From positions 1-32,630 of the forward strand of contig JASJYH010000022.1 of NCBI GenBank assembly GCA_030123675.1: DNA of 32,630 nucleotides. The letters run 5' to 3'. This document shows, in pieces, positions 1-32,630 of this stretch. The stretch comes from Anaerolineae bacterium (lineage in GTDB: Bacteria > Chloroflexota > Anaerolineae > Anaerolineales > Villigracilaceae). Every line of letters starts with the position of its first letter. Positions within the stretch are counted from its first letter, which is position 1. The position numbers were made by a program, and so were the translations under genes. The notes under the pieces were generated by a model. It was not told where the DNA came from. It did no database searches and saw only the letters and a list, made by a program, of their open reading frames with translations.

Positions 1-50
1 AACATACTAGACGGGGATACCGCACCGTCCCGGAATCCTACGGGAGGACG

Positions 51-98
51 ATGTGAGCAGAGCGAAGAGTCTCGTTTTACGAGACTGAGCATGACATA
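51..98. repeat. REP-like palindromic sequence
   Basis: A 7-bp perfect hairpin (AGTCTCG, loop TTTTA, CGAGACT, about positions 69-87) sits between an ATGTGAGC-like left edge and a GAGCATGACAT right edge, so the outer parts are also partly inverted. It lies downstream of gcvPB but has no T-tract, so it is not a convincing intrinsic terminator. The GAGC-AGAGCGAAGAGTCTC wording resembles dispersed intergenic palindromes common in environmental bacterial genomes. That resemblance is from memory. Confidence 0.35.
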
Positions 99-140
99 GC
101 CAATTAATGTAAATGTCAAAAGTATGAAAATTCGGTTTGC

Positions 141-1652
141 TTATGTTGTCTGATTCTCGTAATCTTCCGGTAGCCAACAACAAAGTACCAACTCGCGAGC
201 GGCCTTGACCTCATCCATACGACCGAATTTGGTGTTGTGTGGCGCATTGTGAAGCAGGTCGGGATCATTTATAGCTTCGTCAGCTATCTTAATGAGTGCA
301 TCTGCAAAGCGATCAAGAGTATCCTTGTTTTCGGTTTCGGTTGGTTCAATCATCAAGGCTTCATGCACGATCAATGGGAAATAATTCGTGGGGGGGTGAA
401 AACCGTAATCCATCAAGCGCTTGGATATATCCAACGCGATGATATCCGAACCCTCGAAACGACCCTCAGCGATAAATTCATGCATACAGATCCGGTCAAA
501 TGGAATTGTATACGTATCGCGCACACGGGCTTGTAAATAATTGGCGTTCAAGACCGCATATTCCGCAATTTGCCGTAATCCATCCGGTCCGTGCATTGCG
601 ATATAGGTGAAAGCGCGGACGAGACCGCCCCCGAAATGTCCATGGAAGGCTTTCATGCGTCCAATTGATTTTTCGGGAGTTATGAAACCGAAAAGGGGTG
701 CCACCTCACCATCAGCTTCTTCTAGAATGTCAACTAATGGGGAAGGCAAGAAATCTGCCAGATGGGAAACTACTCCAACCGGGCCTGAACCAGGTCCGCC
801 ACCGCCGTGTGGGACAGAGAAAGTTTTGTGCAAATTGAAGTGCATCACGTCAATCCCTAGATCCCCTGGACGGACTATTCCAAGCAGAGCATTCATGTTG
901 GCACCATCGCCATAGACCAAACCGCCACAGTCATGTACGATGTTTATGGCCTCTTCCACATGTTCATCAAACAGACCAAGTGTGTTGGGGTTTGTTAGCA
1001 TCAGGCCCAGAACGGTGTCGTCACACTCTTTTTTGAGTATTTTCAAATCCAGGTTGCCACGCTCATCGGAGGCAATTTGGACAACTTGCAGGCCCATCAT
1101 ACTCGCCGAGGCAGGATTGGTGCCATGGGCCGAATCGGGGATAAGCATCTTGATCCGCTGGTCATCACCTCGAGACTTGTGATAGTTGCGCATAATCAAC
1201 ACACCGGTGAATTCGCCTTGAGCTCCAGCAGCGGGTTGCAGTGTCACCGCGGCAAAGCCGCCGATCTCTTTTAACCATTCTTGCAAGGTATACATTAATG
1301 CCAAGTTGCCTTGTACAGTTTCAATCGGTTGTAGGGGGTGCGTGTACAAGAATCCTGGTAAGCGGCAGGTGTCCTCATTGATCTTGGGATTGTATTTCAT
1401 GGTGCACGAGCCCAGGGGATAAAAGCCAGCGTCCACGTTGTAGTTGAATGTGCTCAGGTGCATATAGTGGCGGATAACATCCACTTCGGCCAATTCTGGT
1501 AGCGGTAAATTCTTCCGCAACATTGATTCAGGCAAATCCGAGCGAGGCACGTCTGGCTCGGGAAATGTGACCCCAGTCCGACCGGGAGTTGAGAGGTCGT
1601 ATATAGTTGGTTCGACTACTTTTGGTTCGCCTTCTAAAACAAAATCACTCAT
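141..1652 (-). CDS. gcvPB: Glycine dehydrogenase (decarboxylating) subunit 2, P-protein C-terminal half
   Basis: This is the second subunit of the two-subunit P-protein of the glycine cleavage system. P-protein decarboxylates glycine with pyridoxal phosphate and passes the aminomethyl group to lipoyl-GcvH in the cytoplasm. The 503-aa length is normal for GcvPB. The PLP lysine is K276 in HFNLHKTFSVPHGGGGPG, followed by the glycine-rich stretch typical of the family. LPGFLYTHP and SAHGTNPASA are further conserved blocks. The ATG overlaps the end of gcvPA by 8 nt (ATGAGTGA), and GGAGGTGAG just upstream serves as ribosome binding site. The two halves are therefore translationally coupled and probably made in equal amounts. 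It is the last gene of the gcvH-gcvPA-gcvPB operon, and no clear terminator follows within the 140 bases available. Identity is secure. Confidence 0.96.
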   Translation of the reverse strand: MSDFVLEGEPKVVEPTIYDLSTPGRTGVTFPEPDVPRSDLPESMLRKNLPLPELAEVDVIRHYMHLSTFNYNVDAGFYPLGSCTMKYNPKINEDTCRLPGFLYTHPLQPIETVQGNLALMYTLQEWLKEIGGFAAVTLQPAAGAQGEFTGVLIMRNYHKSRGDDQRIKMLIPDSAHGTNPASASMMGLQVVQIASDERGNLDLKILKKECDDTVLGLMLTNPNTLGLFDEHVEEAINIVHDCGGLVYGDGANMNALLGIVRPGDLGIDVMHFNLHKTFSVPHGGGGPGSGPVGVVSHLADFLPSPLVDILEEADGEVAPLFGFITPEKSIGRMKAFHGHFGGGLVRAFTYIAMHGPDGLRQIAEYAVLNANYLQARVRDTYTIPFDRICMHEFIAEGRFEGSDIIALDISKRLMDYGFHPPTNYFPLIVHEALMIEPTETENKDTLDRFADALIKIADEAINDPDLLHNAPHNTKFGRMDEVKAARELVLCCWLPEDYENQTT

Positions 1653-2997
1653 GGCTCACCTCCGCCAAAACTTGAACAAATAAATCTATTTCTTCCTTGC
1701 TGTTCATCTCTGTGACTGCAACCAGCAAGTGCTGCTTAAGCGCCGGATAATCTTGGCCAAGGTCGTACCCGCCTAGAATCCCATGCTCAAGCAGATGTGC
1801 GTTGACTTCATCCACCGGGCGGCCAACGTTCAAAGTGAATTCATGGAAAAATGGATCACTAAAACCAAGTTTTATACCTGGGAGTTTGCTGAGCTGTTTT
1901 GCGGCGTAATGGGCTTTGTGATAGCATAATTCAGCCACCTGGCGCAGACCATGTTTGCCCACCAGGGAGAGATACACAGCCGAAGCAAGTGCCAGTAAGC
2001 TCTGATTCGTGCAGATATTAGAGCTGGCACGTTGACGTTTTATGTGCTGTTCTCGAGCGGTCAATGTCAACACATAGGCTTTTTGTCCGCGGTTGTCAAT
2101 TGTTTCGCCAACCAAACGGCCGGCCATTTTGTGAACGAATTTTTTGGTGGTGGTGAAGAAACCCAACGAAGGGCCACCATACCACATGGGAATACCAAGC
2201 GGCTGGCCTTCGCCCACAACAATATCTGCGCCCATATCAGCCGGTGTTTTGAACATGGCCAGCATTGTGGGATTTGCTACTACACATACCAAGGCACCTT
2301 TTTCGTGGGCTTTGTCAATTAATTTTGTGTAATCGTAAATACGTCCAAAGAAATCTGGATACTGGACGATTACCAGCATGGTATTATCGTCGATCATTTC
2401 CGCAAACGCTTCGGGAGTGGGCTCCAGGTCTGCGTTCGGGTCGTCCCCAGCATGTTCCAGGTCCATGCCTTGTGTGTATGTGTGAATTACTTCGCGATAT
2501 TGAGGGTGGACGGTTGGGGATACAACAATCTTAGTGCGTTTGCCACGAAACACAGCCCAAGCCATATTGGCCGCTTCAGCCGCTGCGGTTGCGCCATCGT
2601 AATGCGAGGCGTTCGAGACTTCCATACCAGTCAAGTTTGATAGCAGGCTTTGGTATTCGAATATCGCCTGGAGTGTACCTTGCGAGATTTCCGGTTGATA
2701 GGGTGTATAAGCGGTGTAATATTCGCCGCGCAGCAAGATATGATTGACGGCAGATGGGATGTAATGGTTATACATTCCTGCTCCAAGAAAGGAGACCAAG
2801 TCGCGAGTTGATTCATTCCCAGCTGCCAATTCGCCGAGTTCAACCGCGGCTTCCATTTCAGTAATTGCAGGCGGTAAATTAAGGTCGGGGAAACGATACT
2901 TTTCAGGGACAGCCTCAAATAGATCTTCAAGATTCTTGATGCCTATGGTTTTTAGCATTGAATCCAGTTCCCTGGGAGAGTTTGAGATAAAAGTCAT
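1645..2997 (-). CDS. gcvPA: Glycine dehydrogenase (decarboxylating) subunit 1, P-protein N-terminal half
   Basis: This is the first subunit of the split P-protein and pairs with GcvPB to form the active glycine decarboxylase. At 450 aa it has the usual GcvPA length. Recognisable family blocks are FLGAGMYNHYIPSAV near residues 69-83, TAYTPYQPEISQGTLQ near 94-109 and the YDGATAAAEA segment near 133-142. Subunit 1 does not carry the PLP lysine. The ATG at 2997 has a purine-rich site (AAGGAAA) a few bases upstream. It follows gcvH by 63 bp and overlaps gcvPB by 8 nt, so it is the middle gene of the operon and comes under the glycine riboswitch upstream of gcvH. Nothing looks degraded. Identity is secure. 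Confidence 0.96.
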   Translation of the reverse strand: MTFISNSPRELDSMLKTIGIKNLEDLFEAVPEKYRFPDLNLPPAITEMEAAVELGELAAGNESTRDLVSFLGAGMYNHYIPSAVNHILLRGEYYTAYTPYQPEISQGTLQAIFEYQSLLSNLTGMEVSNASHYDGATAAAEAANMAWAVFRGKRTKIVVSPTVHPQYREVIHTYTQGMDLEHAGDDPNADLEPTPEAFAEMIDDNTMLVIVQYPDFFGRIYDYTKLIDKAHEKGALVCVVANPTMLAMFKTPADMGADIVVGEGQPLGIPMWYGGPSLGFFTTTKKFVHKMAGRLVGETIDNRGQKAYVLTLTAREQHIKRQRASSNICTNQSLLALASAVYLSLVGKHGLRQVAELCYHKAHYAAKQLSKLPGIKLGFSDPFFHEFTLNVGRPVDEVNAHLLEHGILGGYDLGQDYPALKQHLLVAVTEMNSKEEIDLFVQVLAEVSHE

Positions 2998-3060
2998 AAG
3001 GTATTTCCTTGTTCGATTATATAATCAATACCCCCACTTTTAATTTGATAGGAAGCTAAC

Positions 3061-3438
3061 CTATTGGTCGCGTTCTTCGCAATACTTTGTGTATGCCGCG
3101 GCGTCCATTACTTCGCCAAGCTTCCCAGCCTCAACCTTGACCATCCAGCCATCACCATATGGATCACTGTTCAGCACTTCAGGTGTTTCGGCCAGGGCAT
3201 CATTAATCTCTGTGATCTTTCCACTGGTTGGTGAATAAATCTCGGCCGAAGCTTTGACCGATTCAACAGAAGCGATCGGTGTACCGACCTCAACTGTATC
3301 TCCAACTTCAACCAATAATTCGATGAAAACGATGTCGGAAAGCTGATCTTGGGCATAATCGCTAAGACCTATTCCCCCGGTTTCTGGGTCAAACCACTCG
3401 TCAGTCTTACCGTACTTGAGATTTGAAGGGGTATTCAT
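3061..3438 (-). CDS. gcvH: Glycine cleavage system H protein
   Basis: This lipoyl carrier shuttles the aminomethyl intermediate from P-protein to T-protein, and its lipoyl arm is reoxidised by L-protein. It is 125 aa, the normal size. The lipoylation site is K62 in ASVESVKASAEIYSP. The preceding GGIGLSDYAQDQLSDIVFIEL segment is the conserved H-protein fold start. The ATG at 3438 has an AGGAG ribosome binding site about 8 nt upstream. It is the first gene after the glycine riboswitch and its terminator, so its expression should rise with glycine. gcvT (aminomethyltransferase) is absent here although many gcv operons carry it beside gcvH. It is probably encoded elsewhere. Confidence 0.96.
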   Translation of the reverse strand: MNTPSNLKYGKTDEWFDPETGGIGLSDYAQDQLSDIVFIELLVEVGDTVEVGTPIASVESVKASAEIYSPTSGKITEINDALAETPEVLNSDPYGDGWMVKVEAGKLGEVMDAAAYTKYCEERDQ

Positions 3439-3470
3439 ATTTACTCCTAACAGAACTAGGGTTGGGAATT

Positions 3471-3500
3471 AAAAAAGACGCACGGAATACATTGTGCGTC
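3471..3500 (-). terminator. Riboswitch-controlled intrinsic terminator upstream of gcvH
   Basis: Read on the minus strand this is GACGCAC, a 10-nt loop, GTGCGTC and then six T residues, a textbook intrinsic terminator. It lies between the glycine aptamers and the gcvH ribosome binding site. It begins next to the CAGAGG strand that closes the second aptamer, so it is the likely expression platform. Glycine binding would favour the aptamer and allow read-through (an ON switch). Confidence 0.85.
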
Positions 3501-3722
3501 CTCTGTCATGAACCTGAGAGATTCAACCTATTAGCTCGTAAATTTGTGGTTGTTTATGAAAAACATACAAATCTATTTAACTTAATAAGCCTTGCACCGT
3601 CGGTGTCCGTTATGGACTTTCCAGAGGGCTTAGGAGTAGGGTCCTTTTACCTGAGAGTTTCGCCTCATTTCCAGGCTTGCACCTTCGGTGTCCTTCGGCT
3701 ATGCCTCCAGATCTCTTCCCTG
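3498..3722 (-). promoter_or_regulatory. Tandem glycine riboswitch
   Basis: Two copies of the glycine aptamer core are visible on the minus strand. Aptamer I (about 3722-3640) has CTGGAG, then GACACCGAAGGTGCAAGCC, then AAACTCTCAGGTAAAAGGAC. Aptamer II (about 3632-3498) has CTCTGGA, then GGACACCGACGGTGCAAGGC, then AATCTCTCAGGTTCATGACAGAGG. The ACCGA-GGTGCAAG and CTCTCAGG motifs are the signature of the gcvT RNA element. The second aptamer has an enlarged variable arm. Placement immediately before gcvH-gcvPA-gcvPB fits glycine-dependent induction of glycine breakdown. Boundaries are approximate. Confidence 0.93.
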
Positions 3723-3746
3723 TTTCCCAATCAATTGTGATGATTA

Positions 3747-3775
3747 ATTTTACGGGGGAGATGGGCAAAAGTCAA
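3747..3775 (-). promoter_or_regulatory. Sigma-70-type promoter of the gcv operon
   Basis: On the minus strand TTGACT (3775-3770) is followed after exactly 17 nt by TAAAAT (3752-3747). Transcription would start near 3740, about 15 nt before the first glycine aptamer. The -35 hexamer overlaps the stop codon of the upstream membrane-protein gene. Confidence 0.75.
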
Positions 3776-4368
3776 GAGGAAGAATTTCCTGCTTTGGCTT
3801 TCGACTTGGTTTTTTTGACGGCAGGCTTTGGATCCGATTTTCCTGAAGCTACTTTGCGAGAGGCAGGTTTTTTCGGTTTGGGTGTGCTCTTCCCCCTGTC
3901 GGGGACCTGCGGCGGGGGGATTGCTGGTGTCACAGGTAGATTTGGTGCCTCTGGATCAGGCGTCTTTGAATCTTGCATCCCATTCAAACGGGCAAAATAT
4001 TCCTTCACCTGTTGATCATTATAGAAGACCAGCGAGAGAATGCCGACAATCATTGAGAAAAAATTTGCAGTAAATATGGTCAGGATTGCAAGTTTCGCTA
4101 GTGTGGTTGAGGGTTGGATTGGTTTTGAAGGGGTGGTCAGCAATTTGGCTGCATAGATGATTTCAAAAATGCCTAAGAAGGATGGCATAATGGTGAACAG
4201 GATTAATGGTAGACAAAATAAAGCGAACCCAGAACTCCACCCAATAATCATTCCAGGTAATATGATGCCCCAGAAAATATTTCCAATACCGTTGATCAGA
4301 GTCAAATAAGCAATGGCGCTTACAAGGCCTGGTTTGAAATTGGTTGATGAATATGTATTTTCACTCAT
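3772..4368 (-). CDS. Hypothetical multi-pass membrane protein with Lys/Pro-rich tail
   Basis: The family is not recognised. The 198-aa protein has about four hydrophobic segments (roughly residues 14-34, 38-60, 62-76 and 90-114). A C-terminal cytoplasmic-looking tail of about 65 residues follows, rich in Pro, Lys and Ser, with repeated PKP/KKPA/KSKAKA patterns. The ATG at 4368 has an AAGGAG ribosome binding site about 8 nt upstream. The basic tail could bind nucleic acid or acidic lipids, but that is speculation. No terminator separates its stop codon from the gcv promoter, so its transcript may run into the riboswitch. The adjacent upstream gene on the same strand also encodes a small membrane protein but is insulated by a strong palindrome. 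Confidence 0.7.
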   Translation of the reverse strand: MSENTYSSTNFKPGLVSAIAYLTLINGIGNIFWGIILPGMIIGWSSGFALFCLPLILFTIMPSFLGIFEIIYAAKLLTTPSKPIQPSTTLAKLAILTIFTANFFSMIVGILSLVFYNDQQVKEYFARLNGMQDSKTPDPEAPNLPVTPAIPPPQVPDRGKSTPKPKKPASRKVASGKSDPKPAVKKTKSKAKAGNSSS

Positions 4369-4430
4369 AAAAATACTCCTTAATTAGTTATCTACTGTGA
4401 TTTACGCAATTATGCCGAAGAGGTTGCAAA

Positions 4431-4464
4431 GAAAAGAGCCTGCTCATATGAGCAGGCTCTTTTC
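4431..4464 (-). terminator. Perfect 34-bp palindromic terminator
   Basis: Two 17-nt arms (GAAAAGAGCCTGCTCAT and its exact complement) meet with no spacer, so the central bases form the loop. The A-rich left arm becomes a T-rich tract when read on the minus strand, directly downstream of the DUF4870-like gene that ends at 4483. Because it is symmetric it should also terminate in the plus direction. Confidence 0.8.
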
Positions 4465-4482
4465 TATATTGAGATATGAGGA

Positions 4483-4812
4483 TTAGACCCAGCCTTGTCC
4501 TTTTATGAAGTTGGTAATCACCGGGATTTCGAACAATTCACCTTGATAGGCCTTGTAAGCCCAATAGAAGAAGACTAGCCATAGGAACGGAACGCAAACC
4601 CCACCTACAACAGTGATACCAAGAATAATACTGATAATGATAAAAGCAATGTTGGCAGCTATTGATTGCACAGCATGGTATTTGATGAAGGGGCGAGCCT
4701 TTTTATCTTCCATCAAGAGCATGATGATGGCAATCAAGCCAATGGGGTAACCAAGCGCAGCCCACAGCTTATCGTCACTGGTGGCATCTGCATTCTTAGG
4801 GGCTTCAGACAT
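4483..4812 (-). CDS. Small DUF4870/Tic20-like membrane protein
   Basis: The 109-aa protein has a short polar N-terminus (MSEAPKNADATSDDKLWA), then a hydrophobic segment around residues 20-36. An amphipathic stretch with DKKARPFIKYHAVQS follows, and then two hydrophobic segments (about 50-68 and 70-88). The R-x-F-x-K-x-H-A-x-Q-S motif between the first two membrane spans is characteristic of DUF4870-type small membrane proteins, whose role is unknown. The start at 4812 is preferred over an upstream in-frame start at 4881. It has a perfect AGGAGG site about 9 nt upstream, and the extra upstream residues would overlap the promoter. A clear promoter and a strong terminator frame it as a single-gene transcript. 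Confidence 0.8.
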   Translation of the reverse strand: MSEAPKNADATSDDKLWAALGYPIGLIAIIMLLMEDKKARPFIKYHAVQSIAANIAFIIISIILGITVVGGVCVPFLWLVFFYWAYKAYQGELFEIPVITNFIKGQGWV

Positions 4813-4852
4813 AATACATACCTCCTGAAATTGTTCAATGGGTTGGTTTTGT

Positions 4853-4881
4853 ATTGTACAACCAAAAGAGTCAAAAATCAA
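4853..4881 (-). promoter_or_regulatory. Promoter of the DUF4870-like gene
   Basis: On the minus strand TTGATT (4881-4876) and TACAAT (4858-4853) are separated by 17 nt. Initiation would fall near 4846, giving a leader of about 35 nt with an AGGAGG ribosome binding site. It is divergent from the fmt promoter about 60 bp away. Confidence 0.65.
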
Positions 4882-4915
4882 TTGAATTGATCAGTCATAT
4901 CCAATATGGACGATG

Positions 4916-4931
4916 TGCTAAAATCGATTTA
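4916..4931 (+). promoter_or_regulatory. Extended -10 promoter placing the start at the fmt ATG
   Basis: TGC-TAAAAT (4916-4924) is an extended -10 element with six bases (CGATTT) between it and the ATG at 4931. Initiation 7 nt after the hexamer would coincide with the A of the ATG. No Shine-Dalgarno sequence is seen, which fits a leaderless mRNA. No good -35 is seen at the right distance. The same arrangement recurs at 9391-9406 on the other strand. Confidence 0.6.
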
Positions 4932-5848
4932 TGGTTACCAACTTGAAGATCGTGTTTTTGGGCTCTCCTGATTTTGCGCTTCCAACATTAAATTTGATCC
5001 ATAAAAATCACGATGTTGTAGGTGTGGTTACTCAGCCTGACCGTGCTGCCGGTCGTGGGCGTGAGCTGAAACCACCGCCTGTCAAATCTTTAGCGCTGGA
5101 ATTGGATATCCCTGTTATTCAACCCCAAAAAATACGAGATGTGAAATCCATGGACCAATTAAGAGTCTGGTCTCCAAGTTTGATCATTGTAGCGGCCTAT
5201 GGACAAATTCTTAAACAAGAAGTTCTTGAAATGCCTGAATTTGGGTGCCTCAACATACATGCTTCCTTACTCCCACGTTGGCGCGGCGCTGCACCGATTA
5301 ACGCGGCGATCTTACATGGGGACGATCAATCAGGTATCACAATTATGAAAATGAACGCAGGCCTAGACACGGGCCCGATACTTAGTCAAGAATCCGTGCG
5401 CATCAAATCGGACGAGACAGCTGGTTCCCTTTTTGAATCGTTGTCTCAGCTCGGGGCAAAATTACTACTGGAAACTTTACCCGATTACATTTCCGGTGAG
5501 CTTATGACTCAATCACAGTCAGATCAAGGGGTCACCTATGCCGGCATGCTCAAAAAACAAGACGGGGAGTTGGTTTTCTCCTATCCTGCTGAACAACTCG
5601 AACGAAAAATCCGGGCTTTCAACCCCTGGCCGGGAACCTATTTCCAATGGAATGGGGACACCCTAAAAGTGCACAGGGCCAGTATAGGTACAGGAAAGGC
5701 TAGCGAAGCTGAACGGATCGTCGTCGCCGATAAACCCGGTTTAGGTACTTCCAATGGGTTGCTTATCCTGGAAGAAGTTCAAGCCGCTGGTAAAAAACGT
5801 ATGCCTGCAAAGGATTTTCTCAGGGGGATCAAGAATTGGGCAGGGTAG
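4931..5848 (+). CDS. fmt: Methionyl-tRNA formyltransferase
   Basis: Fmt formylates Met-tRNA(fMet) using 10-formyltetrahydrofolate to produce the initiator tRNA of bacterial translation. The 305-aa length is typical. The N-terminal Rossmann-like formyltransferase domain starts with KIVFLGSPDFALP. The catalytic core shows N108 and H110 in LNIHASLLPRWRGAAPI and D146 in GLDTGPIL, the classic Asn-His-Asp set. The C-terminal OB-fold-like domain (about 200-305) includes RKIRAFNPWPGTYF and ends with the KRMPAKDFLRG block. The ATG at 4931 lacks a ribosome binding site and sits 7 nt after an extended -10 element, so translation is probably leaderless. def (peptide deformylase), a frequent partner, is not adjacent. 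A hairpin follows 85 nt after the stop codon. Confidence 0.97.
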   Translation: MVTNLKIVFLGSPDFALPTLNLIHKNHDVVGVVTQPDRAAGRGRELKPPPVKSLALELDIPVIQPQKIRDVKSMDQLRVWSPSLIIVAAYGQILKQEVLEMPEFGCLNIHASLLPRWRGAAPINAAILHGDDQSGITIMKMNAGLDTGPILSQESVRIKSDETAGSLFESLSQLGAKLLLETLPDYISGELMTQSQSDQGVTYAGMLKKQDGELVFSYPAEQLERKIRAFNPWPGTYFQWNGDTLKVHRASIGTGKASEAERIVVADKPGLGTSNGLLILEEVQAAGKKRMPAKDFLRGIKNWAG

Positions 5849-5932
5849 GTATATTTGAATGCGATTATTAATTATGCCCCCAACCACATTATCACTCGGA
5901 TGGCTATTCACAGGCTACTTAAATCAATTTAA

Positions 5933-5966
5933 AATAAACAGGAGCGTGAGAGCGCTCCTGTTTATT
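5933..5966. terminator. Bidirectional terminator between fmt and the secreted Gly-rich protein
   Basis: The stem AATAAACAGGAGCG pairs perfectly with CGCTCCTGTTTATT around the 6-nt loop TGAGAG. It lies between two convergent stop codons (5848 plus, 5985 minus). The A/T-rich outer arms give a short U-rich 3' side in both directions. Confidence 0.75.
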
Positions 5967-5984
5967 ACTTACTTCAACCTAAAT

Positions 5985-6482
5985 CTAAAAATTTACATCA
6001 GATGGGGGTAATCCGCGTCCTGGGAAACCTTGACCTTGATTGGCTCCACCTTGACCAGGACCACCACCACCTCGTCCGCTGCGGCCACCTTTGAACCCAT
6101 TTTCAAGGCGTTCAAGTATCTTATCTGCCTTTTCCTGTGTTATTGTGCCGTCTTCCAAGCCTTGGGCGATGCGGTCACGTATGCTTTGTTCTCGAATAGC
6201 ACCAAGCGTATCCTTGAACTCCTGGATGTCTACACCCGCTGCCTCAACCAATTCTCTCAGTTTTTGGCCGCTTTCTAATGCAGCAGTCAGTTCGTCCGTG
6301 CTCATATTGAGCAGGTCGGCAGCTGCTTCCAAGGCTTCACCACTCAGACTGCGTCCGCCACCTTTTCCACCACCAGGCCCGCCTTCATGTGCATAAGCCG
6401 TTGTGGTGCTGGAGACACCAACTGCGAGGAGCGCAATTACCAGTGCCCCGATAATCCAGCTATATTTCTTGTTGAATTTCAT
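5985..6482 (-). CDS. Small secreted Gly-rich helical protein
   Basis: The 165-aa precursor has a clear Sec signal peptide (MKFNKKYSW, a hydrophobic core near residues 10-24, then a probable cleavage near AYA-HEGG about residue 31). A Gly-rich linker follows (about 32-47). A helical core (about 48-128) carries the pattern LLNMSTDELTAALESGQKL and DGTITQEKADKILERLEN. A second Gly/Arg/Gln-rich tail ends it. The core repeats the LxMSxxELxxAL-GxxL and GxITQEKAD style seen in small exported proteins of Gram-positive bacteria and Chloroflexi. Their role is unknown. The start has an AAGGAG site. No enzyme motif or cysteine is visible. A structural, envelope-associated or metal-binding role cannot be told apart from sequence. 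Confidence 0.75.
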   Translation of the reverse strand: MKFNKKYSWIIGALVIALLAVGVSSTTTAYAHEGGPGGGKGGGRSLSGEALEAAADLLNMSTDELTAALESGQKLRELVEAAGVDIQEFKDTLGAIREQSIRDRIAQGLEDGTITQEKADKILERLENGFKGGRSGRGGGGPGQGGANQGQGFPGRGLPPSDVNF

Positions 6483-6499
6483 ATTTTCTCCTTATTACT

Positions 6500-6529
6500 A
6501 TTTTAGATCCTGATTTGAACCTACACCAA
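6500..6529 (-). promoter_or_regulatory. Candidate promoter of the secreted Gly-rich protein
   Basis: On the minus strand TTGGTG (6529-6524) and TAAAAT (6505-6500) are separated by 18 nt. Initiation near 6493 would leave only a very short leader that includes the AAGGAG site. Confidence 0.45.
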
Positions 6530-6621
6530 TAGTAGAAGAAACTTGTAAAGTGAGTGTCAACAGAATGTGTGTAAAATATGTAGATGGTTGTTTTGGGAGT
6601 AATAAGTATCTAGGAAATGCA

Positions 6622-6630
6622 TGGTATACT
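6622..6630 (+). promoter_or_regulatory. Extended -10 promoter of the DEAD-box helicase gene
   Basis: TGG-TATACT is an extended -10 element with no good -35 at standard spacing. Initiation would be near 6637, about 190 nt before the helicase ATG at 6828. Confidence 0.55.
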
Positions 6631-6636
6631 CCCGTG

Positions 6637-6827
6637 CCGCTCCGAAAGGAGCAATAACTACATTGGTTTTGTAAGTCTCAGTTGGTGGCCCGGTAGATTT
6701 GCCGGGTGCTTTTGTTGTAAACAGAATGACTCTTGTTTATGGGATGGGTCACCTGTTACCGGCAACAGGAGCATGGCCTGAAAAGGCCGTGCAGATGAAA
6801 GACCCTCGAAACATAAACAGGAGTACC
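6637..6827 (+). promoter_or_regulatory. Long structured 5' leader of the DEAD-box helicase mRNA
   Basis: Four short stem-loops occur in a row. They are GCTCC-GAAA-GGAGC (6639-6652, GNRA-type loop), CCCGG-loop-CCGGG (6689-6706) followed closely by TGCTTTTGTT, CCTGTT-ACCGGC-AACAGG (6752-6769) and GGCC-TGAAAA-GGCC (6775-6788). The ribosome binding site ACAGGAG follows at 6817-6823. The second hairpin plus its T-rich tail resembles a weak intrinsic terminator, which would allow attenuation. Long leaders regulate cold-shock RNA helicases in other bacteria. Whether this one does is inference. It matches no RNA family I can name. Confidence 0.5.
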
Positions 6828-8492
6828 ATGACAACCGAATTTGATTCTTTAAACCTGCATCCGCAGTTGGTGCAGGCCCTTACCGAGCGTGGCTACATAA
6901 CGCCAACACCTATTCAAGCAGGCTTGATTCCACTTATGCTGTCAGGCGCCGACGTTATTGGTCAGGCCCAGACCGGTACCGGCAAAACAGCAGCTTTTGC
7001 ACTCCCCATACTTCAAAATTTAGAACCCGATAACAAACTTCCCCAGGCGCTAATCTTGGTTCCTACACGCGAACTCGCAATCCAAGTTGCCGATGCGTTT
7101 TACGAATACGGGGTGCATCTCGGTGCCCGAGTGCTGGCCGTTTACGGCGGGGCACCCTATGGACGCCAAATCACACGCCTTAATAAAGGTGTTGAAATTG
7201 TAGTCGCAACCCCCGGCAGACTAATAGACTTGCTTAAACGCGGGGCGATCAACTTGCGTTTGGTTAAAACCGTAGTATTGGATGAAGCGGATGAGATGCT
7301 TAATATGGGCTTCATAGAGGACGTCGAGACAATCCTCAGCGAAACGCCGGAAACGCGTCAGACCGCCCTTTTTTCTGCTACCTTACCCAAACCCATTCGT
7401 CGGTTGGCCGAAAAGTACATGCGCGAACCCGAATCCGTGACCATTCAGCGCGAACAAGTTACAGCCGAGATGATCGAACAACGCTGCTACTTGGTAAATG
7501 AACGTGACAAAATGGCAGCCCTGACAAGGCTGTACGAAGTTGAAGATGTCACCAGCGCGCTGATATTCGTCCGGACCCGGGTGAGAACAGGCGAACTCGC
7601 CAACGAACTGACCGTGCGAGGATTCGCAGCTGAAGCCCTCAACGGCGACCTAAGCCAAGATGCACGCGAGCGCACGCTGCGCCGATTTAGAAACAAACAG
7701 ATCAAGGTATTGGTCGCTACGGACGTAGCTGCACGCGGTCTCGATATTGACGATATTTCGCACGTCTTCAACTACGACTTGCCCGACGATCCAGAAATGT
7801 ATGTCCATCGCGTGGGCCGTACCGGGCGAGCAGGCAAGACTGGCCTGGCAATCACGCTTGTAACGCCGCGTCAGAAAAACCGCCTGGCTAGCGTCGAACG
7901 CTTCACCCATCAGAAATTTACATTCTTACCACTGCCCACCGAAACCGACATTGAGCAGCGCCGCGAAAATGACCTTCGTGAAAAGATAAATATCTGGCTC
8001 CAGCGCGGACGTTACAAACGCGAACTGGAAATAGTGAACGAACTGGTCGAAGCCGGTACTGACCCGTTAGAATTGGCTGCCGTTGCCCTAAAAATGGCCC
8101 GCGCCAGTGAAAAACAGCGCCCTATCGCAGCAATCAGCGAAGTGAAAAATGAAGAACCCAAGAAACGTAAATTTGATCGTGGAGGCGGGCGAAAGTTTGG
8201 ACGCAATCGCCACCGCCGTGGAGAACGCTCGGATCGTCGATCAAAGGTCTCGCACGAACAAGATATGGTGCGGGTTACATTTAGCTTGGGTCGCGCAGAT
8301 GGCATCCGCCCAGCGGATGTGGTCGGCACAATTGCTCATCATGCCAACATCCCCGGTCATTCAATCGGAAAGATCTTCATAGAAGACAAACACACTATTG
8401 TTGATGTTTCTGAAAGCATGGCGGACAAAGTGCTCTCCAAAAATGTTGACTATAAGTTCAAGCGTCAATCAGTGAGCGTAGAGAAAGTGTAA
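6828..8492 (+). CDS. deaD: DEAD-box ATP-dependent RNA helicase, DeaD/CsdA type
   Basis: This helicase unwinds structured RNA during ribosome assembly, mRNA decay or cold adaptation. The 554-aa protein shows a Q-motif (TPTPIQ, residues 25-30), Walker A AQTGTGKT (47-54), PTRELA, DEAD at 152-155, a SAT motif (FSATLPKP) and the C-terminal helicase motif HRVGRTGRAGKTG. A basic Arg/Gly-rich linker (KKRKFDRGGGRKFGRNRHRR) follows. The last about 75 residues form a DbpA/CsdA-type RNA-binding domain (MVRVTFSLGRADGIRPADVVG). The ATG at 6828 is chosen over an in-frame ATG at 6699 because ACAGGAG lies 4-5 nt upstream. The stretch before it reads as a hairpin-rich leader and the family begins at FDSLNLHPQ. 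It has its own promoter and is convergent with the gene that ends at 8607. No clear terminator is visible in the 114-bp gap. Confidence 0.95.
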   Translation: MTTEFDSLNLHPQLVQALTERGYITPTPIQAGLIPLMLSGADVIGQAQTGTGKTAAFALPILQNLEPDNKLPQALILVPTRELAIQVADAFYEYGVHLGARVLAVYGGAPYGRQITRLNKGVEIVVATPGRLIDLLKRGAINLRLVKTVVLDEADEMLNMGFIEDVETILSETPETRQTALFSATLPKPIRRLAEKYMREPESVTIQREQVTAEMIEQRCYLVNERDKMAALTRLYEVEDVTSALIFVRTRVRTGELANELTVRGFAAEALNGDLSQDARERTLRRFRNKQIKVLVATDVAARGLDIDDISHVFNYDLPDDPEMYVHRVGRTGRAGKTGLAITLVTPRQKNRLASVERFTHQKFTFLPLPTETDIEQRRENDLREKINIWLQRGRYKRELEIVNELVEAGTDPLELAAVALKMARASEKQRPIAAISEVKNEEPKKRKFDRGGGRKFGRNRHRRGERSDRRSKVSHEQDMVRVTFSLGRADGIRPADVVGTIAHHANIPGHSIGKIFIEDKHTIVDVSESMADKVLSKNVDYKFKRQSVSVEKV

Positions 8493-8606
8493 CATTTCCA
8501 ACGATCAATGGTTTCCCCAGTCTGATACCCGTTCTGGGCGAAATGACAGACAACCAACGCCATTCAACCGACAAACTATTTTTTTCTGCAAACCATCCTG
8601 AAAGAA

Positions 8607-9182
8607 TTATTCCTTTAATAGAGCTTCAATTTGGCCCCACAGGTTGGGCATTTCAAGCGCTTTGGCAAACGCTTTGACCCAGTTCTCAATACGCGGTAGA
8701 TCCAGATTAGGTTGTCTATCAAAAATCTCACGAATATCCTGTAAATCTTTAGGGCGATGAGCGACTGCTTTTAAGATAATTAGGTCTTCCGGTGTTGGAA
8801 TTCGAAGTTGTAAAGTATCAAATTTATGCACCGTGCTTCGCTCAACAATTTCTTCTTCAAAAGGTAGGATGCCTAAAGAAATATCTACGTTTGTCTCGCT
8901 AGAAACATGTCTGAGTAAAAGCACTCGGTTTTTTTTGGCAAAGTCAACTGCGGCTTCAATGCGTGGTTCTATGCCTTCTTTTTTTGCCATTTCGAGAAAA
9001 CGCTGAATCTCCCCAGTGGACAAAAGGAACATTGCGTCCACATCTGCAGTGTACCGGGGTTTTCCTAACAGACTCGCTGCAATGCCCCCAATGATGACAC
9101 CGCGTTCATCAAATTTTGATAAGAGGCGTTGCAATGCATCTAGCGGGCCAAATAGTGGTTCTACGTCTGCAGGTAGTTTCAC
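8607..9182 (-). CDS. AbiEii-like nucleotidyltransferase-fold protein
   Basis: The 191-aa protein has the polymerase-beta-type nucleotidyltransferase signature: GG at 32-33 in VIIGGIAASLLG, the paired aspartates D47 and D49 in YTADVDAMF, and a third acidic residue D100 in NVDISLG. TPEDLIILKAVAHRPKDLQDI follows, as in AbiEii/AbiGii-type and DUF6036-like proteins. All three metal ligands are present, so it is potentially active. The start codon is GTG at 9182. It overlaps the stop of the 70-aa gene upstream (GTGA), with AAAAAAGG just before it, so the two are translationally coupled. AbiEii proteins act as toxins that modify tRNA or other targets, paired with an upstream antitoxin. The partner here is not a recognisable AbiEi. 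A toxin role is possible but unproven. Confidence 0.8.
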   Translation of the reverse strand: MKLPADVEPLFGPLDALQRLLSKFDERGVIIGGIAASLLGKPRYTADVDAMFLLSTGEIQRFLEMAKKEGIEPRIEAAVDFAKKNRVLLLRHVSSETNVDISLGILPFEEEIVERSTVHKFDTLQLRIPTPEDLIILKAVAHRPKDLQDIREIFDRQPNLDLPRIENWVKAFAKALEMPNLWGQIEALLKE

Positions 9183-9391
9183 TTCACCTTTTTTAGTTTT
9201 GCCCAGCGCAAGAAGATTTCCATTTCTGACATATTGTCGTCTCGTTCAAAACCGAGCCTTTTTCCGCGCCTTATTATTTCATTAAGTTGTTTCCAATGTT
9301 TCTCAATAGATGCAGCGCGTAACTCCTGCCGTTCGATTTCCTCTACAGCCTTCCAGCGTTCTTTATAGAAACGGATATCTCCAACTTTCAT
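9179..9391 (-). CDS. Small hypothetical protein coupled to the nucleotidyltransferase
   Basis: The family is not recognised. The 70-aa protein starts MKVGDIRFYKERWKAVEEIE, is highly charged and predicted helical, and has a basic RRGKRLGFERD patch. An MSEMEIFLRWAKLKKVK end follows. The ATG at 9391 is chosen over an in-frame upstream start at 9418. It sits exactly 7 nt downstream of a perfect extended -10 (TGCTATAAT), so the mRNA would begin at the ATG and be leaderless, and the upstream codons would lie in the promoter. Its stop overlaps the GTG start of the nucleotidyltransferase gene by 4 nt. A small helical protein ahead of an AbiEii-like protein is the order expected for antitoxin then toxin. 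It could equally be an accessory subunit. Confidence 0.7.
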   Translation of the reverse strand: MKVGDIRFYKERWKAVEEIERQELRAASIEKHWKQLNEIIRRGKRLGFERDDNMSEMEIFLRWAKLKKVK

Positions 9392-9406
9392 AATTTTATT
9401 ATAGCA
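9391..9406 (-). promoter_or_regulatory. Extended -10 promoter at a leaderless start
   Basis: On the minus strand TGC-TATAAT (9406-9398) is followed by AAAATT and then ATG (9391-9389). The hexamer matches consensus in all six positions. Spacing to the ATG is six bases, identical to fmt, which implies initiation at the A of the ATG. The terminator of the aminotransferase lies immediately downstream of that gene and just upstream of this promoter. Confidence 0.7.
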
Positions 9407-9411
9407 TTGCG

Positions 9412-9441
9412 CAAACAAAAAGAGCGGACCCAGAGCCGCTC
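9412..9441 (-). terminator. Intrinsic terminator of the aminotransferase gene
   Basis: On the minus strand GAGCGG, an 8-nt loop and CCGCTC are followed by TTTTTGTTTG. It begins 37 nt after the stop codon at 9478 and separates that gene from the leaderless two-gene unit that follows. Confidence 0.8.
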
Positions 9442-9477
9442 CATCTAATATTCAAAATTTATTCAACAAAACTGAAT

Positions 9478-10698
9478 TTACCCATGCCTATGCATAAAGC
9501 GTTCCATGCGATGTAGCGCTTCTTCGATCTGTTCGTATGCAGTCGCATAGCAGGCGCGCACAAATCCCTCCCCGCCTGGGCCAAAAGCACTCCCAGGCAC
9601 AACTGCAACGCCTTCTTCCTCGAGCAATTTTTCTGCGAAGGTCTCATCGTCCATACCGGAAGCTTGGGTGTTGGGAAATGCATAAAAGGCGCCATGCGGA
9701 TCAAAAGTTGTAAGACCGAGGCGGTTGAGTCCCGCTACCAATAATTTTCGGCGGCGATCATATTCTGTTACCATTTCTTCCACGTATGGATCGCCAATTT
9801 CTAATGCTTTCAAGGCAGCATCCTGTGCGGATGTTGGCGCAGACATGATGCTATATTGATGAATGTGCATCATACCCTCAATCAGATCGTCAGGTCCGCA
9901 AGCATAACCGATACGCCATCCGGTCATCGCGTAATTTTTTGAAAAACCACCCAGCAGAATAGTCCGTTTCTTGAGGTTTTCATCCAAGGCGGGAAAGCAA
10001 ACGTGCTCAAAATCATAAACCAAGCGGTCGTAAATCTCATCCGTAATAACCAGCAAGTCATGTTCTTCCGCGATTTTCCCAACCTCGAGTAATACTTCAC
10101 GGGTTGCGACTGCACCGGTTGGATTAGATGGATACCCAATAAAGATGCACTTTGTGCGCGGCGTGAGCGCTTTGAGAATATCTGCCGGGTCAACCATGAA
10201 ATTATTTTCAACCCTAGCGGGTACTTCAACAGGAGCGCCGCCTGCCAAGATGACCTCAGCTTGATACGCTACAAAGCACGGCGTTGGGATGATAACTTCA
10301 TCTCCGGGGTCTAGGATGGCAGTAAAGGTTATATATAATGCTTCGGAGACTCCGACGGTCACGATGATCTCATTTGTGGGATCATATTTAATTTTATATA
10401 ACTTCTGCAGATGATCGGAAATCGCCTGCCGCAATTTTAATTTGCCCCAATTCGAGGTGTAATGCGTTTCACCATCCTGCAATGAGCGGATGCCCGCCTC
10501 GAGAATTGGTTTGGGCGTTGTGAAATCCGGTTCACCGATACCCAGCGAAATCACATCCTTCATCTCCGTCGCGATATCGAAAAACTTCCGGATGCCAGAG
10601 GGCCTTAACCCAGCCATCCGTTTCGAAAGGCGTCCTACATCAGATCCCTTCTGCATTGAGCCTCCATTGCTTATTCCCATTGAGGTTTTTAGAGACAT
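9478..10698 (-). CDS. Class I/II PLP-dependent aminotransferase
   Basis: This is a fold-type I aminotransferase of the aspartate/aromatic aminotransferase group. The substrate is not certain. Seen in order are VISLGIGEPDFTTP near the N-terminus, YPSNPTGAV for the Asn that contacts PLP, LLVITDEIYDRLVY for the Asp/Tyr cofactor contacts, and the Schiff-base lysine in GGFSKNYAMTGWRIGY. The C-terminal GSAFGPGGEGFVRACYA holds the substrate-carboxylate arginine. The length of about 406 aa is slightly long at the N-terminus. Three starts compete. ATG 10698 has GGGGAG 5 nt upstream, GTG 10704 lies inside that site, and ATG 10656 has GGAGG only 4 nt upstream and gives a more typical N-terminus. It ends before a strong terminator. 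There are no biosynthetic neighbours to narrow the pathway. Confidence 0.92.
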   Translation of the reverse strand: MSLKTSMGISNGGSMQKGSDVGRLSKRMAGLRPSGIRKFFDIATEMKDVISLGIGEPDFTTPKPILEAGIRSLQDGETHYTSNWGKLKLRQAISDHLQKLYKIKYDPTNEIIVTVGVSEALYITFTAILDPGDEVIIPTPCFVAYQAEVILAGGAPVEVPARVENNFMVDPADILKALTPRTKCIFIGYPSNPTGAVATREVLLEVGKIAEEHDLLVITDEIYDRLVYDFEHVCFPALDENLKKRTILLGGFSKNYAMTGWRIGYACGPDDLIEGMMHIHQYSIMSAPTSAQDAALKALEIGDPYVEEMVTEYDRRRKLLVAGLNRLGLTTFDPHGAFYAFPNTQASGMDDETFAEKLLEEEGVAVVPGSAFGPGGEGFVRACYATAYEQIEEALHRMERFMHRHG

Positions 10699-10770
10699 CT
10701 CCACTCCCCGTTAACCCCGATTGCCAAGATCTAGTCAATTTGGACGATCGCTGCTGAAAAAAATCCGGGG

Positions 10771-10983
10771 TCATAATGGTTGAATTTTCCACTCATCGGA
10801 CAGTTCCCAATAGGTTAATTCGAAGACCTTTTTATCAGCTGTTTGCACAACAAAGCCTTTCTCAACAGGCCCACGCCATCGAGAAATAATTTCTGCGATT
10901 TCCAAGCGCTGACCATCCCAAATCAGGGAAAGCGGACGCTCAGCATAATTTGAATCTGAGCGACATTCTACCAGATCACGCAT
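10771..10983 (-). CDS. Small protein resembling DUF6504, coupled to the nucleotidyltransferase gene
   Basis: The 70-aa protein has the core PLSLIWDGQRLEIAEIISRWRGP and later KKVFELTYWELSDEWKI. An (F/I)W-G-R-x-x-V/I core followed by W-R and a final Trp-rich strand resembles DUF6504-type small proteins of unknown function. This is recognised only loosely. ATG at 10983 is preferred because it overlaps the upstream stop by 8 nt (ATGCGTGA), the same overlap as gcvPA/gcvPB. In-frame ATGs at 10995 and 11007 would overlap more. It is probably co-transcribed with the upstream sugar-nucleotidyltransferase gene. Confidence 0.6.
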   Translation of the reverse strand: MRDLVECRSDSNYAERPLSLIWDGQRLEIAEIISRWRGPVEKGFVVQTADKKVFELTYWELSDEWKIQPL

Positions 10984-12004
10984 CAAATCGGACATTAGAA
11001 TTGTCACCGATATTTAGGGAGGCAGCTTCATTCAAATTAGGTAGCCCCTCAACAACACAATTGCGACCGATAACTGAATGAGTCAATTTGACTTTGCTAA
11101 TCTGAGTTCCTTCTTCAAGAATACTGTCTTGAATAGTTGCCTGATCAATCTTGCAGTTTGGGCCAATCGAGACATTGGGGCCAATAACTGAATCAACTAC
11201 CTCAGCCGTTGGGTGGACGAATACGGGCGGGATAATTTTCACCTTAGGTCGTTTTTCTGGGTTGGCCTTCATACGCTTCAGCAAAAACGCGTTGGTCTCC
11301 AGGGTTGCATTAATTGTACCCGTATCAAGCCATGTGTCTATGTGCTCAACGCGCATCAGTGCGCCTCTTTTGAGCATTATATTAATAGCATCAGCTAGGA
11401 AAAATTCATTTTTTATTTTAACGTCAAGCTGGATCTGTTCTTCAATGGCTGCCATTAAATCTTCACTGCTTTTAAAATAATAACAACCCACCAAGGCCAG
11501 ATTATTTTCTTTTGTGGTTGGTTTTTCAATCAGGCGTTGGATCAAATCTTCATTGTTGACTATTGCAACACCAAAACGGCGTGGATCGGGCACGGCTTTG
11601 ACCCAAGCGACTCCATTGGTTTTTTCCCATTCGAGAGAGGAGAAATTTGTTTCGATAAGCGTGTCCGAAAAGATCATCAACATTTTGCCAGTTAGATACT
11701 GGCGCGCCAGATACAACGCATGCGATTGTCCTCGCATGTCTCCTTGGACCACAAAATGTGCAGTGATATCTGGATAATGCTTTTCAATGAAAGCCGGAAT
11801 TTGAGTCTCGCCCAAATACGGACCGACAATAAATATATATTCTGTGCGCTCTGGCTCTGGTAGTGTAGTGAAAATCTCCATTAAGTGTTCGAAGGATGTC
11901 TTTCCGGCTACATTAACCAGCGGTATGGGCTTGCTCCAAGTATGCGGACGCATGCGAGTGCCCCAACCTGCCATCGGTATCACAATTTTCAGAGTTTCAG
12001 TCAA
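10976..12004 (-). CDS. Sugar-phosphate nucleotidyltransferase with left-handed beta-helix tail
   Basis: The 342-aa protein begins with the NTP_transferase signature IVIPMAGWGTRMRPHTWSKP, the nucleotide-binding loop of glucose-1-phosphate thymidylyl/uridylyltransferases and mannose-1-phosphate guanylyltransferases. FSDTLIE marks the metal-binding Asp, and VGCYYFKSSED with WLDTGTINATLETN is typical of this group. The C-terminal third (about 255-335) has hexapeptide repeats (VHPTAEVVDSVIGPNVSIGPNC) of a left-handed beta-helix. Which sugar and nucleotide it uses cannot be fixed. It starts with TTG at 12004, supported by AAGGAG 7 nt upstream, since no nearby ATG fits. The downstream small gene overlaps it by 8 nt. 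A MITE-like element lies about 100 bp upstream. Confidence 0.9.
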   Translation of the reverse strand: MTETLKIVIPMAGWGTRMRPHTWSKPIPLVNVAGKTSFEHLMEIFTTLPEPERTEYIFIVGPYLGETQIPAFIEKHYPDITAHFVVQGDMRGQSHALYLARQYLTGKMLMIFSDTLIETNFSSLEWEKTNGVAWVKAVPDPRRFGVAIVNNEDLIQRLIEKPTTKENNLALVGCYYFKSSEDLMAAIEEQIQLDVKIKNEFFLADAINIMLKRGALMRVEHIDTWLDTGTINATLETNAFLLKRMKANPEKRPKVKIIPPVFVHPTAEVVDSVIGPNVSIGPNCKIDQATIQDSILEEGTQISKVKLTHSVIGRNCVVEGLPNLNEAASLNIGDNSNVRFDA

Positions 12005-12108
12005 GCGTGCACTCCTTAACCTAAAGTGCTGTGTATTTTACCGTAAATGCCTTCCTAATCCATCTATTGGTAACTTTAGGGGAGCACTCAAGTTTTGTAG
12101 AATAAATT

Positions 12109-12332
12109 CTAGCTTCCTGACACTTGGTTTATTGGACGCTGATTCACGCAGATTTGCAAGATTTTTCTGTATTCTTTCTCTGAGATCACGCTTTATCAGC
12201 GAAAATCAGCGCTCTGAGCGCACTTGCGTTCTGCGTCTTCGCGCACCGAAACCCCTAACGGGGACAGGCGGCTTGCAGTGAACGGTGGTGCAAGGCGTCT
12301 GCGTCCTGGTTTTGAAACTGTCAGTTAGCTAG
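12109..12332. mobile_element. MITE-like element, copy 1 (224 bp, with internal insertion)
   Basis: Terminal inverted repeats CTAGCTTCCTGACA (12109-12122) and TGTCAGTTAGCTAG (12319-12332) match at 13 of 14 positions. The interior aligns almost completely with the reverse complement of 13807-13949, including TTTGCAAGATTTTTCTGTAT. Copy 1 carries about 85 extra bases between AAAATCAGCG and TCTGCGTCCT, containing hairpins such as CCCC-taac-GGGG-like stems. No transposase is encoded. No matching direct repeat flanks this copy, so it may be older or rearranged. Confidence 0.7.
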
Positions 12333-12498
12333 CGGAGATATTGTGAAACATGAGTACTATAACAATGTCCCACTTTAAATTAAGTGTAATTCCTCTAAGA
12401 GATGATGGCGAGGAAGAGTTCTTAGCTGCCGAAGCAATCTCCTCGGGCACAGAAGACTGCCGCGCTTTGTAAACTGCGCTCGCAGTGACATCGTAAAA
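12333..12498. repeat. Second, REP-like palindromic repeat downstream of the aldo/keto reductase
   Basis: Between copy 1 and the reductase stop codon, about 12400-12493 runs from GATGATGGCGAGGAA to CTCGCAGTGACATC, roughly inverted ends. CCGAAGCAATCTCCTCGGG lies inside. The wording matches a widely dispersed intergenic repeat (CGAAGCAATCTC ... CGCAGTGACA) that I know from several environmental bacterial genomes. It does not resemble the MITE-like element. No gene is seen in the rest of the gap. Confidence 0.55.
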
Positions 12499-13482
12499 TT
12501 ACGTATGGCCAAGTACCGGGTGCGGTTGGTAGGCTTCTTCCAATGAAGCAATCTCTTCTTCTGATAATTTGATTTCCAATGCAGCAATCGCACCTTCCAG
12601 ATGTTCCATTTTGCTGGCGCCAATAATCGGGGCAGTAATATGTGATTTGTTTAGCAACCAGGCCAAGGCAATTTGTGAACTTGTGACGTTACGCGCTTCC
12701 CCAATTTTTTGAGCACGATTTGCCACGCTGAAATCTTCATCACGGAAATACATTTCGTTGGCATACTCGTCGCTCTTGGCACGCGGGGTATCGCCGCCCC
12801 CACTTATTTTGCGATTGCCCGCCAGAAAGCCACGCGCCAAAGGGCTCCATGGGATCAGCCCGATACCTTGATCTATACATTGCGGGATCATCTCGCGTTC
12901 TTCTTCGCGGTAAACCAGGTTGTAGTGATTTTGCATGGAGACGAACCTCGTCCAGCCGTTTATATCAGCCGTGTATTGGGCCTTGGCAAACTGCCAGGCA
13001 AACATAGACGAAGCTCCGATATAGCGCGCTTTGCCGGCCTTAACAACATCATGCAGGGCTTCCATCGTTTCTTCGATTGGCGTATCATAATCCCAGCGGT
13101 GGATTTGATATAAATCTACATAATCCATGCCTAAGCGTTGCAAGGATGCATCGATCGCATCCAGGATGTGTTTGCGGGAAAGTCCACCGCCGTTCACAGT
13201 GTCTTTCAGGTTGAAATAGACCTTGGTGGCGATGACCACATTCTCACGCTTTACACCCAACTCACGCAGAAATTTACCGGTCAGTCCTTCACTAACGCCA
13301 TTGGAATACATATCAGCGGTATCAAAGAAGTTGATGCCTGCATCCAAAGCTTTCTTGAAGAAGGGTCGAGAAGGTTTTTCATCTAATACCCAAGGGCGCC
13401 ACGTAGAGCTGCCGTAAGTCATCATGCCTAAGCACAGCCGTGAGACCTTCATCCCGCTTTTCCCGAGATTAACATATTCCAT
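12499..13482 (-). CDS. Aldo/keto reductase
   Basis: This NADPH-dependent oxidoreductase has the (beta/alpha)8 barrel fold. The physiological substrate is unknown. The catalytic tetrad is visible: D54 and Y59 in FFDTADMYSNG, K87 in VIATKVYF and H128 in DLYQIHRWD. The N-terminus MEYVNLGKSGMKVSRLCLG and the coenzyme-binding end (HITAPIIGASKMEHLEGAI) are typical of the AKR group that includes YajO/YhdN-like and Kv-beta-like proteins. At 327 aa it is complete. The ATG at 13482 has AAAGGAG 6 nt upstream. It stands alone on the minus strand and is bracketed by the two inverted MITE-like copies. It could have moved with them, but nothing in its own sequence shows this. Confidence 0.93.
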   Translation of the reverse strand: MEYVNLGKSGMKVSRLCLGMMTYGSSTWRPWVLDEKPSRPFFKKALDAGINFFDTADMYSNGVSEGLTGKFLRELGVKRENVVIATKVYFNLKDTVNGGGLSRKHILDAIDASLQRLGMDYVDLYQIHRWDYDTPIEETMEALHDVVKAGKARYIGASSMFAWQFAKAQYTADINGWTRFVSMQNHYNLVYREEEREMIPQCIDQGIGLIPWSPLARGFLAGNRKISGGGDTPRAKSDEYANEMYFRDEDFSVANRAQKIGEARNVTSSQIALAWLLNKSHITAPIIGASKMEHLEGAIAALEIKLSEEEIASLEEAYQPHPVLGHT

Positions 13483-13619
13483 GTTCGCTCCTTTCCCCTG
13501 GATTAATTTGCTTTATTGGCAATGAAAATTTAAACACAATGGTTACTGATTATATACCTGGTCTCTTCACTATTTCTACGATTTGTCGTTTTGGGTGTCG
13601 AATAGCTACAATAAAGCGC

Positions 13620-13797
13620 GCAAATTATTTTGTGCCCTATGCCGTCTTCGCGTAGCATCTTCGTCGCTCGCGACGAACGGCGCACCGGCTTGACCCTGTT
13701 GTTCGCGGCACGTGCCCCATCAACACGGGGTACACGAACGGGTTGAACTTTACAAAGTGCCGTGCGCCCTTCACGGTGTGGTGATTTGCAGAACAAA
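13620..13797. repeat. GC-rich hairpin sequence, probable dispersed repeat
   Basis: This block contrasts with the AT-rich flanks and holds nested inverted repeats, including TTCGTCGC-TC-GCGACGAA (13660-13677), CCCC-ATCAACAC-GGGG and GTGCCGTGCGCCCTTCACGGTGTGG. It abuts the target duplication of the second MITE-like copy. Its open frames read Arg-rich nonsense without start signals, so I do not call a gene. With the two neighbouring repeats it accounts for most of the 504-bp gap between the reductase and pcrA. Confidence 0.4.
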
Positions 13798-13806
13798 ATA
13801 TAAAAC

Positions 13807-13949
13807 CTAGCCAACCTGACAGTTTCAAAACTAGAACGCAGACAAACGCTGATTTTCCCTGACAAACCGTGATCTGTGGGAAAGAATACAGAAAAATCTT
13901 GCAAATCTGAGCGAATCAGCGTCCAAAATTACAAGTGTCAGGTAGCTAG
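13807..13949. mobile_element. MITE-like element, copy 2 (143 bp) with 9-bp target duplication
   Basis: Terminal inverted repeats are CTAGCCAACCTGACA (13807-13821) and TGTCAGGTAGCTAG (13936-13949). The element is flanked on both sides by the identical 9-mer ATATAAAAC (13798-13806 and 13950-13958), a perfect target-site duplication. It is inverted relative to copy 1 and lacks that copy's internal insertion. The interior has GGACGCTGATT and AATCAGCG-like arms that can fold. It has no coding capacity, so it must have been mobilised by a transposase encoded elsewhere. Confidence 0.85.
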
Positions 13950-13986
13950 ATATAAAACTTCCAGGTTGGAATATTAATTTGGGTAT

Positions 13987-16197
13987 TCAAGAGATGACTG
14001 TCAATTTTGCCAGTGAGGCTGCCAGGCGTTTAATGCCGACGCTTTCGAATACCACTTCGACAATTTCTTCGTCATCCTGGATCCGGCTGTTGAGCACGAT
14101 GCCTTCACCCCACAGCGAGTGCTGGACCTTAATCCCAGCCCGGTATTTGCTTTCGATAACGGAAGCAGATATAGGGTTGGTACGTTGCGTTCCTGCACCT
14201 CCGTCCGGAACATGCCAAAGGGTTTCCCCGGCCTGTCTTGGTCCCGTGCGGGCTTTGCCGATCATTAGGTCAGATGGGATGTCGTCCAGAAATCGGGAGG
14301 GGTATGTTTCTTCAGCATAACCGCGCCCGCCGCGCTGCACGGATCGAACCAGATAGAGTTTGTCTTTGGCACGCGTGATACCCACATAGAACAGTCGGCG
14401 CTCCTCTTCCATTTGTTCAGGTTCGTCAAAGGAGCGATTGTGTGGAAGCAAACCGTCATCAAGACCAATGATGAAAACCACACCGAATTCCAACCCTTTG
14501 GCAGCGTGCAGAGTAAGCAAGGTTGGTGCGTTGACGGTTTCGGTCATAGTGTCCTGGTCCGATATCAAGGCCACATCTTGCAAAAATTCCTCCAGCGTCC
14601 GGGTGGCGTAATCTTGGGTGAGGCGCCGCAATTCAGTCACATTTTCCCAACGTTCAAGGCCTTCTTCAGTGCCATCCTCAAGATATTCTTTGTACCCAAT
14701 ATCGCCGGCAATACGGTCAAATAGTTCTGTGATAGTTAGGGTCTGAACTGCAACTCTCCAGTTGGCGAGCATTACACCAAAATCTGCGAGGGAGATAGCT
14801 GCGCGGTTGCTAAACTGCTGCCAATAAGCACTGTCGGACCCGCCTGCCAGATCAAGGATCAGCGCGCCAAGGGTTATTCCCACCGATTTTGCAGCCGTGT
14901 TAAGCGACATAATGCTCTTGCTTCCGATGCCGCGCGTAGGCACATTTATTATGCGGTTAAGGCTGGCTTCATCATTGGCGTTGTACGCCAAACGCAGATA
15001 CGCGATCATATCTTTGACTTCACGCCGCCCATAGAAGCGCTGCGCGCCGACCAACCGGTATGGCAGACGAGCCTGCAAAAATGCTTCTTCGAGTAAGCGA
15101 GATTGCGCATTGGTGCGGTACATCACAGCGCAATCTCCGGGTTCGAACTGCTTACTGGCAACCAGCTGTGCAATGGTATCTACAATGAAGGCAGCCTCAG
15201 CGTAATCATCAGGGGCTTCATAATAGAAGAGCTTCTCACCTTCACCCCGTTCGGTAAATAATTTCTTACGACGGCGATTACGAGCGCGGTCGATGACCGC
15301 CATAGCAGCATCCAGAATGGTTTGCTGCGAGCGGTAATTCTGTTCCAGCAGAATCACTTGCGCATCTGGGTAATCTTGCTCGAAGCGCTGCACGTTGCGC
15401 CAGTCAGCCCCGCGCCATGCATAAATCGATTGATCGGGATCTCCAACTACAAAAATATTCTTATGTGCCGAAGCCAGGTGTTTGATCAATGAGTACTGCG
15501 CAATGTTTGTATCTTGGAATTCATCAACCAACACGTGCCTGAAACGCTGGGCATATTTCTCTCGAATTTCCGGGTTATCTTCCAGCAGACGCGCAGCGTA
15601 AACCAGCAGATCGTCAAAATCGACTGCATTGCTAGCGATCAAGCGTTTTTGATACTCAATGTAAACACGCTTTACCACTTCATCACGATATGTAGCTGTT
15701 GGGTAATTATCCGCACTTATTAACTCATTTTTGGCACTGGAAATCGCTGCGTGCACTCTGTGCGGCCGATATAATTTATCATTCAAATTCATTTCACGGA
15801 CGATACTCTTAACCAGTCGCACCTGGTCGTCGGCATCGAAAATTACGTAGTTGGCCTCAATAGGCAAAAATCCCGCCTCGGAGCGCAGGATGCGCGCACA
15901 AATGGCGTGGAAGGTACCCAACATCATGCCATCGACTGTATTCAACGCAAGCCCTTGTGAGGCTAGTTCTCCCAGGAAGTCATCCACCCGTGATTTCATT
16001 TCACGCGCAGCTTTGTTTGTAAAGGTGACAGCCAAGATTTGATACGGACGTACGCCTTTAGATGCGATCAAATAAGCGATTCGTTGCGTTAGCACACGCG
16101 TTTTCCCCGACCCTGGGCCTGCTAGCACCAAAACCGGTCCATCCCCCGCTGAAACAGCTTGGCGTTGTTGATGATTAAGTTGTTCTAAGAAGTCCAT
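13987..16197 (-). CDS. pcrA: ATP-dependent DNA helicase PcrA/UvrD
   Basis: This superfamily 1A 3'-5' DNA helicase acts in nucleotide-excision and mismatch repair and in clearing recombination proteins. At 736 aa it has normal PcrA length. Visible motifs are LNHQQRQAV (Q-motif), Walker A AGPGSGKT with K32, AVTFTNKAAREM (motif Ia), VDEFQDTN (motif II), GDPDQSIYAWRGA (motif III), LLEQNYRS (motif IV), LTLHAAKGLEFGVVFI (motif V) and EEERRLFYVGITRAKDKL (motif VI). The C-terminal HSLWGEGIVL...VVFESVGIKRLAASLAKL is the PcrA C-terminal domain that contacts RNA polymerase. The ATG at 16197 has no good ribosome binding site. The gap upstream carries a probable mscL remnant on the same strand. It ends only 29 bp after the second MITE-like copy's target duplication. 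Confidence 0.96.
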   Translation of the reverse strand: MDFLEQLNHQQRQAVSAGDGPVLVLAGPGSGKTRVLTQRIAYLIASKGVRPYQILAVTFTNKAAREMKSRVDDFLGELASQGLALNTVDGMMLGTFHAICARILRSEAGFLPIEANYVIFDADDQVRLVKSIVREMNLNDKLYRPHRVHAAISSAKNELISADNYPTATYRDEVVKRVYIEYQKRLIASNAVDFDDLLVYAARLLEDNPEIREKYAQRFRHVLVDEFQDTNIAQYSLIKHLASAHKNIFVVGDPDQSIYAWRGADWRNVQRFEQDYPDAQVILLEQNYRSQQTILDAAMAVIDRARNRRRKKLFTERGEGEKLFYYEAPDDYAEAAFIVDTIAQLVASKQFEPGDCAVMYRTNAQSRLLEEAFLQARLPYRLVGAQRFYGRREVKDMIAYLRLAYNANDEASLNRIINVPTRGIGSKSIMSLNTAAKSVGITLGALILDLAGGSDSAYWQQFSNRAAISLADFGVMLANWRVAVQTLTITELFDRIAGDIGYKEYLEDGTEEGLERWENVTELRRLTQDYATRTLEEFLQDVALISDQDTMTETVNAPTLLTLHAAKGLEFGVVFIIGLDDGLLPHNRSFDEPEQMEEERRLFYVGITRAKDKLYLVRSVQRGGRGYAEETYPSRFLDDIPSDLMIGKARTGPRQAGETLWHVPDGGAGTQRTNPISASVIESKYRAGIKVQHSLWGEGIVLNSRIQDDEEIVEVVFESVGIKRLAASLAKLTVIS

Positions 16198-16262
16198 AAG
16201 TACACAGGGAGTAGCGAACAGTCGTGAGCAAGACTATTATCAACACTCTAATCATCCATTCT

Positions 16263-16319
16263 CTAAAGTTCGAAGGCCAGATCAAGTACATTACCCCGCA
16301 TGACAAATTCTTTAATCAT
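16263..16319 (-). pseudogene. mscL: 5' remnant of a mechanosensitive channel gene (mscL)
   Basis: On the minus strand AAAGGAGATAAG is followed by an ATG at 16319 and the 18-residue frame MIKEFVMRGNVLDLAFEL, then TAG. The MscL family begins (M)xKEFKEFxMRGNVxDLAVGVIIG, so residues 1-15 match its highly conserved N-terminal helix with one KEF triplet missing. After DLA the reading frame ends at once and no later part of MscL is found before pcrA. The best reading is an internal deletion that left the ribosome binding site and first codons. An alternative is a genuine tiny leader peptide with a chance resemblance. Confidence 0.6.
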
Positions 16320-16624
16320 CTTATCTCCTTTAAGGGGGTAACAGAGGGACCCTTATTCTATTTTACTGCTTCTTGTTTAAATTCGTGATAATTGAGCGAT
16401 CAATTCATGAGTAAATAACAAATATTAAGGTTCAGGTTTTTACGCAGCATACAGTAGGAAAGGAAGCCTGTCAACAAATTTGAATAAATTCCCTATAATC
16501 CCACTCCAATTATGCTTATTTCACTTGTGACGGACAGATAAGGTGCCTAATTGATTATTATTCAAATTATTTTTGTGGTAGTATTTTAATTGGTAAGACA
16601 AGTGGATTTAAATAGAAATCCTAA

Positions 16625-16709
16625 GGTATCACACTTTACTTTTAAATGAAGTATTCTTGACTAAAATAAAGATTGAACCTTTTTATATAAACTTCAAATA
16701 AGTGATACC
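16625..16709 (+). promoter_or_regulatory. Promoter region of the peptide transporter cluster, framed by an inverted repeat
   Basis: GGTATCAC (16625-16632) and its exact complement GTGATACC (16702-16709) are 69 bp apart, and allowing two extra bases extends the match to ten. Between them TTGACT (16657-16662) and TTTTAT (16681-16686) lie 18 bp apart as a candidate promoter. This suggests paired operator half-sites, possibly for DNA looping, ahead of the gene starting at 16761. A further TATAAT at 16494-16499 is possible but lacks a good -35. The rest of 16320-16624 is AT-rich with no gene seen. Confidence 0.45.
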
Positions 16710-16760
16710 CATATTGCACATGCCATTTGTTTCAGCCTCTTTAGACAGAAGAATAAGGTT

Positions 16761-17750
16761 ATGCCTGACCTGTTACTAGATGTTCAAGGTCTTAATACCC
16801 AATTCAAGACATCCGATGGTGTTGTACATGCTGTAAATGGGGTTTCGTTCAATCTTCGGGAGGGGAAAACTTTAGCTATTGTGGGGGAAAGCGGTTGTGG
16901 CAAGAGTGTGACTATGCTCTCCCTGCTTAGCCTGATACCGTCACCTCCCGGGCAAATTACTGCTGGGAAAGCCATATTTTATAATCGCGATTTGCTAAAG
17001 CTCTCCAACGAGGAAATTCGTTCCGTACGCGGGGCTCAAATCGGGATAATATTCCAAGATCCGATGACGTCTTTGAATCCGGTATTGACTATCGGTTTTC
17101 AACTGGCAGAACCATTAATCCTGCATCTCGGTATGACCAAGGTGCAGGCCAAATCACGAGCCGCTGAACTACTTAGTATGGTGGGTATTCCAAATCCAGC
17201 TGAACGTCTAAATGATTATCCTCACCAGTTTTCAGGTGGTATGCGCCAACGCGTAATGATCGCAATGGCAATCTCTTGCACTCCCCAAATATTGATTGCA
17301 GATGAGCCAACCACCGCGCTAGACGTGACCATCCAAGCTCAGATTGTGGATTTGGTTAAACGCTTACGTGATAAATTGGGCATGGCAATTATCTGGATTT
17401 CTCATGACTTGGGTGTAGTGGCCGGTATTGCTCATCGTGTAATAGTAATGTACGCTGGTCTAATTGTTGAAGAAGCAGGGGTCAATGATTTGTACGCCAA
17501 TCCGCAGCACCCTTATACGATTGGGTTGCTGGGCAGCCTGCCGCGGGTGGATGAAAAGGAGCATCAACGCTTGGTTTCCATTGAAGGTTTGCCCCCAGTC
17601 TTATATGCACACCCAAAGAGTTGTCCGTTTGCGCCACGCTGTAAGTGGGCGGTTGAACGATGCTGGAATGAAAACCCGGTTCTTGAGGAGATCGAAGCCG
17701 GGCATCGCGTGGCTTGCTGGGTTGATGTAAATACAGGCAAAGAACGCTAA
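16761..17750 (+). CDS. oppD: Peptide/nickel-type ABC transporter ATP-binding protein (OppD/DppD family)
   Basis: This is one of two ATPases that drive import of peptides or related solutes through the OppBC-type pore. At 329 aa it has normal length. It shows Walker A GESGCGKS (42-49), a Q-loop region [10 protein letters not shown], the signature FSGGMRQRV, Walker [14 protein letters not shown] and the switch [12 protein letters not shown]. The C-terminal oligopeptide/dipeptide transporter domain has the Cys set [15 protein letters not shown]...ACW, which in some members binds an Fe-S cluster. The ATG has a weak AAGG site. The stop overlaps the oppF start by one base (TAATG). Symbols are by family and the true substrate is unknown. 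Confidence 0.93.
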
Positions 17751-18742
17751 TGACAACTAACAATGTTTTACTCAGAGTTAAAAATCTTGTTAAACATTTC
17801 CCGATCACGCAGGGAATTCTCTTCCAAAAACATGTTGGTACAGTTCATGCTGTTGACGATGTCTCCTTTAATATTCACAAAGGAGAAACTTTAGGGCTGG
17901 TAGGGGAATCTGGCTGTGGAAAGTCTACCATCGGCCGGACGATATTACAGCTTTATCGGCCTACTTCCGGTTCTGTTGTATATGATGGCGTCGATCTCGT
18001 AGCGCTGCATGGCGAAGAACTTCGAAAAATACGCCGGAATATCCAAATGATCTTTCAAGATCCCTATGCCAGTTTGAATCCTCGCATGTCCGTTGGCGAA
18101 ATTATTGGCGAGCCGCTAGCAGTGCATAAGATAGCATCCAAGAATGAGATCAAGGAGCGTGTAGAGCACTTGCTTGAGTTGGTTGGTCTGAACCCTGCTT
18201 TTGCAAATCGCTTTCCACATGAATTCTCTGGGGGGCAACGCCAGCGCATCGGAGTAGCACGCGCGCTTTCCTTGCAACCCGCTTTCATTGTCTGTGATGA
18301 ACCTATTTCTGCCTTAGATGTATCCATTCAAGCGCAGGTTGTCAATCTGCTTGAAGAATTGCAGGAGCAGTTTGGCCTAACGTACCTGTTTATAGCGCAT
18401 GATTTATCGATGGTGCAGCATATAAGCGATCGCGTTGCTGTCATGTACCTGGGGGTGATCGTTGAACTTGCGGATCAGGATAAGCTATATACCAAACCAT
18501 TGCACCCGTATACACAAGCTTTATTGTCAGCGGTTCCTATCCCGAATCCGGCTTCGGAGGTGAAGCGAAAAAGTATTATTTTGCAGGGTGAAGTGCCTTC
18601 GCCAATCAACCCCCCGTCTGGTTGTCGATTTCACACGCGCTGTCCGATCAAAGAATCAATTTGTACGGAAACACGTCCAGAATTCCGCGAGCTTGAACCC
18701 GGACACTTTGTGGCCTGTCATTTTGCAGAGAGATTTATTTAG
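17750..18742 (+). CDS. oppF: Peptide/nickel-type ABC transporter ATP-binding protein (OppF/DppF family)
   Basis: This is the partner ATPase of the adjacent OppD-type protein and the two form the nucleotide-binding heterodimer. It is 330 aa with Walker [10 protein letters not shown]-loop [15 protein letters not shown], signature [15 protein letters not shown], Walker [14 protein letters not shown] and switch [12 protein letters not shown]. The C-terminal domain again carries Cys residues ([15 protein letters not shown]...ACH). The initiator ATG shares one base with the oppD stop, indicating translational coupling. A 104-bp AT-rich gap with an unusually perfect Shine-Dalgarno-like AAAGGAGG and no start codon near it separates it from the binding-protein gene. 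Confidence 0.93.
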
Positions 18743-18819
18743 GAAAACATAAAAGGAGGTGGTGGCCCTCAATAAATATATATAGGTTTCTAATCATATG
18801 TGCATGTAACAAATTGATA

Positions 18820-18841
18820 CTCCTAATAATATGAGGAGGAG
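18820..18841 (+). promoter_or_regulatory. Hairpin overlapping the ribosome binding site of the first binding-protein gene
   Basis: CTCCT (18820-18824) can pair with AGGAG (18834-18838) inside the Shine-Dalgarno sequence AGGAGGAG of the gene starting at 18847. The stem is only 5 bp with a 9-nt loop. It could modestly limit initiation and may be chance. Confidence 0.3.
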
Positions 18842-18846
18842 ATAAA

Positions 18847-20583
18847 ATGCGTAAGCTTTATATAACTTTTTGCCTATTGATTGCCCTTAGCATGCTGCTT
18901 ACAGCTTGTGGGGCTACTGGCGGTGCGGGTCAAGACCTAAAGATATTGTATACATCCTTCAGCGGTGAAGGCGATGTTCCGACCCTCGACCCTGCTATTG
19001 CTGAAGATACATCTTCCATTCAGATCATTGAAGAGACTTTTATTGGTCTTACCAACATCAATGAAGTGACCAGCGCGGTTGAACCCGGCATGGCTACTGA
19101 CTGGGAAGAGACCATCAACAGTGACGGCACTGTCACAATCACTTTCAATATGCGTGATGATGTGTCGTGGGTGCGATGGAATGGTGAGGAAGTTGAAAAG
19201 GTAAAATCCTGTGATGGCGACGACCGCATGGTTACCGCCAGCGATTTCGCCTATGGTATTCAACGCAACCAAGATCCTGCCGTTGCTTCACCTTATGCCT
19301 ACTTGCTAGGCATTGTATTAAAAGGTGCTGCTGAATTCAATTCTGGCGAAACTAGTGATTTCTCGACCGTTGGTGTTGATGTCATTGATGATTCCACCAT
19401 CGCGCTGACCTTCCTGGCTCCGGCTGCTTATAATTCTCAGATTGCTGGTTTGTGGGTTGCACGCCCGCAACCGAAGTGGTTGATCGAGGGTGATGAGTGT
19501 ACCGAGGCCGTTGGCGAGCGCTGGGGTGAGGCCGAATTCTTTCAGAGCTATGGGCCTTTTACTCTGAAAGAATGGATCCATGACTCATCCTTGACCATAG
19601 TCAAAAACCCCTTCTGGCCCGGCACGGATGAAATCCCGGTCTCCAAGATTGATGAAATAAACTTCAAAATGTTGGATGTAACCGTTCAATTCGCTGAATA
19701 CGAAGCTGGGACTATAGATGCTTCAGATGTTCCTTTAGATGCCATTGATCGCATAAAAGCTGATCCGGTCCTATCAAAAGAATATCTGATTGCGCCGGAG
19801 CAGTGTTCCTACTTCTACGGCTTTAATAACCAAGCAGAGTTCACTAATGACGTGCGTGTCCGCCGTGCTTTGTCTTTGGCGGTTGATCGCCAGAGCTTGG
19901 TCGACAACGTAACCAAGGGTGGACAAGAACCTGCACAATGGTTCTCACGTCCCGGATTGGCTGCAGCCCCGACGATTGCTTCCCATCCCGACCTTGGCAT
20001 TTCGTTTGACGCTGAAGCTGCCCAAGCCGAATTGCAGTCCTACCTCGATGATAAAGGTATTACCGCTGCAGATGTCGACCTGACTCTTTTGTTCAACACC
20101 TCCTCCACACACCAGAAAATTGCTGAAGCCATTCAACAGATGTGGAAGGATACCCTTGATTTGGATGTCAAACTCATTAATCAGGAATTTGCAGTCTTTC
20201 TTGAAACCACAGACGGCCCGAATGCACCCCAAATATTCCGCTCGGGCTGGTGCCTGGACTATCCGGATGCCAATAACTTCATCCGGGATGTCTTCGCTTC
20301 TGGTGGTAACACTAACGCTGTTGACGCCGACGGTACCCTTAATGGCATTCAATGGGTAAACGAAGATTTTGATGAGTTGGTGATCGCCGCTGCACTCGAG
20401 AGTGATCCTGCTATACGTCTTGCAATGTACGCTGAGGCTGAAGAGATTTTGGTCGATAAGGATGCGGCCATAGCCCCGATCTATTGGTACTCTCTCAATA
20501 AAATTACCAAGCCCTACATCATCCGTACCTATGGTGTTACCGGTCACGAAGCATATGAGAAGTGGGACATCCTACCTCACTAA
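18847..20583 (+). CDS. oppA: Peptide ABC transporter substrate-binding lipoprotein
   Basis: This family-5 (SBP_bac_5) extracellular binding protein captures peptides or other solutes for the OppBCDF-type importer. It is 578 aa with a lipoprotein signal peptide ending in LTAC and the lipidated Cys at position 21. The family core is visible in order. PTLDPAIAEDTSSIQIIEETFIG comes near the start of the mature protein, then DWEETINSDGTVTITFNMRDDV, SYGPFTLKEW, VRVRRALSLAVDRQSLVDNV and APIYWYSLNKITKPYI at the end. Its AGGAGGAG site is strong. Position between ATPases and permeases, with a stable hairpin directly after, fits the usual need for more binding protein than membrane subunits. Substrate unknown. 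Confidence 0.93.
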   Translation: MRKLYITFCLLIALSMLLTACGATGGAGQDLKILYTSFSGEGDVPTLDPAIAEDTSSIQIIEETFIGLTNINEVTSAVEPGMATDWEETINSDGTVTITFNMRDDVSWVRWNGEEVEKVKSCDGDDRMVTASDFAYGIQRNQDPAVASPYAYLLGIVLKGAAEFNSGETSDFSTVGVDVIDDSTIALTFLAPAAYNSQIAGLWVARPQPKWLIEGDECTEAVGERWGEAEFFQSYGPFTLKEWIHDSSLTIVKNPFWPGTDEIPVSKIDEINFKMLDVTVQFAEYEAGTIDASDVPLDAIDRIKADPVLSKEYLIAPEQCSYFYGFNNQAEFTNDVRVRRALSLAVDRQSLVDNVTKGGQEPAQWFSRPGLAAAPTIASHPDLGISFDAEAAQAELQSYLDDKGITAADVDLTLLFNTSSTHQKIAEAIQQMWKDTLDLDVKLINQEFAVFLETTDGPNAPQIFRSGWCLDYPDANNFIRDVFASGGNTNAVDADGTLNGIQWVNEDFDELVIAAALESDPAIRLAMYAEAEEILVDKDAAIAPIYWYSLNKITKPYIIRTYGVTGHEAYEKWDILPH

Positions 20584-20601
20584 CTCGACCGTGACGTTTT
20601 A

Positions 20602-20632
20602 TTTGGAGGGGAGAACATATCTTCCCTCCAAA
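20602..20632 (+). promoter_or_regulatory. Stable intercistronic stem-loop between binding-protein and permease genes
   Basis: TTTGGAGGGGAGA (20602-20614), loop ACATA and TCTTCCCTCCAAA (20620-20632) form a 13-bp stem with one G-T pair. It lacks a T-tract. Such stem-loops after binding-protein cistrons protect the upstream mRNA or reduce read-through, allowing unequal expression within one operon. That role is inferred from position. Confidence 0.6.
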
Positions 20633-20664
20633 TTACGTATGACAATAAAAACCAAAGAATAAAT

Positions 20665-21720
20665 ATGGGTCGCTACATTATTCGCCGTCTTCTTAACATG
20701 CTGGTGGTTGTGCTGGTTGTTTCGATTATCACGTTTGGCCTGATGCATGCTATTCCGGGCGGGCCTTTTTCTCGCGAGAAAAAGCTGCCGGAGGAAACCA
20801 TCAGAGTCTTGAACGAACGCTATCATTTGGACGACCCATTATGGAAACAATATGGAAATTATGTCTATGCTGTTTTCATCCCACATATCACCACCACTCC
20901 ACCTAGCAATTCATTAAGCGATGATTTCATGATCAACGTAAATATCGGATCGGTTTGGATACGTTGGATGAATTTCGGCCCCTCCTACAAATCCCGCAGC
21001 CGCTCCGTCAATGATATATTCCGTGACAATTTACCCATATCCGCCCAATTGGGGCTGTTGTCGCTTATCCTAGCTGTCCTAATCGGTTTGCCTTTGGGCG
21101 TTTTATCGGCCTTGAAACAAAATACCATCCTAGATTACCTTGGGATGGGAGTAGCTATTTTCGGTGTTTCAGTGCCTGTTATAGTTCTTGGGCCTATTTT
21201 GGTATGGATATTTGGGGTGGCTCTAAAATGGCTGCCCGTCAGTGGTTGGGGCTCACACCCGCCTTTTTTATTAGGCTTTCTACCCACCAATTTTGGATGG
21301 CAGTATATAAAATATGCGATCATGCCCACAGTCGCCCTAGGTTTGGGCTCATCGGCTGTGATTGCCCGTCTAACGCGGGCCTCTTTGCTTCAAACTGTGC
21401 GCGAAGATTACATCCGTACTGCACGTTCTAAAGGGCTGCGTGAGAGTGTGATCATTTCCCGCCATGCTTTGAAAAATTCGCTCATCCCAGTCATAACCAT
21501 TCTTGGACCGCTGTTTGCAACCCTGGTAACGGGGACTTTTGTGACAGAATTAATCTTTGGTATCCCAGGTATGGGAAAATATTTTGTAACAAGCATTACC
21601 AATCGAGATTACCCGGTGATCATGGGCACGATTTTGCTGTATGCGGTCTTCCTGGTACTTGCAAATCTGCTTGTTGATATCGCTTATGCGTATCTCGATC
21701 CGCGGATTAAATATGACTGA
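20665..21720 (+). CDS. oppB: Peptide/nickel-type ABC transporter permease (OppB/DppB family)
   Basis: This is one of two inner-membrane subunits that form the translocation pore. At 351 aa it is typical, with about six membrane spans. The first is MLVVVLVVSIITFGLMHAIPGGPF near residues 12-35, with PGGPF, the DppB-type signature, at its end. The cytoplasmic EAA loop that contacts the ATPases is RTARSKGLRESVIISRHALKNSL. GTFVTELIFGIPGMGKYF and ANLLVDIAYAYLDPRIKYD are the conserved C-terminal blocks. The insert around 75-115 with IRWMNFGPSYKSRSRSVNDI matches long OppB forms. The start has only a weak purine-rich site, which may keep its level below that of the binding protein. It lies 17 bp before the second permease. 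Confidence 0.94.
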   Translation: MGRYIIRRLLNMLVVVLVVSIITFGLMHAIPGGPFSREKKLPEETIRVLNERYHLDDPLWKQYGNYVYAVFIPHITTTPPSNSLSDDFMINVNIGSVWIRWMNFGPSYKSRSRSVNDIFRDNLPISAQLGLLSLILAVLIGLPLGVLSALKQNTILDYLGMGVAIFGVSVPVIVLGPILVWIFGVALKWLPVSGWGSHPPFLLGFLPTNFGWQYIKYAIMPTVALGLGSSAVIARLTRASLLQTVREDYIRTARSKGLRESVIISRHALKNSLIPVITILGPLFATLVTGTFVTELIFGIPGMGKYFVTSITNRDYPVIMGTILLYAVFLVLANLLVDIAYAYLDPRIKYD

Positions 21721-21737
21721 AACGACGGGAAATACCC

Positions 21738-22760
21738 ATGGCTCAAGCAGAACTTGAATCAAAGACCCTGATCTCGAGCAATTTTCCCCTAACACGGAAA
21801 AGTGAAAGCCCACTCCAAGATGCGCTCAGACGGCTGCTCCGAAATCGTGCTGCTGTTTTGGGTGGTGTCGTCATTATCCTTCTCATTCTGATGGCTGTTT
21901 TTGCACCATTGATTGCTATTAAATCATTTGAAGTCCAGGTATTGTCAGATCATGATAAGGTCCCGGAATGGATATTATCAGTGTTTCCTGATATGGCGCC
22001 TTATGCAAGGATCTCAAATGCCTATCCGCTAGGTGCAGATTATGTTGGAAGAGATTTGTTCAGCCGGATTATATATGGAGCGCGTGTGTCATTGGCCGTG
22101 GCTTTCATTGGCTCGCTAATTAGCATGTTTATCGGTGTAATTTACGGCAGCATTTCAGGTTATTTTGGTGGCTGGGTTGATAACATTATGATGCGTATCG
22201 TTGATGTCTTGTATGCTTTTCCAAGCTTGCTCTTCATCATTTTGCTGTTAGCATTTTTCCGCTCGCCCATATCAGATATTGAGCCAGGAACTATCGGGTA
22301 CACGTTCAATAAGCTGGACGAGAATATGGGGGGCATGTTCTTTATTTTCGTAGGCATCGGTTTGACCGCTTGGGAGACTATGGCCCGCCTGACGCGAGGC
22401 CAGGTGCTTTCAATTCGCGAGAAAGAATTTATCGAGGCAGCACGCACGATTGGTGCATCCAACTTCCGGATTATGTTTAAACACATTCTGCCTAATATTA
22501 TTGGCCCGCTCATTGTTGCTGAAACCTTGGCTATTCCGGGGTACATTGCCACAGAAGCATTTCTATCCTTTATCGGCTTGGGCGTAAATCCACCCACTCC
22601 ATCCTGGGGCTCAATGATTGCTGATGGCGCTTTAGCGATACGTTCTTACCCGAACCAAGCCTTGGTTCCTGCGTTCGCGCTTGCTATTACCATGTTCGCC
22701 TTTAACTTTTTGGGAGATGGATTACGTGATGCACTTGATCCTCGTCTGCGTGGGACGTAA
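21738..22760 (+). CDS. oppC: Peptide/nickel-type ABC transporter permease (OppC/DppC family)
   Basis: This is the second pore subunit, 340 aa. The N-terminal OppC_N segment (SPLQDALRRLLRNRAAVLGG) leads into the first membrane span. AYPLGADYVGRDLFSRIIYGARVSL is the hallmark of DppC/OppC proteins. The EAA loop is EAARTIGASNFRIMFKHILPN, and the end LGDGLRDALDPRLRGT is also conserved. It starts 17 bp after oppB with GGGAAA as a modest ribosome binding site. A strong terminator follows 40 bp after the stop codon, marking the end of the core transporter operon. Confidence 0.94.
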   Translation: MAQAELESKTLISSNFPLTRKSESPLQDALRRLLRNRAAVLGGVVIILLILMAVFAPLIAIKSFEVQVLSDHDKVPEWILSVFPDMAPYARISNAYPLGADYVGRDLFSRIIYGARVSLAVAFIGSLISMFIGVIYGSISGYFGGWVDNIMMRIVDVLYAFPSLLFIILLLAFFRSPISDIEPGTIGYTFNKLDENMGGMFFIFVGIGLTAWETMARLTRGQVLSIREKEFIEAARTIGASNFRIMFKHILPNIIGPLIVAETLAIPGYIATEAFLSFIGLGVNPPTPSWGSMIADGALAIRSYPNQALVPAFALAITMFAFNFLGDGLRDALDPRLRGT

Positions 22761-22799
22761 TAGCCTGTTTTTTATTAGGAAACCAACAAGTACGTTCGC

Positions 22800-22833
22800 A
22801 GGATTCAGAAGATTTTCACTCTGAATCCTTTTT
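22800..22833 (+). terminator. Intrinsic terminator after the OppC permease gene
   Basis: AGGATTCAGA, a 10-nt loop and TCTGAATCCT are followed by TTTT. The stem is 10 bp and perfect. It separates the transporter genes from the two extra binding-protein genes, which therefore need read-through or their own promoter. Confidence 0.88.
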
Positions 22834-22848
22834 CGTTAAACGATAAAA

Positions 22849-23058
22849 TTGCGAGAAATTTTTCAAGATATACTGACAGAAACGATAATTACACCAACTT
22901 CTGATTTTCCTAGTCCATTTGCCATGCCGCACTTATCTTCCAAAAATGTAGAACTGGAAGGAAATCATGTAATTATGGGGGCAGTTGCAATCATTTTTCT
23001 TGTGTTCGGAATCTTGATTTTATGGGGTACTATTAGTCGAAATCAATCCAAGCCCTAA
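22849..23058 (+). CDS. Possible small single-pass membrane protein
   Basis: This is an open frame of up to 69 codons whose last 28 residues look like a membrane anchor: HVIMGAVAIIFLVFGILIL followed by WGTISRNQSKP with a basic end. The only full-length start is TTG at 22849 with no ribosome binding site. Internal ATGs at 22924 and 22972 are alternatives, and the latter has GGAAGG about 11 nt upstream. It ends 11 bp before the next binding-protein gene. A small helper subunit of the transporter is conceivable, but the evidence is a hydrophobic helix and location only. Confidence 0.35.
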   Translation: MREIFQDILTETIITPTSDFPSPFAMPHLSSKNVELEGNHVIMGAVAIIFLVFGILILWGTISRNQSKP

Positions 23059-23069
23059 AGGGAATCCCT

Positions 23070-25025
23070 ATGTTCAAACATCAATATCGAAACTGCCTCA
23101 TTGTTCTCATATTGCTTATTTTTATTCTTTCTGCCTGCCAGTTCCCAATGGGCGCTGACCCCGAACCTGTTGATCCTACAGAGCAGCCGCCATCCACACA
23201 AACACCTACAGCAATTCCTGCCGAAACTCGAACCCTGACAATTTGCATCGGCGCCGAACCAAATACCCTTTATCCACCAGGGGGACCCAATGCCGCGGCG
23301 CGGAGCGTGCTTGAAGCCATTTACGACGGCCCTATAGATGTCCTTAATTATAAATATCGACCTGTTATCCTTGAGAACGTTCCCATTTTTGCTAGGGGTG
23401 ATGCCCTGATCGAATCAATCACGATTCAAACAGGGTCACAAATCGTGGATGCAGATGGCAACCTGACCGCCTTGGAAACCGGCGTGCGTGTGCGCCCAGC
23501 CGGCTGTCGCAGCGACGATTGTGCCATCACCTATGATGGAACCAGCCCGCTGGAAATGGACCAAATGATCGTCAACTTTAGCCTGCTTGAAGATCTGGTC
23601 TGGTCAGATGGCGAGCCGCTTACCTCAGCTGATTCGATTTACGCCTACAACTTGGCCGCGGACGATGATACGCCTGGCTCTAAATACCTGATCGACCATA
23701 CCCTAATTTACGAAGCAACTGATGAGACCACCCTTCAGTGGTGGGGCCTGCCAGGGTTTATTGACCCGACTTATAACACCAATTTCTGGGCCCCACTTCC
23801 CAAGCATGCTTGGGAAGAATTCTCCGCGGCCGAGCTTCCTCAAATTGACATTGCAACCCGTACGCCCATTGGTTGGGGACCTTATGTCCTTGAAGAGTGG
23901 CTGACGGGCGACAAATTAACGCTTACGAAAAATATCCGTTATTTCCGCGCTGATGAGGATTTGCCGGTTTTTGATAGCCTGGTCTTTCGCATCGTTCCCG
24001 ATCCCAATGCTGCTATAAGTGATCTGATTGCTGGAACTTGTGATGTTCTCGACTCAACCATACTCTTGGACGGTCAGTTATCCTTACTACTTCAAATGCA
24101 AACGGACGGACAAGCCCAGCTGCTGACAAGTACAACCAACACAATTGAATGGTTAGGGCTGGGCATCACTCCAGCAACATACGATGACGGGTACAGCAGC
24201 TCCCCGCCGCTTGACCGACCAGATTACTTCCATGATCAGCGCACGAGGCAGGCCATCGCGATGTGCCTAGATCGCCAAAAAGTTATAGATACCGTGCTCT
24301 TCGGTCTATCAGTTGTTCCAACAACCTATATATCTCCTGATCACCCACTCAATAATACGACTGTAGCACCCTTCCCGTTTGACCCGGCCCAGGCCAATCA
24401 AATCCTTGAGCAGGTTGGCTGGAAAGACCTGGACAATGATCCAACGACGCCTCGGCAGGCCCAAGGTGTCCTGAATGTTCCTGCACTTACACCATTTGTC
24501 TTGAATTACTATACAAGTTCCGCTACCCAACGGCGTCAAGTCAGTGAGATTTTACGTCAGTCCCTCTCAGAGTGCGGAATTGGGGTGAATGTTACGTATC
24601 TTTCCTATCTTGACCTTTATGCAGAAGGTGGCGCAAATGGGCCGCTATTCGGCCGCACCTTTGATTTGGCGGAATATGCCATGGGCAGCAATAGCCTTGC
24701 GCCCCCTTGCTCATGGTACAGCACTGCTCAAATACCGACTGCTGCCAATAAATGGGTTGGGGCAAATATAACTGGCTACCAAAATGCTGAATTCGATGCA
24801 GCCTGTTCTTGGGCACAGGAGCAAACTCCAGACGACGATGCCTACCGTGAAGCTTATCAGCTAACCCAGGCGATCCTTTCCTCTGAACTACCGGCTATCC
24901 CGCTCTACCTGCGCTTGAAAGTGGCCGCCGCTCGTCCCGATATCTGTAACTTCGAACTCGACCTAACTGCTCATACACTCTGGAACATCGAGTCTCTGGA
25001 TTACGGAACAAGCTGCACGCCATAA
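23070..25025 (+). CDS. Second family-5 substrate-binding lipoprotein
   Basis: The 651-aa protein has a lipoprotein signal peptide ending in LSAC with the lipidated Cys at 23. A Pro/Thr-rich linker follows (PTEQPPSTQTPTAIP). The SBP_bac_5 body begins with TLTICIGAEPNTLYPPGGPN and continues through VWSDGEPLTSADSIYAYN, GWGPYVLEEWLTGDKLTLTKN, RTRQAIAMCLDRQKVIDTV and LPAIPLYLRLKVAAARP. It contains several Cys residues, such as CRSDDCAITYDG, which could form disulfides outside the cell. It follows the permease genes after a terminator and precedes another binding-protein gene by 9 nt. It may share the OppBCDF-type transporter or act as a solute sensor. Substrate unknown. Confidence 0.9.
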   Translation: MFKHQYRNCLIVLILLIFILSACQFPMGADPEPVDPTEQPPSTQTPTAIPAETRTLTICIGAEPNTLYPPGGPNAAARSVLEAIYDGPIDVLNYKYRPVILENVPIFARGDALIESITIQTGSQIVDADGNLTALETGVRVRPAGCRSDDCAITYDGTSPLEMDQMIVNFSLLEDLVWSDGEPLTSADSIYAYNLAADDDTPGSKYLIDHTLIYEATDETTLQWWGLPGFIDPTYNTNFWAPLPKHAWEEFSAAELPQIDIATRTPIGWGPYVLEEWLTGDKLTLTKNIRYFRADEDLPVFDSLVFRIVPDPNAAISDLIAGTCDVLDSTILLDGQLSLLLQMQTDGQAQLLTSTTNTIEWLGLGITPATYDDGYSSSPPLDRPDYFHDQRTRQAIAMCLDRQKVIDTVLFGLSVVPTTYISPDHPLNNTTVAPFPFDPAQANQILEQVGWKDLDNDPTTPRQAQGVLNVPALTPFVLNYYTSSATQRRQVSEILRQSLSECGIGVNVTYLSYLDLYAEGGANGPLFGRTFDLAEYAMGSNSLAPPCSWYSTAQIPTAANKWVGANITGYQNAEFDAACSWAQEQTPDDDAYREAYQLTQAILSSELPAIPLYLRLKVAAARPDICNFELDLTAHTLWNIESLDYGTSCTP

Positions 25026-25034
25026 CCCATCTCT

Positions 25035-27011
25035 ATGCGGCCCACCAGTTTTTTGCTGGCGCTCGGGAGTTTTCTCCTAATAGCTTGTACAGCTACGCCA
25101 GACCGAATTGCTACACCAGATTCTATAGGGACACCGAGGGGAACAGACTCAAGGGATCTCTCACAACATGGAGATGTACTCCGAATCGCTATATTTGGTG
25201 AAGTCACTACCACCAACGTTTGGGCCTTATTTGACCGGCCAGGTGCTTCATACTGGAACTATGCAACTCAAGTCGGCTATTGGCCAAGGCTTTATCACCT
25301 CGCGCCTCCGTCCTTCGACTTTGAGCCTGCTACCGCTAAAGCAGCGACCTCACCTGTAGAATGCTCTGGGGGTACCTGCACAGCCACTGTGATTTTACAG
25401 CCAAACCTGACTTGGACAGATGGATCACCTTTTACGGCTGAAGATGTTGCCTTCACAATTAATTCTGCGCTCAATTTTCGTTTGGGTTTGAACTGGAACA
25501 CAGCATATAACCCAGATGTCCTCGACCATGCCGAGCCAATCAACAATACCGCCGTCAGGTTTTATTTTGTTAATAAACCCAACCTTTCTGATTGGCAATA
25601 TGGAGCATTACAAGGGCCTATCGTTAATCAGGCGTATTGGCAGCCACGCATTGCCGCTGCTGCACGTCTCCTGCCGGATGAATCGCTGTTTCCAGACATT
25701 CAAGGGCTTGAAAGGGAGTTGATCGATTTCCAAACTCAGATAGATGGCTTGTACCTTCTGCTCAATACAATGGCTCCAGCAAGTACTGCCTATCAAGATA
25801 CATCCAAACAGGCAAAAGACCTACAAGACGAATTAAATAGCATTACCAATAAACTTGATAAAAAGCGTTCGGAATTCGAAACTAAGTTGGCCGATGCACG
25901 GGCTTCCTTGTATTCATTAGCCAATGCAAACGAACCAACCCTCGGAACATGGCGATTTGCAAGTCGGATACCAGGCGATTTTCTAAATCAGGCAAACCCA
26001 GGTACATCATTTGGTGATCCAAGGTTTGACAAGGTCCGCTACATAACATTTGGGGGTCAATCAATGGCTATCAAAGCCTTACTTGATAATGAAGTTGATA
26101 TCATCCTATCTCCCACAGGGCTGTCAAGGGAATCGATATCGCAACTGCAAGCCGATCCGGCAATCTCGCTCAGCCGCAACATGACCAGAAGTGCACGTTT
26201 TTTGGCCTTCAATCATTCCCGCCCTTTTCTTGGCGACCCGGCATTGCACCAGGCTATGGCCTGCATTATCAACCAACAGGTTCTGGTTGAATTCTTAGAT
26301 GGCGATGCGGCAGCATTGCCCGGGTTTGTGGTTGACGAGTATTGGAAGAATGCCGAAGCTTCTTTGCCCTGTGCCAATGGTTCGGCAGAATTTAGACTTA
26401 CAGAAGCTGTCAATCTGTTGAAATCAGCTGGCTACTCTTGGAGAAAAGAGCCAAAGTTAGCTGAAACAGGGGCTGGGTTCAAGGACCCTGAAGGCAATTT
26501 AATACCACATTTTGAATTATTAATCCCTGAGCAGGACGTGCTGCGCACGTATGCGGCTGAGTATATTGTCCAGCAAGCGCAGAGTTTAGGCTTAACTATT
26601 GAAACGCATGTAACCGACCCTGATGGAATGCTGTACGCGGTCTATAGCTCAAGGGATTATGATATGGCGTTGTTGGGCTGGCATTTGAGTGCATATCCTG
26701 CATATTTGTGTGAGTGGTTTATGACCTCGGGCCAGAACCCATTTGCTTATGTCGGTAGCAGGCCCAAATTGAGTCAGAGCGCAAAGCTAGTCTTCACATG
26801 TGAGGCTTGGAATGAGACCAACGATCTTGATCAGGCTCAGGAATATGTGCATGAAATTCAATCTATATTGGCTAAAGATTTGCCGATCATTCCGTTATAC
26901 GTAGAAAATCGTACTGACGCTTATCGTAATATCCGTTATCCATTTGAAAATGTGCTCGATGGCCTTGCAATTTTGTATGCTGCGCCATCAATGGCTATTC
27001 CGATTCAATAA
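25035..27011 (+). CDS. Third family-5 substrate-binding lipoprotein with coiled-coil insert
   Basis: The 658-aa protein has a short signal peptide ending in LIAC with the lipidated Cys at 18. A low-complexity linker with TPDRIATPDSIGTPRGT follows. The SBP_bac_5 body is recognisable in LTWTDGSPFTAEDVAFTINSAL, LHQAMACIINQQVLVEFLDGD and LAKDLPIIPLYVENRTDAYRNI. Between about residues 225 and 300 lies an inserted heptad-like helical segment rich in Glu, Lys, Leu and Gln (ERELIDFQTQIDGLYLLLN; KQAKDLQDELNSITNKLDKK). It is unusual for this family and interrupts the lobe after the QGPIVNQAYW block. The gene starts 9 nt after the previous stop with no ribosome binding site, so translation is probably coupled. 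It is the last gene before an independent promoter. Confidence 0.88.
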   Translation: MRPTSFLLALGSFLLIACTATPDRIATPDSIGTPRGTDSRDLSQHGDVLRIAIFGEVTTTNVWALFDRPGASYWNYATQVGYWPRLYHLAPPSFDFEPATAKAATSPVECSGGTCTATVILQPNLTWTDGSPFTAEDVAFTINSALNFRLGLNWNTAYNPDVLDHAEPINNTAVRFYFVNKPNLSDWQYGALQGPIVNQAYWQPRIAAAARLLPDESLFPDIQGLERELIDFQTQIDGLYLLLNTMAPASTAYQDTSKQAKDLQDELNSITNKLDKKRSEFETKLADARASLYSLANANEPTLGTWRFASRIPGDFLNQANPGTSFGDPRFDKVRYITFGGQSMAIKALLDNEVDIILSPTGLSRESISQLQADPAISLSRNMTRSARFLAFNHSRPFLGDPALHQAMACIINQQVLVEFLDGDAAALPGFVVDEYWKNAEASLPCANGSAEFRLTEAVNLLKSAGYSWRKEPKLAETGAGFKDPEGNLIPHFELLIPEQDVLRTYAAEYIVQQAQSLGLTIETHVTDPDGMLYAVYSSRDYDMALLGWHLSAYPAYLCEWFMTSGQNPFAYVGSRPKLSQSAKLVFTCEAWNETNDLDQAQEYVHEIQSILAKDLPIIPLYVENRTDAYRNIRYPFENVLDGLAILYAAPSMAIPIQ

Positions 27012-27030
27012 TAAAACCAAGATTAAACTT

Positions 27031-27039
27031 TGCTATAAT
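27031..27039 (+). promoter_or_regulatory. Extended -10 promoter of the response-regulator gene
   Basis: TGC-TATAAT is a perfect extended -10 element 22 nt after the preceding stop codon. Initiation near 27046 leaves a leader of about 147 nt. This is the same TGC-TATAAT core as at 9398-9406 but with a long leader. Confidence 0.6.
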
Positions 27040-27105
27040 GCTGAAAACAACCGATCTCTCGTTGAGCCTAGGGAAGCTAATAGAGATAACTTCTCTGGCA
27101 TTTTA

Positions 27106-27133
27106 GCATTTTTCGGAAAACTTCGAAGAATGC
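27106..27133 (+). promoter_or_regulatory. Hairpin in the response-regulator leader
   Basis: GCATTTTTCG (27106-27115) pairs with CGAAGAATGC (27124-27133) with one T-G pair around the loop GAAAACTT. There is no T-tract, so it is not an intrinsic terminator. Function unknown. Confidence 0.4.
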
Positions 27134-27192
27134 ATCAATTGGTATAAGGTATATCTATATGAATGATTTAGGCTCGTAGAAGGAATCAATTT

Positions 27193-28239
27193 ATGTCAGT
27201 TCCCCGTATTCTGCTGGTTGACGATCACCATGATATATTGAAATTACTTCATTCGACGTTGGATACCTTACAACACAAGTTTGAGATTAGCGAAGCGCCT
27301 TCTGGGGAAGAAGCCCTGCTGGAAGCCTCGCGTAACAAAATTGATTTGCTGGTGGTAGATTACCGATTGCCCGGTATTACAGGTGTGGAGCTGATGCGCA
27401 AAATACGGGCCAGATACCCAGATGTGCGTGTTATTATCGTAACCGGTATGACTGACCGCGAAGCTCGGGATGAGATTCTGGAAGCGGGAGTTGATGCAGT
27501 CTTTGACAAGCCTATTTCCTTGACAGATTTCTTGGATGCGGTCGAACGTTCGCTAGGCTTGGGGCGCACCATCATGCCCGAAGAAGATGGAGTGGATTCA
27601 GGTCAGCATCAGACAATCTCGAACTTGCTGGCCAATTTCAGACAGGATATTGACGCACAGGCAGTTTACTTGCTGAGTGATAGGGGACGGGTATTGGCCG
27701 CAGCTGGATCCTTGAAAGATAACAGCATGGAAGCTTCCTTGTTTTCCTCTTTGATGGCGATTTACAGTGCTGGACAAAAAGTTTCACGCTACATGCACCA
27801 GAAAGAGCTGAATAACTATCATGTCTTTTCTGGCGGTGATCACGACCTGATGCTTATTCCAGTAAACGCAGCTTATGCTATGCTCTTAGCTGGAAATGAG
27901 CTGGCAACCCAGAAAAAAGTGCTTGGCACGGTCCGTTCTATGTTGGCTGTAAGAGATGAAGTAAAGAAGGCATTGAAACAAATGGGCGTGGCACCGGTTA
28001 TATCAGACACCGATAATTTTGAGCAAAAAACCCCCGAATTTACAGGGCCAGTTTCGAAAGACTCGTCTGATGAAATCGACACTCTTATTAAGAAGAAAAT
28101 GAAGAAAGTGTCTACAGGTGAATTAGAGGCATATTGGGATGATGCCGCGCTAAAACAGAAAAACGTTCCAACAAACCCAGATGTAATTACCTATGACCAG
28201 GCGCGCAAATTGGGGTTGAACCCCGGGGAAGCAGAATAA
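27193..28239 (+). CDS. Response regulator with REC domain and Roadblock-like C-terminal domain
   Basis: The 348-aa protein opens with a receiver domain (about 1-120): acidic pair D10-D11, phospho-acceptor D56 in LLVVDYRLPG, T84 in VTGMTD and K106 in FDKPIS, all intact. No DNA-binding domain follows. A region at about 138-260 (TISNLLANFRQDIDAQAVYL, then GRVLAAAGSL and HDLMLIPVNAAYAMLLAGN) has the layout of a Roadblock/LC7 or GAF-like module, a domain that often regulates small GTPases. The C-terminal tail (280-348) is charged, with KKKMKKVSTGELEAYWDD. No histidine kinase is adjacent, so it is an orphan regulator. AGAAGGA upstream of the ATG supports the start. The output is probably protein-protein interaction rather than transcription, which is inference. 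Confidence 0.85.
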   Translation: MSVPRILLVDDHHDILKLLHSTLDTLQHKFEISEAPSGEEALLEASRNKIDLLVVDYRLPGITGVELMRKIRARYPDVRVIIVTGMTDREARDEILEAGVDAVFDKPISLTDFLDAVERSLGLGRTIMPEEDGVDSGQHQTISNLLANFRQDIDAQAVYLLSDRGRVLAAAGSLKDNSMEASLFSSLMAIYSAGQKVSRYMHQKELNNYHVFSGGDHDLMLIPVNAAYAMLLAGNELATQKKVLGTVRSMLAVRDEVKKALKQMGVAPVISDTDNFEQKTPEFTGPVSKDSSDEIDTLIKKKMKKVSTGELEAYWDDAALKQKNVPTNPDVITYDQARKLGLNPGEAE

Positions 28240-28264
28240 CGATATTGCCCAACCGCTTTCCATA

Positions 28265-28273
28265 TGATACAAT
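28265..28273 (+). promoter_or_regulatory. Candidate promoter of tRNA-Gln
   Basis: TGA-TACAAT is an extended -10 element 25 nt upstream of the mature tRNA 5' end. It lies just after the stop codon of the response regulator. No standard -35 is seen. Confidence 0.5.
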
Positions 28274-28297
28274 CCTGCCCGCCCAAAGGGGCAACCT

Positions 28298-28368
28298 TGG
28301 GACGTGGTGTAACGGTAACACACCGGCCTTTGAAGCCGTTATTCTTGGTTCGAATCCAGGCGTCCCAG
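28298..28368 (+). tRNA. tRNA-Gln (anticodon UUG)
   Basis: The acceptor stem TGGGACG/CGTCCCA is perfect with discriminator G. The D arm GTGT-loop-ACAC includes the GG pair. The anticodon loop is CTTTGAA, giving UUG. The T arm CTTGG-TTCGAAT-CCAGG has the standard TTCGAAT loop. The anticodon stem CCGGC/GCCGT has a C-U mismatch at its outermost pair. The 3' CCA is not encoded (CC then T), so it must be added by the CCA enzyme. Confidence 0.95.
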
Positions 28369-28391
28369 CCTTTATCTTATGTCCACTGATA

Positions 28392-28412
28392 CCCGCTCTC
28401 GCGGGGATTTTT
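28392..28412 (+). terminator. Intrinsic terminator of tRNA-Gln
   Basis: CCCGC-TCTC-GCGGG is followed by GATTTTTCT. It lies 24 nt after the tRNA 3' end. Confidence 0.75.
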
Positions 28413-28424
28413 CTCACAACTTAT

Positions 28425-28465
28425 GCAGGCCTTACGCTACCCCCTTAGCGTAGGCCTGTTTTATA
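28425..28465 (+). terminator. Second strong terminator directly upstream of glmU
   Basis: CAGGCCTTACGCTA pairs with TAGCGTAGGCCTG with one bulged T around the loop CCCCCT and is followed by TTTTATATT. It ends only a few bases before the glmU ribosome binding site (AGGAG, 28468-28472). It either backs up the tRNA terminator or acts as an attenuator for glmU. Confidence 0.8.
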
Positions 28466-28480
28466 TTAGGAGTAAATTTT

Positions 28481-29842
28481 ATGAAAGTCACTGCCGTGCT
28501 TCTGGCTGCCGGGCAGGGCACCCGCATGAAATCGGAACTGCCAAAGGTGCTGCATCATCTGAACGGGAAACCGATGCTCTGGCATTCGTTACAGGCATTA
28601 AAACCAGTATCCACTGAGAAACTGGTTGTGATTGTCGGCCATGGCGCGGACCAAGTAAAAGATTTTGTTGGTGACGATGCAAATTGTGTCTACCAGGAAC
28701 CACAGCTTGGCACAGGCCATGCTGCCATGCAGGCGGAAGACCATCTAAAAGGTAAAGTCGACTATGTCATTGTTAGCTATGCAGATATGCCTTTGCTGCG
28801 TGGCGAGACATTTCAACAACTGCTTGAAATCCAAAAAAAGAATTCCGGTCCGATTTCTATGCTGACTGTTATAGCCGATGATCCACGTGGGTTTGGTCGC
28901 ATCCAGCGTAAACCGGATGGAACCGTAGCAGCCATTGTGGAGGAACATGTGGCTACATCAGAGCAGAAAACCATCAAGGAACTTAATGTTGGTGTGTATT
29001 GTTTCTCTGCTGATTGGTTATGGGATGCGCTAAGCCGCATTCAGAAAAACCAACAAAGGGGTGAATACTATCTAACAGATACGGTGGAACTAGCTGTAAA
29101 AGACAATCTGACTGTGGAAGCCCTCCTCCTTGAGGATCACTTAGAGACGATTGGAATTAATACGCGTATTCATCTGGCTGAAGCAGAAGCGGCAATACGT
29201 CAGCGCAACAACCAAGATTTGATGCTGGCGGGGGTTACAATGATCGACCCAGATTCAACCTACATTGAAGCAGGTGTCACGATCGGAAAGGATACAACGG
29301 TTCGGCCCAACACTTACATTCAAGGAACAACTACTATAGGAGAAGGTTGTGACCTTGGTCCAAATACCCACATAAAAAACTCGCAGATTGGAAATGACTG
29401 CCAAGTCTTTATGTCTGTTATCGAACAGGCTCAACTCGAAGATAACGTTGATATTGGGCCTTTTGCCCGTTTGCGCAAAGGCGCACATCTTATGGACCAT
29501 GTTCACATGGGAAATTTTGGCGAGGTAAAAGATTCCGTACTTGGTCCTGGTGCTAAAATAGGCCATTTTTGCTACATTGGCAACGCCAATATTGGCGCTA
29601 ATACAAATATCGGTGCGGGAACAATCACCTGTAATTATGATGGGTTTAAAAAACACCACACCGAAATCGGAGAAAATGTGTTTATTGGTTCAGATACTAT
29701 GTTGGTCGCACCTTTGAAACTCGGAGACAGATCTCGTACAGGTGCAGGTTCGGTTGTAACCAAAGATGTTAAAGAAGGGTCGCTTGTAGTTGGCATGCCA
29801 GCTCGGGCGGTACGGAATTTGGAGAAACGTGATACCAATTGA
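28481..29842 (+). CDS. glmU: Bifunctional GlcNAc-1-phosphate uridylyltransferase / glucosamine-1-phosphate acetyltransferase
   Basis: GlmU makes UDP-N-acetylglucosamine, the precursor of peptidoglycan and other glycans. At 453 aa it is full length. The N-terminal uridylyltransferase begins with AVLLAAGQGTRMKSELPKVLH, with YADMPLL for the metal Asp and GEYYLTDTV further on. The C-terminal left-handed beta-helix acetyltransferase (about 250-453) has hexapeptide repeats and the catalytic-region sequences GPFARLRKGAHL, GNFGEVKDS and GAGTITCNYDGFKKHHTEIG. The AGGAG site is about 9 nt upstream of the ATG. It is the first gene of a run with glmU-corC-cdd-recO overlaps. No promoter is evident between the terminator and the start. 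Confidence 0.97.
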   Translation: MKVTAVLLAAGQGTRMKSELPKVLHHLNGKPMLWHSLQALKPVSTEKLVVIVGHGADQVKDFVGDDANCVYQEPQLGTGHAAMQAEDHLKGKVDYVIVSYADMPLLRGETFQQLLEIQKKNSGPISMLTVIADDPRGFGRIQRKPDGTVAAIVEEHVATSEQKTIKELNVGVYCFSADWLWDALSRIQKNQQRGEYYLTDTVELAVKDNLTVEALLLEDHLETIGINTRIHLAEAEAAIRQRNNQDLMLAGVTMIDPDSTYIEAGVTIGKDTTVRPNTYIQGTTTIGEGCDLGPNTHIKNSQIGNDCQVFMSVIEQAQLEDNVDIGPFARLRKGAHLMDHVHMGNFGEVKDSVLGPGAKIGHFCYIGNANIGANTNIGAGTITCNYDGFKKHHTEIGENVFIGSDTMLVAPLKLGDRSRTGAGSVVTKDVKEGSLVVGMPARAVRNLEKRDTN

Positions 29843-31118
29843 GTGGGGCATCTCGCTTAGCATACTGATATTAATACTAAATTTGTTGATCGCAGCCACA
29901 CGCGCCAGCTTGTTAAATCTGCGCCCGTTACGCTTGGTCGCATTGCGAGATCAGTATCCTGAGGCTGTAAATCGCACACTGGCGCTGATCGATGATCCCC
30001 GTCTGCGTCCTAGTTTGCGATTTGGCCAAACCGCGCTACGCATTTCACTGGCTGCCATTATTCTGGATATGGTAGTGCAGGCTCAAGGTCAGGTTCAATC
30101 TACGCTTCCCATCCTGCCAGTGGTTATCTTGTTTTTGGCGCTATCGCTTATGGCAATTGAGTTTGTTGTTGAAGGACATATCTTGCGTGAGCCGGAACAT
30201 TGGGGAATCCGCTTGGGAATTTTTGCCCGCGCTCTGGTCATAGTCTTATCACCGTTTGTCATTTTACCCATGCGTTTGTTAAGATCGCACTGGCCTAATC
30301 GAGTGGCTGTGCATATGACCGAAGCAGAACTAAAAACCTGGATCGAATCAGAGCAAGAAGAAGGCGGGCTAGAACGTGAAGAGCGTCGGATGATCTCCTC
30401 CATCCTTGAATTTGGGGATACCCTTACAAGGGAGATCATGGTTCCACGTGTGGATATTAACGCTTTTGAAATCAAAACTTCGCTTAAACAGGCGGCGAAA
30501 GAGTTCACAAAATCCGGTCATTCGCGCGTACCGGTTTACGAGAATGAAATTGATAATATTATCGGTTTGTTATATGCCAAAGACTTGTTGCATATCGTCC
30601 AAAATGGCCCCAAAAAAGTCGGTATGCGCGATTTGTTACGGCCTGTCAATTTTGTTCCAGACATCAAAAAAGTCAATGTCCTACTTACAGAAATGCAGGC
30701 GCAGCGTATCCATATGGGTATCGTGGTTGACGAATATGGCGGGGTAGCCGGATTGGTGACGCTTGAAGATATCATTGAAGAAATTATCGGTGAAATTCAG
30801 GACGAGTATGATTCCAGCGAAGAAGAATTGGTTCAACAGAATGGGGATGAATATATTTTTCTTGGCCGCATTGATCTGGATGAATTCAACCAGATTATGG
30901 GCAGTAAACTGCCAAAAATTGAATCGGATACTTTGGGTGGATTTCTCTTCGATCAGTTTGGACGCGTCCCTCAAGACAACGAAACGATTCAGACGGATGG
31001 CCTGCGTCTGACCATCGACCAGGTCATAGGCCGACGCATCCGCCGCGTGCGCGCTCAACGCATCAAAAATGATCAAGAAGAAAGCATCCAGGAAGATGAC
31101 TCCTCTCCCGAAAAATGA
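29829..31118 (+). CDS. HlyC/CorC-family membrane protein with CBS domains
   Basis: This CNNM/CorC-type protein, related to magnesium or cobalt efflux systems, is anchored in the inner membrane. An N-terminal transmembrane part (about 1-145, with hydrophobic stretches near 5-22, 67-82, 94-114 and 132-148) leads to a cytoplasmic tandem CBS module. The first CBS contains RREIMVPRVDINAFE-like sequence and SGHSRVPVYENEIDNIIGLL, and the second KVNVLLTEMQAQRIHMGIVV then DEYGGVAGLVTLEDIIEEI. A C-terminal CorC/HlyC domain has LGRIDLDEFNQIMG. GTG at 29829 is preferred. GGAG lies 4-5 nt upstream and the frame then begins MIPIEWGIS at the first membrane span. The earlier ATG at 29790 would lie deep inside glmU. 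It overlaps glmU by 14 nt. The transport role is known for relatives only. Confidence 0.9.
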   Translation: MIPIEWGISLSILILILNLLIAATRASLLNLRPLRLVALRDQYPEAVNRTLALIDDPRLRPSLRFGQTALRISLAAIILDMVVQAQGQVQSTLPILPVVILFLALSLMAIEFVVEGHILREPEHWGIRLGIFARALVIVLSPFVILPMRLLRSHWPNRVAVHMTEAELKTWIESEQEEGGLEREERRMISSILEFGDTLTREIMVPRVDINAFEIKTSLKQAAKEFTKSGHSRVPVYENEIDNIIGLLYAKDLLHIVQNGPKKVGMRDLLRPVNFVPDIKKVNVLLTEMQAQRIHMGIVVDEYGGVAGLVTLEDIIEEIIGEIQDEYDSSEEELVQQNGDEYIFLGRIDLDEFNQIMGSKLPKIESDTLGGFLFDQFGRVPQDNETIQTDGLRLTIDQVIGRRIRRVRAQRIKNDQEESIQEDDSSPEK

Positions 31119-31506
31119 AAGCCAATCTTTGATCGACCAGGCGAAGGCAGCCCGCCGTAGCGCTTATGCGCCTTACTCGAAATATCTAGTTGGTGCGGCC
31201 CTGCGGACAAAATCTGGAAAAGTTTTCACCGGAGTCAACGTGGAAAACGCAGCCTTCCCAAGCAGCATGTGTGCCGAACGGAACGCTGTATTCAAGGCCG
31301 TTTCGGAAGGTGAACGCGAATTCGCATCGATTGCGGTGGTTACGAAAAACGGCGGTTCACCCTGCGGCGCCTGCCGCCAAGTGCTCTCCGAATTTGGGTT
31401 GGATACGATTGTGCTGATCGCTGATGAAGAAGGCAAATTGCTGCAGGAAACTACGGTTAATGATTTGTTGCCAGGCGCGTTTACACCTGATCATCTCCTA
31501 ACATAA
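31096..31506 (+). CDS. cdd: Cytidine deaminase
   Basis: This enzyme deaminates cytidine and deoxycytidine to uridine for pyrimidine salvage. It is 136 aa, in the range of the tetrameric short form. Zinc ligands and proton shuttle are C59 and E61 in SSMCAERNAVF and C90/C93 in GSPCGACRQVL. YAPYSKYLVGAAL and TGVNVENAAFP are conserved substrate-binding blocks. ATG at 31096 is chosen, overlapping the corC-type gene by 23 nt. An in-frame ATG at 31069 has no ribosome binding site and adds a Lys-rich extension. The stop TAA overlaps the recO ATG by one base, so the genes are co-translated. Confidence 0.95.
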   Translation: MTPLPKNESQSLIDQAKAARRSAYAPYSKYLVGAALRTKSGKVFTGVNVENAAFPSSMCAERNAVFKAVSEGEREFASIAVVTKNGGSPCGACRQVLSEFGLDTIVLIADEEGKLLQETTVNDLLPGAFTPDHLLT

Positions 31507-32288
31507 TGACCAGACTCCGATCTGTTCTTGATCAGGCTGTCGTGCTCCGTCATGCAGATTGGGGTGAAGCTGACCGAATTATCACGGTTTATACGCGTGA
31601 GCAGGGGCGGGTGCGTGCTATTGTCAAGGGGGCTCGCAAGATCCCTTCGCGCAAGGCTGGCCATCTGGAACCTTTCACACACGTCAAATTACAACTTGCG
31701 CGTGGTCGCAACCTTTCTATCGTCACCCAAGTAGAAACCATTGAGTCTTTTCTGCCATTGCGCGAATCACTGCTGATGACAGGCTATGCTTCTTACGTGG
31801 TCGAGCTGCTCGACCGCTTTGTTTATGAAAACGAAGGCGCCAACCCCACTCTCTTTCAACTTCTTGTTGACACGCTCAAGCGCCTGGCCAAAAACGAGCA
31901 TGCCTGGCTGGTCGTCCGCTATTACGAGATGCGCCTGCTTGATTTTCTAGGGTTTCGCCCACAGTTATTTGAATGTGCCAATTGTGGGCAGGAGATCCAG
32001 GCTGAAGACCAGTTCTTTTCATTCTTATTGGGCGGTGTGATTTGTCTCCGCTGTGGGAAAGGCTTGCCGAATCTGACAGGTATTTCCGTTGACGGGTTGA
32101 GATACCTACGGCACTTTCAACGCTATAGTTATGCAGAATCGAAACGGGCGCAACCTACTTCTGAAGTTCAGAATGAAGTCGAAACACTGATGCAGGGCTA
32201 TTTCACCTACTTATTAGAACGTGAGTTGAATTCTCCAGGTTTCTTGCGGACTGTCAGGCAATCGGCGGCTTCCCCAAATTCAAAGTAA
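31506..32288 (+). CDS. recO: DNA repair protein RecO
   Basis: RecO loads RecA onto SSB-coated DNA with RecR in gap repair. The 260-aa protein has the N-terminal OB fold (AVVLRHADWGEADRIITVYT, then GRVRAIVKGARK), the helical middle with YVVELLDRF, and the zinc finger C157-x2-C160 ... C180-x2-C183 (CANCG ... CLRCG) seen in many RecO proteins. The ATG overlaps the cdd stop by one base (TAATG). The four-gene run glmU-corC-cdd-recO is tightly overlapping and must be one transcript. A new ribosome binding site begins the next gene 37 bp downstream. Confidence 0.95.
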   Translation: MTRLRSVLDQAVVLRHADWGEADRIITVYTREQGRVRAIVKGARKIPSRKAGHLEPFTHVKLQLARGRNLSIVTQVETIESFLPLRESLLMTGYASYVVELLDRFVYENEGANPTLFQLLVDTLKRLAKNEHAWLVVRYYEMRLLDFLGFRPQLFECANCGQEIQAEDQFFSFLLGGVICLRCGKGLPNLTGISVDGLRYLRHFQRYSYAESKRAQPTSEVQNEVETLMQGYFTYLLERELNSPGFLRTVRQSAASPNSK

Positions 32289-32325
32289 ATCCATAATATC
32301 AACCAAATATAGGAAGGGATATAAG

Positions 32326-32630
32326 ATGACACGCAAAATTCTCAGCGGAATAGTGATTGCTCTTGCTGCAATTTTTCTCATATTAAGCCTGGTCGGGGTC
32401 GGGGCAATATGGTTTTACAATCAGCCATTGACCGACGATTCCCTTGCCAAAATAAGCGAAATCGATTTTGAGCTGGCGCAAGCGGGTGCGGCCTTACAAA
32501 GTGCTGAAGATGAGTTGGAACGTGCATTGCGGATTGTTGAATCGGCCGAGGGTGCGTTGGAAGCGCTCACTGAGCAAACAGCCATGGCAAAGGAATTTCT
32601 GGATTCGGTGCTGGACGTGCTGGATGAAAC
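32326..32630 (+). CDS. Membrane-anchored coiled-coil protein, truncated by the window end
   Basis: The family is not recognised. ATG at 32326 has AGGAAGG about 8 nt upstream. The visible 101 codons encode MTRKILSG, then a hydrophobic span near 9-31 (IVIALAAIFLILSLVGVGAIW). A long acidic, Ala/Glu/Leu-rich helix follows (DDSLAKISEIDFELAQAG, ALQSAEDELERAL, SAEGALEAL) that reads as coiled coil. The topology suggests one membrane anchor and an exported or cytoplasmic coiled-coil domain. It continues past 32630. It follows recO closely on the same strand and may belong to the same operon. Confidence 0.75.
   Translation, partial: MTRKILSGIVIALAAIFLILSLVGVGAIWFYNQPLTDDSLAKISEIDFELAQAGAALQSAEDELERALRIVESAEGALEALTEQTAMAKEFLDSVLDVLDE

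Follow-up and report, generated by a model that had tools for sequence, protein, structure and literature searches.

A remnant of mscL in front of pcrA marks a gene loss in a member of the Anaerolineales

Is a short open frame in front of a DNA helicase gene the residue of a lost channel gene, or a leader that has been kept for the gene behind it? We have analysed a stretch of DNA of 32,630 nucleotides (the window). It constitutes contig C119 in the 2.83-Mb draft assembly of an uncultured bacterium of the Anaerolineales lineage (204 contigs, 94.4% complete). The species is represented by this one genome, and the genus by two members, this genome and the one referred to here as G001. The frame lies at positions 16319..16263 on the minus strand and consists of 18 codons and a stop (ATG ATT AAA GAA TTT GTC ATG CGG GGT AAT GTA CTT GAT CTG GCC TTC GAA CTT TAG), with the translation MIKEFVMRGNVLDLAFEL; when the frame was sought on the plus strand, nothing was found there. 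The first-pass annotation had taken it for the first 18 codons of mscL, the gene of the large-conductance mechanosensitive channel, behind an intact Shine-Dalgarno site and 65 bp upstream of pcrA, and had proposed either a recent deletion of mscL or a preserved regulatory stub feeding into pcrA.

The likeness to the conserved N-terminus of MscL proved to be real. The 10-residue core VMRGNVLDLA scored 37.1 bits with a profile built on 37 relatives, whereas the second-best place in the six frames of the window scored 9.6 bits and 40 shuffled windows scored at most 15.8 bits. In a Pfam scan, for which the frame was padded with two alanines to reach the 20-residue minimum, it matched MscL (PF01741) and no other family with E=0.0015, below the curated cut-off, as expected of so short a piece. 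The Shine-Dalgarno site is indeed intact; AAGGAG (16330..16325, minus strand) is located 5 nt 5' of the ATG, and AGGAGG/AAGGAG-like sites are found at the same place in the relatives. Based on the sequence, the alignment with G001, the profile score, the Pfam match and the standing of the frame as the sole match in its own genome, the stub at 16263..16319 is a real mscL remnant.

The position of the remnant is that of mscL in the family. On its 3' side lies pcrA (13987..16197, minus strand), assigned from synteny and from its UvrD-helicase, UvrD_C and PcrA/UvrD tudor domains in Pfam; its start was confirmed, 65 bp downstream of the remnant stop on the same strand, as had been claimed. At the same position G001 carries a full mscL of 131 codons, which ends 66 bp before a pcrA about 80% identical to that of the window, and a divergent transporter gene upstream of the locus is common to both genomes. 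More broadly, mscL immediately precedes pcrA, in the same orientation, in 21/21 sampled family genomes with both genes, and likewise in the named genomes that we examined, and full copies were found there in the sampled genomes with an intact locus; in more distant families the adjacency is absent. The gene is present in 134/152 family genomes (82/88 of those of good quality). An independent 18-codon gene without mscL history was also considered, and is ruled out by synteny together with the C-terminal match described below. No relevant paper on an mscL-pcrA operon was found in a literature search.

The genes of this locus vary in several other ways among the relatives. Nearly all mscL-pcrA spacers of the family contain a strong hairpin, the sequence of which is specific to the lineage (over 38 spacers, median z about -4.5 with mononucleotide shuffles, e.g. 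L041, L069, L045 and L074). The 65-bp spacer of the window is without it (z about 0), and an account by deletion neither needs nor explains this. In 13/43 relatives, including L064, L067, L069, L073, L074, L076 and L048, TATAAT occurs 6-15 nt before the ATG of pcrA (1.4% in shuffles), which suggests, from its position, a leaderless pcrA transcript in those 13 lineages. The pcrA genes of G018, G003, G008, G019, G024 and G069 are interrupted near residue 256 by an in-frame insert, and that of G018 (C5, L233:680-3937) matches Hint and intein-splicing domains and is an intein. In G124, mscL (C171, 6845-7156) is cut short by a stop codon that follows residue 97, so that the C-terminal tail is gone and the membrane part is left.

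When the remnant is compared with the G001 gene, it is shorter by 113 codons, and two deletions account for its form. Rather than the first 18 codons, as had been annotated, the frame begins with 15 N-terminal codons of mscL, interrupted by a gap of three, and passes without a change of frame into the last codons and the stop of the gene (MIKEF---VMRGNVLDLA, then ..EL*). The three missing N-terminal codons are seen in the comparison of AAAGAATTCAGAGAATTTGTC in G001 with AAAGAATTTGTC in the remnant. This 9-bp deletion falls between two near-identical AGAATTY repeats, represented by GAATTT in the remnant; 10 residues precede RGN in 37/37 intact relatives scored, and 7 in the remnant. The second deletion is internal, removes about 330 bp and extends from just past DLA to just short of the EL-stop. 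The DNA at and after the junction (GAACTTTAGAGAA...) aligns with the 3' end of the G001 gene (GAGCTTTAGAGAA...), and the proteins end in FEL* in the remnant and TSEL* in G001. The exact junction is uncertain, because the relatives have S where the remnant has F in front of EL; this F may be a changed S or a leftover of the LAF in the middle of the protein (GLAF in G001). Both deletions preserve the frame. A literature search for mscL pseudogenes found nothing on point.

With a fragmented draft of 204 contigs as the source, the assembler might have joined the two ends of a gene that is complete in the genome. Assemblers seldom make such a join without a repeat of about assembly-word length, and the G001 gene has no repeat between the two junction ends. 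In addition, the same stub carries the separate 9-bp deletion, the promoter has also changed, and the missing middle of mscL is nowhere else in the assembly. Considering these points together, we regard a misassembly as extremely improbable. With one genome sampled, the deletion could in principle be polymorphic in the population of the species. A further copy was sought in the 94.4% complete draft, where the MscL profile PF01741 had no match and the G001 MscL protein matched the stub and nothing else. On the other hand, four MscS-family matches are left in this genome; accordingly, the cell is not without osmotic valves.

The codons that remain tell something of the timing. Over the 15 codons shared with G001 there are seven synonymous differences and one non-synonymous difference, and the sole differing residue, I at position 2, also occurs in 4/37 intact relatives. 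This ratio suggests that selection probably maintained mscL through the greater part of the period since the split from the G001 lineage and that the loss would be recent on that scale. The proposal of a recent mscL deletion thus agrees with the full orthologue in place in G001, with the absence of another copy in its own genome and with the pattern of substitutions.

Upstream of the remnant, the promoter region holds a second change. In 35/38 distinct relatives a strong promoter-like pair precedes mscL, usually TTGACA-17-TA[GC]AAT with about 34 nt between it and the ATG; a score as good was reached by 0.5% of shuffles. In the window the family-conserved -35 box TTGACA is found at 16469..16474 and the original -10, TAGAAT, at 16355..16360, both on the minus strand; the latter, identified from the alignment with G001 and the join of the flanks, has been displaced downstream of an insertion. 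The insertion is a 93-bp repeat (TACTGTATGCTGCGTAAA...AAGAAGCAGTA, 16364..16456, minus strand, both TA copies counted), which sits within the 17-bp spacer between the two boxes. Full or partial copies occur elsewhere in the same genome (C98, C151, C185, C133 and others), in G001 (C125) and on many contigs of G010, and about 46 left ends were counted in the window's own genome against 0 for a reversed control pattern. The termini are TACTGTGTGCTGCGTAAA...TATGCAAGAAGCAGTA, that is, TACTG...CAGTA ends with an imperfect longer inverted repeat. Some copies, which may represent a longer form, contain additional internal sequence. In G001 the empty site reads TTTCC-TA-AAATAGAATA, and the window has TA on both sides of the repeat, a comparison made at this one site. 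When the flanks are joined with one TA, the 17-bp spacer is restored and matches the empty site; therefore, the element is a TA-duplicating insertion resembling a miniature inverted-repeat transposable element (MITE). A transposase sharing its ends was sought in the draft assembly and only a weak IS630-type (DDE_3) fragment was found; draft assemblies often lack mobile elements. A literature search for such elements in Anaerolineae found nothing on point.

The insertion brought with it a candidate replacement for the displaced box. TATGCT, from the left end of the repeat (16446..16451, minus strand), stands exactly 17 bp from the old -35, which is the original spacing. Of the promoter-like pairs within 450 bp upstream of pcrA, TTGACA-17-TATGCT ranks first, with 10/12 consensus positions. 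At the place of TATGCT most copies of the repeat have TGTGCT, and TATGCT is present in 3/46. From its motifs and spacing, a hybrid promoter is likely; a literature search for MITE hybrid promoters returned only general papers. These features bear on the idea that the insertion itself drove the loss by cutting the promoter, so that mscL was silenced and the unused gene decayed. In its favour, the element entered precisely the spacer that separates the two conserved promoter boxes, and the G001 locus does not have it. However, the promoter that it left is a good one, and the copy in the window differs by 16% from the consensus of the other copies in the genus against one amino-acid change in the mscL codons, which suggests that mscL was in use after the insertion; this divergence is a weak clock, as other copies differ as much. 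The two further losses described next also had no such insertion, and we consider a loss driven by the element unlikely.

At least two further losses of the gene have occurred at this position within the family, in G043 and G069, the only family genomes without mscL that have enough sequence before pcrA to judge; G020, G021, G022, G139, G053, G097 and G098, also without mscL, were left out because the contig breaks off close to pcrA or the start of pcrA is absent. In G043, TTGACA-17-TACAAT has been kept with only the C-terminal zinc-ribbon tail of MscL, which has no start in that frame. In G069, TTGACA-17-TAGAAT and a Shine-Dalgarno-like sequence have been kept with no mscL codons. None of the three losses removed the promoter or pcrA. 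A -10 of its own just before pcrA was sought, and no clear one was seen in the window, G001 or G043; G069 has one with 5/6 positions. The promoter may have been retained in the three losses, which are few cases, because pcrA uses it, and in the window pcrA probably relies at least partly on the mscL promoter.

Does pcrA also make use of the 18 codons, as the suggestion of a preserved regulatory stub implies? The frame would then be selected as a translated leader that tunes pcrA expression, and it does have an intact ribosome binding site, has stayed open through two frame-preserving deletions, differs from G001 mostly at synonymous sites and precedes a pcrA without an evident Shine-Dalgarno site. 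However, few non-synonymous changes are equally expected from a recent loss, and 65 nt is a long gap for translational coupling. The leader from the stub to pcrA folds into no structure beyond chance (z=+1.4), and an Rfam scan of 16100..16800 gave one match only, below the gathering score. Above all, the losses in G043 and G069 kept the promoter and no N-terminal frame, and a stub of this kind is not conserved across the lineages that lack mscL. We therefore hold a selected leader to be very unlikely. Much the same doubt applies to a wider form of the idea, in which the promoter, the -10 derived from the element and the 18-codon translated leader would have been co-opted together as a new control region of pcrA; if it were true, an osmotic-valve gene would have been turned into the leader of a DNA-repair helicase.

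We consider it very probable that the frame is the residue of a recent mscL loss, and that its leader persists because the loss is young and pcrA probably uses the promoter. The ancestor would have had the order still seen in the relatives, namely promoter, mscL, short spacer and pcrA. The first step would have been the entry of the 93-bp element at a TA in the promoter spacer, giving the hybrid promoter. Later, the internal deletion of about 330 bp and the separate 9-bp deletion between GAATTY repeats would have removed almost the whole of mscL and spared the promoter together with the ribosome binding site, 15 codons of the N-terminus, and the last codons with their stop. Ribosomes probably still translate this short frame, and the 18-residue product would be meaningless. 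Besides its youth, the remnant may be protected by its surroundings, since pcrA would suffer from any deletion that extended into the promoter or into pcrA itself. This reading retains the recent deletion of the first-pass annotation. New to it are the in-frame joining of the N-terminal codons to the C-terminal end of mscL, the separate loss of 9 bp near the start, the MITE-like insertion between the promoter boxes and the continued presence of four MscS-family matches.

In this family, mscL and pcrA are a conserved pair under one conserved promoter. The locus provides a clean natural example of the loss of a widely conserved osmotic safety valve, in which the ancestral layout, the empty site and independent losses can all be compared. 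It also indicates that members of this Chloroflexota family can occasionally do without mscL, presumably since MscS-type channels remain.

In comparison with known systems, the element in the promoter resembles TA-duplicating MITEs, the non-autonomous kind of IS630/Tc1/mariner elements, in being short (about 93 bp), non-coding and dispersed in many copies, and in its TACTG...CAGTA terminal inverted repeats and the TA duplication relative to the empty site; it differs from them in that its inverted ends are imperfect and that no transposase with shared ends was found. With MscL (PF01741), the remnant shares the start, the KEF..MRGNVLDLA signature, the C-terminal EL-stop, the ribosome binding site, the promoter and the genomic position. 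A functional channel has two transmembrane helices and forms a pentameric pore, whereas the 18 residues left here end right after the N-terminal signature; both helices have gone, together with the periplasmic loop and the greater part of the C-terminal tail, and no channel is possible. Like pseudogenes left by deletion, the remnant is a truncated homologue that occupies the ancestral locus, where the relatives have intact orthologues, and there is no second copy; unlike them, it is still an open frame, as both deletions kept the frame, and it has kept its translation start. The remnant is an ordinary but unusually legible gene loss.
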